A stretch of 64,000 bases of DNA from positions 1 to 64,000 of the forward strand of contig JAPPBX010000069.1 in assembly GCA_026702755.1 (NCBI GenBank), read 5' to 3'. Positions within the stretch are counted from its first letter, which is position 1, and each line of letters begins with the position of its first letter. This stretch comes from Candidatus Poribacteria bacterium (GTDB lineage: Bacteria; Poribacteria; WGA-4E; WGA-3G). The translations under genes were made by a program, and so were the position numbers. This document shows, one piece after another, positions 1-64,000 of this stretch. The notes under the pieces are model-generated. The model had not been told where the DNA came from, did not search any database, and saw only the letters and a list, made by a program, of their open reading frames with translations.

Positions 1-3
1 TGA

Positions 4-20
4 AGGATACCCAGTATCCT
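4..20. terminator. Hairpin downstream of uvrA
   Basis: A perfect 7-bp inverted repeat (AGGATAC, three-base loop, GTATCCT) lies about 37 bases beyond the uvrA stop. It could be the uvrA terminator, but the window ends before any T-run on the minus strand can be seen. Confidence 0.35.
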
Positions 21-56
21 GACTTTTGGCAACTATTATTTATGAAACACCCTCAC

Positions 57-2927
57 TTAAATGAGATATTCCTTCAAAAATTTCCCTGTGAAGGAGGCTT
101 CGACTTTGGCAACCTCCTCAGGTGTACCGTGTGCTAAAACCTCTCCCCCCTTATGTCCACCCTCTGGACCGAGATCAATAACGTAATCAGCAGTTTTAAT
201 TACGTCAAGATGATGCTCAATCACAAGCACAGTATGTCCATTGTCGACAAGGCGGTTGAGGCTGTCCAAAAGTTTCTGCACATCCGCGAGGTGAAGTCCT
301 GTCGTCGGTTCATCTAAAATATACAGGTTACGCTTCCCGCGTTTGAGTTTACCGAGTTCGCTTGCCAACTTTATCCGCTGTGCTTCACCACCGGAGAGGA
401 TCGTGGCGGGGTGCCCAATTTGGAGATACCCCATACCGAGCTGATGCAGCACACTCAACTTATGATGAATCAACCGTTGGTCGGCGAAGAAGTCAACGCC
501 TTCCTCAATCGACATATTAAGAATCTCGGAGATATTCCTCCCGTTGTAGGTAACGTCAAGCGTATCCTCATTATAGCGCGCACCCTTACAAGTCGGACAG
601 ACAACTTCAACATCGGGCATAAAATGGAGCTGCGTGGTGATCGTACCTTCACCGTGGCACTCTTCACACCTTCCACCTTTGACGTTGAAACTGAACCGAG
701 AAGCAGTATAACCCCTCGCAAGCGCGAGTGGAGTGCTGGCGAAAAGTTTGCGGATATTATCGTAAAACTTGATGTAGGTCGCCGGGTTTGAACGCGGTGA
801 ACGTCCTATGGGCGACTGATCAATGCTGATAACATCGTTTATGTGCTCGTGCCCTTCCAGTTCGTCGTGTGCACCGTAGAGTGTCCTGCTGTCGTGATAG
901 AGAGCGTAAAGCCGCTTGTAGAGAATTTCATTGACGAGCGTACTCTTACCAGAACCAGATGCCCCCGTAACGCAGATAAATACGCCGAGCGGGATATCAA
1001 CGTCAATGCTTCTCAGATTGTTTTCTTTGGCACCCGTAATGCTCAGGAACGTCCCATTCAAGTCGCGACGCTGTTTTGGGAGAGGAATCTCCCGCCTCCC
1101 ACTCATGTAAAGTCCTGTCAAAGATTCGGGACACTCAAGAACCGTCTCAAGTTCACCTTGGACGACGACATGTCCACCGTGAATACCCGGCCCCGGTCCG
1201 AGTTCGATAACATGGTCGGCGGAGCGAATTGTGCTTTCATCGTGTTCAACAACAATAACGGTGTTGCCGATGTCTCGCAACTTTCGCAAGGTCTCTATCA
1301 TCTTGACGTTGTCTTTCGGATGTAAGCCGATACTCGGTTCATCAAGCACATAAAGCATGCCCATCAACCCCGACCCAATCTGTGTGGACAGCCGAATACG
1401 CTGCGATTCGCCACCGGAGAGCGTCGCGGAACGACGATTGAGATTCAGATAATCCAGTCCGATACCGAGGAGTAGGTTAATCCGAGTGACGAGTTCTTTG
1501 ATGACACGGCTGCCTGCCTCACGTTGCTTTTCTGACATATCCGTGATCGTTAGCAAGAAATCCCGTAACTCTTCAAAGTGCAGCTCGCCGACCTCGTGAA
1601 TCGTTTGACCCTCAACAGTAACGAGAAGCCGCTGACGTTTCAGTTTGGCACCGTTGCAATCCGGACACGTGCGCTCTACCATTACCTTTCGGAGATATTC
1701 CTCCATTCCAGAATGCGCCTCCCCCTGCTTTCGATAGCGACGATAGTGCCTGTCAATGCGGGTGATGATCCCGTCAAAACGGATGTTCCGACCGAGATGG
1801 CGTCTCTCAATCGGTTGTGCACCTTCCGGCTGTTTAATAGGGAATTCTTCGCCGTGTGTCCCGTGATAGAGAATATCAATAACTTCTTCTGGAAGGTCAG
1901 CAAAAGGCGTGTTTAGATCGAACTTGTAATGTGCAGCGAGACTGTACATTGTTCTACCATCCCATCTATCTGGATCGTAGTTAAACGCTTGATGGACAAA
2001 CGCGCCTTCAGCGATACTCCGCGTCTTATCAGGGACAAGTAGGTTCGGATGCACCTGCAAGTAGGTACCGAGACCAGAGCAGGTCACACACGCACCAGTT
2101 GGTTCATTAAAGGTAAAATGATGCGGTCCCAAATCAGCCATGAGCACACCGTGCTTGGGACAGCCAAAATCCTCTAATCGCTCTATTGCGTTAGCCTCGG
2201 CATCTTCTGGAAACTCCGCTTCAAAACGCATGAAGCCTTCACCTACAAGCATTGCATGTTCAAGAGAGGCAAGCACCTGCCTGTCAATTTCCTTCTTGAC
2301 AAAGAATTTGTCAACGATAACCTGAAGGTCATATTCCTGCTCCGGATCAAGCTCAATTTCCTCACTGATGTCGTGTTCAATACCGTCAATCCTGACATGC
2401 CTACACCCCTTTGTACGGATGTCATCGAAAAGGTAGTCATAATCCTCGCCGTAAATTTTGAAGACAGGTGCGTGAATCTCGACCTCGGTGCCCTCCGGCA
2501 GTGAGAGCAGCCGTTCTAAAATCTGATGATGCGAACGGATAGGGATTTCACCCCCACAGTAAGGACAGTGCGCGATACCGATAGTTGCGAAAAGCATACG
2601 CAGGTAGTCCTGCAAATCGGTCATCGTGCCGACGGTGGAGCGCGGGTTCATGGTAATCGTTTTTTGTTCAATAGAAACAACAGGGGACAATCCATCAATG
2701 AAATCAACATCAGGTTTTTTAAGTTGCGTGATAAAGCGTTTCGCGTAGGTAGACATCGATTCTAAAAATCGGCGTTGTCCTTCAGCATAGACAGTGTCAA
2801 ATGCCAACGACGATTTGCCAGAACCACTGATACCGGTAACAACAACGAGTTGGTCTCGCGGAATCTCAAGTTCAATGTTTTGTAGATTATTTTCTCGCGC
2901 GCCTTTAACAGCGACAGACTGTCTCAT
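57..2927 (-). CDS. uvrA: Excinuclease ABC subunit A
   Basis: UvrA is the ATP-dependent damage-recognition subunit of nucleotide excision repair; it loads UvrB on lesions in the cytoplasm. The protein has two ABC ATPase halves: Walker [10 protein letters not shown] near residue 33 and GASGSGKST in the second half, with signature motifs LSGGESQRI and LSGGEAQRI. The zinc-binding cysteine pairs expected of the family are present (CPYC, CPDC, CEEC...CPTC). At about 956 residues it has the normal UvrA length. I chose the ATG at 2927, because GGAGG lies five bases before it, while the in-frame ATG at 2942 would overlap that ribosome binding site. Transcription runs away from the rest of the window's left part. 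Identification is secure. Confidence 0.97.
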
Positions 2928-2989
2928 AAAAGCCTCCCACAATGAAGTTTAAAATTTGATGGAATAATGCGGATTGTTTGCTCTTTGAA

Positions 2990-4915
2990 TTACAGAAACG
3001 GATTATTTACATCGTAATAATATGCGGGTTCCTCTACAGAAACCTTGCTATCCTTCGTCAGGCGGATAGGGGCAGAGAATTGTTCAATAACCTCCTTCTG
3101 CGCAAGCCATTCGCACGCCAAGCCAAAGTCAAGATTGCGCTTGCCGAAATGTGTATAGATGTCGGTTATCGTCCGCTCATCGCCTGACTCCTCCAAGAAG
3201 TCAAGTAACGGTTTGAACAGTATTTGCAGATTATCCTCTAAATATCCATCAACCTGTTCAAGAACATCGCGAAGCATTGCTTCATCTTTTTCCTTGTCTA
3301 TCAGATCTGTAAAAACGACTTTAAAAAAGGATGGGTTGTGTTTAAGTGCTTGATAGATAACCTTCCGCTTCGGCGTTTCACCGTGCATGAGGACTTCAAT
3401 ACGTGCCAATTCCCTCACAAGATACGTCAGATAGAGAAATGTATAATCAACATCGCGCTTAACGTAGAACCATTTTTCGGCTTTTACGATTATGGCTGTC
3501 GCGATGGCTGCAGTATTGAAAAGTTGCGAATGTTTATCCCGTTCACCCACATGTAGATCGACGCTATCTCCCACGCGAAAATTAGCTTCACCATCTACAG
3601 AAAAAAGACTGTCTTTTGAGAACAGAACGCGACTTTCCGCGAGGATTGAATGGATTGCGCTGCCCTGCGGTGCCCTATCTAACAACTTTCTATAGTCGCC
3701 ACGGGTATGAAGGGCAATCCGGATCGGTATACCCTTTTCAATTAACTGATATCCCTTCCGCTTGAATTTTGTGCCATCTCGGAGAATCAGTGTAATTTCA
3801 GGAGCCGTCTTCTCCCAGACGTTATTTTCAGCGAGATCGCTGTTAAGGATCGCAGCAAGAATGTATCGGTCATCCCTGAGCGTTTCCGTTAAACTCTCGA
3901 CTGCACTATGAATCTGCGCGTGGATATCGTCTTTCAGTTGTGCCTGTTCGTGTTTGGGTTTGGTGCCATCGTAATAGTAAGCGGGTTCCTCCACAGAAAT
4001 TTGGCTTTTCGCCGTGAGTTTCATCGGCAGTGCGACCTGTCTGATAACGCCTTTCCACGCCAACCATTGGCACACCAGATCCAGCGATTCTTCATCAAAT
4101 TCGGAGTCACCACGCTTGCCATGTGCACTGCGTCCCAAGTCGGCGTTCAATTCAGTATTCGCGCGTGGTGCTTTCTGCTCAATAAGGTAATCAAGAATTG
4201 GTTGGAAGATAAACTGTCGCTCATCAAGATAGGCGTTAATTGCATCCAGCGTATCCTGAATGACTGCCTCACTCTTTTCACAGTTCATCAGATCTGTATA
4301 GACACGGTTAAAGAAATCGGGATTGTAACGGAGTGCAGGTTGAATAACCTCTCGCACTGGAACTTCATTGTTCAAAAGCACTTCAATCCTTGCTAATCCC
4401 TGCACCACCTCCAAGATCGAAAGAAAAGAGATCAGGCAATCTTTATTGACGTAAAACTGCTTCTCAGCATAGATGAGACTTGGTAGCGTACTGGCAACGA
4501 CATCAAGGAGCTGGAACTGTTTATCGCGTTCGCCGATGTTGTTGCGATTCGCGTTCTTATCATACCACTCCTGAATGGAGGCATCGCGTGAAAAGAGGAG
4601 TGTACTATGCGAGAAATAGGAGTGCATGAAGGAACCCTGTTGCGCGCCTTCTATTGCCCGCTTAAAAGAATTACGCGGCGTTACATTGGCGTGGATGTTC
4701 ACACCGTTTTCGACGAGCGAGAAGAAAGACTGCGTCGGACGAACCGCATCTCTACCGATGAGCTCCATATCCAAATCCGATTTTTCCCAGACCTGTGCAT
4801 AAGAGAAACTGCCCGCGACAATAGCGGCAAGGATATACGGATCCTTCTGAACCTTTTCGACGAGCGCATCCACGGCTTCGCGATACTGCTGTTCAATAGC
4901 GTCTTGAGATTGCAT
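2990..4915 (-). CDS. Internally duplicated nucleotidyltransferase-like protein
   Basis: About 641 residues made of two tandem copies of one module of about 320 residues, each ending in EEPAYYYD. Copy 1 carries a nucleotidyltransferase-fold signature, G-S at residues 35-36 followed by S-DLD at 46-49. In copy 2 the aligned stretch reads LNSDLAENNVWEKTAPEITL, so the GS and the acidic pair are lost. Shared blocks include QGS-x-x-HS, GERDK, AEK-x-FYV, LARIEVL and a K/YNPxFF segment. This suggests one catalytic and one degenerate domain. The start at 4915 is preferred since AAGGA lies eight bases upstream; ATGs at 4936 and 4957 lack this. The neighbour at 5001-5759 is an MNT-HEPN fusion, so two NTase genes lie together. 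The substrate is unknown; NTase assignment rests on motif only. Confidence 0.7.
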   Translation of the reverse strand: MQSQDAIEQQYREAVDALVEKVQKDPYILAAIVAGSFSYAQVWEKSDLDMELIGRDAVRPTQSFFSLVENGVNIHANVTPRNSFKRAIEGAQQGSFMHSYFSHSTLLFSRDASIQEWYDKNANRNNIGERDKQFQLLDVVASTLPSLIYAEKQFYVNKDCLISFLSILEVVQGLARIEVLLNNEVPVREVIQPALRYNPDFFNRVYTDLMNCEKSEAVIQDTLDAINAYLDERQFIFQPILDYLIEQKAPRANTELNADLGRSAHGKRGDSEFDEESLDLVCQWLAWKGVIRQVALPMKLTAKSQISVEEPAYYYDGTKPKHEQAQLKDDIHAQIHSAVESLTETLRDDRYILAAILNSDLAENNVWEKTAPEITLILRDGTKFKRKGYQLIEKGIPIRIALHTRGDYRKLLDRAPQGSAIHSILAESRVLFSKDSLFSVDGEANFRVGDSVDLHVGERDKHSQLFNTAAIATAIIVKAEKWFYVKRDVDYTFLYLTYLVRELARIEVLMHGETPKRKVIYQALKHNPSFFKVVFTDLIDKEKDEAMLRDVLEQVDGYLEDNLQILFKPLLDFLEESGDERTITDIYTHFGKRNLDFGLACEWLAQKEVIEQFSAPIRLTKDSKVSVEEPAYYYDVNNPFL

Positions 4916-5000
4916 AAATGATTTCCTTATAGGCATGCCTATATACTGGCTTGGCAATTAAGGGTGAAAGCGTCTACAGAAACTTTCGGTAGGTTCTCGT

Positions 5001-5759
5001 TCAACCTGTATCATCTGAAATATCAAGTGGGAGTTTTAACTGCTGGCGAACGGCTTGACGCACCTTAGCACAGATATGCATCGCATGCGACGCATTGTCT
5101 ATCGTCGCTGAATCCCCGGGATAGCGAATCGCCACTGCATGTTTAGCAAGTGTCGAAAAGTCAGACTCCCAAGTGTGCCATATAGGAAAAGTTGGAACAA
5201 TTAACTGTAGCAATTCTTTTAGATCGTGAGTCCTTGGAACGGGGATATCCGCTTCTTGCAGCCATGCCTTGAGATACTTTTCGATACACTGTTGGGCATG
5301 AAAGCAGATACTGTTATACATTGGCTTCTGTTCTCGCTGAATCAACAGAACTATAGCATAATCTTCTTCAGCCTTTTCTATCCATTCCAGAGTCAACGAA
5401 TTCATAGTGCCTCTCTCTTTTTTCGGTGGTGCCATGAAAAAATTAGCGGACTCATAAAGGATCTCACCTTTTTCAGTAATCTCACGGAGAAACCAGTCGT
5501 TATGTGAGAGGCGATACGCAATATCTTCGGGTGAACGTACTAATAAATCTACGTTGAAGTGGGGACGAATACGCTGCGAGATTTCTATCGCTTGTTTGCT
5601 GGTTTCCGATTTCGTTACAGGCATTACTACCAACAAATCGACATCCGAGCTTTCAGTCGGGGTGCCATACGCGTAGGAACCAAACAGGATCACTTGCAGG
5701 GGTGCGAATTCGCGCACGATATCATCACATGTCGCTTGAATAGCTTGTCGGGTAACCAT
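5001..5759 (-). CDS. MNT nucleotidyltransferase-HEPN fusion protein
   Basis: About 252 residues. The N-terminal half is a minimal nucleotidyltransferase: GSYAYG at 27-32, SDVDLL with D39 and D41, and a third acidic residue in FNVDLL (D71). The C-terminal half from about residue 118 is a HEPN domain with the typical CFHAQQCIEKYLKA helix and RTHDL (176-180). In many genomes these domains are separate genes forming HEPN-MNT toxin-antitoxin pairs in which the MNT enzyme modifies the HEPN RNase; here both are one chain. I do not see a clear R-X4-6-H RNase motif, so toxic activity is doubtful. The start at 5759 has GGAG five bases upstream. A housekeeping nucleotide-binding role is an alternative. 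Confidence 0.8.
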   Translation of the reverse strand: MVTRQAIQATCDDIVREFAPLQVILFGSYAYGTPTESSDVDLLVVMPVTKSETSKQAIEISQRIRPHFNVDLLVRSPEDIAYRLSHNDWFLREITEKGEILYESANFFMAPPKKERGTMNSLTLEWIEKAEEDYAIVLLIQREQKPMYNSICFHAQQCIEKYLKAWLQEADIPVPRTHDLKELLQLIVPTFPIWHTWESDFSTLAKHAVAIRYPGDSATIDNASHAMHICAKVRQAVRQQLKLPLDISDDTG

Positions 5760-5944
5760 GCTTGCTCCGATAGACAGTGATTTCAACGTTCAAATGTTTA
5801 GAACTTGTTAGGTAGCAACACATATTAATTATACTATAAATCTGTTAAGAATGCAAGTAAATTTCATCAAATAATTCTGTAGAATTTTCACCCATTGCCA
5901 TGGTAAGATCTACCAATTTTTTCTTGCTGTAAATCAGAAAAAAC

Positions 5945-5973
5945 TTGACATAAGCAAGGATATAGGATAACAT
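5945..5973 (+). promoter_or_regulatory. Sigma-70-type promoter upstream of the VOC gene
   Basis: TTGACA (5945-5950), a 17-base spacer, then TAACAT (5968-5973). The predicted start of transcription, near 5980, leaves a leader of about 100 bases before the gene at 6080. Nothing else was recognised in the gap 5760-6079 apart from a weak tRNA-like 3' end that I rejected. Confidence 0.6.
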
Positions 5974-6079
5974 CTGTCATTACAGAAAATACGTTGACAT
6001 TCCAAAGAGGGTTTCGATCCTCGCTCCGCCAGCAAGGTTTCTAACCCCACCTATATCTTTTTATTGAGGAGAGAGAAAG

Positions 6080-6556
6080 ATGTTAGCTGTTAAAGAACTT
6101 GGCCACGTTGGACTCTACTGCACGGATGTACAAAAATCCCAAGATTTCTATACACGCATTCTTGGTCTCACTGTCACCGATGCACATCCGGAAGGGCACA
6201 TTATCTTTCTGAGTGCGCAGCCGGAATCAGAACACCACGAATTGGCGTTGTGCCCCGGCAGGGATGCTCCACCGGGTGCAAAGGTTGTGCAACAAGTCTC
6301 GTTTATCGTCAACGATCTTGCGGATTTAAAGCAATTCCACGCGCGCGTCAAGGAAGAAGGGGTACGGATTCGGAGTGTGGTGAACCACGGTATCTCTCTC
6401 GCGATCTACTTCTACGATCCAGATGAGAATGTCGTTGAGGTCTACGCCAAAACCCCGTACAAGATCCCGCAACCATTCTCAGAGGACGTAGACCTGGATC
6501 TGGACGACGAGGCGTTAATGAAAATCGCCGAGACCGGCACACCCACAACAGGCTGA
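6080..6556 (+). CDS. VOC-family dioxygenase/glyoxalase-like protein
   Basis: 158 residues with the vicinal-oxygen-chelate fold. GHVGLYCTD begins the domain, followed by the SxxFYxxxLGL helix; the second half has NVVEVYA. Histidine 9, the HH of EHHELAL and the glutamate of VVEVY are placed like the H-H-E metal ligands of extradiol (catechol 2,3-dioxygenase-type) members, and a middle FIVNDLADL strand supports the paired beta-alpha-beta repeats. The substrate cannot be told; glyoxalase and ring-cleaving roles both occur in the family. GAGGAG lies about ten bases before the ATG, and a good promoter stands at 5945. The protein ends with a short acidic tail (DVDLDLDDE). No obvious operon partner. 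Confidence 0.8.
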   Translation: MLAVKELGHVGLYCTDVQKSQDFYTRILGLTVTDAHPEGHIIFLSAQPESEHHELALCPGRDAPPGAKVVQQVSFIVNDLADLKQFHARVKEEGVRIRSVVNHGISLAIYFYDPDENVVEVYAKTPYKIPQPFSEDVDLDLDDEALMKIAETGTPTTG

Positions 6557-6658
6557 AAACACTTACCTATCCCAAAGGCACTCCGTCTTCCTTGCAACAA
6601 TTTTCTACGCGTGTTAATATATACATCAAGTACTACCGCAAAAATGGAGGAATCTGCA

Positions 6659-7372
6659 ATGAGATCGACAAAGTATTGGTGGTTTGTAATCTTGGCGATG
6701 CTAATAAGCATGCCCCTCGTCTTCGCAGTCCACGATGAAGATAAGGGACCCGAAAAATTTGGGCGCTACGAATTTAAAGAGCAGGACATCAAAGCGGCAA
6801 CGGATGAATGTGATGCTGGAGGCAAACCGGGTCCCGAATTTGTGCCAACAGTTCGGGATAAAGAACCCAACTTGGCACTCCTCAAAGATGCGAAACCGGA
6901 AGCTTCCTCGCAGCTGGAGGGCTGGTGTCCCCGCAGACACTGTATTGAATATCTCAACGACGGTTTTTACAACAACTGCCGAAGCTGGATTATTGGTACA
7001 ATACCCGGCTGGGCGCAAATCGACATGGGCGAAGTCGCCAATGTGAACCGTATCTATTTCGCGAGCGATCATTCACAAGGTTTTCTCGACCGGACAACCG
7101 CTGATTTCGATATTCTCGTCGCCACGACTAAAGCGGATGCAAACTCCGATGCGAACACATGGACAAAGGTCTATACGCACAAGGGCGACCCAGTTAGTAA
7201 AACCACCGAATTTACCTTTAAGGATGTAGAAGCACGGTGGTTACGACTCCATATTCGCACGAATGGTGGCGCGCGTGTCGATGAAATCGAAATTTACGGT
7301 GGTAGAGATCCAATGGATGTCGAACCGCAAGAGAAATTTACTACGACATGGGCAAGGCTAAAAACAGAGTAA
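6659..7372 (+). CDS. Exported discoidin-like (F5/8 type C) protein with TWG tail
   Basis: About 237 residues. An N-terminal signal peptide (basic RSTK, hydrophobic core, cleavage near VFA) indicates export. The middle part resembles a coagulation factor 5/8 type C carbohydrate-binding domain: NLALLKDAKPEASSQ at its start, YLNDGFYNN, the strand WAQIDMGEVANVNRIYF, and a closing W-L-R-L-H-I...IDEIEIYG-type strand (here VDEIEIYG). The C-terminus, VEPQEKFTTTWARLK, matches the ends of the proteins at 7448 and 20874. GGAGGA upstream fixes the start at 6659, not the ATG at 6611. The likely role is binding of glycans outside the cytoplasm; no catalytic domain is seen. Confidence 0.75.
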   Translation: MRSTKYWWFVILAMLISMPLVFAVHDEDKGPEKFGRYEFKEQDIKAATDECDAGGKPGPEFVPTVRDKEPNLALLKDAKPEASSQLEGWCPRRHCIEYLNDGFYNNCRSWIIGTIPGWAQIDMGEVANVNRIYFASDHSQGFLDRTTADFDILVATTKADANSDANTWTKVYTHKGDPVSKTTEFTFKDVEARWLRLHIRTNGGARVDEIEIYGGRDPMDVEPQEKFTTTWARLKTE

Positions 7373-7381
7373 TATTGCTGT

Positions 7382-7412
7382 TTGTAGGCGAAGTTTAAAA
7401 CCTCGCCTACAA
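7382..7412. repeat. Intergenic palindrome, possible terminator
   Basis: Perfect 10-bp inverted repeat TTGTAGGCGA ... TCGCCTACAA around a TTTAAAA centre, just after the stop at 7372. The core word, GGCGA then A/G, GTTTAAAACCTCG, C/T, C, recurs at 63744-63764 inside another element, so this is a dispersed repeat that may also end transcription. Confidence 0.6.
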
Positions 7413-7447
7413 TAAACAAGATAGACCTTATAAATAACGAAGAAAAA

Positions 7448-8275
7448 ATGCAATATGCCGGTATGAAAGCTCCTACATGGCAGCTAACACTCATTGTTAT
7501 ACTGACGCTGTGTGCCAGCATCGGTTATGCAGATATTCTATTTCAGGATGACTTTGAGAGGAAAAACGCACGTCTTCGGCGAGTCATTGATGAAAGCAAA
7601 TGGATGGTCATACCGAGTTGGGAACTCAGTGACAACGAGGATAACCACGAGGTTTTAGGCAGAAAGGTACTTGATATCTGGGGGCATGGTGCTGGATTAA
7701 GTGTCGCTGAGTTTCCAGAAGAATTTGATTTCTACGCCGATTTCAAGACGATGGAAGGAACTGTTTCCGGGAGTGTAGCACGTTTTGTCTTTCACGCACA
7801 AGAAGGCGAATTGAACCCAATCCGCCTTATTCAGGCAAACGGCATTTATAACTATTACTCGGCATCAATCGCGACGGAAGGTGCCAAATATTCACCCCAA
7901 CATATCCGTTGGGGGCGCCATTTCGCGCGTGAAAGAGTTTGGCGAGTTTGGAATGTTCCATTTGCAGACAAACAGAATCGGAAACGAGACGTTTGGTACC
8001 GAGTGAAGTTCGAGGTCCGGGCGAATCATCAATTTCATGCATACTTAGGTGAAGTCGGCGCGGCCCCTAATGAACTCATTTTCGTGGGGACATGGACCGA
8101 TCATCAAAAGCAGTTCGCGCGCGGAAAGATCGGCTTCTCAATGGGAGGGAATATTAGATGGGGCTGGGGCGAACGCGCCCAATTTGATAATATACTGGTG
8201 ACAACACCGGGATTTCTCTCTGTTGCCCCGAAAGGGAAATTACCTCTAACATGGGGTGAACTAAAGCAGGAATGA
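7448..8275 (+). CDS. Exported concanavalin/glucanase-fold protein with TWG tail
   Basis: 275 residues with a signal peptide (hydrophobic TLIVILTLCASIGYA, mature start near DILFQDDFER). The body has the DDFE...W opening and long beta-strand pattern of concanavalin-like lectin/glucanase (DUF1080-like) domains, with FDNILVTTPG near the end as in that fold. No catalytic residues can be assigned, so it may be a sugar-binding protein. The C-terminus VAPKGKLPLTWGELK belongs to the same tail family as the proteins at 6659 and 20874. A second, out-of-frame copy of the tail coding sequence follows its stop (8277-8315). The ATG at 7448 has only a weak purine-rich leader; an ATG at 7463 is an alternative start. 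Confidence 0.7.
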   Translation: MQYAGMKAPTWQLTLIVILTLCASIGYADILFQDDFERKNARLRRVIDESKWMVIPSWELSDNEDNHEVLGRKVLDIWGHGAGLSVAEFPEEFDFYADFKTMEGTVSGSVARFVFHAQEGELNPIRLIQANGIYNYYSASIATEGAKYSPQHIRWGRHFARERVWRVWNVPFADKQNRKRDVWYRVKFEVRANHQFHAYLGEVGAAPNELIFVGTWTDHQKQFARGKIGFSMGGNIRWGWGERAQFDNILVTTPGFLSVAPKGKLPLTWGELKQE

Positions 8276-8276
8276 T

Positions 8277-8315
8277 AAACTCGCCGTAACGTGGGGAGAC
8301 CTCAAAATACAATGA
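8277..8315 (+). pseudogene. Orphan copy of a TWG-tail coding segment
   Basis: Read from 8277, the DNA encodes K-L-A-V-T-W-G-D-L-K-I-Q and a TGA stop. It sits two bases after the stop of the preceding gene in a different frame. Codon for codon it parallels that gene's true end (K-L-P-L-T-W-G-E-L-K-Q-E, TGA), with the shared residues mostly encoded by different synonymous codons. It looks like the 3' end of a diverged relative left by duplication or recombination. Its TGA overlaps the ATG of the next gene. Confidence 0.55.
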
Positions 8316-9319
8316 ACTCTCAAAAACCATTGACAATTGGCATCATCGGTTCTGGCAATATGGGCAGACATCATCTCAGAGTGATAACCGAGTACGGCGC
8401 GAGCGTCGTTGCCGTCCATGACGTGCAATCTGAGGCAGCACGCGAACTCGCAACGCATGCGGATGGAGCACTTGCCACTACTGATTTAGATGCTTTTTTC
8501 GATGTAGATATGGACGGGGTAGTTATCACAACACCACCGCCTGTCCGCCTTGTACCTATCCAGATGGCATGCGATCGTGGCATATCTGTGATGGTCGAGA
8601 AACCTCCTGCCCTAAATATGGTTGAAGGTAGAAAATGCCTTGCATCTATTGAGAAAGCAGGCATCATCGCTGCTGTGGGATTTCAACTCCGTTATCATCC
8701 GCTCTATGAACAGTTGAAGGCGTTAATCGCTTCGGAGACGGTGCATCTCGTCCGAACGGTCTGCACCGTCAATTATTACCTCAGTTTCAGGATGTCGCCA
8801 TGGTTCCTGCAGTATGAGATAAGCGGTGGTCCCTTGCCGGAACAAGCGGTGCATGTCTTGGATTGTGCTCGGTTTGTCATCGGGAATCCGAAACCGGTGC
8901 AGGCACATGCCTTAGCGATTAAAAATATGGCACTGGAACGGACCGAATTCGATGCTGAAAATGCCATCCAAATGACCTATCAACTGGATAACGGGGTTTT
9001 CGGAACACACATGAATCACTGTGGGACCGAAAATTTTAGTTTTGAAGTTGAAGTCGTCGGACCACATTTGCGACTACACGCAAACATGACAGAAAATGTC
9101 ATTCGTGGATACCTTAACGGCGAAACTATCAATGAACCGGCAGTCTCCGAAAACAGTTTAGGTTTAGACAAAACCGGGGCATGGCTGCGCGCCATTGAAA
9201 CAGGCGATAGGACACTCATCCGCTCACCTTTTGCTGATGGCGTACAGACGCTTGCCTTAATTGATGCCGCGGTCCAGAGCCGCGACACCGGTAGATTTAT
9301 CCAAGTGAAGGACCTGTAA
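8312..9319 (+). CDS. Gfo/Idh/MocA-family oxidoreductase
   Basis: 335 residues. The N-terminal Rossmann fold begins with GIIGSGNMGRHH for NAD(P) binding, and the conserved catalytic-site element V-EKP (MVEKPPALN) follows near residue 100. The C-terminal half has the open beta-sheet with YHPLYEQL and the GG-x-LPEQAVHVLD motif carrying the usual substrate-site histidine. Family members oxidise or reduce hydroxyls of sugars, inositols and related compounds; this substrate is unknown. I chose the ATG at 8312, giving the canonical start MNSQKPLTIGIIG, rather than the upstream codon at 8291 that lies within the orphan tail copy. It lies among exported carbohydrate-related genes, which fits sugar metabolism. 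Confidence 0.88.
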   Translation: MNSQKPLTIGIIGSGNMGRHHLRVITEYGASVVAVHDVQSEAARELATHADGALATTDLDAFFDVDMDGVVITTPPPVRLVPIQMACDRGISVMVEKPPALNMVEGRKCLASIEKAGIIAAVGFQLRYHPLYEQLKALIASETVHLVRTVCTVNYYLSFRMSPWFLQYEISGGPLPEQAVHVLDCARFVIGNPKPVQAHALAIKNMALERTEFDAENAIQMTYQLDNGVFGTHMNHCGTENFSFEVEVVGPHLRLHANMTENVIRGYLNGETINEPAVSENSLGLDKTGAWLRAIETGDRTLIRSPFADGVQTLALIDAAVQSRDTGRFIQVKDL

Positions 9320-9404
9320 GGTAAAGTAGAAAAACGCGAAACTTGGAACGAAGTGGAAAGCGGATATACAGGAAAGCACTTGAAGTCTCCAATCCACTTC
9401 ACCG

Positions 9405-9418
9405 AACCGCAAGGAAAA
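9405..9418 (+). repeat. 14-base leader repeat, copy 1
   Basis: AACCGCAAGGAAAA occurs here and, on the minus strand, at 37242-37255 and 56240-56253. Each copy is within about 25 bases of a gene start, and its AAGGA can serve as the ribosome binding site. Confidence 0.6.
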
Positions 9419-9426
9419 GTAAAAAA

Positions 9427-9768
9427 ATGGTAGATTGGATCTATTTTCGGAATAGCTGAAACTCGTGCAAAAAAGTGCAAGAGTTTCTTGACACACACAA
9501 CTTAGAAGTAGAAAACCGGACGGATGCGCGAAAAGAAGCAATGGATGCAGCAGCCGTATGGGATTTAATGAGCGGCGCGAAGCAGATCATCGTTGCAAAA
9601 GGAAGACGAATAGAAAACTTCGTGCCAACTGAAGACACACGCGAGTCAATTCTAAAAGTCGTGATCGGACGAAGTGGCAGCCTGCGTGCACCCACAGTGC
9701 AAAGTGGAGACGTTTTCCTCGTCGGCTTCAACGAAACGCTCTATGGTCCAGAAGCACCGTTCACTTAA
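9427..9768 (+). CDS. ArsC/Spx-like selenoprotein (in-frame TGA read as Sec)
   Basis: Read through the TGA at 9457-9459 as selenocysteine (U), the gene encodes 113 residues starting MVDWIYFRNSUNSCKK. The rest matches the ArsC/Spx thioredoxin-like family: helix QEFLDTHNLEVENRTD, then RSGSLRAPTVQSGDVFLVGFNETLY at the end, the usual SGxLRAPTxxxG...VGFNE signature. U takes the place of the family's active-site cysteine in a U-x-x-C redox pair. The frame is open on both sides and a hairpin follows the TGA directly. Starting at the GTG of 9475 instead would delete the active site, so that shorter gene is unlikely. Leader AAGGA lies 11 bases before the ATG. Reaction: probably a thiol/selenol oxidoreductase or arsenate reductase-like activity. 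A sequencing error or a decayed cysteine gene are the alternatives. Confidence 0.72.
9460..9485 (+). promoter_or_regulatory. Hairpin directly after TGA, candidate bacterial SECIS
   Basis: AACTC-G-TGCA, loop AAAAAG, TGCA-A-GAGTT: nine base pairs interrupted by one G/A mismatch, beginning at the base after the TGA. Bacterial SECIS elements sit in this place. The loop is closer to the TGA than usual and its single G is at the end, so the assignment is tentative. Confidence 0.5.
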
Positions 9769-9789
9769 ATCACCCAAGGACGAAAACCG

Positions 9790-10554
9790 ATGTCTATTGA
9801 AAAGATTCTGATCACGGGTGCCAGCGGATATCTGGCGCAATTTATCATCGACCAGCTGCACGGTGAATACCAACTCACGCTCACCGATCTCGTTGAACCC
9901 GATCGTGCGTTTGCTGATACGACTTTTATCAAGGCAGACGTGACAAACGCCTCCGAAATCGAAGCAGTGTGTGCAGGGCAGGATGCCGTTGTGCATCTCG
10001 TTGCCTTAGTCCGGGGACGCTCCGATAAGCCAGCTTCGCTATTCGCAGATGTTATGGTGAAAGGTACATGGAACGTAGCAGAAGCGTGCGTGAAACAAGG
10101 CGTTCAGAAACTGGTGAATATCTCCAGTATTTCAGCGTGCCCTCCTGCTCCGAGTGCAAAATTGCCGTACGAGGTGAGCGATGATTTCCAATTCGGCGCG
10201 GGAGATCTCTACTATGCACTGGCGAAATACCTCGGTGAGCAGATCGGGGCGGCGTATCATCAAGCACACGGGTTGGACGTGATTCATGTTCGCCCGGGAG
10301 TCATTGCCGGAGACGGACAGAATCCGGGTCCGTCAGCCCCTGACGTTGTAACGGATCCTTGGTTCGTTTACGTAGATCCGAGGGACGTTGCGCAGTGTGT
10401 TGCCCGTGCGATTGAGACAGAGACGGTAAGATACGGGTCGTACAACGCTGTCGCCGGACGTGCAGATTCCCGTTTTTCGTGGAAAGAGGCAGCAGCTGAT
10501 TTAGGATATTCACCTGAGCATAACTGGCCAGAGATTCCCGACAGCGATGCGTAA
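9790..10554 (+). CDS. NAD-dependent epimerase/dehydratase (extended SDR)
   Basis: 254 residues with the extended short-chain dehydrogenase fold: nucleotide-binding ITGASGYLAQ at 8-17, an acidic residue after the second strand, the VHLVALVRG segment, active-site serine in NISSISA, and the YxxxK pair in YYALAKYLGE, followed by HVRPGVIAG. Members act on nucleotide sugars or related carbonyl compounds. The C-terminal substrate part is short, so the substrate cannot be named. CAAGGACG precedes the ATG. The next gene, a DNA methyltransferase, begins 8 bases before this stop, so the two may be cotranscribed, although their functions look unrelated. Confidence 0.82.
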   Translation: MSIEKILITGASGYLAQFIIDQLHGEYQLTLTDLVEPDRAFADTTFIKADVTNASEIEAVCAGQDAVVHLVALVRGRSDKPASLFADVMVKGTWNVAEACVKQGVQKLVNISSISACPPAPSAKLPYEVSDDFQFGAGDLYYALAKYLGEQIGAAYHQAHGLDVIHVRPGVIAGDGQNPGPSAPDVVTDPWFVYVDPRDVAQCVARAIETETVRYGSYNAVAGRADSRFSWKEAAADLGYSPEHNWPEIPDSDA

Positions 10555-11992
10555 GCACCTTATGACATCCGAAAAAAATGAAATCCAGCCAAAAACTGCG
10601 GAATTGCGTGCTGAAATCGCCGACCTTGACGCTGAACTTACTGAGGATTTTAAAGCACAATTCTCGGTAGCTCCATTCCTATCCCGCAAAATCGTCAGTT
10701 TTCAGGGAAATAAAGACAAACCCGCCTACAGTTGGTACAAATATAAGGAAGCCTTTTCAGCAAGCCTTGTTGAATATTTCCTCGGTAGTTACGACGGACA
10801 AATATCGGGAAAAGTCCTTGATCCATTTGCTGGAATAGGAACAACCCTGTTCGCGGCGAGTTCCCAAGGAATCGCCGCTGACGGTATAGAACTATTACCC
10901 ATTGGTCAGGAGATTATCCGTGCCCGTCTCCTTTCAGAAAGAGAACTAACATCAAATGACTTCGCGACACTTGAACGCTGGATAACCTCTCTCCCGTGGA
11001 AAGAAGGCGCAGCAAGGGTGCCCTTCAGTACACTCCGGATCACAGAAAACGCCTATCCACCAGAAACAGTAGTGGCAATTGAACGGTACAGAGGTGCTCT
11101 TCAACAAGAAAACGAGGAAATTCAGGCAATCTTAAGGCTTGCTCTTTTGTGCATCTTAGAAAACATCAGCTACACTCGAAAAGATGGACAATATCTGCGC
11201 TGGGATGCGCGCTCAGGCAAGCAACGCCCTGGAACAAAGGCATTCAACAAAGGCGAAATTCTCGGCTTTGACGCTGCTATAACCGCTAAACTCAAAGAAA
11301 TCTTATCGGATGTCCGCAATGCTGAAGTACCCGCAACACTTTTCCCTGTTAAGCACATCACGAAGGATATTCGGTTATTTGAAGGTTCATGTCTTGAAGT
11401 GTTACCGACCCTTGAAACAGCTGCCTATGGGGCAGTTATGACTTCACCCCCTTATTGCAACCGTTACGATTACACTCGGACTTATGCCCTTGAGCTCGCC
11501 ATGTTAGGACTGACACAAGCAGATGTTTTGCGTTTACGACAGGAAATGCTCAGTTGTACAGTGGAAAATAGAGAAAAGGATTTGTTGAAAATCTGTCCGC
11601 AATGGAAACCCTTTATAGAAGCAGCGAACCAGCAGAAATTGCTACAAACCATATACACCTACCTTGAGCATGAAAAGATGTCTGGTCCCCTAAACAATAA
11701 CGGTATCCCGAGAATGGTTCGCGGATATTTTTCCGAGATGGCGTGTGTCATCGGTGAATGTGCTCGCGTCTTAAAACCGAATGCTCGGCTTTTCATGGTA
11801 AACGACAATGTGCGTTATGCAGGCGTGAGCATTTCGGTAGACATGATCTTATCCGACATCGCGCGATCTCTCGGTTTTGAGGTAGAAAAAATTCTTGTAA
11901 TGCCGGGGAAAAAGGGAAATAGCAGTCAACAAATGGGAGTGTATGGACGCGTGCCACTTCGGAAATGTGTGTATGTCTGGAGAAAGAGATAA
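10547..11992 (+). CDS. Site-specific DNA methyltransferase (N6-A or N4-C)
   Basis: 481 residues. The AdoMet-binding motif is LDPFAGIGTT at 91-100 and the catalytic motif TSPPY at 299-303. The order, FxG first, a long insert that would be the target-recognition part, then PPY, fits the alpha-type arrangement of amino-methyltransferases. TSPPY is common in N4-cytosine enzymes but does not decide the base. The late segment CARVLKPNARLFMVNDNVRY is the usual strand-helix after the active site. The gene overlaps the previous one by 8 bases; an ATG at 10562 is an alternative start and neither has a clear ribosome binding site. It opens a stretch of restriction/defence-like genes, but no restriction partner directly adjoins it. 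Confidence 0.85.
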   Translation: MRKHLMTSEKNEIQPKTAELRAEIADLDAELTEDFKAQFSVAPFLSRKIVSFQGNKDKPAYSWYKYKEAFSASLVEYFLGSYDGQISGKVLDPFAGIGTTLFAASSQGIAADGIELLPIGQEIIRARLLSERELTSNDFATLERWITSLPWKEGAARVPFSTLRITENAYPPETVVAIERYRGALQQENEEIQAILRLALLCILENISYTRKDGQYLRWDARSGKQRPGTKAFNKGEILGFDAAITAKLKEILSDVRNAEVPATLFPVKHITKDIRLFEGSCLEVLPTLETAAYGAVMTSPPYCNRYDYTRTYALELAMLGLTQADVLRLRQEMLSCTVENREKDLLKICPQWKPFIEAANQQKLLQTIYTYLEHEKMSGPLNNNGIPRMVRGYFSEMACVIGECARVLKPNARLFMVNDNVRYAGVSISVDMILSDIARSLGFEVEKILVMPGKKGNSSQQMGVYGRVPLRKCVYVWRKR

Positions 11993-12654
11993 TGCCGTAC
12001 CTTCGACATCTGTCCACAAGTGCCGACCTTTCATACTATTATAACGCAAGTTGCCACCTATTATAGGCATAGCACTCCGCTGGAGTGCTATCGCGTAAAT
12101 ACACCATTTTCTATAGACATATTGAAGAAATACCCAAGCAAAACCCTCCTACGGGGTGGGGAAAGAGACAAAAAAATCTGTCTGAAGTGTGCAAAATCTG
12201 TTAGTAGCAACTTGGGTTACTATTATAGAAAATTCAATATCATTTTTCAAAAATATAGAAAACAACGCAAAGAATTAGATTATCATAGAAAATTTTGTGT
12301 AGTTACTTGCCCCTAACATTTTTTCGGTTTTACCATACATCAAGAATCAACAGACCGGATGTACCGACTTTGTCATCGCCCCGATGACGGAGCCACGTCA
12401 CATTCGTTTCTCTTGCCCAAGCACTCCCCGTACAGAGAAACACCAACCTTCAAACAGATATCAGAACAGTTTGAGATTTTACATCTTACGGAAAATTTTT
12501 ATGCGGTTCTTGGTAGGTTTGTGCTATTGATTGATGCATTTTTGGCGTTGCGTCATTCAAAACATACATATTCATCAATCAATTTTAGCCATTTTTGTTG
12601 CACATATTTTGTATAGGTGTTAAAATATATATGACGTTAAAAAAATTCACGGTC
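11993..12654. other. AT-rich intergenic stretch
   Basis: No convincing gene is seen; two open frames here (near 12020-12316 and 12359-12616) have improbable composition and no family features. It holds a perfect hairpin at 12069-12091 and the word ACCCAAGCAAAA at 12134-12145, followed by a C-rich/G-rich hairpin; that word recurs on the minus strand near 48349. It may be decayed mobile DNA. Confidence 0.5.
12069..12091. repeat. Perfect 10-bp hairpin
   Basis: ATAGCACTCC, loop GCT, GGAGTGCTAT. It lies 77 bases after the methyltransferase stop and lacks a T-run, so it is either a weak terminator or the end of a mobile-element remnant. Confidence 0.55.
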
Positions 12655-12875
12655 TCGCGTGGGTTACGTCAGGGCAGCTTCCTAATTCATTAGGTGCGCC
12701 GCAGGTACTACCAATACCCGCGACGCTTCAGCACTGCCATAGTACTGGTATGACAGCGCTGGTTTCTATTGTATCACAGCGTACGTTTTGCGGGTGAGAT
12801 TAATGGAAACCAGCACCCTATAGGGAAGGTTGCCGAATACCTTTCTATTCCCTCGCGATGCGCTTATCAGCGCAC
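12655..12875 (+). ncRNA. Candidate structured RNA before methyltransferase-nuclease gene
   Basis: Six helices fit in about 220 bases: TCGCG(T)GGGT (12655) with ACCCGCGA (12716) enclosing the hairpin CCTAA-TTCA-TTAGG (12681-12694); CTGCCATA...TATGACAG (12734-12756); GCTGGTTTC (12758) with GAAACCAGC (12806); AAGGT...ACCTT (12826-12843); and TGCGC-TTATCA-GCGCA (12859-12874). No recognised RNA family could be assigned. It ends some 80 bases before the gene at 12958. The strand is assumed from that gene. It might be a leader RNA, a guide-like RNA of a lost mobile element, or chance. Confidence 0.4.
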
Positions 12876-12957
12876 CCACCCCTATAGTCCTGTCATTTTT
12901 CTTAGACCGAGAGAAAAGGGGTTCCTTTACTCTCATGTTGCAGTCTGCGAGAGGACT

Positions 12958-14394
12958 ATGAACACTCCATTTGCAAACACGCTCTATTACGGCGATTGCC
13001 TTGATATTATGGCAGGCTTCCCCGACAGCTATATCGACCTGATCTGCCTCGATCCGCCGTTTAACTCGAACGAGAAATACAACAAGGTTTTTAAGAACTC
13101 CGGACTCCTCATTGATCCACAAATCAAAGCGTTTGATGATGTCTGGCTTTGGGATGACACGTCTGCAGAACGCGTCGCGCGTGTCAAGAACGCTGTTGCT
13201 AACCCCGCATCAAAAGTGATTGCTGGATTTGAAGGGTTCATTCCGCGGAGTAAGATGCTTTCTTATACCTCCTACATGGCAGAACGCCTCTTTATGATGC
13301 ACCGTATCTTGAAGGATACGGGGAGCATTTACCTGCACTGTGACCCCTACGCCAGCCACTACCTGAAACTCGTGATGGATGCGATTTTCGGTGAGAACAA
13401 CTTTCGGAATGAGATTGTTTGGTCATACCGTTCTGGTGGCGTAAGTAAAAATTGGTTTGGAAGAAAACATGATATTATTCTTTTTTATAGTAAAGATTCG
13501 CGGAATGTGCATACCTTTCACGTTCAGAAGGAACGTTCATACTCAGCAAATAATTTACCGCCAGGGTTTAAGGGTATAGAAAAATATAAAGATGAATATG
13601 GACGCTGGTATACAATGGCATCCATGCGTGATGTTTGGGAGATAGACATGGTAGGAAGAACATCCAACGAACGCCTCGGTTATCCAACCCAAAAACCTCT
13701 TGCACTCTACGAACGCATCATCAAAGCGTCCTCTAACCCCGGCGATCTTGTGTTAGACCCGTTCGCGGGCTGTGGCACGACGATAGAGGCTGCGAAGAAA
13801 AACGGGAGGAATGTTATTGGTATAGACATCCTGCCCTTCGCACTCCGTTTGATAAACCGCTATCGCCTTGCAACAAACGGTATAACACCGCTTCCAATCG
13901 AAGGAGTACCTGTTGATATGGATACTGCTCATCAACTTGCCAAAACCGATCCGTTCAAGTTCCAGGACTGGACAATCTCACTCATAGACGGCTTGGCATC
14001 CAACCCACAGAAAGTTGGCGATGATGGTATTGATGGGTTTGGGATGTTCCTAAACAAGCCTGATAACATGGATCGCAAAGCGATTATCATTCAGGTCACA
14101 GGTGCCTCCGGCTCACAGAAGGCGAAGTTTGATAGACTTCACGCGAATATCCGAAACGAGAACGCCGCGATGGGCATCCTAATCACACTTGATACGCAAA
14201 CTGCACAGCGCAATTGGAAACATACCTTAGACCCTATAAGGATGGGCGAAACCACTTATGCTCCTATACAGTGTTTCTCTATTGAGGAATACTACCGAAA
14301 CAACGAGCGATGGGATCGGATATTGACCCTCCCTTCGCTGGCAAATCCGTGGACAGGGAAGCAGATACAGCAGAAGATTTTATTTGAGGCGTAA
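12958..14394 (+). CDS. DNA methyltransferase fused to Mrr-like nuclease domain
   Basis: 478 residues. Residues 1-300 form a beta-type amino-methyltransferase: catalytic DPPF at 32-35 comes before AdoMet-binding LDPFAGCGTT at 266-275, with the recognition region between. The last 150 residues look like a restriction-endonuclease (Mrr-like PD-(D/E)XK) fold: GDDGIDG at 354-360, then the strand KAIIIQVTGAS. In active members that strand normally reads QVK; here the lysine is threonine, so cleavage is doubtful unless a nearby lysine (388 or 390) replaces it. I start at the ATG of 12958, which begins MNTPFANTLYYGD; the open frame continues upstream only through structured noncoding DNA. It may be a one-chain restriction-modification system or a solitary methylase with a vestigial nuclease. 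Confidence 0.85.
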   Translation: MNTPFANTLYYGDCLDIMAGFPDSYIDLICLDPPFNSNEKYNKVFKNSGLLIDPQIKAFDDVWLWDDTSAERVARVKNAVANPASKVIAGFEGFIPRSKMLSYTSYMAERLFMMHRILKDTGSIYLHCDPYASHYLKLVMDAIFGENNFRNEIVWSYRSGGVSKNWFGRKHDIILFYSKDSRNVHTFHVQKERSYSANNLPPGFKGIEKYKDEYGRWYTMASMRDVWEIDMVGRTSNERLGYPTQKPLALYERIIKASSNPGDLVLDPFAGCGTTIEAAKKNGRNVIGIDILPFALRLINRYRLATNGITPLPIEGVPVDMDTAHQLAKTDPFKFQDWTISLIDGLASNPQKVGDDGIDGFGMFLNKPDNMDRKAIIIQVTGASGSQKAKFDRLHANIRNENAAMGILITLDTQTAQRNWKHTLDPIRMGETTYAPIQCFSIEEYYRNNERWDRILTLPSLANPWTGKQIQQKILFEA

Positions 14395-14408
14395 TGGAGG
14401 GAATGTAG

Positions 14409-15089
14409 ATGCGGATTGGAAGTGAATCTGATAGAGACATCATCAGACCGAAACATCAAATGGCAGTGCCGGGGCTCGGGGTTTTTATCGCCCCAAACGC
14501 TGCCGCTCGCCTATTTCAACTTCATGACTATACCCGTTGTCCGAACTTCCGAAAAAAACATGCTCCGATGGAGAGAATTCTCTATCCAATCCTACGTCCA
14601 AATGTCTATTATTCCCCGCGGATGTTTCACCTACACCAAGCGAGAAGATTTAAGAACGAGAAGCGGAAGGAAGGCACAGTTATAGAATATGAACTGAGGT
14701 CCGTCACTTTCCATATCTCCTCTGGTATAGGCGATAAATGGTGGAGACAAGAGGCGAAAGACGCATATCAAATCGTTTCAGACGCACTACCTGAATGGAT
14801 AGGACTTGCCATTCACAGAGGACTCACACCTGAAAAAACACCGGGGAACCATTGGAGTATCTCTGATACCCAGATGGGTGCGAGTCTTATGGGAAATGTA
14901 CTGCTACCCGTTTATGATAAAGATACACTTATCAAAATAGCGATTGCATCTGTACGAAAATGGACACATGAGGAATATCAGCAGAAAATCAAAGATTTCA
15001 GTGCCAGACTTAAAAATCTCAAATATATAGGTGAGAAACAACTCTCAAGTGATGAAAAAAATGGTAGAATTGTCTTCTCCTTAAATTGA
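14409..15089 (+). CDS. Protein of unknown function, uncertain N-terminus
   Basis: I do not recognise a family. The last 135 residues look firmly coding (SSGIGDKWWRQEAKDAY, then helices up to KNGRIVFSLN). The first 90 residues are dubious: a second frame opened by a TTG at 14416 is also free of stops up to 14685 and reads no worse, so either the true start is internal or a frameshift has joined two parts. No signal peptide or membrane segment is seen. It begins 14 bases after the methyltransferase-nuclease gene and probably shares its transcript, which makes a role in the same restriction or defence unit possible. It might supply specificity or inhibit the nuclease; nothing in the sequence shows which. 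Confidence 0.5.
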   Translation: MRIGSESDRDIIRPKHQMAVPGLGVFIAPNAAARLFQLHDYTRCPNFRKKHAPMERILYPILRPNVYYSPRMFHLHQARRFKNEKRKEGTVIEYELRSVTFHISSGIGDKWWRQEAKDAYQIVSDALPEWIGLAIHRGLTPEKTPGNHWSISDTQMGASLMGNVLLPVYDKDTLIKIAIASVRKWTHEEYQQKIKDFSARLKNLKYIGEKQLSSDEKNGRIVFSLN

Positions 15090-15206
15090 GATGGACCCGT
15101 TCACGAAAGAGTGTTAACCGAAGCGTAAAGATGCAGGAAACCTTTGAAAGATATTGAACGCCATAACGCCTTCAAAGAGTCTCGCTTGGCAGGTTAGGTA
15201 GGGACA

Positions 15207-15890
15207 ATGAAAGAAGCCATAGTTGAACAAGCAGTCAAAACCTATTTCGCTGATCAATTCCCGCAATTTTCAACAGCGCAGCAGTGTGAAGTCCAGTTCG
15301 GCACGCGACACGGCATCGCGGATGTTGTTCTGCATCAGCCCATCAGAGATGAAAGAGGATACTTTGTAGCGATTGCGGAGTGCAAGAGATTACCCCTCCC
15401 CATCCTACGGGCACAAGCGAGAGCACAATTGAAAAGTTATATGAGTGCTACGAACACACAGTATGGTGTTCTCGCTGTCGGCACGGATCCCCGGAATTGG
15501 GAGTTCTGCGAGAATAAGTATAACAATTGGTTCGCTGAGATCAATCGGGAAGATTTTGAACGGGGCATTAAGAACTGGGAACCTGTATCGGCAGCGGCTT
15601 TAGCCATAGACGGACGAGCAAAGCATAGAACTTCACACTGGTGGAAACGACTTGCACTGTTTTTAGGCGTTCTGTTTATTGTGAGTATCGCATCACTTTT
15701 GTTGCTGTGGCCCGATCCGCCAGAGCCAATCGTTTATATTACGAAGACAGGAAGGAAATACCATACCTATAATTGCAATTTTTTGGAGCACTACGCTGAT
15801 AGAAAGTTTGCGATTTATTTGGATGAAGCCGAAAAGAATTATGACCCTTGTGGAATTTGTTCCCCGCATAGAACTGAAAAGTTAAGGTAA
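15207..15890 (+). CDS. PD-(D/E)XK domain, membrane helix and Cys-rich C-terminal domain
   Basis: 227 residues in three parts. Residues 1-130 resemble the N-terminal nuclease domain of type I restriction HsdR proteins: GIADVVL with D39, then AIAECKR with E58 and K60, a PD-(D/E)XK pair. A membrane segment (about 148-168, LALFLGVLFIVSIASLLLLW) follows. The last 55 residues, VYITKTGRKYHTYNC...CGIC, match the small metal-binding tail found on many surface nucleases and competence-related proteins (xTGxKYHxxxC...CxxC; C190, C215, C218). Topology would put the two domains on opposite sides of the membrane. It could be a membrane-tethered nuclease in DNA uptake or phage defence; the function is inferred. 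No clear ribosome binding site beyond GGTAGGGACA. Confidence 0.7.
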   Translation: MKEAIVEQAVKTYFADQFPQFSTAQQCEVQFGTRHGIADVVLHQPIRDERGYFVAIAECKRLPLPILRAQARAQLKSYMSATNTQYGVLAVGTDPRNWEFCENKYNNWFAEINREDFERGIKNWEPVSAAALAIDGRAKHRTSHWWKRLALFLGVLFIVSIASLLLLWPDPPEPIVYITKTGRKYHTYNCNFLEHYADRKFAIYLDEAEKNYDPCGICSPHRTEKLR

Positions 15891-15948
15891 TTCCCTAAGC
15901 AACCCCAAGGATCTCCACAGACCTCGATTTGTGTAAGTCTTGTTAAGA

Positions 15949-16455
15949 TTAAAGATAACCTGCTTTGCACAGTAAGTTCGCGAGATTTCTTTCTTTACCA
16001 CAACGCCCTATCAAAACCAAGACAGGTTTACCTTGAAAATTTACGGTAAATTGTCGTCTACTTCTCGGATTCGTCCGGTTAATACCCCGTCCATCGAACA
16101 AAACAGGCACATAGGCGGTTTTCCCACTTCCCTTCGGGTTTGGTACAAGGGTAGTGACAAATTTCAAAGTGTTTTCTAACTTTTCACGGACATCCGATTC
16201 CTTGGCTTTGCCACTTTTACGTTCAATTGAAGCGGCAACAAAGATGTTTTTATTACCGTAAAACAGTAGACAGTCGGCCCTTTTCCGGTTGTCTCCGCGT
16301 GCATCAAACTCTTCCTCTACATCTACCACAACCCGCTCCATGGGTATACCATCAAGGTGGACCGTACATCTTTCTCCACTGCATGAGTTAGTGAGGCTGT
16401 TTGGAAATACTTGCTCTCGAATGTAAGTAAGTCTTTTATTCAGATTCAACCGCAT
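15949..16455 (-). CDS. Small PD-(D/E)XK-like protein paired with AAA ATPase
   Basis: 168 residues from the ATG at 16455 (AAGGA lies four bases upstream). The core has DARGDNRKRADCLLF then FVAASIERKSGKA: D61 with E78 and K80 spaced like a PD-(D/E)XK nuclease site, ending in the common E-x-K-S/G form. The C-terminal half carries PVLFDGRG and VLVLIGRCG strands. No family name could be assigned. The gene overlaps the end of the ATPase gene by 20 bases and is surely translated from the same message, so the two proteins probably act together. A role as effector nuclease in a two-gene defence unit is inferred; a DNA repair role is the main alternative. Confidence 0.65.
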   Translation of the reverse strand: MRLNLNKRLTYIREQVFPNSLTNSCSGERCTVHLDGIPMERVVVDVEEEFDARGDNRKRADCLLFYGNKNIFVAASIERKSGKAKESDVREKLENTLKFVTTLVPNPKGSGKTAYVPVLFDGRGINRTNPRSRRQFTVNFQGKPVLVLIGRCGKERNLANLLCKAGYL

Positions 16456-17893
16456 CCCTTCCTTTCGTTTCTTCAATTCTATTGTGGAGCCCTGCCGCAC
16501 GGTTATAGAGATCCTCCGCTATATCCAAATGATCTTCCGGTTCTATACCTTCAATAAGGTCAAACGGGAGTTCTGTGACCGGCTTGTTTTTATGAAACCA
16601 CCACGCACCGACCTCTTCCGCTTTCAGGTAGTCCTCTGATTCATTTGTGGACTCTCCGTGTTTTCGCAATTCGCCCTCGCGAATCAGGTTCCCAATTTGT
16701 TGGAGGAGCCAGTTGCTATGTGTCGTAATCATGACGCGAACACCCGCTCGGATCAAACGCGTAAGCGTCTGGGCGATTTTGGTTTGTGCTCCCGGATGTA
16801 GGTGAGATTCAGGTTCCTCAATGATAAGCAAGTCTCCCCGTCCAACGTGACTTTGCAGAAGGTAGACTAAAGGGGCCAGTTCGGATACCATTGCCGCGGA
16901 GTGGCTCATCCGCAGTGCCCCTTCTGCTTGATCTGGACGGTACAGAAATTCCGAATACGCTTCTGGCGTGGAGCGTTTAACCTCTATTTTCCCCTCCAGT
17001 AGTTCCGCCTCCAATTTTTCAGCGACGCGACGTATACTGCTTGGCGATGTGCTGATTTCCGTGTAACTGATGACCCACTCCAGAAAATCCGCTATCATTC
17101 CCGAAAATGTAGATACTTCAAGCCGATCTAAACCGATGCGCGTCGTCCGCTTGATGAGGGAAAGTTTGATCACACCGAGGCTTTGCATGATGCCGCTCCG
17201 AGCAGCAGGCAAGTAATATGAATCCGATTTTCGCCACCGCCGGGTGCTTAAAGTCTGAAATAGACGTTCAACATCGGATATTTCATTGAACTCAGTCTTA
17301 CGCTTTGCGTCGAGGAGAATCATGTCTGGGTTGATATGTCCAGTTATCGCGGGATTGCTGGATCCAGTATCCCGCGCCTCAAAATTCCAACACATTTGAT
17401 CTCGGTCGCGGACCGACAGTGAAATGTTCATTTCGTTGCTTCCGTTCCCAGTGAATCGAATTAACTTAGAAACAGATTCAAAGTCGAAACAGCGCTTGAG
17501 TTCGTCTGGAAAGTTTTCCTGATCTGCGAGTGTATACTCTAACATGTCGCACATCTTCTGAGGTAAATCGGAAAATTTGAACGGACATCCAGGCGTGTTT
17601 AACTTTTCGAGTATCTCTAACATTTCTTGCTCTAATGCCTCCCTCTGCCTTTGTGGGTAACGGTCTCGCGAACGGTAATCAAGACTGAAATAAGAAGCAG
17701 TAGAGCTTGCCCAAGGCAATTGTGGGACCCCCTCAAAATGTTTGTGTAATGCGTAAATAAGCGCGGCAAGATACGTCTTGCCGGTGTTGCTCTCACCGAC
17801 GAATATAGTCAGTGGACGCAGATCTATTTCCGCCTTTTCTATTGGACCAAAGTTTTGGACGTTAATGTAGACATCCACTGTTTTTTCTCCCAT
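16436..17893 (-). CDS. AAA/OLD-like ATPase of a two-gene unit
   Basis: 485 residues of an ABC-type AAA ATPase as in the OLD/AAA_15 group. INVQNFGPIEKAEIDL leads into Walker A GESNTGKT (33-40); signature-like LRMSHSAAMVSE; Walker B LLIIEEPESH (355-364), then HPGAQ, and the switch histidine in ITTHS (392). Unlike OLD or GajA it has no TOPRIM domain after the ATPase; the last 90 residues are short and charged. The downstream overlapping gene encodes a small PD-(D/E)XK-like protein. Such ATPase-plus-nuclease pairs are common in phage defence (PARIS, Septu, Gabija are of this general kind), but this combination does not match one I know. It is convergent with the gene at 15207. Confidence 0.82.
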   Translation of the reverse strand: MGEKTVDVYINVQNFGPIEKAEIDLRPLTIFVGESNTGKTYLAALIYALHKHFEGVPQLPWASSTASYFSLDYRSRDRYPQRQREALEQEMLEILEKLNTPGCPFKFSDLPQKMCDMLEYTLADQENFPDELKRCFDFESVSKLIRFTGNGSNEMNISLSVRDRDQMCWNFEARDTGSSNPAITGHINPDMILLDAKRKTEFNEISDVERLFQTLSTRRWRKSDSYYLPAARSGIMQSLGVIKLSLIKRTTRIGLDRLEVSTFSGMIADFLEWVISYTEISTSPSSIRRVAEKLEAELLEGKIEVKRSTPEAYSEFLYRPDQAEGALRMSHSAAMVSELAPLVYLLQSHVGRGDLLIIEEPESHLHPGAQTKIAQTLTRLIRAGVRVMITTHSNWLLQQIGNLIREGELRKHGESTNESEDYLKAEEVGAWWFHKNKPVTELPFDLIEGIEPEDHLDIAEDLYNRAAGLHNRIEETKGRDAVESE

Positions 17894-17973
17894 TGGTAAT
17901 GACTTTGAATCAAATCAATTATATGCTCATTTGCGATCAATTGCAAGGAAAAGCCAAAGTTCATTTTCTCCGT

Positions 17974-19671
17974 TTATTTTGTTTCCTGACCGTCTACAAT
18001 CCCCTGTCCCTCTTTAACGCGAAGCATTTGATCTGACTTCAGGTTAGCAAACTGCTCTATAAGCCCGCTTTGCCAGTGAATTTCAAGAGTATCAACCTCT
18101 GCATTTTCCCCGAGTCCAAAGTGAACGCGGAGATCGCTTTGTGAGAGGTAACTCGCCCCACTCCGTACTTCTTTGGAAAGAGACAAATCACCGGCTTTCA
18201 CAACTATCTTCGTACCAATACCGGATGCGTTGCTTCGAGTCCCAATAGGTTGGACTGTCAACCAGTGATTGCTATTACCCCCTTCATTTCGGAGAAGCGT
18301 TGCGGGTTGATTGGAGTTGTTGAGAAAAATATCAATATCCCCGTCATTGTCGTAATCTCCAAACGCTGCACCTCGACTAACTTTCTTCGGGAGTCGTGTC
18401 AGTCCTACCGCAGTAGACGCATCGGTAAAGTAATACGTGCCATCTTGCCTACGCACATTTCGGAAAATCAAGTCCGCCTGTGGATAGGTGCTCTCCGAAA
18501 AAAGCGAGATGTTCTCTTGAAGATGCCCATTCGCAACAAAGAGGTCAAGGAGACCATCGTTATTGTAATCAAAGAATTCGACTGCCCACTTAAAATATGG
18601 AAGTGTTACTGCTCCAATTCCTGAAACGAAAGAAACATCGGTAAAAAATGCAGCAGTGTCGTTTTGATAGAGAATCACAGGCAATGAAGAAGCATTACTA
18701 ACAACAAGATCAAGAAAACCATCGTTATTGTAATCACCGAATGCGTTTCCCATCCCGCTTCCCGGAAAACCGTTCTCATCATAGCCTGTCCCGTTGAAAT
18801 CGGCAGTCTCGGTAAAGGTGCCATCCCCGTTGTTATAGTAGAAGAGGTCTGCCTCCATATCGTTGGCAACGTGTAGGTCCGGTGTTCCATCGTTGTTATA
18901 GTCTCCGACTGCGACAGCAAGACCGAGGGCACGATGCGAAATCCCCACAGCCTCTGTAACATCCGTGAAAGTGCTATCTCCATTATTACGATAGAGGATG
19001 TCAGGTTCACTTACAAAGTGGCTGCCAGCAATCTGATCCGTCGGGCTGCAATATGTTCTGATACCCTTGGTCTCCCACCGCCGGTTCTCTGCAAGAGAAA
19101 ATTTCATATAGTTGACTACGTATAGGTCAACATCCCCATCTAAATCGTAATCAAGGAAAGCACAACTCGTTCCCCAACGTTCATCACCGACCCCCGCCTT
19201 TTGTGTTACATCAGTAAAAGTGCCATCGCCATTGTTAGAATAGAGTCGGTTAGTTCCATAGTTAGTTACGTAAATTTCGGGGTATCCATCATTGTTGACA
19301 TCGGCAGATGCACACCCAACCCCATAACCTATATCACCAACCCCCGCACTATCCGTAATATCGCTAAAAGTGCCGTTGCCGTTGTTCCGATAGAGTCTGT
19401 TTCGGGGGAGATGGGTTTGGACGTTTTTTTCGCTAACTGGCGGCGGGATATGCGTAGCGTTGACTACATAAAGGTCGAGGTGTCCATCAATATCAAAGTC
19501 AAAAAATAGAGCACCAGAACCGAGCGTCTCAATGAGAAATTTTTCGCCGGTTCTGCCATCAACATGTTGAAAAGTGATGCCCGCATCGGCAGTAGCGTCA
19601 ACGAATTGAACTTCAGCAAAAGCGAACGTAGGCAAGGTGAGGAAGAGAACAATCCAGAAAAAGCATCTCAT
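17974..19671 (-). CDS. Exported FG-GAP/VCBS repeat protein with ASPIC/UnbV domain
   Basis: 565 residues with a signal peptide (FFWIVLFLTLPTFAFA). Seven or more beta-propeller repeats carry calcium-binding loops of the form D-x-N/D-x-DG (DFDIDGHLD, DVNNDGYPE, DYDLDGDVD, DYNNDGTPD, DYNNDGFLD, DYNNDGLLD, DYDNDGDID). After them comes the ASPIC/UnbV domain: NHWLTVQPIGTRSNASGIGTKI, then VRSGASYLSQSDLRVHFGLG and LEIHWQSGLIEQF. This is a common extracytoplasmic architecture in Planctomycetes, Acidobacteria and Poribacteria; the activity is unknown, probably binding or adhesion. The ATG overlaps the TGA of the TPR gene (ATGA), so translation is coupled. Confidence 0.85.
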   Translation of the reverse strand: MRCFFWIVLFLTLPTFAFAEVQFVDATADAGITFQHVDGRTGEKFLIETLGSGALFFDFDIDGHLDLYVVNATHIPPPVSEKNVQTHLPRNRLYRNNGNGTFSDITDSAGVGDIGYGVGCASADVNNDGYPEIYVTNYGTNRLYSNNGDGTFTDVTQKAGVGDERWGTSCAFLDYDLDGDVDLYVVNYMKFSLAENRRWETKGIRTYCSPTDQIAGSHFVSEPDILYRNNGDSTFTDVTEAVGISHRALGLAVAVGDYNNDGTPDLHVANDMEADLFYYNNGDGTFTETADFNGTGYDENGFPGSGMGNAFGDYNNDGFLDLVVSNASSLPVILYQNDTAAFFTDVSFVSGIGAVTLPYFKWAVEFFDYNNDGLLDLFVANGHLQENISLFSESTYPQADLIFRNVRRQDGTYYFTDASTAVGLTRLPKKVSRGAAFGDYDNDGDIDIFLNNSNQPATLLRNEGGNSNHWLTVQPIGTRSNASGIGTKIVVKAGDLSLSKEVRSGASYLSQSDLRVHFGLGENAEVDTLEIHWQSGLIEQFANLKSDQMLRVKEGQGIVDGQETK

Positions 19672-20813
19672 TTTTCCTGAGCATACCTTTCCTGTTTTTC
19701 ACGCGCCTGTCGTGCTTCACTCTTCAAACCGAGGGTAGTGCAAATCTCGGCGAGCGTATCCCAATAATTCGCCTCAGTCGGGGCAAGACGGACAGCAGAT
19801 CGCGCGTGGGAGAGTGCTTTATCTAAGTCTACCTTCAATTCCGCATAGCAGACAGCGACATTATTATGGGCAATCGCGAGTTTCGTATCAATAGCGAGTG
19901 CCTTCCGATAAGCCTCAATAGCGAAAGAGATTTCTCCCTGTTTATGGTAAGCATGCCCTAAGTTATAATGTGCGGTCGCCAAATCAGGGGTAAAAGAGAT
20001 GGCACGTTTGTAACTCTCAATTGCATCTTTAAAGCGCTGGCGTGCAAGGTAAACAATCCCCAAATTGTTATAACCTCTTGCGTCATCCGGATGCTTTTTT
20101 ACCCACATCTCGGCTTCCTTAAGGAGCGGATCCGTTTGGCGGAGGACTTTGAAGAACGCCATCGCTGCGGTGGCTTTCTCCTTTTCACCACGTTTGATAT
20201 AAATTTGAGCGAGTTGGTAATGTGCCTCTGTGTTATCCACCTGAATTTCGATTACCCTTTCAACCGCGACGACTGCGTCATCAAAGCGTTCCTGTCTCGT
20301 ATAGACCTTACCCAATCCGAGGATTGCACTGGTGTTTTTTGGATTGAGATGTCTGGCTTGCTTATAGGCACGCGCAGCCTGCTCTAAATCGTCCTGTTTC
20401 AAGTGAACTTCACCGAGTCCGACATAAGCATCCCCCCACTCTGCATCAACAGCAATAGCCTGTTTAAACGCCTCAGCGGCACGTGGAAGCGCACCTTTTT
20501 TGAGATAAACTAAGCCGATGTTATAATGCAGTTCAGCCGTCATAGGAGACAACTCAAGTGCTTTCTGATAAACATCAAGCGCAGCATCATATTCCTTCAG
20601 TTCGGAATATGCGACCCCGAGTTTGTTATAGATGATAGGGGAATTTGGATCAAGCGCAATGGCTTTCTTATATTCGGAGATAGCTCGCTCAAACTCTCCA
20701 ATAGCGTGATAGGCAGTAGCATCTCTATAGTGCTTTTCAGCAGGTGAAGGATTAGATACAGCGATGCTTACAGAAATACTGAAAAGGATGAGAAGGGTAA
20801 GACATTTTAGCAT
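19668..20813 (-). CDS. Exported TPR-repeat protein
   Basis: 381 residues. A short signal peptide (LTLLILFSISVSIAVS) is followed by about nine tetratricopeptide repeats with the W/Y-x-x-L/I-G-x-A-Y...A/F...A-x-x-x-P pattern, for example YNKLGVAYSELKEYDAALDVYQKALELSP and the repeat YNNLGIVYLARQRFKDAIESY. TPR arrays form protein-binding solenoids. GAGG lies eight bases before the ATG. The gene is coupled by ATGA overlap with the ASPIC/UnbV protein downstream, so it probably provides a scaffold or assembly partner for it in the periplasm. Confidence 0.85.
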   Translation of the reverse strand: MLKCLTLLILFSISVSIAVSNPSPAEKHYRDATAYHAIGEFERAISEYKKAIALDPNSPIIYNKLGVAYSELKEYDAALDVYQKALELSPMTAELHYNIGLVYLKKGALPRAAEAFKQAIAVDAEWGDAYVGLGEVHLKQDDLEQAARAYKQARHLNPKNTSAILGLGKVYTRQERFDDAVVAVERVIEIQVDNTEAHYQLAQIYIKRGEKEKATAAMAFFKVLRQTDPLLKEAEMWVKKHPDDARGYNNLGIVYLARQRFKDAIESYKRAISFTPDLATAHYNLGHAYHKQGEISFAIEAYRKALAIDTKLAIAHNNVAVCYAELKVDLDKALSHARSAVRLAPTEANYWDTLAEICTTLGLKSEARQAREKQERYAQEK

Positions 20814-20835
20814 ACGCTTTGCCTCTGGTGTAAGG

Positions 20836-20861
20836 TAAGGGCGGCTTTTGTGCCGCCCTTA
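20836..20861. terminator. Perfect 10-bp hairpin between TPR and LamG genes
   Basis: TAAGGGCGGC, loop TTTTGT, GCCGCCCTTA. It stands 12 bases after the LamG stop on the minus strand, so it could end that transcript, though no long T-run follows. Confidence 0.5.
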
Positions 20862-20873
20862 TCAAGCGTATCT

Positions 20874-21638
20874 CTAATCGCGATCGGATTTAATACTACC
20901 CCAGGTTGTCGCGAGTTTCTCTGCTGGTTCCACGGGTAGGAAATCGCCAGTCATAATTTCTTCGATTTCCGCCGCAGTGAGGATCCTGTTGAAGACAAAC
21001 ACCTCGTCGATGATACCGGTGAAAAACTCTTCGCCGGGGTGGCGTGCCCCAACCATCATGGAGCCATCAATCTCAGCAACAGTTGGCGGTTTAGCTCCAC
21101 CACCAGCCTTTTTCCCATCGTTGTAGATGACAACTTCGGATTTGGTGTCGTGGGTCACTGCGAGGTGCACCCAGTCATCGGGTTGAACGTCATCGCTAAC
21201 CGCTTTTTGTGCCCAACCGGGGGCACTCGACCAGAAATAGGTTTTCTTGTCGCTATTTCTAAAAATTGATGCCCATTTCAAGGTACCGGCTGTCACCATG
21301 TAGTTCCACTCTCGAATTTGATCATCGTCACGTTTAACCCAGAAAGCGATAGAGAACTGTTCTGTTAACTGTAAAGTGTCGTTGATAGGCACCTTTACAT
21401 GCTGTCCCTTCGTTCCGTCGAACTCTAACGCTTTGCCGAATTGCCCATCCACCGATTTTGGGTCCTTGATAAGTTCGCCATCATGACCATGCTCGGAACC
21501 ATCTTCGGCATCACCTTCATCAAAAGAGAGATATAAAACAAGGGATTTGTCATCTAACCCCGCATACATAGGTGCTGTAAGGGTGAACAGGACGAATATC
21601 GCGACAAGCACCCCTATAAATTTTCTAAACTTTCGCAC
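20874..21638 (-). CDS. Exported LamG-domain protein with TWG tail
   Basis: 254 residues. Signal peptide FIGVLVAIFVLFTLTAPMYA, then a LamG/concanavalin-like jelly-roll: SLVLYLSFDEG, GKALEFDG, FSIAFWVKRDD, DDWVHLAVTHD, GIIDEVFVFNRILTAAEI. The start is a GTG at 21638 with AAGGAGG eight bases upstream; the open frame continuing to 21824 is noncoding. The end, VEPAEKLATTWGSIK, is the same tail as in the proteins at 6659 and 7448. It probably binds carbohydrates outside the cytoplasm. Transcribed between the radical SAM gene and the TPR pair. Confidence 0.85.
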   Translation of the reverse strand: MRKFRKFIGVLVAIFVLFTLTAPMYAGLDDKSLVLYLSFDEGDAEDGSEHGHDGELIKDPKSVDGQFGKALEFDGTKGQHVKVPINDTLQLTEQFSIAFWVKRDDDQIREWNYMVTAGTLKWASIFRNSDKKTYFWSSAPGWAQKAVSDDVQPDDWVHLAVTHDTKSEVVIYNDGKKAGGGAKPPTVAEIDGSMMVGARHPGEEFFTGIIDEVFVFNRILTAAEIEEIMTGDFLPVEPAEKLATTWGSIKSDRD

Positions 21639-21654
21639 AGTGAATTCCTCCTTC

Positions 21655-21795
21655 TGAAGAATTGTCAGCAGTCGGTTGTCAGTTGTTGAACTTGTGGTAG
21701 CTCGCCTTGTTGTCCCTGCCACAGGGACGTTACTGAAGGCTGAAAGTTGATAACTAATATGCTGACAGCCGATAGTTTCCGATGGCTGACGGCTT
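21655..21795. repeat. Degenerate CTGACAGCCGATAG-type repeats
   Basis: Between the LamG and radical SAM genes the DNA repeats short related words on both strands: CAGCAGTCGGTTGTCAG, GCTGACAGCCGATAG, ATGGCTGACGGC and AAGGCTGAAAGTTGAT. This is a degenerate simple repeat without coding potential. Confidence 0.45.
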
Positions 21796-21799
21796 CTTT

Positions 21800-23524
21800 T
21801 TAGCAAGCCCCACATTTTTTGCAAACGGTTGTATCACATTCGCTGGTCGTAAAACCTTTTTCGTGCTTATTGAACTCAAGTTGTAGAAATTGGGGTTTAA
21901 CATTAAGATCAAGATGGTCCCACGGGTTGACTTCATGCAGTGGGCGTTGGCGTGTCGCGTAAAAGTGTGGAACTAATTCGTGCTTACGGAAGGCTTGATT
22001 CCACGGCACGCCGTGCGCAAGCTCAAGGATAACTTTTCCAAGCCGTCGGTCACCACGCGCGAAGACTGCCTCTTGGTGTGCAAGTCTCGCACTTGCTGAG
22101 CCGATTTTTATGCTACCAAGCTGGTTAATCTCACGTTTCAGAAAATCGAGTTTTCGGGAGATGGTTTTCGGGGGTTCCATCGCTACCCACTGGAAAGGTG
22201 TATGTGGTTTAGGCACCATCGGTGAGATGGTGAAACTGATACGAGCTATCCTCCCCGTTCGTTTGGCATGCGGCAGAAGAATAGTTCGCATCTCTTTTGC
22301 CATATCGACAATAGCCTCTACATCTTCGGGGGTTTCATGCGGGACACCGATAAGGAAATATAGACGAAGGTTGAGAATGTCCCGTTTCAACGCTTCCTCG
22401 AAAACGTGATAGAGACGTTCGCGCGGGATCGCCTTATTGACGACCTTTTGGAGTTCTTCAGTCGCCACTTCCGGGGCAATGGTAATCGTCCCTTGCTCGC
22501 TGTCTGCAAGCGCGTCCAACAAAGGGGCACGAACAGTTTCAGCACGGAGCGAGGCACAAGAGATTCGGAACCCACGTTCAACAAGACCCGTGGCGATCTC
22601 ATCAATATGCGGATGGTCAGAGATAGAAGCACCTACGAGTCCGATTCTGTCTGTAATACCGCGTGCGCGCTCCGCAAGTGCGAGCGTGCTCTCTACAGAT
22701 CGATGCCTCGGCCATCGGCGTGCATAATCAGCAACACAGAAACGGCACTGCCTACCGCATCCTCGTACAATTTCAATCAGATGTGCGTTTGAAAATTCAG
22801 TATTCGGTGTGTGGATGTGCGTGCAGGTCTCAACATCATCAAGTTTCGGAACAGCACCAGCACGAATCTGAGGTGGCATACCGGGCTTTGGAGAAACAGC
22901 ATCAATAGTCCCATCATCGCGATAGGTTACATCGTAAAAACGGGGCACATAAAGCCCTGGAACAGTCGCAAGCACTTCAAGCAATTCACTTTTCGGCGCA
23001 CCAGCCCGCTTCCACTCGTCAAAGTGCGCCATGAGTTGATGGATGACAAGCTCGGCTTCTCCGACGACAAAAACATCAACGAAATCAGCAATCGGTTCTG
23101 GATTGTAAGAAATATTAATGCCACCTGCAATAACAAGCGGATCCCATTCCGTGCGTGCTTCAGCAAGCGGCGGAATGTTCGCCAACTCTAACGTGCGAGG
23201 AATGTTTACATAATCCGACTCAAAGGAAACCGAAAACCCGATGATGTCAAATTGGTTCAATGCGGTCTGGGTCTCAAACGAGAAAAGTGCCTTTTTCTGG
23301 GCAGCAAGCTTCCGAAGATAGTCAAGTTCAGGCACAAAAACGCGCTCGCAACCAGTGTCCTCCCGACTGTTGAGAGTTGCGTACATTACCTGAACACCAA
23401 GACTTGACATACCCAAGGCGTACGTGCTCGGATAAACAAGCGCAAATCTGTTAGGTTTTCTGAAATTATTATGTGCGCCGCGTTCTTCACTGCACAGATG
23501 TTGGTAGTGCTGACGTAAGTCCAA
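21800..23524 (-). CDS. B12-binding-type radical SAM protein (TIGR03960-like)
   Basis: 574 residues. The N-terminal part has the FALVYPSTYALGMSSLGVQ opening and cobalamin-binding-like fold seen in the YgiQ-like/TIGR03960 group. The radical SAM cluster motif is C-G-R-Q-C-R-F-C in the middle of the protein, followed by the VGASISDHP and YFLIGVPHETPED segments that bind S-adenosylmethionine and shape the barrel. The C-terminus has extra cysteines (C-D-T-T-V-C-K-K-C-G-A-C) that could hold another iron-sulphur cluster. The start is a TTG with GAGG six bases upstream. The reaction is unknown. It lies downstream of ftsZ on the same strand but a hairpin at 23545 may separate them. Confidence 0.85.
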   Translation of the reverse strand: MDLRQHYQHLCSEERGAHNNFRKPNRFALVYPSTYALGMSSLGVQVMYATLNSREDTGCERVFVPELDYLRKLAAQKKALFSFETQTALNQFDIIGFSVSFESDYVNIPRTLELANIPPLAEARTEWDPLVIAGGINISYNPEPIADFVDVFVVGEAELVIHQLMAHFDEWKRAGAPKSELLEVLATVPGLYVPRFYDVTYRDDGTIDAVSPKPGMPPQIRAGAVPKLDDVETCTHIHTPNTEFSNAHLIEIVRGCGRQCRFCVADYARRWPRHRSVESTLALAERARGITDRIGLVGASISDHPHIDEIATGLVERGFRISCASLRAETVRAPLLDALADSEQGTITIAPEVATEELQKVVNKAIPRERLYHVFEEALKRDILNLRLYFLIGVPHETPEDVEAIVDMAKEMRTILLPHAKRTGRIARISFTISPMVPKPHTPFQWVAMEPPKTISRKLDFLKREINQLGSIKIGSASARLAHQEAVFARGDRRLGKVILELAHGVPWNQAFRKHELVPHFYATRQRPLHEVNPWDHLDLNVKPQFLQLEFNKHEKGFTTSECDTTVCKKCGAC

Positions 23525-23544
23525 TGTTTACCTCAAACATAACA

Positions 23545-23567
23545 AAGCGCGTTTAGAAATCGCGCTT
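23545..23567 (-). terminator. Hairpin after ftsZ
   Basis: AAGCGCG/CGCGCTT with a nine-base loop between ftsZ and the radical SAM gene. The T-run after it is weak on the minus strand, so termination may be partial. Confidence 0.4.
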
Positions 23568-23691
23568 AAAAAATAATATAAGCGAAAAGCAAAAATACGA
23601 TGCACGCCACATTGTCCTATCAAAACACAATGCGACGTTAGCCCGTTTAGGAATCCGAATCAAACGATAGGAGTTAATATAGAGATAATTC

Positions 23692-24990
23692 CTATTTGTC
23701 GTCTTTACCCCTTTTTTGAACACGCAGAAACGCTGGAATCTCCCAATCTGTTTCACGCTGCGGTGTACCTTGGTCCCTTCCGCGGGTAGGTTTACGTTGT
23801 CTGCCTTGAGGTTCCTGCTCCTGTTCCGCGGGGGGTGTGGTATCTTCCGCGCGCCTACGCCTTGGAACTGTGGATCTACCAGATGATGCTCCACCAACAC
23901 CGGGCAATGACCTCCCAGAACCCGGAACACGCCGCTTAGGTGTAGCCGCTGGCTGTCTCTGATACGTATCCGCGTCATCATATCGCGCAGCACCTCTGTC
24001 AGCACCTCTGAATACCTCTTCCTCATTAGAATCAAAACCTGTCGCGATGACAGTTACAAGAACTTCATCTCCGGGCTCCATTTTATCCTTGTAAACAAGA
24101 CCAAAGATAATTTGGGCATCAGGTGCGGTATCCTGAATAACCCCCATCGCTTCATCAAGTTCGTGCATCATGAAATCAGGGGGGGCAGTGATATTGACAA
24201 TCATACCGACAGCTCCAGCGATGTCGGTCTGTTCAAGGAGGGGTGAACTAATCGCCTGTTCTGCAGCAATCGGTGCGCGATTATCACCTGTAGCACTCCC
24301 CATACCCATCAACGCGCTGCCTGCATCGCGCATAATAGATTCAACATCGGCAAAGTCAACGTTAATTTCGCCCGATTCCGTGACAATGTCGGATATGCTC
24401 TGAACCCCATGCAGAAGAATCTCATCTCCCTTACGAAATGCCTCCCGGATCGGAAGCTTCCTGTCCATAGTATCGATGAGACGCTGGTTTGGTACAACAA
24501 TTACGGAATCCGCAGCTGCGCGGAGTTCTTCCAGTCCTGCTTCGGCGGCTGCGGCGCGACGTTGTCCCTCAAAGTTAAAAGGACGTGTCACGACACCGAT
24601 GGTGAGTGCGTTGCGTTCTTTCGCTAACGCAGCAATGAGCGGCGCTGCGCCTGTACCGGTTCCACCACCCATACCAGCAGTGATGAAAACCATATTTGCG
24701 TTTTCTACAATAGTTTCGAGTTGTTCTCTGTCTTCCTCAGCAGCTTTTCTGCCAATCTCGGGATCCGCTCCAGAACCTAACCCCTCGGTAGTGTTATAGC
24801 CGATCTGGATTTGGGCAGCCCCAAGACAGGTCATAAGTGCTTGCTGGTCAGTGTTGACAGCATAAAATTCTATGCCAGTGAGTGCTGCTTGAATCATACG
24901 TTTTACAGCGTTTCCACCCGCTCCACCAACCCCAATGACTTTAATTTTCGCACGTACATTTTCAAATTCTTCCTGTTCAAATTGTATCAT
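23692..24990 (-). CDS. ftsZ: Cell division GTPase FtsZ
   Basis: 432 residues. FtsZ polymerises into the cytokinetic ring at midcell. The N-terminal core has VGGAGGNAVKRMI and the tubulin signature GGGTGTGAAP at 108-117, followed by T7-loop residues DFADVESIM. The linker from about 320 is basic and proline/arginine-rich, and the C-terminus DWEIPAFLRVQ is the conserved peptide that binds FtsA. All key residues are present. It is the last gene of the dcw cluster; ftsA precedes it by about 200 bases. The ATG is preceded by a poor Shine-Dalgarno sequence (AATCCAAG). Confidence 0.98.
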   Translation of the reverse strand: MIQFEQEEFENVRAKIKVIGVGGAGGNAVKRMIQAALTGIEFYAVNTDQQALMTCLGAAQIQIGYNTTEGLGSGADPEIGRKAAEEDREQLETIVENANMVFITAGMGGGTGTGAAPLIAALAKERNALTIGVVTRPFNFEGQRRAAAAEAGLEELRAAADSVIVVPNQRLIDTMDRKLPIREAFRKGDEILLHGVQSISDIVTESGEINVDFADVESIMRDAGSALMGMGSATGDNRAPIAAEQAISSPLLEQTDIAGAVGMIVNITAPPDFMMHELDEAMGVIQDTAPDAQIIFGLVYKDKMEPGDEVLVTVIATGFDSNEEEVFRGADRGAARYDDADTYQRQPAATPKRRVPGSGRSLPGVGGASSGRSTVPRRRRAEDTTPPAEQEQEPQGRQRKPTRGRDQGTPQRETDWEIPAFLRVQKRGKDDK

Positions 24991-25187
24991 CTTGGATTTC
25001 AGTTACTATAACAAAAACACAGCAACCTAATTCCTCCCATCGTTGTAGCCTCAATCTCCAGACCGAGGTACTTTGATAACTTTCATCGGATTCGCTTTTT
25101 CACAGTAAATTATACGCTATTAGAGAAGTTATGTCAAATGTTCCCGCAAGTTTAGAGTAAATGCGATTTGCCCTATTAAGAACATAC

Positions 25188-26414
25188 CTAATACCCGAAC
25201 CACTCTTTAATACGCTGCAAGAACGACCCGAAGGCGTTGCTTCCATGGCGAGTGTTATGTTCACGCTCTTGCTGCCGCAAAGTCTCACCATAAAGAGCAA
25301 GCCCTATCCCGCCGGTGTACATCGGATGGTTGACTCGGTCAGTTAAGCCTTGTAATCCGCGCGGGTAACCGATCTGGACGCGCAATTGGAGCATAGCCTC
25401 GGCGAGTTCTTGCAAACCGTCCATAAGGGCAGTACCGCCAGTCAAAACAAGTCCACCCGGGAGTTGAATGTCACCCAATTCATCACCAATCACTTCTAAA
25501 ATTTCAGCCATACGGTACTCAATAATTTGGGCGAGTTCAATTCGGTCAATGAAACGCGGGGGTGTTGAATCACCCGTAACTGGAATGGACCTTGTTTCAT
25601 CAGGATCCACTAATTCTGTCCAAGCACAACCACGGTTAAGTTTCAGCTCCTCCGCTTCCGGAAGAGTGACTTTTAAGTACTGAGCAATATCGTTAGTTAT
25701 GTGCTGGCCCCCGACAGGAATCACTGCTGTATGTTGGATAGAATCTTCTTTATAAACGATAATTTCAGTCGTCCCATCACCAATGTCAACAAGGGCGATG
25801 CCAACTTCACGTTCATCTCTTGAGATAGTGGCTTGTGTTGCAGCGAGAGGCGCAGCTACAAGGGTCTCAACTATCGGCACCCCCGCCTTTTCAATACTAT
25901 TGAGCAGATTTTGAATAGCCGTTGTGCCACCTGTAATAATATAGGCATAAGCCTCAAGACGCGCACCGGACATGCCAATGGGTTCCCTAATACGACTTTG
26001 GGCATCAACAACAAAATTTTGTTCGATCACATGTAGAATTTCTCGGTCTGCGGGAATAGATATTGCTTTCGCTGCTAACATCGCTCGGTCAACATCATCC
26101 TGCGAAATCTCAGTATTTGCCACAGAGACAACACCGTGTGATGTTTGTCCAATTACATGTTCACCGGAAACACCGACGCAGACAGCGTCTATTTTTACGC
26201 CTGCCATCAACTCAGCACTCGAAATGGCTTTGCGGATCGCTTCAGCTGTCTGGTTGATGTCAACGACAACACCGCGGCGAAGCCCTTCGGAAGTAGCATG
26301 TCCAACGCCGATAATTCCTATTTTTTGGGCACTCCCGTGCAGAGTATTCCCAACAACTACTGAAATTTTGCTTGAACCGATATCAAGTCCCGCTATAATA
26401 TTTTGTTTTGGCAT
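25188..26414 (-). CDS. ftsA: Cell division protein FtsA
   Basis: 408 residues, an actin-like ATPase that anchors FtsZ to the membrane. It opens with AGLDIGSSKISVVVG (phosphate 1), contains the SHS2-type 1C insert with VCVGVSGEHV, the phosphate 2 block ALVDIGDGTTEIIVY and the adenosine motif LVLTGGTALMDGL. The C-terminal stretch SFLQRIKEWFGY is the expected amphipathic membrane-targeting helix. Order ftsQ-ftsA-ftsZ is the standard one. Confidence 0.97.
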   Translation of the reverse strand: MPKQNIIAGLDIGSSKISVVVGNTLHGSAQKIGIIGVGHATSEGLRRGVVVDINQTAEAIRKAISSAELMAGVKIDAVCVGVSGEHVIGQTSHGVVSVANTEISQDDVDRAMLAAKAISIPADREILHVIEQNFVVDAQSRIREPIGMSGARLEAYAYIITGGTTAIQNLLNSIEKAGVPIVETLVAAPLAATQATISRDEREVGIALVDIGDGTTEIIVYKEDSIQHTAVIPVGGQHITNDIAQYLKVTLPEAEELKLNRGCAWTELVDPDETRSIPVTGDSTPPRFIDRIELAQIIEYRMAEILEVIGDELGDIQLPGGLVLTGGTALMDGLQELAEAMLQLRVQIGYPRGLQGLTDRVNHPMYTGGIGLALYGETLRQQEREHNTRHGSNAFGSFLQRIKEWFGY

Positions 26415-26510
26415 TTAGATATTTTCACCCCCTCCGTCTTTGGTATCAAGGACATTCGGTAGGAGCAGAGACGTCGTTCCACAGTACCCACCGGTACTTA
26501 CGAGATAGGA

Positions 26511-27467
26511 CTAATCGTCTTCAGTATAACCCCCTAAGTAGAGCGCATCTTGGAACCTGGCATCAAGATACGGTGTTGCATTTGGACTCTCACTAATAAG
26601 TCCAAGGACCCGAGTTCTATGCTGTTTTAGAAGCAAAACCGTATGATGAAGCCCAGATTCAATCGTATCTGCAGCAAGCCATACTGGCACAGGTAACGCA
26701 TCAATCCGCAGCTCAATTTTCTGGGAATCACTTGCATCAATAGTCTCCATCTCCGCCGCAAGATTCGGTTCCTGAAGCAGAGTAGTTTTTAGAACCGTTA
26801 ATCCCAATGTAATCTCGGGCATCTGGACAGCAGTACCAACTTTAGGGAGTTGATCGCCTTCCGCCAGAAGTATTACCTTTCCTTCAAGTTCCCCAGATTC
26901 CTGTAAACCTGCTTTTCCAACCTCTATACTTTTCAACACATGTCCATCGATATCTACCAGAAAAAATGAACTATCGTCAAACCTCAAAAGGGCAAAAGGT
27001 TCACGCTCGGTAATAGTTATGGTGAGGATCCGCTTCATCACATGTTTAACAACATGCACATCTTTAATATAACTTAAATTCTCCTGAAGATAGGCGGCTG
27101 TCTGCTCTTCAGAATCTGTGACGATATTTTCTAACTTTTCGCCCAGCACATCATAGATTTGTACATCAGTATAGTGTATATTTCCAGAAAGTTCAAGAGA
27201 AACGTATTCAGCACTAAAAAAACTGAGTGCTATCTTTCCGATAAATGATAAAGTGATCAGAAACGCGAGGATGAAGATCACACGCCGCCACATATATATC
27301 TTTGCGTTAGGATGTTTACCAAGTCGCCGCGCAGGCATGGAACTTTGTCGTGTATATCCACTACGCTTTTTACCGAAGAACGCTGACTTTTTTCTCGTTT
27401 CTTTCGTAATAGCAAGTTGTCTATTTGAAGTTAATTGAATTTGCATCTGATTATTTTTACTTGTCAA
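26511..27467 (-). CDS. ftsQ: Cell division protein FtsQ (POTRA)
   Basis: 318 residues. A basic cytoplasmic tail of about 55 residues leads to one membrane helix (VIFILAFLITLSFIGKIALSFF), then a POTRA domain starting VSLELSGNIHYTDVQIYDVLG and an FtsQ beta domain with ITERE-PFALLRF and VDIDGHVL. It bridges FtsL/FtsB-type partners and the septal synthase in the periplasm. Identification rests on domain order and its position between murC and ftsA. Confidence 0.88.
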   Translation of the reverse strand: MTSKNNQMQIQLTSNRQLAITKETRKKSAFFGKKRSGYTRQSSMPARRLGKHPNAKIYMWRRVIFILAFLITLSFIGKIALSFFSAEYVSLELSGNIHYTDVQIYDVLGEKLENIVTDSEEQTAAYLQENLSYIKDVHVVKHVMKRILTITITEREPFALLRFDDSSFFLVDIDGHVLKSIEVGKAGLQESGELEGKVILLAEGDQLPKVGTAVQMPEITLGLTVLKTTLLQEPNLAAEMETIDASDSQKIELRIDALPVPVWLAADTIESGLHHTVLLLKQHRTRVLGLISESPNATPYLDARFQDALYLGGYTEDD

Positions 27468-27532
27468 GTGCGTGGTTCCGGTAAAACATCGCCGCCAAAA
27501 AACGCGTCCACGGCAAAAAAAGTATGTTTTGA

Positions 27533-28900
27533 TTAACTCTCCGCCTGAAGTCTGCTTAAGAACTCGTGCCCCACTTTACTTATATCGCCCGCTCCAAGCG
27601 TGATGACGATATCTTTGGGCTGTGTGATCTCCATCAGAACGTCCGTAATCTCATCTGTGTTCGGTACATAGTGAACATTACGATGCCCATGCGCTTGTAT
27701 CGCTTCCGCCAGTTTTCCAGCCGTGACGTTTTTAATAGGCACCTCCCCAGCACTATAGATTGAGGTGACAATAAGCACATCCGCCTGATAAAAAGAACGA
27801 GAGAATTCGTCCGCTAAATCCCTGACACGTTGATATCGATGCGGTTGGAAAACAGCGACAATGCGGCGTTTGTAACCATCGCGCGCACCACTCAACGCTG
27901 CCTTCAACTTCGCTGGATTATGAGCGTAATCGTCAACAACAATAATGTCATTAACCTCACCCAGCACTTCAAAACGGCGATGCACACCGCGAAACGACTC
28001 CAGGCTTTTCCGAATTTGATCAAACGGAATATCAAGCTCAAGTCCAACGGCTATCGCTGCTAAAGAGTTAGAGATATTATGACGACCCGGCATTTTAAGA
28101 TGAATTTCGCCGTACAGATGCCCATTTTTGCGGACTCGATACCGGGATGTGGGACCCTCCACCGTAATTCCTTCAGCAACCAGATCTGCCCCTGTCTCAA
28201 GTCCATAGGTAACATAACGCTTGTTAACCCGTGGGATGAATCTTTGAACATTCTCTGAATCTAAGCAGAGGACAGCTGCGCCATAGAACGGCACCTTATT
28301 GATGAATTTAAGAAAAGTTTCACCAATCTCGTCAACGCTACTATAATAATCCAGATGGTCGGCATCAACGGACGTTACAACAGCAACGGTCGGATAGAAC
28401 ATCTCAATAGAGCCGTACGCCTCATCTGCTTCGACTACCATAACATCGCCTTCACCACTTCGGGCGTGACTACCATCCATGAGTTTTCCACCTACAACAA
28501 CCGTCGGATCAAGATCAGCAAGGACTGTCGCCGTCATAGCGGTTGTGGTTGTTTTGCCATGTGTTCCGCTAACGGCAACACTGTAGCGCATTCGGGTGAT
28601 CTCATTTAACATCTCCGCACCTCTAACAATCGGAATTTTCTGTGCCTCTGCAGCAAGGAGTTCCGGATTGTCAGGAGGAATAGCAGGCGATATAACAACA
28701 ACGTCGGCACCACACATCTGCGATGCAGCATGCCCATAATAGATAGTTGCCCCGCGACTGCGCAAGTGTTCTGTAGTATACGATTTTTGGATATCTGATC
28801 CAGTCACGCGAAATCCGAGATCCAGCAGAATCTCCGTGATACCACTCAAGCCAGCACCGCCAATACCAATGATATGGATATGTCTTGTTTTTCCAAACAT
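27533..28900 (-). CDS. murC: UDP-N-acetylmuramate--L-alanine ligase
   Basis: 455 residues. It adds L-alanine to UDP-MurNAc in the cytoplasm. N-terminal GIGGAGLSGITEIL is the UDP-binding Rossmann motif; the ATP loop is GTHGKTTTTAM; DADHLDYY and the H-R-R-F-E/DDYAHNPAKLKA blocks are typical of MurC. Length is normal. In the dcw order murG-murC-ftsQ, with murB missing where it often stands between murC and ftsQ. Confidence 0.97.
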   Translation of the reverse strand: MFGKTRHIHIIGIGGAGLSGITEILLDLGFRVTGSDIQKSYTTEHLRSRGATIYYGHAASQMCGADVVVISPAIPPDNPELLAAEAQKIPIVRGAEMLNEITRMRYSVAVSGTHGKTTTTAMTATVLADLDPTVVVGGKLMDGSHARSGEGDVMVVEADEAYGSIEMFYPTVAVVTSVDADHLDYYSSVDEIGETFLKFINKVPFYGAAVLCLDSENVQRFIPRVNKRYVTYGLETGADLVAEGITVEGPTSRYRVRKNGHLYGEIHLKMPGRHNISNSLAAIAVGLELDIPFDQIRKSLESFRGVHRRFEVLGEVNDIIVVDDYAHNPAKLKAALSGARDGYKRRIVAVFQPHRYQRVRDLADEFSRSFYQADVLIVTSIYSAGEVPIKNVTAGKLAEAIQAHGHRNVHYVPNTDEITDVLMEITQPKDIVITLGAGDISKVGHEFLSRLQAES

Positions 28901-28956
28901 CTTGTTCTTTTCTTTTTAATTTAACGCTTGCAAACGACACCCTGAAACACTATTAA

Positions 28957-30156
28957 CTACGCGTAAGAAAGAATCGACTTGGCGATATCATCACTCGCGT
29001 GTGGTTTGCCAAGAGCCCGACTGGCAGTCACCATCCGCTGACGCGTGTTTCCATCTAACGCCATGTTCGTAAGATTTTCAACCAAGGTCTCAACCGTGAA
29101 GGCACCCTGTTCAAGCACAACAGCAGCACCTTGTTGAGCTACAGTCCGAGCGTTTAATACTTGATCATTTCCTGTTTGTGAAGGCAATGGGATGAAAATT
29201 GCCGGAATACCGCATGCTGTAACCTCGGCAACAGTCATTCCTCCAGCTCTGCACACCATAACGTCCGTGATGCTATAAATTTCCTCAACAGTATCAAAAA
29301 ACGGGCGCACGCAATATAGAAATTCTTCATGCGATGCCAGTTCCCGGTCATACACCGCCTGAACGCTCTCAACCTCAGCTGCACCAGTTTGATGAACTAC
29401 CTGGATATGATCAGCAATTCCGATTAAGTGTGGCAGCGCAGCTACAATCGCTTCATTAATGGCATGCGCGCCTTGACTGCCACCCATGACAAAAATTGTT
29501 TTCCGATCTGGACACAACCCGAATTTTTTATAAGTTTCGTCGCGTCTCGGGAACGTAGTGATTGACGGACGAATAGGGTTTCCTGTGACCGCTACATGCA
29601 TAGTAGATCGAAACGAACCATTCTCGCGAACTGATTCCATCGCGAGATAGGCAGCGTCTGCCCATCGCGCCAAGATACCGTTCGTCAAGCCAACAGAAGC
29701 GTTCTGTTCCTGGATCGCAATCGGAATTTTGCATAAAAGACCAGCGAAAAGCACCGGACCTGAAACATAGCCCCCCGTTCCGATAACAACATCTGGCTGT
29801 AGTTCCTTCATATATCGCAACGATTGGATAACGCCACGAAAAACCTTCCAAATAACCGGAAACCACTGTAAAGTGAAGCGGCGCGGAAACCCTGCAACCG
29901 AAATAGGTAAGAACCGAAACCCATGTTGCGGAATGAGCGTTGATTCCAACTTACCCTCCCCACCGATGAACACAATATCTACCGTGGTATCCAAGCGATG
30001 CAGTGCCTGGGCAATCCCAATCGCAGGATAGATATGTCCACCTGTACCACCGCCAGCAATAACAACTTTCTTGTGTGTTGATCGTTCTTGCGGCGACGGT
30101 AAATTCGGATTGTCAGTCTTTGATAAATCTGTATTGCAACGCTCAGAAGTCATCAT
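28957..30156 (-). CDS. murG: UDP-GlcNAc lipid I N-acetylglucosaminyltransferase
   Basis: 399 residues, the peripheral membrane glycosyltransferase that makes lipid II. AGGGTGGHIYPAIGIAQAL is the first glycine loop, GTGGYVSGPV the second, and GGSQGAHAINEAI with ITDVMVCRAGGMTVAEVTACGIPAI forms the UDP-GlcNAc site. The N-terminus is about 25 residues longer than in most MurG proteins, so translation might begin further in. Stands between ftsW and murC. Confidence 0.96.
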   Translation of the reverse strand: MMTSERCNTDLSKTDNPNLPSPQERSTHKKVVIAGGGTGGHIYPAIGIAQALHRLDTTVDIVFIGGEGKLESTLIPQHGFRFLPISVAGFPRRFTLQWFPVIWKVFRGVIQSLRYMKELQPDVVIGTGGYVSGPVLFAGLLCKIPIAIQEQNASVGLTNGILARWADAAYLAMESVRENGSFRSTMHVAVTGNPIRPSITTFPRRDETYKKFGLCPDRKTIFVMGGSQGAHAINEAIVAALPHLIGIADHIQVVHQTGAAEVESVQAVYDRELASHEEFLYCVRPFFDTVEEIYSITDVMVCRAGGMTVAEVTACGIPAIFIPLPSQTGNDQVLNARTVAQQGAAVVLEQGAFTVETLVENLTNMALDGNTRQRMVTASRALGKPHASDDIAKSILSYA

Positions 30157-30215
30157 AATTTAAGCCTATTAAACGGTGCTATTTGGAAAACTTCACCCTA
30201 CAAAACCGGATTAAT

Positions 30216-31484
30216 TCAGTCCGTGTTCTTAACACTACCCCGCGATATATTCAGAAGGATGCCAACGCTCACAAGACTGAGAACAATTGAAGAACCACCG
30301 TAACTAATAAAAGGTAATGTAATCCCTTTCGTGGGTAACAAACCCGTTACAACACCAATGTTAATAAACGCCTGTAAACTGATCATAATTGTGATCCCGG
30401 TGGCGAGCAAAGACCCAAACAAACTACTCGCATATCTGGCGATGTGAAGCCCACGCCATATAAATAACATAAAAATAAACGTCACAGCCACAGTACCGAT
30501 AAAGCCAAATTCCTCTCCCAAAACAGCGAAAATAAAATCCGTGTGCGGATAAGGGAGACGAGATATTTTCTGCAGACTACTATCGATTCCTACACCAAGG
30601 AGTCCACCACCTTCAAGCGCGTCCAAAGAGCGTGTTAATTGATAGTTGGTTCCATCCGGAGACTGCAACATTGCAAAATAATCCTTGACACGTTTCAACT
30701 TATACGGATCTCGAATTATAAGTAAACTGAGCAGCCCACCACCCACACCACCAAGTGTCAGCACATGCCAGATACGCATACCCCCGATAAATAACAAGAT
30801 ACAAACAGTTACCATCAATAAGAACGCCGAACCGAAATCCGGTTGGATGTACACGAGACCGAAAGCGGTCCCCACAATCAGCATATTTGGAACTATACCG
30901 TTAAAAAAACTCTTGACGCGCTCTGGGTTGCGGCTTATAAAATTCGCCACATGCATAACCAACGCTATCTTCGCAAATTCAACAGGTTGAAAATTAACCG
31001 ACAAATTCCCGAGCCGGATCCAGCGTCTAAATCTACTGCCTTCCGCACCCTGAACGCTTGATCCTAAGCCCGGCACGAAAACCAATAACAACAACACAAA
31101 GGCAAGTATCAAAAAGAGGTTTGCATACATCGCATAAAACCTATAGGGCAGGTAGGACGCTAAAAACATACCTACTAAACCGATTCCACATGCGATGATG
31201 TGTATCTGCAAATAACGGTAACTATAACCATCGTAGTGTCTTGAAGAAAGAAGATGGCTGGCACTATATACCATCAATATGCCTATCCCAATGAGACAGA
31301 GGGTAATCGCAATCAATCCTCTATCCATTCGCCCATTTTGTACAGGAGGTACCTCTACGACTTGCTCCTGCTGTTCTTCCGTAACAGAATAGGTGCGCGT
31401 GTTTGTCCATTTAAACCCAGATTTTGGGTTAGATTTGGAACCCCGAGTGCTACGGGAAGAGTTTTTTAGGTAGTTGCGTACCAT
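30216..31484 (-). CDS. ftsW: SEDS glycosyltransferase FtsW
   Basis: 422 residues, a ten-helix SEDS peptidoglycan polymerase of the divisome that works with FtsI. A basic cytoplasmic N-terminus of about 50 residues is followed by GLIAITLCLIGIGILMVYSAS and further membrane segments. Characteristic blocks are QPVEFAKIALV, QPDFGSAFLL (catalytic-site aspartate), PYPHTDFIFAVLGEEFGFIG and PTKGITLPFISYGGSS. The position between murD and murG favours FtsW over RodA. Confidence 0.96.
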   Translation of the reverse strand: MVRNYLKNSSRSTRGSKSNPKSGFKWTNTRTYSVTEEQQEQVVEVPPVQNGRMDRGLIAITLCLIGIGILMVYSASHLLSSRHYDGYSYRYLQIHIIACGIGLVGMFLASYLPYRFYAMYANLFLILAFVLLLLVFVPGLGSSVQGAEGSRFRRWIRLGNLSVNFQPVEFAKIALVMHVANFISRNPERVKSFFNGIVPNMLIVGTAFGLVYIQPDFGSAFLLMVTVCILLFIGGMRIWHVLTLGGVGGGLLSLLIIRDPYKLKRVKDYFAMLQSPDGTNYQLTRSLDALEGGGLLGVGIDSSLQKISRLPYPHTDFIFAVLGEEFGFIGTVAVTFIFMLFIWRGLHIARYASSLFGSLLATGITIMISLQAFINIGVVTGLLPTKGITLPFISYGGSSIVLSLVSVGILLNISRGSVKNTD

Positions 31485-31547
31485 CGCGGTGTTTCTAATC
31501 CTTTTCCGTGCTGTCTAACGCCTAAAAATTCAGGTTTCTGAAAATTT

Positions 31548-32990
31548 CTAATGAAGCACTTGAAGCGCATCAACTGCCGCCTTAAAGTCAGCACCTCGCG
31601 CTTTATAATCGGTGTACATATCAAAACTCGCATTTGCAGGCGATAACAGAACAACATCACCGGATACCGCATATTTGTAGGCGATCCGCACTGCCTCTGC
31701 CATTGTTCCTGCTTTCATTATATCGGTTGCACCAGCAAGCGTCTTTTCAATCTGTTGGGTATGTTCACCGAGCATGACTGCCCCTTTGACCCTTGTTTGA
31801 ACAACGTCACACAGAGGCGTATAATCGTTGCCTTTGTCATACCCGCCCATTATCAACACAACCTGAGAATCCACTAACGATTCGAGTGCTGCTTTGACCG
31901 CTGCCACGTTTGTCGCCTTTGAATCGTTTATGAAACGGACCCCGTCTAAAGTCCGAACTAACTCAAAAGCGTGGGATAAGGCAGGATGCGATCGGTCGAA
32001 GCACTGAAGTGCGTTTTTAATTTCATCCCCTGTTACACCAAAAATCTGTCCCACAGCAACAGCGGCGAGAACATTTTGCACATTGTGTGCGCCGGGAAGC
32101 GGAATATCCGCAAGCTCACATATTCTCTCGCGTGTCCCATTCTCCTGAGCGAAAATCCCTGAACCATCTCTAAACGTTCCTGAAAACGACAAATTCTCAG
32201 GAACACCTTTGTCTGTAAAATAAACGGCTTGTGCCGCTGTTGATGCTGCAAAATCCTTGACAGATACATCCGAATCATTGAGAACTATCCAGTCCGCAGC
32301 CGTCTGATTATCAGAGATTTTCTGTTTTGCCTCACGATAAGCCGACATCGTCCGATGCCTGTCCAAGTGATCGCGTGATAAATTAAGCACCACACTAACT
32401 TTTGGATGAAAGGTAACGGTGCTTTCCAACTGAAAACTGCTCGCCTCAACCACAACAATATCCTGATCCGTCAGGTTCTGAACCTCCGCCGCCAACGGCA
32501 CACCGATATTACCTGCGACACAGACGTTCGGAAATCTGCCACCCGCTTTGAGTATGGCAGCCGTAAGCAGTGTGGTTGTCGATTTTCCCTTCGTGCCGGT
32601 AATAGCAACAATCGGTGCGGGACACAAACTCGCAGAAACTTCCAACTCCGCGAAAATCGGGAGGTCTCTGGTCCGCGCCTCACACAGAATAGGAATATCC
32701 AGCGGCACCCCAGGAGAAACGACAATAAAATCTGCATCCGCAATACATTCCAACGGATGCCCACCGAGATATGTTCGGTACGGATCGTAAGTGTTCACAA
32801 AGGCATTGTTAGCCGCCCGCGCTTTCAGTTCCGAGGACTCGTTGAGTGTAGCGATTTCCGCTGACAATGCTCCGTGGGAACGCGTATCTGTAACAGAAAC
32901 AGCGACACCATACAAACGCAGCAGTTTCGCAGCAGCGATTCCGCTCCGATTCAAACCAAAGACCGTGACCCGCTTCCCTTGTAATTGCAC
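31548..32990 (-). CDS. murD: UDP-MurNAc-L-Ala--D-Glu ligase
   Basis: About 480 residues. It adds D-glutamate to the peptide stem. I start at a GTG at 32990, giving the usual MurD opening Q-L-Q-G-K-R-V-T-V-F-G-L-N-R-S-G, with GGGAG about eight bases upstream; a GTG at 33008 is less likely. ATP loop GTKGKSTTTLL, then NLSRDHLDRH and FINDSKATNVAAVKAAL, all standard for MurD. Confidence 0.96.
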   Translation of the reverse strand: MQLQGKRVTVFGLNRSGIAAAKLLRLYGVAVSVTDTRSHGALSAEIATLNESSELKARAANNAFVNTYDPYRTYLGGHPLECIADADFIVVSPGVPLDIPILCEARTRDLPIFAELEVSASLCPAPIVAITGTKGKSTTTLLTAAILKAGGRFPNVCVAGNIGVPLAAEVQNLTDQDIVVVEASSFQLESTVTFHPKVSVVLNLSRDHLDRHRTMSAYREAKQKISDNQTAADWIVLNDSDVSVKDFAASTAAQAVYFTDKGVPENLSFSGTFRDGSGIFAQENGTRERICELADIPLPGAHNVQNVLAAVAVGQIFGVTGDEIKNALQCFDRSHPALSHAFELVRTLDGVRFINDSKATNVAAVKAALESLVDSQVVLIMGGYDKGNDYTPLCDVVQTRVKGAVMLGEHTQQIEKTLAGATDIMKAGTMAEAVRIAYKYAVSGDVVLLSPANASFDMYTDYKARGADFKAAVDALQVLH

Positions 32991-33027
32991 CCTAATTTCT
33001 CCCAACACGCACGATTGAAAACCACAA

Positions 33028-34146
33028 CTATCGAAGTTTCAATGTGCTTAAGGCTATCAAAACCAAAATAAGTCCTACAATCCAGAACCGAATGACAACC
33101 TTGGATTCCTTCCATCCTGACAGTAGGAAATGATAATGAATAGGAGACATCTTGAACACGCGTCTACCAAACGTCCGAAATGACCACACTTGGATGATTA
33201 CCGATAACACTTCAGCGACGAAAATAGCACCAACTATTACGAGCAAAAATTCCTGTTTTATAAGTACCGCCACCGTTCCAAGCGTCGCCCCAAGTGCCAG
33301 CGATCCGGTATCTCCCATAATCACTTGTGCTGGATGACCGTTATACCATAAAAACCCGAGACCGGCACCGACTAACGCTGCGCAGAAGATCGCTGTAACT
33401 TCACCACCCACAGGCAGGTGAAAGATGTTCAAGTACTCGGCAATCTCACTGTGGCTCGTCATATACCCAACTATGCCCAAAGTTCCAGCAACAAACAGCG
33501 TACATCCGATTGCCAACCCATCCATTCCATCTGTGAGATTGACTGCATTAGAAGCACCAACGATAACGAAGGTTGCGAAAGGGATAAACAGGATACCTAA
33601 ACTGGGATGGATATCTTTGAAAAATGGAAGAACCAGTGCTGTCCGTGTTGTTACATCCCCAGCTTCCATAGGACCCCACCGGTAAAGATACCAAGCAATC
33701 ACCAACGCCCCTATTGTTTGAAGTCCAATCTTATGCCACCCTTGAAGTCCTAAGGATTGTTGTTTTACCAGTTTGCTGTAATCATCCAGAAATCCAAGTC
33801 CACCAAACCATAGTGTCGTCAAAATCATCAGGTAGATATAGGGTTGGTCTAAACGCGACCAGAATACTACAGATATCAGAACAGACACAATAATGAGGAC
33901 TCCCCCCATTGTTGGCACCCCTGCTTTGTTCTGATTTTCGGTATCTTGTTGGGCTTTTGCGACCTCCTCTTGAATATGTTCTCCAATGCGCAGCTGCTTT
34001 AACTTCTCTATCATAAAAGGTCCCAAAACAAGGGAAATGAGGAGAGCAGTAGCTGTCGCATAAATTGCGCGAAAACTAATATAGCGAAAAATATTGAACG
34101 GTGAAAAGAACTCAATCAAATTCTCAAAAAAGAGATGATAAAACAT
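33028..34146 (-). CDS. mraY: Phospho-MurNAc-pentapeptide translocase
   Basis: 372 residues, an integral membrane enzyme that couples the UDP-MurNAc-pentapeptide to undecaprenyl phosphate to give lipid I. Ten membrane helices are visible. Diagnostic motifs are TMGGVLI, GFLDDYSKL (catalytic aspartates), NLTDGMDGLAIG and MGDTGSLALG, and the end SPIHYHFLLSGWKESKVVIRFW. Follows ddl and precedes murD. Confidence 0.97.
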   Translation of the reverse strand: MFYHLFFENLIEFFSPFNIFRYISFRAIYATATALLISLVLGPFMIEKLKQLRIGEHIQEEVAKAQQDTENQNKAGVPTMGGVLIIVSVLISVVFWSRLDQPYIYLMILTTLWFGGLGFLDDYSKLVKQQSLGLQGWHKIGLQTIGALVIAWYLYRWGPMEAGDVTTRTALVLPFFKDIHPSLGILFIPFATFVIVGASNAVNLTDGMDGLAIGCTLFVAGTLGIVGYMTSHSEIAEYLNIFHLPVGGEVTAIFCAALVGAGLGFLWYNGHPAQVIMGDTGSLALGATLGTVAVLIKQEFLLVIVGAIFVAEVLSVIIQVWSFRTFGRRVFKMSPIHYHFLLSGWKESKVVIRFWIVGLILVLIALSTLKLR

Positions 34147-34277
34147 TTCTTGTGTAGCTTTCGTGCAAATAGATTTGGTTGACTAACATCCCATTTAAGG
34201 TCGCTTCGTTGCGTTCGACGGGCTTAGATCGGAGACATTTTGAGACCTCATCCAGGAACACTTTGAACATTTTAATC

Positions 34278-35483
34278 CTACCCTATGCTCCCAAGTTTTC
34301 CATCCCCTTTCAACTTGGCAAGACTCGCGCCCGCTTGGCTTAGGAGATTCGTCGTATATGTATAGGTCAAGGCATTCTTCTGCCCATGCGCCGCAAATGC
34401 CAATTCAATAAGATCTAATACAAGTTGGGGGAACTCAATACCCTGATGCGCCCACAAGTAGTAACTGTATGAGCCAGGAATAGTGTTGATTTCATTCACA
34501 TAAACGCTTTCATCTGCATCTACGAGGAAATCAATACGTGCGACACCAGCGCAATCTAAAACCCGAAAAGTATGTGTTGCTAGATCTTGTATATGTAACG
34601 TCAATTCTTCCGAAATGGGTGCAGGAATTTTTCGATCTGCACCAGCCATTCCCGAAGATTCTCCATCTTGATGGATATATTTATCATCAAAACTAAGAAA
34701 ATTCGCTTGCGTCACAGGTTGCTCACAGACAGAAGCGATCGGCTCATCTATTCCCATTACAGCACAGTTGATTTCAAGAGGATTGTCAACCGCTTTCTCA
34801 ATGAGAACTCTACGCGAATAACTTCCTGCTACCTCGGCAGCAGTACAAAGTTCAGACGGATTCTCAACACGACTGACACCAATACTTGAGCCACTCATTG
34901 CCGGTTTCACAAACAACGGATAAGAGAATGTTGCTTCCACCTTTTCAAGGATCTTGTCACGCTGCACCTCCCAATCACGATGCGTCCAAGACAAGTAGGG
35001 AAGTATTGGCAGCTCATTTTCGTTGAGAATCGCCTTCATCATGATCTTATCCATACCGACAGCAGAACCGACGACCCGCGCACCTACGTAAGGCAGATTC
35101 ATGAGTTCAAGCAATCCTTGGAGCGTCCCATCTTCACCATGCATACCGTGTATCGCTGGAAAAACAACATCTACCGGAAGAAATTCTCGTTTGTGAACTT
35201 TCTGACCAAGCCAATGTTTGGAGGTAATAACAAATTGTGGATTTGGATGAAATTCAATGGTGACTTTATCAAAATCGGATGGGTGCGGTAGCGTTCCATC
35301 CGTAAAGGTGGACAAATCACGAAGCGCATCACCTGTTAACCACTCGCCATCTTTCGTGAGGTAAATAGGGATGACTTGATAGTTTTCTTGTAAAGCAAGG
35401 TAAACCTGATGGGCGGTTACGATTGAGACTTCATGTTCAGGCGTGCATCCACCAAATATAAGAGCTACATTGTGTTTTGACAT
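34278..35483 (-). CDS. ddl: D-alanine--D-alanine ligase
   Basis: 401 residues of the ATP-grasp fold. It makes the D-Ala-D-Ala dipeptide used by MurF. The N-terminal LIFGGCTPEHEVSIVTA and the ATP-grasp blocks LPYVGARVVGSAVGMDK, FVKPAMSGSSIGVSRV and INTIPGSYSYYLWAHQG are clear. An insert with TQANFLSFDDKY is typical of the longer Ddl forms. GGAGGA stands nine bases before the ATG. Its position between murF and mraY, not near ftsQ, is unusual. Confidence 0.95.
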   Translation of the reverse strand: MSKHNVALIFGGCTPEHEVSIVTAHQVYLALQENYQVIPIYLTKDGEWLTGDALRDLSTFTDGTLPHPSDFDKVTIEFHPNPQFVITSKHWLGQKVHKREFLPVDVVFPAIHGMHGEDGTLQGLLELMNLPYVGARVVGSAVGMDKIMMKAILNENELPILPYLSWTHRDWEVQRDKILEKVEATFSYPLFVKPAMSGSSIGVSRVENPSELCTAAEVAGSYSRRVLIEKAVDNPLEINCAVMGIDEPIASVCEQPVTQANFLSFDDKYIHQDGESSGMAGADRKIPAPISEELTLHIQDLATHTFRVLDCAGVARIDFLVDADESVYVNEINTIPGSYSYYLWAHQGIEFPQLVLDLIELAFAAHGQKNALTYTYTTNLLSQAGASLAKLKGDGKLGSIG

Positions 35484-35572
35484 TTTTTATTTTTCCTCCG
35501 CGCCGACTGTCCAATAGGTTCGTCAGAAAGACTGTAGTTATACGCTTGCGGGGTAAAGTTTGGAAACCGATA

Positions 35573-37234
35573 TTATGAGGCAATTCTTTCCTCATTATAG
35601 TTGTCAGGGAGATCGTTCTCAAAAAGGACAACATCACCGGCTTGAACGCGTGTTGCTAAATGTTGTTTAACTTCTTCTAAATTGAGCGCAACAATAATTT
35701 GTTGGCTTGGGTATTGCGCAGCTTTTAATCCATCTAAAATCGGGGTAGTCCGCGTAGGACCGACCAAAATAACTAAATCACAGACATCAGCGGCACGTTC
35801 ACCGAGGCGTTTATTTTCTTCATATTCCCTTTCGCCAAGTTCCACCATACCAGGGGTCACTAATACTTTTTTTCGACCTTGAATCTCAGTGAGAACCTCA
35901 AGTGCAGCTTCCGCACCGACCGGGTTCGAGTTGAAACTGTCATCAATGATAGTTACATCACCGCCGTTAGAGGTCAATTGCAAGCGATGTGGAACAGGTT
36001 CAACATTAGCAATCGCGACTCGAATTTCCTCAAGCGTCATCCCGCATTCTACCGCAACTGCCATTGCAGCAAGTATGTTGGATACGTTATGCTTCCCCAA
36101 GAGTTGCGTCCGAATCTCTGCTTCGGTAACCTCTCCAGAACCGATAGATACACGTGCCGTGAAAGCAAGACCCTCGCCGGTATGTCGAATATCCGCGGCA
36201 GTTAACTCGGCACTGTCAGAAACTGAAGCCACATAAAACGGTTCTGTCGCATAACGACGCACAGGATTACCGCTTTGCTCCCGTTTATTAGCGAGTTCTG
36301 CACAAATCTCGTTGTCGCAATTGAAGACTGCAAGTCCGCCCGATGGTAACGATTCAATCAACTCATACTTTGTTTTCGCTATATTCTCTATGCTCTTAAA
36401 TCGCTCTAAATGCTGCGGACCGACTGCTGTGAGGATGCCGATTTCCGGCGATGCTAAATTACACAATTCGCGGATGTCGCCGCGTTTATAAGCACCCATC
36501 TCAACAATGAATATCTCGTGCTCAGGAGTCAGTTCACCACGAATGACCTTGCAAATACCCATCGGCGTGTTATAACTATCAGGGGTCATCAAGGTATTAA
36601 ACTTCTGGGATAAAATCTGACGTAAAATATATTTCGTGCTCGTTTTGCCATAACTCCCTGTAATACCGATGACTTTAGGGTGGAGGGTCTTGATTCGCTT
36701 TCTCGCCGAAAGGAGATACGCCCCATTTATTGTCCGCTCTAAAGGATAAATAAGAAGGTTGGCAACGGTTAAATTAATAACAGCAACCTCGCTAAAGAGG
36801 AAAATAGCGATCCGCCATGGACTCGCCTGTGTTAACAACACAAGCACCGCAGCTGTACAAACGAGCAAACAGATAGAAAGTCCGAAGACCCGTTTCGCAC
36901 GTGCCGTGTAAACGAGCGGTTTTTTCGCCTCAACCTTTTTACGTTTCGTGCTCATATAGACTTGGAACCCACCCCAAACTATGCACAGCACAGAAAAGAA
37001 CCATGTGTTATGATATTGTGGGTAGAAGGCGGTGAGAATCAGAGCAGCACCAATGATAAGAATCTCTTTAACTTCAAAACAGTTCCTTAGATGCTGGCGC
37101 ATCCACTTCAGGTATCGACCTGTCTTATAACCATCAAGTTGAAGTATATGGAGTCCACCTACCGTTCTGACGACAGCTCTCACCAAACAGGCCAGTGCTA
37201 CGAGGTAGAAAAAAATAGTACTCATCGTTTCCAA
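35573..37234 (-). CDS. murF: MurF ligase with multi-pass membrane N-terminal domain
   Basis: 553 residues, about 100-180 longer than usual. Residues 1-180 contain four or five membrane segments (near 5-25, 58-72, 78-93, 116-135 and 141-163). The ligase follows: ATP loop GSYGKTST (193-200), LMTPDSYNTPMGICKVIRG, VEMGAYKRGDI, GPQHLERF and DDSFNSNPVGAEAALEVL, all MurF features for adding D-Ala-D-Ala to the UDP-tripeptide. Typical MurF N-terminal UDP-binding domain is absent, replaced by the membrane domain. The start is a TTG (37234) or an ATG nine bases later; the leader repeat AACCGCAAGGAAAA precedes both. It could work at the membrane next to MraY, or act on a lipid-linked substrate. Confidence 0.85.
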   Translation of the reverse strand: METMSTIFFYLVALACLVRAVVRTVGGLHILQLDGYKTGRYLKWMRQHLRNCFEVKEILIIGAALILTAFYPQYHNTWFFSVLCIVWGGFQVYMSTKRKKVEAKKPLVYTARAKRVFGLSICLLVCTAAVLVLLTQASPWRIAIFLFSEVAVINLTVANLLIYPLERTINGAYLLSARKRIKTLHPKVIGITGSYGKTSTKYILRQILSQKFNTLMTPDSYNTPMGICKVIRGELTPEHEIFIVEMGAYKRGDIRELCNLASPEIGILTAVGPQHLERFKSIENIAKTKYELIESLPSGGLAVFNCDNEICAELANKREQSGNPVRRYATEPFYVASVSDSAELTAADIRHTGEGLAFTARVSIGSGEVTEAEIRTQLLGKHNVSNILAAMAVAVECGMTLEEIRVAIANVEPVPHRLQLTSNGGDVTIIDDSFNSNPVGAEAALEVLTEIQGRKKVLVTPGMVELGEREYEENKRLGERAADVCDLVILVGPTRTTPILDGLKAAQYPSQQIIVALNLEEVKQHLATRVQAGDVVLFENDLPDNYNEERIAS

Positions 37235-37241
37235 TTTTCAA

Positions 37242-37255
37242 TTTTCCTTGCGGTT
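37242..37255 (-). repeat. 14-base leader repeat, copy 2
   Basis: AACCGCAAGGAAAA on the minus strand just before murF, identical to 9405-9418 and 56240-56253. Confidence 0.6.
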
Positions 37256-37313
37256 AAGCAATATTAAGAAACAAATTTTAGGTTTTCAGGAAGGATTGTA
37301 TTTATCACCAACG

Positions 37314-38075
37314 CTAAGCGTTTGCGATCTTCAAGAAACTCGCGACGATTCGGCAAAACTGTGGAAACTTGTCGAGGTATGAAAAGTGTCCCGCCTCCTT
37401 TAGAACAACCAGTCCTGCATCAGGTATTTCCTTTTCCATAATCTGCCCGAATGACACAGGCGTATCCGTGTCGTTTTCACCCCAGATTAACAACGTTGAG
37501 GCAGTTATTCGAGGCAGGAGCGCGCGCAGGTCCTGATTCACGACTTTGACGAGCGTAGCACGCATATCGCCAGCATTCTGATAGTCTTTGGAACCGACAC
37601 GTGCAGACATCGCATTTGCGACGAGAACACCATATTTCCCACACCGACGAATCAATTTACCGACTTTTGCGATACCTACACGGAGATAGTATTTTGCGGT
37701 TCGGCGCGGTTTGATTCCGGCACTGTCAACCAAGATAAGTTTATCAACTTTTTCGGGGTGTTCCGCTGAGATAATAATCGAAATTCTACCGCCAAAGGAG
37801 TGGCCGATGAGGTGAACTTTCGGTATGTCAAACTTCCCCAAAAACGCCGTAACAAACTGAGCGTAGTCAGATGTATCCCATGCGGTAGGTGGAAGCTGAC
37901 TCTTGCCGAACCCTGGCAGGTCAAGGGCGTAAACTTTATGGGATTGTGCCAACCATTCAAAAACGGGTTGAAAACTCGCAGCCTCACCGCCCCAGCCATG
38001 TAACAGGAGCACTACGTCGCCTTCTCCAGCAACCTGATATGAAATGTTAAGAGTGTTAATTTCCGTACTTGGCAT
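37314..38075 (-). CDS. Alpha/beta hydrolase
   Basis: 253 residues. The nucleophile elbow is GHSFGGR (S93), preceded by the oxyanion strand LLLHGWGGEAASF. The acid is probably in WGENDTDTP and the catalytic histidine in EAGHFSYLDKFP. It has no signal peptide. Substrate is unknown; esterase and C-C hydrolase activities occur in this group. It lies between murE and murF on the same strand, inside the dcw cluster, which is not a standard location, so a link to wall precursor metabolism is possible but unproved. Confidence 0.85.
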   Translation of the reverse strand: MPSTEINTLNISYQVAGEGDVVLLLHGWGGEAASFQPVFEWLAQSHKVYALDLPGFGKSQLPPTAWDTSDYAQFVTAFLGKFDIPKVHLIGHSFGGRISIIISAEHPEKVDKLILVDSAGIKPRRTAKYYLRVGIAKVGKLIRRCGKYGVLVANAMSARVGSKDYQNAGDMRATLVKVVNQDLRALLPRITASTLLIWGENDTDTPVSFGQIMEKEIPDAGLVVLKEAGHFSYLDKFPQFCRIVASFLKIANA

Positions 38076-38104
38076 CTACAAACATTTCGCGCTTACACAA
38101 CTAA

Positions 38105-39583
38105 TTAAAGGGACTCCAGAATCTCTGAAGCAACAACCCTATCGTCAAAGGGAAATCTTTCACCCTGAATCTCTTGATAATCTTCATGCCCTTTGCCCGC
38201 AATGACAACAACATCTCCAGATTTTGCTGTGGTGATTGCGTGATGGATTGCGTCCCGTCTATCTGAAATACACACATACTGGGTGTCATGTGGTAAATTT
38301 GACACAATTTGCGCGATGATTTCATCTGGGTCTTCAGTGCGCGGATTATCGGACGTAACCACACTGTAATCTGCAATTTGAGCGGAAATATTTCCCATTT
38401 TCGGGCGTTTCCCACTGTCGCGGTCCCCTCCGCACCCAAAAACACAAATTAGATCCCGCCTGGCGACGCGCTTCGCAGCAGTCAGCACATTTTCTAAGCC
38501 GTCCGGTGTATGGGCATAGTCAACAATAACGGCAAAATCCTGTCCCCTGTCAATGAGTTCAAACCGTCCGGGGACTATAGTGGTAGCGAGACCTTCCTGA
38601 ATTGCTGAGATAGGGCAATCGTAACGGAGTCCAACGGCAATGGCAGCAAGTGCATTGTAAAGGTTATAGTCTCCGAGCAATTGCAACTTAGCAGGAATCC
38701 GACCACACGGTGTCACTGCTGTAAATGTCAATCGATTATGAGAATAACGAATATCTTTGGCATGTAGATCGGCGTTTTCGCCAAGTCCATACATCAAAAG
38801 TTGCGAGTCCAAGCAGACCTGGGCGATACGTTCCGCGACTGGCGAATCGCTGTTTAAAATTGCAAAACTCGCTTCACCCAGCTGTTCAAACAGCATTAAC
38901 TTTGCTTTTAAGTATATCTCCATCGTCTGGTGATAATCAAGGTGATCTTGGGTGAAATTGGTAAAGACAGCGGTATCAAAGGTAAGGCCCGCCAACCGCT
39001 GTAGTGCCAGTCCCTGGGACGAGGTTTCCATAGTAACGTATTGCACGCCATTCTCGCTAAACTGCTTGAAGAGAGCGTGAAGCGCAAAGGCATCAGGGGT
39101 TGTGAGGGAAGCTGGAAGTGTTTCTTCTTCGCCTTGATTGTTCATGTATCGGTGTCCAACCGTACCGACGAGTGCCGTTTTCCACCCACTTGCCTTGAGT
39201 ATGGCGTGTATGAGATGTGCTGTAGAGGTTTTACCGTTGGTGCCTGTAATACCGATGAGTTTAAGGTGTCGCGCAGGATTGTCGTGCCAATTGGCAGCAA
39301 TCAAGGAGATTGCACGTCGTCCATTAGGGACCTGTACGTAGGTAATCGACTTTATCGGCATCTCTAAAGCCGCCACAGGCTTTTCACCGATGATAGCTGC
39401 TGCTCCCTTTTGAAGAGCATCTGAAATGAAGCTATGACTGTCCACGCTGACGCCTTGATAACAAACAAAAACATTACCAGGCTTGACTTCCCGATTGTCA
39501 CTGGCAATACCAGTGATATCAACATCCAGCGATCCAGTGCTTGCAGTAATGTTCAGACCGTGGAGCAGCTCATGAAGCCTCAC
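38105..39583 (-). CDS. murE: UDP-MurNAc-tripeptide synthetase
   Basis: 492 residues. It adds the third amino acid of the stem peptide. GIASDNREVKPGNVFVCYQG (N-terminal domain), ATP loop GTNGKTSTAHL, TNFTQDHLDYH, DYAHTPDGLENVL and TSDNPRTEDPDEII identify MurE. The DNPR motif in the last block is the one associated with meso-diaminopimelate-adding enzymes, so the wall is probably DAP-type. The start is a GTG overlapping the ftsI stop (GTGA) with AGGAG upstream. Confidence 0.96.
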   Translation of the reverse strand: MRLHELLHGLNITASTGSLDVDITGIASDNREVKPGNVFVCYQGVSVDSHSFISDALQKGAAAIIGEKPVAALEMPIKSITYVQVPNGRRAISLIAANWHDNPARHLKLIGITGTNGKTSTAHLIHAILKASGWKTALVGTVGHRYMNNQGEEETLPASLTTPDAFALHALFKQFSENGVQYVTMETSSQGLALQRLAGLTFDTAVFTNFTQDHLDYHQTMEIYLKAKLMLFEQLGEASFAILNSDSPVAERIAQVCLDSQLLMYGLGENADLHAKDIRYSHNRLTFTAVTPCGRIPAKLQLLGDYNLYNALAAIAVGLRYDCPISAIQEGLATTIVPGRFELIDRGQDFAVIVDYAHTPDGLENVLTAAKRVARRDLICVFGCGGDRDSGKRPKMGNISAQIADYSVVTSDNPRTEDPDEIIAQIVSNLPHDTQYVCISDRRDAIHHAITTAKSGDVVVIAGKGHEDYQEIQGERFPFDDRVVASEILESL

Positions 39584-41376
39584 ATCCCCTCTCCTTTCTC
39601 AGTAAAGCGTTGTGTCGGTGTCTGTTTTGTCACAACAGATGTATATTTAGGTGTTTTTTGAAGTTCGGGTCCAAAAAACTCTGTCTGTTTTAAGTATTGC
39701 ATTGTTTGAACGGCAACTTTCTGAAAAAGAGGTCCGGCGATCTGGCCACTAAAACGTGCCCCTTTCGGTTCATCAAGCATGACAATTATCGATACCATAG
39801 GATTCTCTGCTGGTAGGAATCCCATAAAGGACATAATCTCTTTTCCAAGATACCCCTTACCATTTTTTTCAGCCTTTTGGGCGGTACCCGTCTTTCCAGC
39901 TACGTTATATCCTTCAACGCGTGCACGTCGACCACTACCGTCTTCAACGACACCAACAAGTATGTCCGTCATCTGTTTCGCGACCATCGGTCGAATCACC
40001 TGTCGGACTTCAATGGGATATTTCTTTTCAACGAGCTTCCCACTACTGTCCCGAATTTCTCGTGTAATATATGGACGGAGAAGCTTGCCACCATTCGCAA
40101 TGACATTTAACGCATTGACCATCTGAAGAGGTGTTACCATCACGCCTTGTCCAAAAGGCACGGCACCGAGAGAATTGATATCCCAATGTCTTACTGCATA
40201 AAGACTTCCACTGTGCTCATAAGGCAGATCAATACCCGTCATTTTTCCAAAACCGTAGCTTTCAATATAAGTACTGAAGTCTTCATGTCCCAACTGCTTC
40301 ACAACCTTAATCATACCGATATTGCTAGACTTTTGGAGAACCTGTTCCAGTGTAAGCCACCCTTTCCCTGAAACGTCGCGAATAATCCTACCGTTTGAGA
40401 GCCGGTACCGCCCATTTTCACAAAAAACCGTTGACTCAGGGGTCATAACCCCTTCGTTCATTACAGCCGAAGATGCAACAATTTTAAAAATTGAACCAGG
40501 CTCATACGCAAACCAAACACCGAAATTTCTTTTCGCTTCCTCGTTTCCGTGCGCGTAATTATTCAAATCGTATGTCGGATAACTCGCGAGTGCCAATATC
40601 TCCGCGGTTTTCGAGGCTAAGACAATGACTGTGCCCCGTGGTGAATTCCACTTTCGGCAAGCCGCTGCCAACTCCTTCTCGGCGGTATACTGAATGTATT
40701 CATCAAGTGTCAGGACAACGCTATATCCATAATCATCGGTAGAGCTTCCATCGGTTAGTAAATTTACCGGTTCGTTGCGCGCAGCTTCCGCCCGTCGCGC
40801 GGCTTGTCGCTCCCTCGCACTCAAAAGGTAATTGTTGTACTGATACTCAATTCCCTCACCCATATTCTGATCGTTGATATGTCCAATGACCTGAGAAGCG
40901 AGTTTCCCTTTCGGATAGGTGCGTTTCTGTTCAACCTCGTGCTTTATACCCCGAATGTCTTTCTCAATTGCGCGAAGCTCATCAAGCCGTTCATAACTCA
41001 TATCCTTCTTAAGCCACACAAACCGCTTATCCTTACGACGAAGCTGGGTAAGCAACTCAGATTCGGAAACCCCCAAAACCGGCGCAAGTCTGCGTGCAGC
41101 CTCGCTCGGATCCGTTTTCATATACGTCGGATCAGCGTAGACAGAAAGACTATGGCGACTTAAAGCTAAGACACTCCCGTGTCGATCTAAGATCTTGCCA
41201 CGTTTTATCGCAGCTGTGCGCGGGGAAAGCCAAGTGCGATCAGCTGTTTCCTCACGCGCTGCGTTGTCAGAGATCTGTACTTTGAACAGTTTACCAACCA
41301 GCAATAAAAATCCCACCTGTAATATAATAAGTACAAGAACAAGGCGACGAATAGATAAGTGTGAATTGTTTTTCAT
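39580..41376 (-). CDS. ftsI: Septal penicillin-binding protein (FtsI/PBP3 type)
   Basis: 598 residues. One membrane anchor (LVLVLIILQVGFLLLVGKLF), a class B pedestal domain with RGKILDRHGSVLA, and a transpeptidase domain with active-site S295-x-x-K298 (GSIFK), SSN at 350-352 and KTG at 495-497. It crosslinks septal peptidoglycan with FtsW. There is no PASTA repeat. Position directly after the ftsL-like gene and before murE is typical. Confidence 0.95.
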   Translation of the reverse strand: MKNNSHLSIRRLVLVLIILQVGFLLLVGKLFKVQISDNAAREETADRTWLSPRTAAIKRGKILDRHGSVLALSRHSLSVYADPTYMKTDPSEAARRLAPVLGVSESELLTQLRRKDKRFVWLKKDMSYERLDELRAIEKDIRGIKHEVEQKRTYPKGKLASQVIGHINDQNMGEGIEYQYNNYLLSARERQAARRAEAARNEPVNLLTDGSSTDDYGYSVVLTLDEYIQYTAEKELAAACRKWNSPRGTVIVLASKTAEILALASYPTYDLNNYAHGNEEAKRNFGVWFAYEPGSIFKIVASSAVMNEGVMTPESTVFCENGRYRLSNGRIIRDVSGKGWLTLEQVLQKSSNIGMIKVVKQLGHEDFSTYIESYGFGKMTGIDLPYEHSGSLYAVRHWDINSLGAVPFGQGVMVTPLQMVNALNVIANGGKLLRPYITREIRDSSGKLVEKKYPIEVRQVIRPMVAKQMTDILVGVVEDGSGRRARVEGYNVAGKTGTAQKAEKNGKGYLGKEIMSFMGFLPAENPMVSIIVMLDEPKGARFSGQIAGPLFQKVAVQTMQYLKQTEFFGPELQKTPKYTSVVTKQTPTQRFTEKGEGM

Positions 41377-41455
41377 GTTTTTCCCATCAAATTAATAAAA
41401 TAAATCCAAATACCCTCCAGAAGGGCGGAAAAGACGGAGATACAAACACTGAAGA

Positions 41456-41779
41456 TTATTTATCCCAGAGAACTTGCGAGGTTTCAGTCGGTTCAACCAT
41501 TCCAAGTTCACTGGCGATTTTCCGAATCCTTTGAACGCTGGTTAACGTCGATTCTTCCAATTCAAGCCGATGAATTTCATCCTGAACTTGGTGCTTCTGC
41601 CTTTCATAGACAGGCTGTCGTTGCAAAGCAACTTTCTTAGCGTAAGATGAGAACCAGATACTGCCAGCGAAGGTGCAGAAAGACAATACCAAAACAATAT
41701 AGACTAATGGAAATTTCTTTTTCGGTTTGGCATCTTCTGTTTTTGTGAGACGTGTTGAATAGTGATGTGGTGTCTGCAT
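41456..41779 (-). CDS. ftsL: FtsL-like septum protein
   Basis: 107 residues: a basic cytoplasmic tail, one membrane helix (VYIVLVLSFCTFAGSIWFSSYA) and a short heptad-like coiled coil (QPVYERQKHQVQDEIHRLEL), ending in IRKIASELGMVEPTETSQVLW. This bitopic layout and its place between rsmH and ftsI identify it as FtsL or a DivIC-like protein. Sequence identity in this family is low, so the symbol is based on context. Confidence 0.75.
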   Translation of the reverse strand: MQTPHHYSTRLTKTEDAKPKKKFPLVYIVLVLSFCTFAGSIWFSSYAKKVALQRQPVYERQKHQVQDEIHRLELEESTLTSVQRIRKIASELGMVEPTETSQVLWDK

Positions 41780-41958
41780 TTTATTTAATCGATATTATGA
41801 GGACAGAATTTTTATGTTTCAGAACTTCAGTACCGTGTCACTTCACAACTTTTTCGCGTGCTTTCGCTCAGGCGAAGGCTCTCTTTTCTGTAACGCCGAA
41901 TACCGCATTTAAGGTACAATTTTTTTCATGCCCAGGATAGGAAATAAGGCACTTCACG

Positions 41959-42912
41959 CTATAATTTGCAAACCGCTCGCAATTTAGCACTTCGTGCCCG
42001 CGGGTTTTGTTGAATTTCAGCCACATCCGGCAGCACTGGACGCTTCGTGAGAATCTCCACTGACGGACTGTGTTCACAAATACAGACAGGTGTTTTGGGA
42101 GAACAAATACACGTCTTCGCCCACGTCTGAAAGCGACGTTTGACGATCCTATCCTCAAGCGAATGAAACGTGATCACACACAAACAACCCCCGGGTTTCA
42201 AAAGCGATACTGCAGCATCTAAACCTACCTCAAGGTTCTCCAACTCAGCGTTGACATGAACCCGCAGCGCCTGAAAAACACGAGTCGCAGGATGGATTTT
42301 GGATGCCTTTCGCGGGACGGCTTGCTTGACAATTTCTGCGAACTGTGTTGTTGTCGTTATCGGTCCCTGTTGCCTCGCTCGAACAACCCGATCAGCAATC
42401 CGTTTAGCAAATCGTTCCTCGCCATATCGCTTAAAAATATCAACGAGAACATTCATCGGACTATCGTTGACCACCAGCATCGCTGTCAGAGAGGCTTTCG
42501 GCTCACGACTCAACACCTCCCTCGGATTCATACGCATATCCAAAGGACCGGTATGGCTAAAACTAAACCCGCGATGTGGTGTATCCAGTTGTAGAGACGA
42601 CACCCCCAAGTCAAGCAGAATACCGTCTACAGAATGAACGGAATGTCTCTCCAATAAGACATCCATCTCAGCAAAATTGCCGTTAATTAGAAAGCACCGC
42701 CCCCCGAAGGCGTGTAACCTATCTTCCGCTACAGCGAGAGCCTCAAGGTCTAAATCAATTCCGATCACACGCCCATCCGGTGCGGAGGTTTCAAGGATAG
42801 TGGCACTATGCCCACCCAAACCGACGGTACCATCTATATAAACACTACCCGGTTTTGGTTTGAGAAACTCAATCACTTTATCACATAAGACTGGTATGTG
42901 TTGCATGTTCAT
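41959..42912 (-). CDS. rsmH: 16S rRNA (cytosine-1402-N4)-methyltransferase
   Basis: 317 residues (MraW). Opens HIPVLCDKVIEFL, then YIDGTVGLGGHS for AdoMet binding, GILLDLGVSSLQLD, PLDMRMNP, and ends with LRVHVNAELENLE and ITFHSLEDRIVKRRF. All are diagnostic. It is the first recognisable dcw gene; no mraZ lies upstream. An ATG six bases into the gene (42906) fits the AAGG ribosome binding site slightly better. Confidence 0.96.
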   Translation of the reverse strand: MNMQHIPVLCDKVIEFLKPKPGSVYIDGTVGLGGHSATILETSAPDGRVIGIDLDLEALAVAEDRLHAFGGRCFLINGNFAEMDVLLERHSVHSVDGILLDLGVSSLQLDTPHRGFSFSHTGPLDMRMNPREVLSREPKASLTAMLVVNDSPMNVLVDIFKRYGEERFAKRIADRVVRARQQGPITTTTQFAEIVKQAVPRKASKIHPATRVFQALRVHVNAELENLEVGLDAAVSLLKPGGCLCVITFHSLEDRIVKRRFQTWAKTCICSPKTPVCICEHSPSVEILTKRPVLPDVAEIQQNPRARSAKLRAVCKL

Positions 42913-42988
42913 AGCCTTTTCAAGTCTATCCTTGGTTGAATCTTAGCAAGAAACGTGCCAATCTATTTCTTACATTAGCGACAAGACA

Positions 42989-43954
42989 CTAAACATCTAT
43001 CCGATTCCGATAGATAGCCGACACAAGCTCCATTGTCTTAACCGCATCAGCAAAACAGGTTAACGGCTGCTGATCCTGCTGGATACAATCAACGAAATGC
43101 CGACTCTCCCCATAAAACCCGTACGCCCTATGCGAGGCATCAGACTCCGCCGCTTCCTCAGGCGTAATTTCAATTGTGCCTTCGGGCGTATGGAGCACGG
43201 CACAACCGCCAGCATCGGGATTGATATAGGCGGAAACCTCTCGCGCATGCATTTCAAACGTATGGATACGTCCACCGACAGCCCAATTCGTGCAAAGATA
43301 CCCAGAAGCACCACTCGTAAACTTGACGAGGGCGTTGAAACTGTTCTCACGCTCGGAATAGAAACTATTGATGTCGCTTGCAACGGCTTTCACCTCGCCT
43401 CCGCCAAGCCAACGGAGTGCGTCTACAGCGTGAATTGCATCGCAGGTTAAAACGTCTATCACACCGTCGTAGTAGAAGGCGTTTGGCGTGTTCTTATGGA
43501 AGGTCGACATGCACTGGATAATCGGTCCGCGTTCCTCAACGATTGCCTTAACCCTTCGCAAAAGCGGAATAAACCGCCGATTGAAACCCACCATTGTCTT
43601 ACAATCGTTCTTCTCTGCAGCGAGTGCCATCTCCTTCGTTTGATGAAGCGTAACACCCGGTGGTTTCTCAATAAAAACATGATGCCCCTGCGAGAGACAA
43701 TGAACAGCAAGTGGAAACAGGTGTTGCGGCGGCATTAAAATATATACAGCATCCGGACTCGTCTTTTCGAGCATTTCTTGATAGTTGGTAAAAGTTCGTT
43801 CAATCTCAAACCGTTCCGCCGTTGCCTGCAGTTTTGACGGTACTAAATCACACAATCCAACAAGATTTACATCTTCACACTCTCTGAGCGATGGGTAATG
43901 GACACCGTTTGCCATCCCACCCGCGCCAATCAGGGCAATATTGACTTTTTTCAT
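42989..43954 (-). CDS. Gfo/Idh/MocA-family oxidoreductase
   Basis: 321 residues. NAD(P)-binding ALIGAGGMANGVHYPSL at the start, YILMPPQHLF and then HVFIEKPPGV with the conserved EKP. The second half has the DVLTCDAIHAVDALRWLGGG segment with the usual active-site histidine. Substrate unknown. GGAGGAT stands before the ATG. It has the same strand as the dcw genes but a different function. Confidence 0.88.
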   Translation of the reverse strand: MKKVNIALIGAGGMANGVHYPSLRECEDVNLVGLCDLVPSKLQATAERFEIERTFTNYQEMLEKTSPDAVYILMPPQHLFPLAVHCLSQGHHVFIEKPPGVTLHQTKEMALAAEKNDCKTMVGFNRRFIPLLRRVKAIVEERGPIIQCMSTFHKNTPNAFYYDGVIDVLTCDAIHAVDALRWLGGGEVKAVASDINSFYSERENSFNALVKFTSGASGYLCTNWAVGGRIHTFEMHAREVSAYINPDAGGCAVLHTPEGTIEITPEEAAESDASHRAYGFYGESRHFVDCIQQDQQPLTCFADAVKTMELVSAIYRNRIDV

Positions 43955-44046
43955 CTGAGATCCTCCTAACCAATCTTTCCTTGCATATTATAAGAGAAGG
44001 TGTTAAAATTGCAATCAACTTCTGAATATGCAAAGAGGAAATAAAT

Positions 44047-44075
44047 TTGATTTTTTCTCGAAGATATAGTATAAT
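44047..44075 (+). promoter_or_regulatory. Strong promoter for structured RNA
   Basis: TTGATT (44047-44052), a 17-base spacer and a consensus TATAAT (44070-44075). No coding gene follows directly; the predicted transcript would start near 44082 and run through the first structured repeat into the terminator ending at 44401. Confidence 0.65.
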
Positions 44076-44229
44076 CCTTAAAACTTACACATGACAGGCG
44101 ATAAATTGCCTCACTACAAACATAGGTCTCTTGTAAATACAAACATTTCTCCAAAGCATAGCAATTTGTAGTAGTGCAATTCGTTATGAATTGGGTAAGT
44201 CCTGAAGGAATCACGATCTAAAGCGATCA

Positions 44230-44361
44230 TCTGATTCAGATTTTGGTGGAGTAGGTCATTGATCTTTAGAGAGTGCCGACTCTATTCACCAGAGGATTAC
44301 CGAGTCCTCAAACAATGAGGGATGCGTTGATAACGCTTTGAGAGTACCGACTCTACCTCCA
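44230..44361 (+). repeat. Structured RNA repeat, copy 1
   Basis: 132 bases, nearly identical to 44476-44604. Helices: AGAGT-GCCG-ACTCT (44270-44283), GAGGA-TTACCGAG-TCCTC (44292-44309), GCGTT-GAT-AACGC (44324-44336) and AGAGT-ACCG-ACTCT (44341-44354). The 5' strand TGGTGGA (44244-44250) can pair with TTCACCA (44285-44291), and its overlapping part TGGAG (44247-44251) can pair instead with CTCCA (44357-44361). Three loops contain CCGA or CCG. Confidence 0.8.
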
Positions 44362-44371
44362 AAAAGACGAT

Positions 44372-44401
44372 TAAGAGGGGGCAACAATTATCCCCCTCTT
44401 A
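44372..44401 (+). terminator. Terminator-like hairpin between RNA repeats
   Basis: Perfect 10-bp stem TAAGAGGGGG / CCCCCTCTTA with a 10-base loop, followed by TATCTTATATT. It would end the transcript carrying repeat copy 1. Confidence 0.65.
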
Positions 44402-44475
44402 TATCTTATATTCCGCACGTGTTTTGACACATTTCAGAAATCAACATTACTGCGTATAGGTTATATTTTTTTGAA

Positions 44476-44604
44476 TCTGATTCAGATTTTGGTGGAGTAG
44501 GTCATTGATCTTTAGAGAGTGCCGACTCTATTCACCAGAGGATTACCGAGTCCTCAAACAATGAGGGGCATTTATAATGCCTTGAGAGTCCGACTCTACC
44601 TCCA
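44476..44604 (+). repeat. Structured RNA repeat, copy 2, leader of DUF3800 gene
   Basis: 129 bases matching copy 1. The third hairpin differs in sequence but keeps its stem: GGCATT-TAT-AATGCC (44567-44581) against GCGTT-GAT-AACGC in copy 1. It ends 14 bases before the ATG of the DUF3800 gene. A TTGACA at 44424-44429 may be its -35 element, but no good -10 follows. Confidence 0.8.
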
Positions 44605-44618
44605 CTTCACATAAAAAA

Positions 44619-45488
44619 ATGCAAACATGGTGTATCTATATAGATGAATCAGGAGTCAACGAAGATAACCCCGAATTCATTTATGCCGCTATTTGTGTTC
44701 CTTTTAATATCCAACAGGAATTCTTAAAGTCCTACTCCAAAATTGTCAATTCTTTGGTACCTATTTCCGGCAGCGAGATAAAATATAGCCCCCTTCTTAA
44801 TGATTTCGATAGAAATTATCAAGAAAAAAGTGGCGAGATATGCCAGTCACTATTGGCGCGCTTTTTTAATATAGAAGGTGCCCAGATTATTCGGATAAAA
44901 GCGATAAGAAAACAGATGCGACTTGAAGGTGGTGACCTCCGTGCAGCTCTCTTTAAAAAAGCACTTGAGCTCAGCAAGCAGTCTTTACCACCTGATCACC
45001 AAGCAATGATTTTGCACGACGAATTAGACAACCGAAATCTACAGCGCGCACTGTTAGATACGTTTAATAACTTCAATAAAGACTTGCCTAAAGGTCTAAA
45101 CTTTCAAAACTGTGTCTTTGTCCATTCTAATGAAAATCCGTTCATACAGTTTGCTGATTTCGTTGCTTCCATCTGCTACAGATATTATTACTTTCAGAAA
45201 ACAGAATATAAGGATAAACAGTATTGTAAATCATTAGTAAATTCGCTATTTAACGCAATAGATGAACGCTCACCCCCTATTGTTGAACTCTCTGAACATA
45301 AGGTTGTTGAAGGCAACCCGAGAAGAGAGCACGCGTTACAACTCGCTTCAGAACACGGTATTGATATTACTACTGCTTACAATATAGTAGATAAGCGGAT
45401 TACGCTTGTTGAAGTGTTGCGGCGAAAACAAGCTCAAACTTCCGCAGCTCATAAACGAAACGAAGATAAGCGCGAAATCCCCTCCTAA
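44619..45488 (+). CDS. DUF3800 protein
   Basis: 289 residues. The start WCIYIDESGVNEDNPEFIYAAICV and the late PFIQFADFVASICYRYY are the two hallmark blocks of DUF3800 (YxDESG and the Q-x-A-D region), with MILHDELDNR between them; the acidic residues suggest an RNase H-like nuclease fold, as proposed for the family. Members occur often in defence islands. There is no evident ribosome binding site in the 14 bases between RNA repeat copy 2 and the ATG, so translation may depend on that structure. Hydantoinase B follows two bases after its stop. The C-terminal 60 residues (from ALQLASEHGIDITTAYN) look like an added helical domain. Confidence 0.85.
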   Translation: MQTWCIYIDESGVNEDNPEFIYAAICVPFNIQQEFLKSYSKIVNSLVPISGSEIKYSPLLNDFDRNYQEKSGEICQSLLARFFNIEGAQIIRIKAIRKQMRLEGGDLRAALFKKALELSKQSLPPDHQAMILHDELDNRNLQRALLDTFNNFNKDLPKGLNFQNCVFVHSNENPFIQFADFVASICYRYYYFQKTEYKDKQYCKSLVNSLFNAIDERSPPIVELSEHKVVEGNPRREHALQLASEHGIDITTAYNIVDKRITLVEVLRRKQAQTSAAHKRNEDKREIPS

Positions 45489-45490
45489 CC

Positions 45491-47068
45491 ATGAACACAG
45501 ATCCTATCAAATTAGAACTTTATAAAAATATGTTGACCTCGGTTGCCGAGGAGATGGGCGTAACGCTACAACGCACCGCGTTCTCACCTAATATCAAAGA
45601 ACGGCTCGATTTCTCATGTGCCGTTTTTGATGGTACCGGCAAAATGGTCGCACAAGCCGCACACATCCCCGTGCATCTCGGCTCTATGCCACTCTCGGTA
45701 CTTGCGGCTATCGCACACACCGAAATGGCACCCGGCGACATGATCGCGCTTAATGACCCCTATCGCGGCGGCACACATCTGCCCGACATTACGCTCGTCG
45801 CGCCCATCTTCTCGGATGAAATTGGGAACGAATCGGAAAATAAACCCGTCTTCTTCGTCGCGAATCGTGCACATCACGCAGACGTAGGAGGAATGACACC
45901 CGGCTCAATGCCGATTGCAACGAGCGTAATTCAGGAGGGTATCAGGATTCCGCCTGTCAAGCTCATCCGAGGGGGCGAACTCGACACCGATCTTTGGGAA
46001 CTAATCCTCGCGAATGTACGCACACCGGAAGAGCGCCGCGGCGATATGGAAGCACAACTCGCCGCGAACCGCGTCGGCGAACGTCGATTACAGGAGATGG
46101 TAGCCAAATACGGCTCAACAGAAATTACAGCATATATGCAGGAACTGTGCGCGTACGCCAGTCGGATGGTCCGGGCGCGCCTCCGAGAAATCCCAGATGG
46201 ACGCTACACATACACCGATGTGCTTGATAACGACGGCATCACCGACAAACCTATTGAAATACAGGTCGCGATTGAGATCAAAGATGACACAGCATTAGTT
46301 GATTTCACTGGCACGGCAGAACAAGCACAAGGCTCAGTTAACGCGATTTACGCTATCACCCTCTCCGCAGTCTTTTATACCTTCCGATGTATCGCCGGGG
46401 CAGATGTCCCCGCCAATGCCGGGTGTTTGGAACCGATCCGAGTCATTGCGCCAGAGGGAAGCGTTGTAAACGCCAAGTTTCCAGCAGCAGTTGCGGGAGG
46501 CAACGTCGAGACATCACAGCGTATTGTTGATGTACTGCTTGGCGCATTAGCACAAGCCTGTCCAGATCAGATCCCCGCTGCCAGTTCAGGTACGATGAAT
46601 AACCTCACAATCGGCGGCTATGATACCTCACGCAGAAAGGACTTCACCTACTACGAAACTATCGCAGGCGGGATGGGCGCACGTCCAAACCGAGACGGTA
46701 TTGATGCCATCCATACGCACATGACCAACACAATGAACACTCCCATAGAGGCAATTGAAACGAACTACCCGATGCAAGTAACGACATACTCAATCCGACG
46801 TGGAACAGGCGGGGCAGGGAAATTTCAAGGGGGCGCAGGTGTCATTCGAGGATTGAGACTTTTAACAGAGGCGGAGGTTACGATCCTTTCAGAACGTCGA
46901 ACGCGAGGTCCCTACGGTTTGCAAGGCGGAGAACCAGGACAACCAGGACGTAACGTCTTAATTTCTGGCGAAGTAGAACATCCGTTAGCCGGCAAGGTTT
47001 CCGTTTCTACGAGCGAAGGCGACGTTATTCGCATAGAGACACCCGGTGGCGGCGGATTTTCGTCTTAG
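45491..47068 (+). CDS. hyuB: Hydantoinase B/oxoprolinase family protein
   Basis: 525 residues with the full HyuB domain: DPIKLELYKNMLTSVAEEMGVTLQRTAFSPNIKERLDFSC at the start, GDMIALNDPYRGGTHLPDITLVAPIF, ANRAHHADVGGMTPGSMP and the C-terminal RRGTGGAGKFQGGAGVIRGL. HyuB works with HyuA in ATP-dependent opening of hydantoins, 5-oxoproline or related rings. No hyuA is in the window, so the partner is elsewhere or unlinked. It begins two bases after the DUF3800 stop, but without an obvious functional tie. Confidence 0.93.
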   Translation: MNTDPIKLELYKNMLTSVAEEMGVTLQRTAFSPNIKERLDFSCAVFDGTGKMVAQAAHIPVHLGSMPLSVLAAIAHTEMAPGDMIALNDPYRGGTHLPDITLVAPIFSDEIGNESENKPVFFVANRAHHADVGGMTPGSMPIATSVIQEGIRIPPVKLIRGGELDTDLWELILANVRTPEERRGDMEAQLAANRVGERRLQEMVAKYGSTEITAYMQELCAYASRMVRARLREIPDGRYTYTDVLDNDGITDKPIEIQVAIEIKDDTALVDFTGTAEQAQGSVNAIYAITLSAVFYTFRCIAGADVPANAGCLEPIRVIAPEGSVVNAKFPAAVAGGNVETSQRIVDVLLGALAQACPDQIPAASSGTMNNLTIGGYDTSRRKDFTYYETIAGGMGARPNRDGIDAIHTHMTNTMNTPIEAIETNYPMQVTTYSIRRGTGGAGKFQGGAGVIRGLRLLTEAEVTILSERRTRGPYGLQGGEPGQPGRNVLISGEVEHPLAGKVSVSTSEGDVIRIETPGGGGFSS

Positions 47069-47135
47069 CAATTAACGTTGTGAAAATAAAAGGGACATCT
47101 GTATAGAAATGCTGCGCGCAGGAAATAAAAAATAA

Positions 47136-47165
47136 TTGGCATTTTTAAATTAAATATGTTATCAT
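47136..47165 (+). promoter_or_regulatory. Sigma-70-type promoter
   Basis: TTGGCA (47136-47141), an 18-base spacer and TATCAT (47160-47165), about 110 bases before the gene at 47276. Confidence 0.5.
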
Positions 47166-47275
47166 ATATAACCTAAATAGTATTAATCAATGATATGAGA
47201 ATGTTTTGATGCTGGAGCGACTTGGTGGAATCGCGATTTCCAGCAGCAAATAGGGAAAAACTATGGAGAGCGACA

Positions 47276-48190
47276 ATGAAAAAACTGACGCAATCAGCAT
47301 TTCAGAGAGCAAAGAACTTTATAATGGATCACGGGAGAGCGGTGGACCAAAGACGCTTTGAATTCCATTTTGAAGATGGACCCGCTGATGCCGTTCTTGC
47401 CGCGCTAACACCTTATCAGAACGCCGACGGTGGTTTCGCCCACAGTCTGGAACCTGACATCAGGACACCGTTCTCGTCTGCGATTGTGACCACAATAGGT
47501 TTCCAGATTCTCAGAGAAATTCAAGCACCTGCAAGTCACATATTGGTCCGGAAAGGAATTCAGTATTTCATCGCCACCTATGAGGAATCCCGACAAGTAT
47601 GGCCCATCGTTCCCCCCGAAGTGGATGATGCACCTCACGCGCCTTGGTGGAATTATGAGAATAGTCCCGAAACTTTCGATCAATTTCTGGTCAACCCCCG
47701 CGTTGAGATTGTCGGATATTTGCATGAATTTAGCGATGGCGTGCCGACGAAATTGCTGACGACATTAACAACTGCTGTTTTGGAGCATCTGGATACCCTA
47801 CCGGACGAAATGGAAATGCATGATTCCCTCTGTTTCGTAAGGCTCGCGGAAACGGAGGCTCTGCCGAAGAGGGACAAGGTCTGGGCAAAACTCGCTCGAT
47901 CGGCAGCGCATAGTGTTGCCAGGACCCCGGAGCAGTTGACTGACTATGTTCTTAAACCTCTGTGGTTGGTGCCCTCCCCGGAATCCCCCTTAGCTGCTGG
48001 GCTCAAGGATGAAGTGGAGATGAACTTGGACTTTGAGATTGAACAGCAGGGCGAGGACGGCTCTTGGTCCCCGAATTTCTCATGGGGAGATCAATATCCA
48101 GAGGCGTGGCGAACTGCCAAACGGGAATGGCAATCGAGGTTCACGGTCGATACTTTGAAAACACTGAAAGATTTTGGTCGCATTGAGTAA
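47276..48190 (+). CDS. Alpha/alpha-toroid (prenyltransferase/squalene-cyclase-like) protein
   Basis: 304 residues from the ATG at 47276, which has GGAG about seven bases upstream; the frame is open back to 47222. PYQNADGGFAHSLEPD resembles the QxxxGxW/F repeat of terpenoid cyclase and prenyltransferase toroids, and EQQGEDGSWSPNFSWGD near the end is a second such repeat. No catalytic DXDD or zinc site is seen, so this is probably a non-cyclase toroid protein of unknown activity. Soluble, without signal peptide. Confidence 0.65.
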   Translation: MKKLTQSAFQRAKNFIMDHGRAVDQRRFEFHFEDGPADAVLAALTPYQNADGGFAHSLEPDIRTPFSSAIVTTIGFQILREIQAPASHILVRKGIQYFIATYEESRQVWPIVPPEVDDAPHAPWWNYENSPETFDQFLVNPRVEIVGYLHEFSDGVPTKLLTTLTTAVLEHLDTLPDEMEMHDSLCFVRLAETEALPKRDKVWAKLARSAAHSVARTPEQLTDYVLKPLWLVPSPESPLAAGLKDEVEMNLDFEIEQQGEDGSWSPNFSWGDQYPEAWRTAKREWQSRFTVDTLKTLKDFGRIE

Positions 48191-48429
48191 ATAGAACGAT
48201 AAAGCGCAATGCACGCCTACATCCCCAACCTAAAGCATCGGGGCTTGGCGGGAAGATTGATAACCAATTATAGTAAAGTCCGAAAATATGTAGATAGGTT
48301 TTCAAGAAAGAAAACCCTCACCGCCGCTGGCGATGGAGTTTTTGCTTGGGTGTTTCCCCTAGTATCCTCGCCTTCCTGTAATGTTGAAATAATTGTGAAC
48401 TTTACCATAAAAGAGAGATTTTCAAAGTT
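48191..48429. other. Intergenic, possible decayed mobile-element end
   Basis: No gene. It has the hairpins CCCC...GGGG near 48222-48244 (within ACATCCCCAACCTAAAG) and GGTTTTC-AAGAAA-GAAAACC near 48298, and, on the minus strand, ACCCAAGCAAAA near 48349, which recurs at 12134. The first hairpin resembles right-end hairpins of IS200/IS605 elements, but no transposase remains. Confidence 0.3.
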
Positions 48430-49485
48430 ATGAATATTATCTGTACTGGAATTAGTTGTTCAGGCCGCAGAGAATTAATGGAGGAATTTGAGACGTTCTG
48501 TATCCAAAAGGAATTGAACATTGGTTTTTTCAACGTTGGCGATTTTATTCATTCTATCGCAGCGAAATCTGATGTCCATTTCACAGAAAAAGTTCTTGAT
48601 TCGGATCCTGTCGTTCTATCATTAGCACGACGCAACGCTTTCTATGAAATTGCACGACGCGCCGAAGCCTATGAACACGCCATCATTGGGCTACACACCT
48701 GCTTTAGGTGGCGCGGCACCCTCATTGAGGGGTTTTCCTTTGAAGATATTGAAATTATACCGCCTGATCTCTTTATCAACGTCGTTGACAATATCACCGA
48801 TATATCAGCACGGATGGAAGAAACGACACAATGGTCGGGGATGGGAAAGGCGACCCTTAATGTCTGGCTGGACGAGGAGGAGTTATTGACAAGGCAACTC
48901 GCAAAGTTTTCAAAAAAGCGGCATTACACTATTGTTAGACAACAGAAATTTGATGATTTTTATGAGTTACTCTTTTCTTCCAAACCGAAATTTTATCTTA
49001 GCTATCCTATTATGGTGTTGGAAGAAACCCCGGAGGAGATTCAGAAAATCCGTGAACTTGGCGAAAAATTACAGCATTCTTTTATTGTCTTTGACCCGCT
49101 TTCAATCCAAGATATGGAACTGATTGCCTCAGCAGAGAATAGGAGTGAAGGAAAACAGAGTATGCCAACGACTATAGGTGAGATGGATGAGTACGTGGAT
49201 GTGGTTGAGCAGATTAAAACACGGACCATTTCTCGGGATTACCAGTTTATTCACCAAAGCGACTTTATGGTTGTCATCTATCCCACGGACAAATTGTCGC
49301 CCGGTGTTCTCAGTGAAATGAATTATGCTGCCCATCATAATAAGCCAGTGTATGCACTTTATACCGGAGCGAGAAGTATCTTCTTTGAAAAATTGTGTGA
49401 GCGTATCTTTGACACATTTGAGGAGTTGGTGGACTTTCTAAACATAACTTATCAAGCATCAGCCCCTCGTGAACGCGAAAAATGA
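48430..49485 (+). CDS. P-loop-like/nucleoside deoxyribosyltransferase-like fusion
   Basis: 351 residues, apparently two domains. Residues 1-185 look like an adenylate-kinase-type P-loop protein: MNIICTGISCSGRRELMEEF, VGDFIHSIA, and the NVVDNITDISARME segment. The loop reads GISCSGRRE, so the lysine of GxxxxGK is replaced by arginine. Residues 200-350 resemble nucleoside 2-deoxyribosyltransferase folds: FYLSYPIM, then HQSDFMVVIYPTDKLSPGVLSEMNYAAHHNKPVYALYTG, the typical D-x-x-V-x-x...S-x-G-x-x-x-E-x-x-x-A-x-x-x-x-K-P-V signature. The combination suggests nucleotide sensing or salvage; a defence role is possible because NDT-like folds occur in immune effectors. No clear operon. Confidence 0.65.
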   Translation: MNIICTGISCSGRRELMEEFETFCIQKELNIGFFNVGDFIHSIAAKSDVHFTEKVLDSDPVVLSLARRNAFYEIARRAEAYEHAIIGLHTCFRWRGTLIEGFSFEDIEIIPPDLFINVVDNITDISARMEETTQWSGMGKATLNVWLDEEELLTRQLAKFSKKRHYTIVRQQKFDDFYELLFSSKPKFYLSYPIMVLEETPEEIQKIRELGEKLQHSFIVFDPLSIQDMELIASAENRSEGKQSMPTTIGEMDEYVDVVEQIKTRTISRDYQFIHQSDFMVVIYPTDKLSPGVLSEMNYAAHHNKPVYALYTGARSIFFEKLCERIFDTFEELVDFLNITYQASAPREREK

Positions 49486-49551
49486 ACTTGAGCCTATCTC
49501 ATATCTTACGTTACCGGTATAAGCTGCAATCGCTTGGGGTCAAACAAAAAA

Positions 49552-49906
49552 CTTGAGTTGAGAATAAGCCGGATTCTGTATGTGATGATCATTCATCTGG
49601 GATGGATGTTACCATCCACCTCAAGCGGTTACCTGGGGACAAGACGGGCAATCTTTACGCGTCCCCCATTTACCTTGCTCCAGATGGGGTTTACCAAGCT
49701 CCATAAGTCACCTTACGGACTGGTGCGCTTTTACCGCACCGTTTCACCTGTACAACACCCTCGGGTATTGTAGTCTACTTTCTGTTGCACTTTCCATAGC
49801 GTCACCGCTCCTGGGGGTTACCCAGCATCCTGCCCTGCGGAGTCCGGACTTTCCTCATCCCGATCATAAAATTATGTTCGAGACGCGACCATCTACTCAA
49901 CTCAAG
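49552..49906 (-). ncRNA. rnpB: RNase P RNA (class A)
   Basis: Catalytic RNA of RNase P, which trims tRNA 5' leaders. On the minus strand the core GAGGAAAGTCCGGACTCC is followed by CAGGATGCTGGGTAACCCC, and the 3' part has ACAGAATCCGGCTTATTC, the universal conserved segments. The ends pair: CTTGAGTTGAG at 49896-49906 with CTCAACTCAAG at 49552-49562 (minus-strand sense), forming helix P1. The length of about 355 nt is typical. Confidence 0.95.
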
Positions 49907-49991
49907 CCTTCCTATTATACCCTATCTAACAACTTAAAGGCAATGAAATCGGAAAATGTTTCAGGGGGATTCAGTTTATCAAGAAAATAAA

Positions 49992-50014
49992 AGGCGCGCT
50001 TTGAAAGCGCGCCT
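49992..50014 (-). terminator. Rho-independent terminator of nrdJ
   Basis: AGGCGCGCTTT/AAAGCGCGCCT-type stem with a two-base centre, followed on the minus strand by TTTTATTTTC. It lies 26 bases after the nrdJ stop. Confidence 0.8.
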
Positions 50015-50039
50015 ATAATTTATTTATTCAAACCAGAAA

Positions 50040-53000
50040 TTAGGAGCATCCACTCGTCGCACCACAGTTCGTGCAGCGATAGCAGACACCACTTCTGAGC
50101 ATGAGTGCACCACACTCAAGACACGGCGGTGCATCCGCATGTTGCAGCGCAATCCGCTTCTCATGTGCCACCCAGGAGTCAGTCTCACCGTTACTCCCAT
50201 GTCCATACGGATGAAGTTCCTCAGGAGGCACCATCTCTTCATCCATATCTATCATGTTGGCACCTACCTGCTGCGGCTCCTGAGAAAGAAACTGTGTACC
50301 AAGCCACCGGAAAACGTAATCTATAATCGACTTCGCCATCGGAATATCAGGGTTAGCCGTAAAGCCTGACGGCTCAAACCGGACATGACTGAACTTATTG
50401 ACGAGCGATTCTAACGGGACACCGTACTGCAATGCAATAGAGGTGAGGACCGCAACAGAATCCATCAGCCCAGAAACGGCTGTGCCTTCTTTGCTCATAC
50501 GGAGGAAGACTTCTCCAGGGCTACCATCTTCATAAAATCCAACATGAATATAACCCTCATGACCACCAACGCTAAATTTATGCGTGAGAGAAGGACGCGT
50601 ATCTGAGAGACGCTTCCTGATCGGACGTTCAACAGCAGTATCAGTAATAGCCTCATCCGTTTCACTTTCCGCATCCTGTTGGCTTCGAGTTGAAAGCGGT
50701 TGGCTGCCTTTGCTGCCGTCCCGATAAACGGCGAGGCATTTGACCCCACGCCGCCACGCTTCCACGTATAAAGTCTTGATGTCCTCTACCTTTGCGTCGT
50801 GCGGGACGTTGACGGTCTTGGAGATAGCACCGGAGATAAAGGGTTGCACAGCCGCCATCATTTTCAAGGGGCCCATGTGGTTTATATAACGAGTTCCATG
50901 CTTACCACACTGGACAGCGCAATCGAAAACCGGATAGTGCATCGGTGAAAGATGGGGTGCGCCCTCAACGGTGCCTGTTCCACAGATAACCTCTTCAGCC
51001 ATACTAATCTCATCTTCGTCAAATCCGAGTGTAGAAAGCAGGTCAAAACTCGGATCCGCCGCTTCTTCCTCAGTTATACCTAACCGTTCAAGGCACTCTT
51101 CACCAAGGAAACCGGGGGCAAAGGCGAGATTTAAGTCAAATGCACTCGGCAGCATCTCCGCAACACGAGCAATATCTTCCTGTGTGAACCCTTTCCGTTT
51201 CAACGTGTCCAGATTGATATGCGGTGTCCCTTCAAAAGTACCTGTCCCAACAATGTACGTAATAATTGCCTCAGTCTGCTGGAGCGTGTAATCCAAGTTT
51301 TGCAGGGCATCGCGAACACTCTGGTTGACAATCTTCATGTATCCGCCGCCAGCCAACTTCTTGAATTTGACAAGGGCAAACTCTGGTTCGATTCCCGTTG
51401 TATCACAATCCATCAAGAAGGAGATCGTTCCTGTCGGAGCAATAACACTAATTTGGGAATTTCGATACCCCGTCTGTTCACCTTTCTCAAGACAGCGATC
51501 CCAATCCGCCTTTGCCGCGTCTAACAGGTCGGACGGACACGCCGCTGGATCAATGCTGTAGGCAGCATCGCGGTGCAGCCGCATAACGTCCAACATCGAG
51601 TCCTCATTTTTCGCGTAGCCATTAAAAGCCCCGATGCTCTCAGCGATCTCCGCACTTGTGTGATATCCGTGCCCGCTCAGAATAGCAGTAATAGCACCCG
51701 CATAAGCAAACGCCTGTTCGCTGTCGTAAGGGATACCTAAACGCATCAAGAGTGCACCCAAATTAGCATAACCGAGCCCAAGCGGACGATAGTCGTGAGA
51801 ACGTCTCGCTATATTGCCTGTTGGATAAGAAGAGAGATCCACTATGATTTCCATCGCAGTAGCAAATATCCGAACAGTGGCGCGAAAGGCATCAATATCA
51901 AAGTTGTTATCATCTTTCAAGAATTTGGCGAGGTTAATGCTTGCAAGGTTGCAGGCAGAATCGTCTAAGAAGAGGTATTCACTACACGGGTTACTCGCAT
52001 TAATCGGACCCGTGTTTTTACACGTATGCCACTTCTGAATCGTGCTATCAAATTGAACACCAGGATCCGCGCATGCCCACGCCGCATAAGCGATCTTTTC
52101 CATCAGTGTCCTGGCATCATACTCATCGGCGACTTCGCCACTCGTTCGATACGTGGTCTTCCAAGAGTCTCCCTGTAGGTAGGCATTCATGAAGTCATCA
52201 GGAATCCGGACAGAGTTATTACTATTCTGCCCACTGATTGTGCTGTACGCCTCACCATTGAAGTCCGCAGGATATCCCGCGGCAATAAGTGCCTTCGCTT
52301 TATCCTCTTCCTTCAACTTCCAATCAATGTAGTCGGCGATCTCTGGGTGATCCATATCAAGGATAACCATTTTGGCTGCTCGCCTCGTGGTGCCACCGGA
52401 TTTGATACTGCCTGCCCACCGATCAAAACCTTCAAGGAAGGAAAGTACCCCTGAACTCTCACCGCCGCCAGAGAGGAGTTCTCCCTTCGCCCGAACTTTA
52501 CTGAAGTTAGAACCCGTACCACTCCCGTATTTAAAGAGTCGCACTTCAGCCTTCTGAAGTTCAAGCATGGAGTCCAAGGAGTCGTCAACGCTTTGAATGA
52601 AACAGGCGGAATTTTGCGGATGTTGATATGCATTGGTAGTGACTTCGACTTTTTCTGCGTCTCGGTCCCAATAGTAGTTACCACCGCCCCCCTCAATATT
52701 ATATTCGTGCCACAAACCGCAGTTAAACCAGACAGGCGAGTTGAAGGCACCGCGCTGTGTGACGAGGATATGCGTCAATTCCATCTCAAACGTCTGCGCG
52801 TCTTCGGAACTTGCGAAATAGCCCCCGAGTTCTTCTCCCGCGCGACGCAGCGTACGCGCAACACGGGTAACCAACTGACGAACGCTATCCTCCGATTCTA
52901 CACCGGGGACCCCAGCCTTACGGAAATATTTTGATGCCGCAATATCCGTCGCGAGTTGCGTCCAGTTCACTGGCACTTCAACCTGGTCCTGTTTAAAGAT

Positions 53001-53165
53001 GACATCACCCTTCTCATTGTAAATGACCGCGTCGCGGCGTTCCCACTCCAACAAATCATAAGGATGAACGCCGGGCGTGGTAAAATAGGGTGTGAAAGTG
53101 AGTCCCATCCGATCACCTCCGGAGGTTGTCCCTTCATCAACCCCTTTCGGATTATCAACCGTCAT
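50040..53165 (-). CDS. nrdJ: Adenosylcobalamin-dependent ribonucleotide reductase
   Basis: 1041 residues. Class II RNR reduces ribonucleotides with a thiyl radical made from adenosylcobalamin. The catalytic barrel is clear: FNSPVWFNCGL, FKYGSGTGSNFSKVR, NPCSEYLFLDDSACNLASINL and the APTGTISFLMDCDTTGIEPEF finger-loop region. The C-terminus has the zinc-ribbon-like CLECGALMLRSGVCYRCTNC, which relays electrons. GAGAGG precedes the ATG. Upstream of the gene I see no cobalamin riboswitch. This RNR works with or without oxygen. Confidence 0.96.
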   Translation of the reverse strand: MTVDNPKGVDEGTTSGGDRMGLTFTPYFTTPGVHPYDLLEWERRDAVIYNEKGDVIFKQDQVEVPVNWTQLATDIAASKYFRKAGVPGVESEDSVRQLVTRVARTLRRAGEELGGYFASSEDAQTFEMELTHILVTQRGAFNSPVWFNCGLWHEYNIEGGGGNYYWDRDAEKVEVTTNAYQHPQNSACFIQSVDDSLDSMLELQKAEVRLFKYGSGTGSNFSKVRAKGELLSGGGESSGVLSFLEGFDRWAGSIKSGGTTRRAAKMVILDMDHPEIADYIDWKLKEEDKAKALIAAGYPADFNGEAYSTISGQNSNNSVRIPDDFMNAYLQGDSWKTTYRTSGEVADEYDARTLMEKIAYAAWACADPGVQFDSTIQKWHTCKNTGPINASNPCSEYLFLDDSACNLASINLAKFLKDDNNFDIDAFRATVRIFATAMEIIVDLSSYPTGNIARRSHDYRPLGLGYANLGALLMRLGIPYDSEQAFAYAGAITAILSGHGYHTSAEIAESIGAFNGYAKNEDSMLDVMRLHRDAAYSIDPAACPSDLLDAAKADWDRCLEKGEQTGYRNSQISVIAPTGTISFLMDCDTTGIEPEFALVKFKKLAGGGYMKIVNQSVRDALQNLDYTLQQTEAIITYIVGTGTFEGTPHINLDTLKRKGFTQEDIARVAEMLPSAFDLNLAFAPGFLGEECLERLGITEEEAADPSFDLLSTLGFDEDEISMAEEVICGTGTVEGAPHLSPMHYPVFDCAVQCGKHGTRYINHMGPLKMMAAVQPFISGAISKTVNVPHDAKVEDIKTLYVEAWRRGVKCLAVYRDGSKGSQPLSTRSQQDAESETDEAITDTAVERPIRKRLSDTRPSLTHKFSVGGHEGYIHVGFYEDGSPGEVFLRMSKEGTAVSGLMDSVAVLTSIALQYGVPLESLVNKFSHVRFEPSGFTANPDIPMAKSIIDYVFRWLGTQFLSQEPQQVGANMIDMDEEMVPPEELHPYGHGSNGETDSWVAHEKRIALQHADAPPCLECGALMLRSGVCYRCTNCGATSGCS

Positions 53166-53276
53166 ATCATACCTCTCTGGTTAGTGGCGCACCGCAAAAA
53201 GTGCACCCATGAAAACCTGTTATGATGATGCGCGCTTCGCACCGCGCCTATTATTTAAAGATACTCTTAGTTATGA

Positions 53277-54554
53277 TTAATTTTCTTTGAGAACAATCCG
53301 ATGATAACGTTTCTTGCCAGCACGGAGGAGCAGCGCATTGTCTTCAAGTAGGTCGCTACCAACAACCATATCTATCGAACGGTACTGCTTTTCGTTGATG
53401 TAGGCACCGCCCTGTTGAACAAGCCGTCGCGCTTCGCTCCGCGAATTCGCCAATCCAATTTCATGAAACAACGTCATGATTGGAATACCGCCATCAAGCC
53501 GTTCCGCTGCGATAACCGATGTCGGTATCTCAGCCTCATCAAGGTTACCGCCACCAAACGCAGCGCGCGACGCTGCTTGTGCTTTATCTGCCTCTGCCTT
53601 TCCGTGTGCAAGTTGTGTAGCCTCATACGCGAGGACCTCTTTTGCTTCCCGAATCGCTTCATCTTCCAAGCCGCTGAGTCGTCGGATCTCATCCATCGGA
53701 AGAAAGGTAAAATACGCTAAAAATCGGGAAACATCTCGGTCATCTACGTTGATCCAGTACTGATAAAATTCATACGGCGATGTCCGCTCAGCATCCAGCC
53801 AAACTGCGCCACCTGCAGTTTTTCCCATCTTCGCTCCGTTCGCTGTCGTGAGCAGTGGAAAAGTGACCGCGTAAACCCGTTCGCTTTCAATCCGGCGGAC
53901 AAGACCGACACCAGCAAGGATATTGCCCCACTGATCGTCCCCACCGAGCTGAAGTTGACACCCATATTCACGAAAAAGATATAAATAGTCGTAGGCTTGG
54001 AGTAGTTGATAGTTAAATTCAAGGAATGAGAGACCGAGTTCGCGGTCAAGTCGTTGTTTATAACCTTCAGCACGGATCATCTCATTGACTCGAAAGTGTT
54101 TACCAATGTCACGTAGAAATTCGATGTAATTTATAGAAAGCAGCCAATCAGCGTTGTTGAAGAAACCACCCACTCTCGACGGAACCTGTGAGTTTTCGGA
54201 ACTTGTGAGTGTATTATCAAGATTTAAGTAGCGTTGCAGCTGGGCAAGAATATCCTTGCCGTTTGCCGAAATTTGTTCTTGCGACAACATTGGACGCATT
54301 TCGGTCTTATCAGTCGGATCACCTATCATGGTTGTGCCGCCACCGATGATTGCGATCGGCTTATGCCCTGCACGCTGTAGGTGTGCCATCGCCATTATCG
54401 GGACAAGACTCCCAACATGCAAACTCGATGCTGTCGGATCAAAACCGACGTAGTAGGTAACCTGCTTTCCTGCTAACAAGCGCGCGACCTGTTTAGCGTC
54501 TGTGACCTGTTTGATAAAGCCTCGTTCGTTCAGGGCTTCAAAAACGTTGTCCAT
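53277..54554 (-). CDS. tyrS: Tyrosyl-tRNA synthetase
   Basis: 425 residues, class I synthetase. YVGFDPTASSLHVGSLVPIM holds the HIGH-like HVG, QLGGDDQWGNILAG is the tyrosine-binding block, KMSKS is AKMGKTAGGAVW, and the C-terminal S4 RNA-binding domain contains RSEARRLVQQGGAYIN. No insertion or loss. Cytoplasmic housekeeping enzyme; expected neighbours are absent. Confidence 0.96.
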   Translation of the reverse strand: MDNVFEALNERGFIKQVTDAKQVARLLAGKQVTYYVGFDPTASSLHVGSLVPIMAMAHLQRAGHKPIAIIGGGTTMIGDPTDKTEMRPMLSQEQISANGKDILAQLQRYLNLDNTLTSSENSQVPSRVGGFFNNADWLLSINYIEFLRDIGKHFRVNEMIRAEGYKQRLDRELGLSFLEFNYQLLQAYDYLYLFREYGCQLQLGGDDQWGNILAGVGLVRRIESERVYAVTFPLLTTANGAKMGKTAGGAVWLDAERTSPYEFYQYWINVDDRDVSRFLAYFTFLPMDEIRRLSGLEDEAIREAKEVLAYEATQLAHGKAEADKAQAASRAAFGGGNLDEAEIPTSVIAAERLDGGIPIMTLFHEIGLANSRSEARRLVQQGGAYINEKQYRSIDMVVGSDLLEDNALLLRAGKKRYHRIVLKEN

Positions 54555-54831
54555 TTTTTGTCCTGTTTCAATTTAGATTTTTTTCGGTTTTATTAAAGGA
54601 ATTCGATCAGCGTGGTTCTCATCTCAATCCGGACCTACGAGCAGTTTCCACACCGAACACACAAGAGATACAATGGGGAATTTAATAGAAAATTTATGCT
54701 TGCAACCTGATACAAAAATTGAGGATAAGGATTTCTTACCGAAATATCCTTAGTCAATATTATATGGAATTTTTGTAGCTCTGACAAGTAATTTTTATCT
54801 TACACTTTTGACGTTTTTTTAATTTTTGAGA

Positions 54832-55410
54832 TTAACCCAAAGCGACCTCAACGCGTCTGTAGATATCTTGCAAACGGAGTTCGCAGCCTACAGAGCGCAG
54901 CGACAGCACATCTTCAAGTTCCGCGAATTCGGTCTGTAGCCATTCATTCTCTTGACGACGATAATGTTCAACGTAAACTTTGTCTTGGGAGATGAGAATG
55001 TAATCTTTTAGGGAAGTAATTTGCTGATAATGCTCAAATTTCTCACCTTTATCATAAGTTTCAGTTGAGGGTGAAAGTACCTCCACTATGACAGTCGGAT
55101 TGAGGAGCGTGTCAAAAATATTATCCTCAGGAACGGGTTCGCCGCAAACAACGACAACATCCGGGTAAAAGTAGGAGTCTATTTCGGTAACCTTCACCCG
55201 CATATCACTGGTGGCGACCCGACACTCACCATCCATCAACTGAATGTTAAGATGAGTTGCTATATTCACCGTGATGAAATTATGCGCGAAACTTGCCCCG
55301 GACATGGCGACTATCTGTCCATCCAGGTATTCGTGTTTCGTAGTCGCCTTGCGCTCAAAAGCGAGGTATTCTTCAGGTGTCAGATACGTTTGTGCTGCAA
55401 CAGACGACAT
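54832..55410 (-). CDS. Uma2-family (DUF820) restriction endonuclease-like protein
   Basis: About 192 residues. LTPEEYLAFERKATTKHEYLDGQIVAMSG at the start and DSYFYPDVVVVC-GEPV then VIVEVLSPSTETYDKGEKFEHYQ are typical of Uma2, a PD-(D/E)XK-fold family spread in cyanobacteria and uncultivated phyla; D in YPDVVV and E in VEVLSPST occupy the nuclease-site positions. The function is unproved. I chose the ATG at 55410, which has GGAGGGAGGC directly before it. The 277 bases upstream of tyrS hold nothing recognisable. Confidence 0.88.
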   Translation of the reverse strand: MSSVAAQTYLTPEEYLAFERKATTKHEYLDGQIVAMSGASFAHNFITVNIATHLNIQLMDGECRVATSDMRVKVTEIDSYFYPDVVVVCGEPVPEDNIFDTLLNPTVIVEVLSPSTETYDKGEKFEHYQQITSLKDYILISQDKVYVEHYRRQENEWLQTEFAELEDVLSLRSVGCELRLQDIYRRVEVALG

Positions 55411-55496
55411 GCCTCCCTCCATAAATCTTGCTTCAGATGCCTAAACGGGTTGAAGCAGAGCCAGTTCCAAGATTCAAACCAGCTGAAAAAACAGAG

Positions 55497-56231
55497 CTAT
55501 TCCTCATCATCCTCTGCATAAGAATGCCCACCGAAGATTGCACGGACCTGTTTCGCTGTCTTCGGACCTGAAAGCAGCTTCCCAATCCGATCACCCTCCT
55601 CTTCGAGTAGTGCCTTGACATTCGTGAGCACCGCCTCCAGTTTGTCCGCTGGAAACTTGCATGCACCGTTTTCATCCATGTGGATAATCTCACCCGGCGC
55701 GACATCCATCCCCGCTATTGAGACCGGCACATTGACAGATTGAACCGCCATCGCCCCGTGTCCAGGTGTGATGCCGCTTAACAGATACTGGAACTCCATT
55801 GGTCGGATTTCGTCGATATCGCGTGACGGACCATTTGAGATCGCTCCGAGGCAGCCTATTGACTTCATTGCTGCTGTCATGTTGCCACCCGCTAAGCCGA
55901 CTTTATTTTTCAATTCGGGTGGAAACTTCTGCTCAAATGCAAAGATTGTCGGTTGCTTGGAGGCACCTAACGCATCAATGACATCCATAAACGAAAGCTC
56001 AGAATAGTTCGGATCGGGTACACCGTAAACGCACGTCACTGCATATCCAGCGATGGCACCGAGTTCAGGGTACATACACCGGATAGTGGTATCTGTGTAC
56101 CAATTTTCCGTCCACGGATTGTAAAGTCCAAGGCAGAGAGGATTCCCCGGATAGGTAGCAACCACATTCGTAATCGAAGGCGTATCATATTTGCGCAATT
56201 CTGCCAACATTTCCTGTTCTGTTAATGCCAT
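55497..56231 (-). CDS. RraA-like aldolase/decarboxylase family protein
   Basis: 244 residues. SITNVVATYPGN, GAIAGYAVT and GCLGAISNGPSRDIDEIRPMEFQYL match the RraA-like fold, with the active-site R-D pair in PSRDID and the metal-binding environment of 4-hydroxy-4-methyl-2-oxoglutarate aldolases. Members cleave keto acids to pyruvate or inhibit RNase E; here the adjoining HpcH/HpaI aldolase gene makes a catabolic role more likely. The 14-base leader repeat AACCGCAAGGAAAA stands just before the ATG. Confidence 0.85.
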   Translation of the reverse strand: MALTEQEMLAELRKYDTPSITNVVATYPGNPLCLGLYNPWTENWYTDTTIRCMYPELGAIAGYAVTCVYGVPDPNYSELSFMDVIDALGASKQPTIFAFEQKFPPELKNKVGLAGGNMTAAMKSIGCLGAISNGPSRDIDEIRPMEFQYLLSGITPGHGAMAVQSVNVPVSIAGMDVAPGEIIHMDENGACKFPADKLEAVLTNVKALLEEEGDRIGKLLSGPKTAKQVRAIFGGHSYAEDDEE

Positions 56232-56239
56232 TTTTCTAA

Positions 56240-56253
56240 TTTTCCTTGCGGTT
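56240..56253 (-). repeat. 14-base leader repeat, copy 3
   Basis: AACCGCAAGGAAAA on the minus strand, nine bases before the RraA-like ATG, identical to copies at 9405 and 37242. Confidence 0.6.
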
Positions 56254-56345
56254 AAACGACGTGCGTTTGGACTTTTAGGTGCGTTCCTTATATCCGCTCT
56301 CCATTACATTACGACCTACAGGTTTGGGACTAAGGAACACCTCTT

Positions 56346-56376
56346 AACTGAAAACTGATAACTGAAAACTGAAAAC
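56346..56376. repeat. AACTGAAAACTGATAACTG simple repeat
   Basis: Alternating AACTGAAAACTGATAACTG-type words just after the aldolase stop. It resembles the degenerate repeats at 21655-21795 in style but not in exact sequence. Confidence 0.4.
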
Positions 56377-56379
56377 CAC

Positions 56380-57258
56380 TTAGACAGGCATTGTCCGACC
56401 GGCGTATGCCCGTCCGATGCGTGCAGCTTCTTCGCCGCCACCGGTGATCCGCACACCAGCGTCAATGCTCGCCTCAATTGTATCAGGGGACGCGCTCTCC
56501 AAAAATTTAATACCAGTCGCTTTGCATGCTGCAAAGACGCGATTTCGAGCATCTTCTAATTCCTGTGGACGTGGGCTTGGCGGATTTTTATAGCCGAACG
56601 AAAAACTCATATCACCAGGTCCCCACTCCGCAAAACCAATTCCGGGAACCTGCGCGGTGATTTCAACGTTCGCCAATGCACGCTTATTTTCAAATTTGAG
56701 ACCCAACAGGAGTTCGCCATCTGGATTCAACGGCCACGGATCGGCAACATCCAGGTATTCGTTAGCGGAAATGCCCCATATAGGTGCAGCGGAGCCTTGC
56801 CCTGCAGAGCCGCGCCTCCCCACATCTAATTGGGTGCCAACACCGATTGTCTGGAACGGATAGCGACACGCCTCAACAAATGCTTTAACCGCCTCTGGAG
56901 ATTCGGCATGACAAAGCAGTAAGCCGTGCACACCGCGCGCGAGGAGTTGCCGCATCTGCCAACCGTTGGCACGAATTACATCCGCGCTGATGCCATCCAC
57001 CGGTAATTCAACAATGACAGCTGGGGTCTTGTGTCCGCTATTGGTGGGACCACCATCAGCAAGACCACGCATGAAACTATCCAATCCGGAGAGATCGAAA
57101 CTCCCGTGCTCCATGCCGACATTGATATAGTCTGCCCAAGTTTTTGCCATCGCGCGGCCCGCGTCATAGTTCAGCTCCGCGCCTGTGTGACTGCCGGTAT
57201 AGAAAACAGGCAGGTCATCTGCTAACAATTCAATCGCTTTATTAACGCGTTTCGGCAT
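56380..57258 (-). CDS. HpcH/HpaI aldolase family protein
   Basis: About 292 residues from the ATG at 57258 (AAGGAG eight bases upstream). The domain is a pyruvate-type class II aldolase barrel: YINVGMEHGSFDLSGLDSFMRGL, AVIVELPVDG, HGLLLCHAESPEAVKAFVEACRYP, and the C-terminal EWGPGDMSFSFGY with the metal-binding acidic residue region. Such enzymes cleave 4-hydroxy-2-keto acids from aromatic or sugar-acid breakdown. It precedes the RraA-like gene on the same strand, and both enzymes act on similar compounds. Confidence 0.85.
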   Translation of the reverse strand: MPKRVNKAIELLADDLPVFYTGSHTGAELNYDAGRAMAKTWADYINVGMEHGSFDLSGLDSFMRGLADGGPTNSGHKTPAVIVELPVDGISADVIRANGWQMRQLLARGVHGLLLCHAESPEAVKAFVEACRYPFQTIGVGTQLDVGRRGSAGQGSAAPIWGISANEYLDVADPWPLNPDGELLLGLKFENKRALANVEITAQVPGIGFAEWGPGDMSFSFGYKNPPSPRPQELEDARNRVFAACKATGIKFLESASPDTIEASIDAGVRITGGGEEAARIGRAYAGRTMPV

Positions 57259-57423
57259 TACGGATTCTCCTTCTAATTTGCAGTATATAACGTGCAATAC
57301 ATGAAAAACGGTTTCGAGTATTTTCGATTTTGCCCTTTAAAAAGTTTATAGAAAATGCAACAATCTGTCAATATAATTTTTTAAGAAACCGCCCGTGATG
57401 AAAATCAAAAATCTTGAAATTCC

Positions 57424-57452
57424 TTGACAAATCAGGGGATATTGGATAGATT
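57424..57452 (+). promoter_or_regulatory. Sigma-70-type promoter for MDR gene
   Basis: TTGACA (57424-57429), a 17-base spacer, TAGATT (57447-57452). The spacer and -10 share GGATAT-A/T-GGATA with the promoter at 5945. Confidence 0.6.
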
Positions 57453-57502
57453 AAAAAAACGAACTACACATTAAAAAACTTCTTTAAGGAGTGGTCAGTA
57501 TT

Positions 57503-58453
57503 GTGAGAGCACTTGTCGTTAAATCCCTACCAGATAAACGGCGCGAAAAGGTTGTTGTCAACGATTGGAAAGAGCCAGCATCGCCTAACCGGAACGAGGT
57601 ACTGTGTCAAGCCGTATTTACGGGACTTACCAACGGTACGGAACGGAATCAACTGATCGGTGGTAACTATTCAACCTCCGATGATCGGCTACCAACTACC
57701 GATGGATACCAGAACGTAGGCAGAGTTATTGAGATAGGACCGGATGTAACAAAACTTCAGATTGGCGATCTCATCTATGCCAGTGTGAACCATGTGGAAC
57801 GGTTCACCATCCCAGAAGACGGACTCCTGCTAAAATTGCCAGAAGACGTTGACCCAGGTGAGGCTGCCCTCTTCGGTATTTCTGGTGTCGCAATGCACTG
57901 TTGTCGGCGCGTCAATCCGCGCATCGGAGAAAAAGTACTTATTGTTGGACAGGGCTGCATCGGCATGTTCGCGGCACAGATCATCTACGCTATGGGTGCC
58001 CGCGTCACCGTCTGTGACATCGAAGAATCCCGACTCGAACAGATTCGTCAATTGGGTGTCGCCGAACATGTCCTTAATACAAGTAACGACGGTTGGCAGG
58101 AACAGATTCAAGACGGAGAATTTGATGCCGTGATGGATTTCGCGGGTGTTCCAGAGATGGTCACACCGATGATCTACGCGTGTAAAACCCGTGGCAGACT
58201 CCTCTTAGTCGCCGGACGGTTCGATGTCAATTACACCTTTAATGTCGGGCAAGGTAAAGAGATCTGCATCCTCCAGTGCAGCCATTTTACGTGTGATGAT
58301 TTGGAAAACCTCTGTCGGCTGCTCCGTCAAGGTTCTGTCAAGATTGCACCGTTGATTCGACATCGGGTGAACGTCGATGAAGCACCACAGATATATAATT
58401 TGCTCCGCGATGAACCGATGCGTTTGTTAGGCACCGTATTTCAATGGGAATAA
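57503..58453 (+). CDS. MDR-family dehydrogenase
   Basis: 316 residues of the medium-chain dehydrogenase/reductase fold: GYQNVGRVIEIGPDV, GDLIYASVNHVE, EAALFGISGVAMHC and the Rossmann core VLIVGQGCIGMFAAQII. The usual catalytic zinc Cys is replaced in the GLTNGTERNQ stretch, as in BchC-type and other S/N-x-GTE members, so zinc chemistry may be altered. Substrate unknown. The start is the GTG at 57503 with AAGGAG at a good distance; a GTG at 57491 is too close to it. Divergent from the aldolase pair, so the region between carries promoters for both. Confidence 0.82.
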   Translation: MRALVVKSLPDKRREKVVVNDWKEPASPNRNEVLCQAVFTGLTNGTERNQLIGGNYSTSDDRLPTTDGYQNVGRVIEIGPDVTKLQIGDLIYASVNHVERFTIPEDGLLLKLPEDVDPGEAALFGISGVAMHCCRRVNPRIGEKVLIVGQGCIGMFAAQIIYAMGARVTVCDIEESRLEQIRQLGVAEHVLNTSNDGWQEQIQDGEFDAVMDFAGVPEMVTPMIYACKTRGRLLLVAGRFDVNYTFNVGQGKEICILQCSHFTCDDLENLCRLLRQGSVKIAPLIRHRVNVDEAPQIYNLLRDEPMRLLGTVFQWE

Positions 58454-58515
58454 AAACGGTGTGGTTTTGCGGTGTACCATAACTGTCAATTTTAGAAAAC
58501 CTGCGTTGTAACGGT

Positions 58516-58758
58516 GTAGGTTGGGTTGAACGGGCAGGACCAAACGCTAACAACTCAAAGAAAACCTATGTTTGGGTAGGATATCCTCCATCGCAGAGAT
58601 GCCGAGTGAAACCCAACGTTTTTCTGTGTGCTTTCTTGAGATGTAAAGGTATAAAGTTGGGTTTCGCTGGATTGTTGAGTGGAGATAAGGCAAGGTCGGA
58701 TTTCAGGCGTATTTGGACCACCATATTCCGCTTTTCGGTTCCGCTCAACCCAACCTAC
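58516..58758. mobile_element. MITE-like element with nested inverted repeats
   Basis: 243 bases without a gene, bounded by 18-bp terminal inverted repeats with one mismatch: GTAGGTTGGGTTGAACGG at 58516 and the complement of GTAGGTTGGGTTGAGCGG at 58741. An inner inverted repeat AGTGAAACCCAAC (58605) / GTTGGGTTTCGCT (58656) shares the GGTTGGG-type core. It is a miniature element of the AGGTTGGGTT type, moved by a transposase elsewhere, or a RNA-forming palindrome. Confidence 0.65.
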
Positions 58759-58801
58759 GGGACTCCCGGACTAAAGGAAGCCCATTGAAAAAACGTTTAA
58801 A

Positions 58802-58837
58802 ATCCGCGTAATCCGCGCCATCCGCGTAATCCGCGAT
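58802..58837. repeat. Four tandem 9-base ATCCGCG repeats
   Basis: ATCCGCGTA, ATCCGCGCC, ATCCGCGTA, ATCCGCGAT in succession within the gap before the sigma factor gene. Function unknown; such words are typical of intergenic repeats in this kind of genome. Confidence 0.7.
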
Positions 58838-58960
58838 TCAGACAATTAAACATTATTAAATTCTTAATCTTCATATAATCCCGCCAATCTTTAGGTGTCC
58901 AATTACCCGAAGTTATCTACAAACAGCCCTACTTAAACCCCTCTGAAAATTTTAAATGAA

Positions 58961-58979
58961 AAAAAAGTGCAACTTTTTT
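58961..58979. promoter_or_regulatory. Inverted repeat before ECF sigma gene
   Basis: AAAAAAGT-GCA-ACTTTTTT, 49 bases before the sigma-factor ATG. With the following GCAACTCGTTTGTAG it could be part of an autoregulated ECF promoter or an operator. Confidence 0.35.
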
Positions 58980-59027
58980 GCAACTCGTTTGTAGTAACGA
59001 CAACCTCAAAATGCGCGGAGTTGAAAA

Positions 59028-59573
59028 ATGACAGAAGATAAATTTCTTGAGCTTGTCCATAAACACAAGTCTCAAATTTATCAACACACCCTCTATCTAC
59101 TCAAAAATCGAGAAGATGCAGAGGATATAACACAAGAGACATTCATCAAGGCGTGGGAACACCGTTCCAAATTGCGTCCGAAGACCGCACGTTCATGGAT
59201 GCTAAAATGTGCACAGAACCTCTGTTTCAATCTGCTAAAGCGACACAAATTTCAGGTGCATTTAACAGAAACAGACGATACAGACGTTGGAACAGAACTC
59301 GAAACTTTAATGAATGCACATTCTGATCGGTCAAATCCGACACCAGATGAAATTGTGATTGAGCAAGAACTCAAAGAGTCCGTACATTGTGCCATTAAAA
59401 AATTGCCGCCAGATATGCGCTCAGTGATAATTATGCGGGAATTGAACGGCATGAGTTTCAAAGAGATTGCAGAAGTCTTAGAACAACCCGAAGGTACTGT
59501 GAAATCAACAGCATTTCGTGCTCGCAAGAAATTGCGGGAACTACTGCATCCTTACTGGAGAAATGACGAATGA
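59028..59573 (+). CDS. ECF RNA polymerase sigma factor
   Basis: 181 residues. Sigma region 2 is DAEDITQETFIKAWEHRSKL with the polymerase-binding core, and region 4 is IMRELNGMSFKEIAEVLEQPEGTVKSTAFRARKKLRELL, a helix-turn-helix that reads the -35 element. No region 1.1 or 3. It directs transcription of a small regulon, presumably including its own operon. The anti-sigma gene overlaps its stop by four bases (ATGA). Confidence 0.93.
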   Translation: MTEDKFLELVHKHKSQIYQHTLYLLKNREDAEDITQETFIKAWEHRSKLRPKTARSWMLKCAQNLCFNLLKRHKFQVHLTETDDTDVGTELETLMNAHSDRSNPTPDEIVIEQELKESVHCAIKKLPPDMRSVIIMRELNGMSFKEIAEVLEQPEGTVKSTAFRARKKLRELLHPYWRNDE

Positions 59574-60247
59574 ACCAATTTACCTCCCATCAAGAGCCAA
59601 CTTGTACGGAAGTTCAGGATACCTTAGAAGCGTATCTTGACAATGAATTGGATGCAGACACATACGCGACAGTAGAAGCACACATCGCATCCTGTTCAAT
59701 GTGTCAGGATGAAGTTCGCTTCGCTCAAGCAATTAGTGGAGCATTACATGAACTTCCGAAACCAGAGCCACCGCCGGAAATCTTCAACGCGGTTGAGGCT
59801 TACGTTCGCGCGCATCCCAACAAGGAACCAAAGTGGCTAAATCGGATATTCCAACTGTTCACCTTCTCGGGTGATTTAACTTCGGTACTCACTCGTGCAG
59901 GTGCGTTGGCGTGCCTCATCGGAATCGCTCTGTTTGGTACCTATCAATACCAACAGCACCTGAAAGTGCAACAAGCCTCACGTGACTTGGCTTATGCGCT
60001 TGGTAAGTTGAATTACGCCGTGGAGCGAACAGGTAACGTCGTCAGCGAAAAACTCCCAGATGTACAGATTAATGAGGCATCAGGTCGTCCTTTGGCGCAG
60101 ATCGAAAAAGCCTCTCGCAGTGCTTTGAAACAGAAAAACAGTATTTCATCAGCACTTCACCGAGGTCTGGATAGCCTTCACAGTTTCCCTCAGAACACTT
60201 TAGGTCCAGAACATCAACGCTCACAGCAAAAAGGAGAAACCCCATGA
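59570..60247 (+). CDS. Zinc-finger anti-sigma factor
   Basis: 225 residues. The N-terminal zf-HC2 domain has EAYLDNELDADTYATVEAHIASCSMC, with the H-x3-C-x2-C zinc site that inhibits ECF sigma factors. A membrane segment lies near 107-124 (AGALACLIGIALFGTYQY), so the C-terminal 100 residues would be outside. It holds the sigma factor inactive until a signal releases it. Coupled by ATGA overlaps to both neighbours. Confidence 0.88.
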   Translation: MNQFTSHQEPTCTEVQDTLEAYLDNELDADTYATVEAHIASCSMCQDEVRFAQAISGALHELPKPEPPPEIFNAVEAYVRAHPNKEPKWLNRIFQLFTFSGDLTSVLTRAGALACLIGIALFGTYQYQQHLKVQQASRDLAYALGKLNYAVERTGNVVSEKLPDVQINEASGRPLAQIEKASRSALKQKNSISSALHRGLDSLHSFPQNTLGPEHQRSQQKGETP

Positions 60248-60930
60248 AAAAATCCACCCTTACAGCCCTTTTAATAGGTATAGCCTTTTTAATAGCCTGC
60301 TGTTTCTTCACAAACGGGCACGCCCTGAACAACGACGTAACAGAGACAGTCCGTGGTAAAATAGAAATGAATCTGCCAGATTCCCCTGTCCCCAAAGTTG
60401 AAATTAACTTGGATAAGAGTCTCTTGGACCTCTTTATCAGTTTCGGTATCGCAAGCAACCCGAAACTTGCCGGAGATAAATCGGTAGATTTGTCGGAATA
60501 TGCGACGTATACCGAAATGCTAAAAGGTGCCTCCATCCGGACCTACGATAAAGAGACGAAAGACCTCAACCGGATAGTCGACCATTATCGTGGCATACTT
60601 GAAAACGAGAAGTGGGAACATCTCGTCAAAATCAGGGACAAATTCAATCTCAGTCTGCTCTACGACGAAAAACCGGGCATACTGCACGGTATCTTCGTTA
60701 TGTTCACAGATGACGGAAATTCAAACTTCGTAAATATCTATGGAGAGATCGACTTTCAGAAACTCGGTACGCTATTTGGACAACTTCTGGAATCTAATTC
60801 GGAAGAGGCGATCTCTAAAGCGGTTCGCAGTTGGACAAACGCCTCCGTGCCTCAACAGTGGGTAGCAAGAATTAACTCCGAAAAGCTGGACAGTGCCCCG
60901 AAACCAGAAACCACAACAACCGACCGCTAA
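60244..60930 (+). CDS. Exported DUF4252 protein
   Basis: 228 residues. Signal peptide with a hydrophobic core (ALLIGIAFLIACCFFTNGHA). The rest fits DUF4252: KVEINLDKSLLDLFISF, then ASIRTYDKE, HYRGILENEKWEHLVKIRD and GIFVMFTDDGNSNFVNIYGEIDFQKL. In other phyla this domain is encoded beside ECF sigma/anti-sigma pairs, and the same is true here, so it probably takes part in envelope stress sensing. An ATGA overlap links it to the anti-sigma gene. A paralogous domain starts the gene at 60982. Confidence 0.82.
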   Translation: MKKSTLTALLIGIAFLIACCFFTNGHALNNDVTETVRGKIEMNLPDSPVPKVEINLDKSLLDLFISFGIASNPKLAGDKSVDLSEYATYTEMLKGASIRTYDKETKDLNRIVDHYRGILENEKWEHLVKIRDKFNLSLLYDEKPGILHGIFVMFTDDGNSNFVNIYGEIDFQKLGTLFGQLLESNSEEAISKAVRSWTNASVPQQWVARINSEKLDSAPKPETTTTDR

Positions 60931-60940
60931 AGTCCCGTAG

Positions 60941-60959
60941 GGGCGGGGTTTCCCCGCCC
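60941..60959. terminator. Perfect GC hairpin within the sigma operon
   Basis: GGGCGGGG-TTT-CCCCGCCC between the two DUF4252 genes. No T-run follows, so it may act as an attenuator or RNA-stabilising palindrome. Confidence 0.5.
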
Positions 60960-60981
60960 GTCATCAAAAGGAGTAAAACCC

Positions 60982-62361
60982 ATGAAACTGCAAAAGCACC
61001 TTATACGACTGTTCACACTGCTGTTTTTAGTCTTATCGTTGGCACTGACGCATTCAGCAGTTGCACAACAGGACAAACCCGATAAAAAAGGACTCATCCT
61101 CTTCGATTTCCCAGAGCCGCTTGAGGCAAAAGTCGAGGTTAACTTAACCGCAAAACTCATCAATTTAGTCACCAAATCGGTGAGCAATCAACCAGAGGTC
61201 GTCGAGTTGATTCAGATGTTAGACGGCATCTATGTCCGTACCTACGATAGAACGACTATTGATGAGAAGAAATTAGTTAACTATTTCAAGGATAAACTCA
61301 AAAAGGATGAGTGGGAGGTCCTTGTCAAGATTGAGGAAAAAAGTGAAACGGTGGAAATCAACCTACTGTTTGACGAAGAGAAAGTTTACGGGATTTTCGC
61401 TATCATCATCCCGAAAAGGTCTGGAGAAGCCACCTTTGTCAACATCGTCGGAGAGATCGCACCAGAGCGCATTGAGGAGTTGCTCGGAAATCTAAGCAAT
61501 TTCGGTGCGATAGACATCGATTTTGGAGACAAATTGAAGGGGCAATGGAAAAGAGAAGACCCGCGAGAGAAAGCGATAGTCATGATTCTCGGTAGTGCAT
61601 TTTTCACAAATCCGGGAATCAATAGATTCAACTATAGAATGGATGATGTCCTCGCTCCGGAACGCCAAAGCGAAATGGCACAACTGATATCTCAAATTAA
61701 AGCGTTTAATCCTACCAAGATAGCTGTTTATGCGGACGACAGCTATGATGCGGAGCTTAACGCAAACTATCAAAACTACTTGGAAGGCACCTACGAACGC
61801 ACACGGCGGCTGGAGGACCAAATCGGCTTTCCATTAGCACAACAGATGGGACACCCGAAACTTTACTGTGTTGCTGACTGGCCCGAACACAGGCCGATTA
61901 TTGATGAAATCGATCGGAGTTTAATGGACTACGACGCGTTCGCGGAAGCACACAATCAGGCATATCTCCTACCGAGCATATCTTCGAGCGATGAAAAAGT
62001 TCGGCAGAGTGCAGATGGCACACTCTGGGTCGAACGTGTGGGATACGAACCTCTAATTGATATGTATATCCGGATTAACGAGCCTGAAGAACTCCGCGCC
62101 GGCCATCAATTATACCTGCGCACCGCACGCATTGGACTCAAAGACCAATACCCGGGTGCGAATTGGGTTTCACATTGGTGGTATGCGCATAATCTCAAGA
62201 ATTTCGTGAACATCACCCGAATCACTGAGTCTACCGATGATCGCATTCTGCTGATTATTGGTGCTGGACATGTCTATCTGATTCAGCAGTTCCTTGAGGA
62301 TTCGGGAGATTACATCGTCGAAAGTCCGCTGCAATACTTAAATCCAACAGCAACCAATTGA
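60982..62361 (+). CDS. DUF4252-DUF5694 fusion, exported
   Basis: 459 residues. A signal peptide (FTLLFLVLSLALTHSAVA) and a DUF4252 domain (KVEVNLTAKLINLVTKSVS...VYVRTYDR-like GIYVRTYDR...GIFAIIIPKRSGEATFVNIVGEI) occupy the first 190 residues. From about 195 the protein is DUF5694-like: KAIVMILGSAFFTNPGINRFNYRMDDVLAPERQSEMAQLISQ and FNPTKIAVYADDSYD, ending LIIGAGHVYLIQQFLEDSG. The DUF5694 fold is related to TraB/PrgY-type hydrolase-like proteins; activity unknown. AAGGAG stands before the ATG. A cut-off paralogue of its C-terminal domain follows at 62471. Confidence 0.8.
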   Translation: MKLQKHLIRLFTLLFLVLSLALTHSAVAQQDKPDKKGLILFDFPEPLEAKVEVNLTAKLINLVTKSVSNQPEVVELIQMLDGIYVRTYDRTTIDEKKLVNYFKDKLKKDEWEVLVKIEEKSETVEINLLFDEEKVYGIFAIIIPKRSGEATFVNIVGEIAPERIEELLGNLSNFGAIDIDFGDKLKGQWKREDPREKAIVMILGSAFFTNPGINRFNYRMDDVLAPERQSEMAQLISQIKAFNPTKIAVYADDSYDAELNANYQNYLEGTYERTRRLEDQIGFPLAQQMGHPKLYCVADWPEHRPIIDEIDRSLMDYDAFAEAHNQAYLLPSISSSDEKVRQSADGTLWVERVGYEPLIDMYIRINEPEELRAGHQLYLRTARIGLKDQYPGANWVSHWWYAHNLKNFVNITRITESTDDRILLIIGAGHVYLIQQFLEDSGDYIVESPLQYLNPTATN

Positions 62362-62470
62362 TAAACTCCAAGTTTGCGACAGCGTTAGCGGACATAAAAC
62401 AGGAATGCGCTGAGACATCGAGACCCTGAAACGAAGGCAGTGTCTCAGTGTAGAACGGAGAAACACGCAC

Positions 62471-62638
62471 ATGAAACCCACAGTCATGGTTCTCGGCACT
62501 TATCACATGGCAAATCCAGGGGCGGACGCTGTTAACTTTGAGGCGGATGAGGTCTTGGCTCCTAAAAGACAGCGCGAACTACAACAACTCGTTGAACAGC
62601 TCGCGCGATTTAATCCGACCAAGATAACCATTGAGTAG
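62471..62638 (+). pseudogene. Truncated DUF5694 gene
   Basis: A 55-codon frame beginning MKPTVMVLGTYHMANPGAD, then EADEVLAPKRQRELQQLVEQ and FNPTKITIE, ending in TAG. It matches the first 55 residues of the DUF5694 domain in the preceding gene (VMILGSAFFTNPG, DDVLAPERQ, FNPTKIAVY) and stops where the family continues for another 200 residues. It is a decayed or interrupted paralogue; a short functional peptide is less likely. Confidence 0.7.
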
Positions 62639-62651
62639 GAGGACTCACAAT

Positions 62652-63470
62652 ATGGGCACAAAACAGGTACAAACCAACGAATTCCCAAAGCATCCTTTTC
62701 CACAGAAACGTCCAGACGTAAAAATTGTTGAGAGCGACGATCGGATCTCTGAAGTTAACTGTTCGGAACTTCAATGGTGGTTTGCTGTTCCAGAGATGGG
62801 TGAACCCCACTTCCGGGCTGAGTATGATGCCAATACACTGGAACTCGACGTAATTGTAGAAATGACCCCTACCGCATCCGCGACAATTCGGGGCATCAAT
62901 TGCGTAGAACTCCGAGTCGAAGAATGGTTGGTACCAAGGGACTGGCCCCCAGGGGGTGTTCCAGATCTGATGTATGCAACGATTGACGATACCTATACAA
63001 GATGGATTTCCGTTGTTGATACAATAGATGGGAAAAGGGTATCCAACACAATAGGAGATGATGGGTTTGAAGAGCAGTGGGGTGGTCCCGCGCAACGTCG
63101 GATCGTAGACGATGGTCGTTACCAACTTCAAGCTGATGGTTCGTACAAAATTACCGACGGTCAGGGGTTCGGAGCAGGCACATACGATGTGACAATCGGT
63201 GAAAATACTTTTCACTGTCTCCGCGTCTTAGATGTTGACATTTCCGACCCACACGGCGGTGAACTTGCGGAGGTTTTTGTTGAAAGCAGTAATGGACGCA
63301 CAGTTTTCTTCAGACGCTATGACGGTCGCTACTTACGAGGACATGATTTGGTGGCCAAATATCCAAACAATCGCCGTATTGTCATCAATGATGTCGTCTA
63401 TGTCCACAGCGATTGCAGCGGATGGTCACACGATCAGTTGACATCTTTCTCTCTGCGCCCAATCTCTTAA
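62652..63470 (+). CDS. Protein of unknown function
   Basis: 272 residues; I do not recognise a family. The start at 62652 has AGGAGG nine bases upstream. No signal peptide or membrane helix. Blocks worth noting are VPEMGEPHFRAEYDANTLELDVIVEM, WLVPRDWPPGGVPDLMYATIDD, GAGTYDVTIGENTFHCLRVLDVDI and FFRRYDGRYLRGHDLVAKYPNN, a mostly beta-strand pattern with many aromatic and acidic residues. It stands directly after the truncated DUF5694 gene. Confidence 0.7.
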   Translation: MGTKQVQTNEFPKHPFPQKRPDVKIVESDDRISEVNCSELQWWFAVPEMGEPHFRAEYDANTLELDVIVEMTPTASATIRGINCVELRVEEWLVPRDWPPGGVPDLMYATIDDTYTRWISVVDTIDGKRVSNTIGDDGFEEQWGGPAQRRIVDDGRYQLQADGSYKITDGQGFGAGTYDVTIGENTFHCLRVLDVDISDPHGGELAEVFVESSNGRTVFFRRYDGRYLRGHDLVAKYPNNRRIVINDVVYVHSDCSGWSHDQLTSFSLRPIS

Positions 63471-63696
63471 TTGGAGGTCCATCACGGATGAACCATTCAG
63501 TCAAAGCAGAACAGGGCTTTTGAGCAAGTAAAACTTACGTAAATTTTCCACCTGTAGACGCGGTTTTATGAAGATTAAAAATTCAGTTCAGTGATGTGTA
63601 GTGTTAATTTTTAGAATTGGGTTTCTGTAAAAAGCGAATCTCTTAATTTTTTCCACTATGCACCTATTCTTCCTCAAAATCGCACCCTTAATTATT

Positions 63697-63788
63697 AGGA
63701 CTTACGCAATTTTCTAATGAGGCCCTACGACCCGCATACCATTGGCGAGGTTTAAAACCTCGTCAGCAAAGGGAGCTGCGTAAGTCCT
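63697..63788. mobile_element. Small palindromic MITE-like element
   Basis: 92 bases bounded by perfect 12-bp inverted repeats AGGACTTACGCA (63697) and TGCGTAAGTCCT (63777), with the inner palindrome GAGGTTT-A-AAACCTC at 63748-63762. The inner word is nearly the same as the one at 7387-7407. No gene. The rest of the gap 63471-63822 shows nothing recognisable. Confidence 0.65.
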
Positions 63789-63822
63789 GGTTTAAACAGG
63801 CATTGTAATGAGGGGCAGAGAA

Positions 63823-64000
63823 ATGAAACTGTACGAAGGAATTTCAACAGGACTCGTTGCCATTTTTCAGGAAAAAATGCGTTCGGCGTTAACAATGTTG
63901 GGTATCATCATTGGGATTGCTGCCGTCCTCGCAATGCTCGCTATCGGCGATGGTGCGAAGCGCATCGTCATGCAAGAGTTTGAAAAGTTTGGCGGTCATT
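63823..64000 (+). CDS. MacB/FtsX-type ABC transporter permease, N-terminal fragment
   Basis: Open to the window end: 59 residues visible, starting MKLYEGISTGLVAIFQEKMRS and continuing ALTMLGIIIGIAAVLAMLAIGDGAKR, the standard first membrane helix and MacB_PCD start of the FtsX-like permeases that power mechanotransmission or lipoprotein/antibiotic export with an ABC ATPase. GAGGGG lies upstream. The remainder is outside the window. Confidence 0.85.
   Translation, partial: MKLYEGISTGLVAIFQEKMRSALTMLGIIIGIAAVLAMLAIGDGAKRIVMQEFEKFGGH

Follow-up and report, generated by a model that had tools for sequence, protein, structure and literature searches.

A mobile cassette in which two copies of an RNA element precede a DUF3800 gene occupies positions 44030 to 45490 (plus strand) of a 64,000-nucleotide stretch of Candidatus Poribacteria DNA, referred to here as the window. 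The cassette is found at two or more genomic sites, is patchily distributed, and is absent from close relatives of the genomes that contain it; the Poribacteria carrying it are sponge-dwelling. Its parts are arranged in the order promoter, copy 1, GC-rich hairpin, copy 2, and DUF3800 gene, and sequence comparisons indicate that the element is conserved, very probably folds as a structured RNA, and goes together with this DUF3800 subfamily. Proteins of the DUF3800 family are associated with some CRISPR loci and with structured RNAs that lack an explanation, and a module with both a stand-alone and a leader copy of its RNA offers a clean case for separating antitoxin, regulator, and cofactor roles, the RNA being the more constrained partner of the pair.

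A duplicated RNA element and its linked gene

The two copies are 95% identical over approximately 130 nt (44230-44361 and 44476-44604) and no other repeats of this class are present in the window, in agreement with an original prediction, made from this DNA, of a two-copy element of about 130 bases. The core of the element spans ~119 nt. Copy 1 (44243-44361, plus strand; covariance model score 150 bits) is predicted to form a stand-alone transcript and is 97.5% identical to its counterpart in another genus. Copy 2 (44489-44604, plus strand; 137 bits) is 93-99% identical to copy 2 of three other genomes and ends 14 nt upstream of the DUF3800 ATG, within what is predicted to be the mRNA leader of that gene. 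No further copies were found in the 5.8-Mb genome, and a genome-wide dispersed repeat was thus rejected.

The promoter anticipated ahead of copy 1 is a sigma-70-type sequence, TTGATT-17-TATAAT (44047-44075, plus strand), scoring 10/12 in a consensus scan. The original prediction missed a second structured domain and hairpin (44083-44237), conserved in four to five genomes. The 5' domain of the copy-1 transcript (44083-44200, plus strand) is predicted to form a long nested hairpin, CUUACRUA...UGCGUAAG, and immediately upstream of copy 1 is a further hairpin, GAAUCA...UGAUUC (44208-44237, plus strand), whose stem is kept across five genomes, with a C-G to A-U change in G057 and otherwise one mismatch and one gap. 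Over both structures, 93% of cells in the five-genome alignment are paired, compared with 29-41% for slid structures. Folding z-scores of the 5' domain are -3.0, -2.75, and -1.5 in three genomes, and the two-sided changes at three pairs of the alignment are, with five sequences, not significant against column shuffles. The domain is missing in G048 and G049, where the promoter (TTGACT-16-TACAAT) adjoins the element and the predicted transcription start falls at the element's first bases. Two other candidates were rejected in this region: a small ORF within the 5' domain, which is lost in G057, and the leader sequence ATCTAAAGCGA as a general promoter motif, close matches to which are confined to the unit and its remnants.

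The GC-rich hairpin between the copies (AAGAGGGGG/CCCCCTCTT; 44372-44401, plus strand) has a perfect 9-bp stem, and all six two-copy loci keep the stem, with energies of -14 to -21 kcal/mol. Because its U-tract (AUAUCUUAUAUU) is poor, we describe it as probably a weak terminator, leaky at best. The terminator proposed for copy 1 thus stands as a perfect and conserved hairpin, with the reservation that its U-tract is poor and that a terminator scan did not list it.

An alignment of 14 copies supports the four hairpins originally counted in the element, although the 5' strand GGUGGAGUAG has alternative partners; its options are the 3' end CUACCUCCAC, favored in 11 of the 14 sequences, and the internal CUAUUCACC, giving two competing folds. 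Hairpins 1, 2, and 4 have an ACCG-like loop in common; the stems of hairpins 1 and 4 are invariant, and hairpin 2 varies in two sequences with its pairs always preserved. Hairpin 3, which had been put forward as an instance of covariation, does have different stem sequences (GCGTT/AACGC versus GCATT/AATGC), but only a single pair truly covaries (G-C to A-U, in five copies). The covariation claim is weak, since a single helix pair supports it among the 14 copies and a single event probably accounts for the change. Folded as single sequences, the copies do only modestly better than shuffles (z of -1.4 and -2.0).

We surveyed 85 genomes of the phylum by DNA search and with a covariance model for the element, and both approaches identified the same nine genomes. 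Those relatives belong to Candidatus Poribacteria, with OX638352.1 as the closest record that has a name. This DUF3800 subfamily is present in six of the 85 genomes, one of which (G070) has only a fragment, and in all five loci with a recognizable gene of the subfamily (G000, G081, G057, G034, and G048, the last with a broken gene) two same-strand copies lie directly upstream with the hairpin between them. The linkage of element to subfamily is strong, and the tie between RNA and DUF3800 that had been proposed is borne out among these relatives. In G049 the contig ends 13 nt past copy 2. DUF3800 genes of some subfamily occur in 35 genomes of the phylum, and the element was not seen at other subfamilies in the loci examined; 126-nt repeats adjoining a gene of another subfamily proved to be coding WD40 repeats and were rejected as copies of the element. 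We note that G014 (L105) has three ~117-nt tandem repeats upstream of another DUF3800 gene. Neither the element nor relatives of this DUF3800 subfamily were found in phages, plasmids, or viral contigs.

Comparison of G000 and G034, which belong to different genera, shows the RNA copies and the terminator hairpin to be the most conserved parts of the unit, with identities of 97.5% for copy 1, 97% for the hairpin, 93% for copy 2, and 71% for the 5' domain. The DUF3800 gene is 74-79% identical at the nucleotide level and its product 67% identical (dN 0.18, dS 0.51). The values for copy 1 and the protein indicate that the RNA is under stronger constraint than the protein, which, judged from its codons, is itself under purifying selection (dN/dS about 0.15-0.40).

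The DUF3800 protein (289 aa; 44619-45488, plus strand) is a putative RNase H-fold nuclease, and no Shine-Dalgarno sequence is seen before its ATG. It matches Pfam PF12686 (E 1.7e-12; 48.7 bits against a curated cut-off of 21) and no other Pfam family, including ToxN/AbiQ and Abi_2, and it has no NCBIfam match. In an alignment of 28 DUF3800 proteins, positions D9, E/D10, D134, and D180 are conserved and the acidic motifs YIDESG, D134, and AD180 are invariant or nearly so, a pattern that fits the residues typical of a metal-dependent nuclease. Taken with the published prediction of an RNase H fold for DUF3800, for which an association with noncoding RNAs was also noted (PMC10910872), these four acidic positions fit the nuclease-like label previously given to the protein. 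DUF3800 nucleases also accompany some V-A2 and VI-F CRISPR loci (PMC12669027). An AlphaFold model built from three sequences (pLDDT 44.5) was too poor for a fold search, and a search of solved structures with the protein gave no credible match. A C-terminal motif of ~35 aa, LASEHxIxxxTAYxIVDKxITLxxVLRxK, is present once in the window protein and three times in tandem in G034 (L024:2998-3996); it has no clear match to a known domain, a weak HTH hint aside.

Insertion sites and decay of the unit

In the window, the whole unit stands where a ~39-nt intergenic leader would otherwise separate a Gfo/Idh/MocA gene from a hydantoinase B gene. The site is empty in G068 and G079, whose flanks are 92-93% identical, and the 39-nt leader of these sites is common to other empty genomes. 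In G034 and G043, other sites are occupied by the unit or its RNA; in G034 the unit is situated between truncated and full copies of a ferredoxin-like gene (L036:5664-6098 and 7774-9078), which suggests a local duplication at insertion. We note that the gap between the Gfo/Idh/MocA and hydantoinase B genes (43955-45490 in the window; L130-L137) is an insertion hot spot with varying cargo, which elsewhere includes an ISP restriction enzyme, DprA, PIN+TPR, a ferritin-like gene, and a transposase-like gene. Further along the window is a class A RNase P RNA (49550-49904, minus strand; 305 bits).

The unit is often found in a state of decay. G063 and G043 have one hybrid copy of the element, with the left flank of copy 1 and the right flank of copy 2, and no DUF3800 gene; G046 has an internally deleted copy and no nuclease; and G048 has a broken nuclease gene with both RNAs intact. 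There are no cases of an intact nuclease without RNA, and G070 has a DUF3800 fragment without RNA. Decay is one-sided in this small number of cases, with the nuclease lost before the RNA. The copies also share private variants within genomes. Four genomes (G064, G065, G070, and G073) have lost all of the unit but its promoter and some of the leader, which now lie ahead of hydantoinase B, as if the leftover promoter (L060, L063, L064, L066) had been taken over by that gene.

What the RNA might do

The reading that we tentatively prefer, while giving it something short of an even chance, is that the unit is a mobile two-gene module of structured RNA and DUF3800 nuclease, working by analogy with AbiF/RCd22 or the type III toxin-antitoxin systems. 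One promoter would give rise to an RNA of ~320 nt, comprising the 5' domain, the hairpin, and copy 1, with transcription mostly stopping at the conserved hairpin; occasional read-through would yield a second RNA containing copy 2 and the DUF3800 gene, which would be poorly translated, having no ribosome-binding site. Copy 1 RNA, in excess, would bind DUF3800 through the element hairpins and hold the nuclease inactive, and copy 2 within the mRNA would bind newly made protein and damp its own expression. A drop in transcription, such as during phage attack, could then free the nuclease to cut RNA or DNA. Consistent with such restraint are the common layout of five loci, the greater conservation of RNA and hairpin, the one-sided decay, the promoter of G048 and G049 with its predicted transcription start right where the element begins, the missing ribosome-binding site, the acidic residues, the patchy multi-site presence in company with a hot spot holding an ISP restriction enzyme, DprA, and PIN+TPR, and the AbiF/RCd22 precedent. 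Against it count the single copy before the terminator, an element of ~119 rather than 34-50 nt, the weak U-tract, the few decay cases, the G070 fragment without RNA, and a protein that is neither ToxN/AbiQ nor Abi_2. A stronger form, that the unit represents a new class of RNA antitoxin in which a multi-hairpin RNA of ~119 nt, duplicated across a terminator, neutralizes an RNase H-fold DUF3800 toxin, is doubtful, though, if correct, it would also hint at what the catalogued DUF3800 RNA motifs do.

The position of copy 2, ending 14 nt before the ATG, would suit autoregulation without toxicity, in which DUF3800 would bind this copy in the leader of its own message and repress or process that message, with copy 1, a duplicate, tuning the response as a decoy or attenuator; the two alternative folds of the element could also act as a switch. 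The closing stem GUGGAG/CUCCAC is informative here, its 3' side being intact in all six copy 2s and degraded in copy 1s (CUCAA, CUCAG, CUCCAA, CUCCAG), and the weak HTH-like repeated motif at the DUF3800 C-terminus points the same way. We nonetheless regard autoregulation as a serious but rather doubtful candidate: the closing stem is disrupted by a base in each of the two G081 copies, and neither the promoter-to-terminator unit of copy 1, with its extra 5' domain, nor the survival of RNA after nuclease loss is explained. That the RNA outlives the nuclease in decaying units also speaks against an effector ribonucleoprotein, in which the RNase H-fold nuclease would need the element as a cofactor or scaffold to become armed, as in IscB with omega RNA, perhaps for defense. 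Such a role would accord with the predicted fold and noncoding RNA association of DUF3800 (PMC10910872), with its occurrence as an accessory protein in type V and VI CRISPR loci (PMC10910872, PMC12669027), and with an RNA that is more constrained than the protein and located upstream of the gene. It is unlikely, however, and an RNA-guided version is disfavored because there is no space for a guide: the predicted start in G048 and G049 coincides with the 5' end of the element, and the distance from its 3' end to the terminator hairpin is only ~10-20 nt.

A further reading, quite improbable, holds that the conservation of the element as DNA or RNA has nothing to do with what DUF3800 does, and that the gene travels along with, for example, a repeat or a recombination site. 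The one clearly covarying pair would be compatible with this, as would recombination between copies, seen in the G063 and G043 hybrids and the shared private variants, but solo copies are absent elsewhere in these genomes, decayed units excepted, variation falls in the loops and hairpin 3 with the stems preserved, and the unit has its own promoter and terminator and its complete linkage to DUF3800 at the five loci.

Comparison with known RNA-protein systems

Among defense systems, the PADLOC candidate PDC-M04A, itself a candidate only, resembles the unit through a weak profile match (E 7.5e-5) that covers the greater part of the DUF3800 protein. IscB has an RNase H-type nuclease domain and, encoded upstream of it, a structured omega RNA (HEARO, RF02033); unlike that system, the unit described here has no HNH domain, no evident guide segment, and no Rfam match, and we found no RuvC/HNH or TnpB protein and no HEARO or IS605-type RNA match that would place it with IscB/TnpB. 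The type III toxin-antitoxin systems (ToxIN, AbiQ, TenpIN, CptIN) similarly have a repeated RNA, a terminator, and then a probable nuclease gene, but their repeats are 34-50 nt rather than ~119 nt and all precede the terminator, whereas here one lies on either side of the hairpin. With no toxin of the ToxN/AbiQ/TenpN/CptN type and no array of 34-50 nt repeats, the unit does not belong to this family, and the earlier suggestion of a type III system survives as a candidate mechanism, by analogy.

In the AbiF/RCd22 system of Clostridioides difficile, the nearest model for how the unit may work, the order is promoter, noncoding RNA, terminator, and toxin gene; premature termination yields an abundant RNA that also binds and neutralizes the toxin, acting both in cis and in trans (PMC12373285). 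The unit shares the order of promoter, noncoding RNA, terminator, and protein gene and the presence of two related RNA motifs, the AbiF/RCd22 gene being expressed by read-through (PMC12373285). It differs in that the AbiF/RCd22 protein is Abi_2 and its motifs are 33-35 nt long, both before the terminator. Neither Abi_2 in Pfam nor the abiF RNA motif in Rfam is matched here.

Weinberg et al. reportedly described the DUF3800-I to -XI RNA motifs in 2017. DUF3800-linked RNAs in Rfam include DUF3800-I (RF02969), whose covariance model has 115 positions, and DUF3800-IX (RF02968; PMC11701678); we found no report of a function for such RNAs. No Rfam DUF3800 model matches the element at E <= 10 and nothing in Rfam 15 reaches a gathering score, weak matches to potC (E 0.026) and others being far under theirs and dismissed as chance. 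We therefore class the element as a new RNA family, judged against Rfam 15, within a kind that is already known; the original claim of a new RNA-protein system is too strong, as DUF3800-associated RNAs are already in Rfam (RF02968, RF02969; PMC11701678). Like the DUF3800-I to -XI motifs, it is a conserved structured RNA associated with DUF3800 genes, here upstream in 5/5 loci; it is in addition duplicated across a terminator hairpin and accompanied by an extra 5' structured domain, two features that we have not met in descriptions of those motifs.
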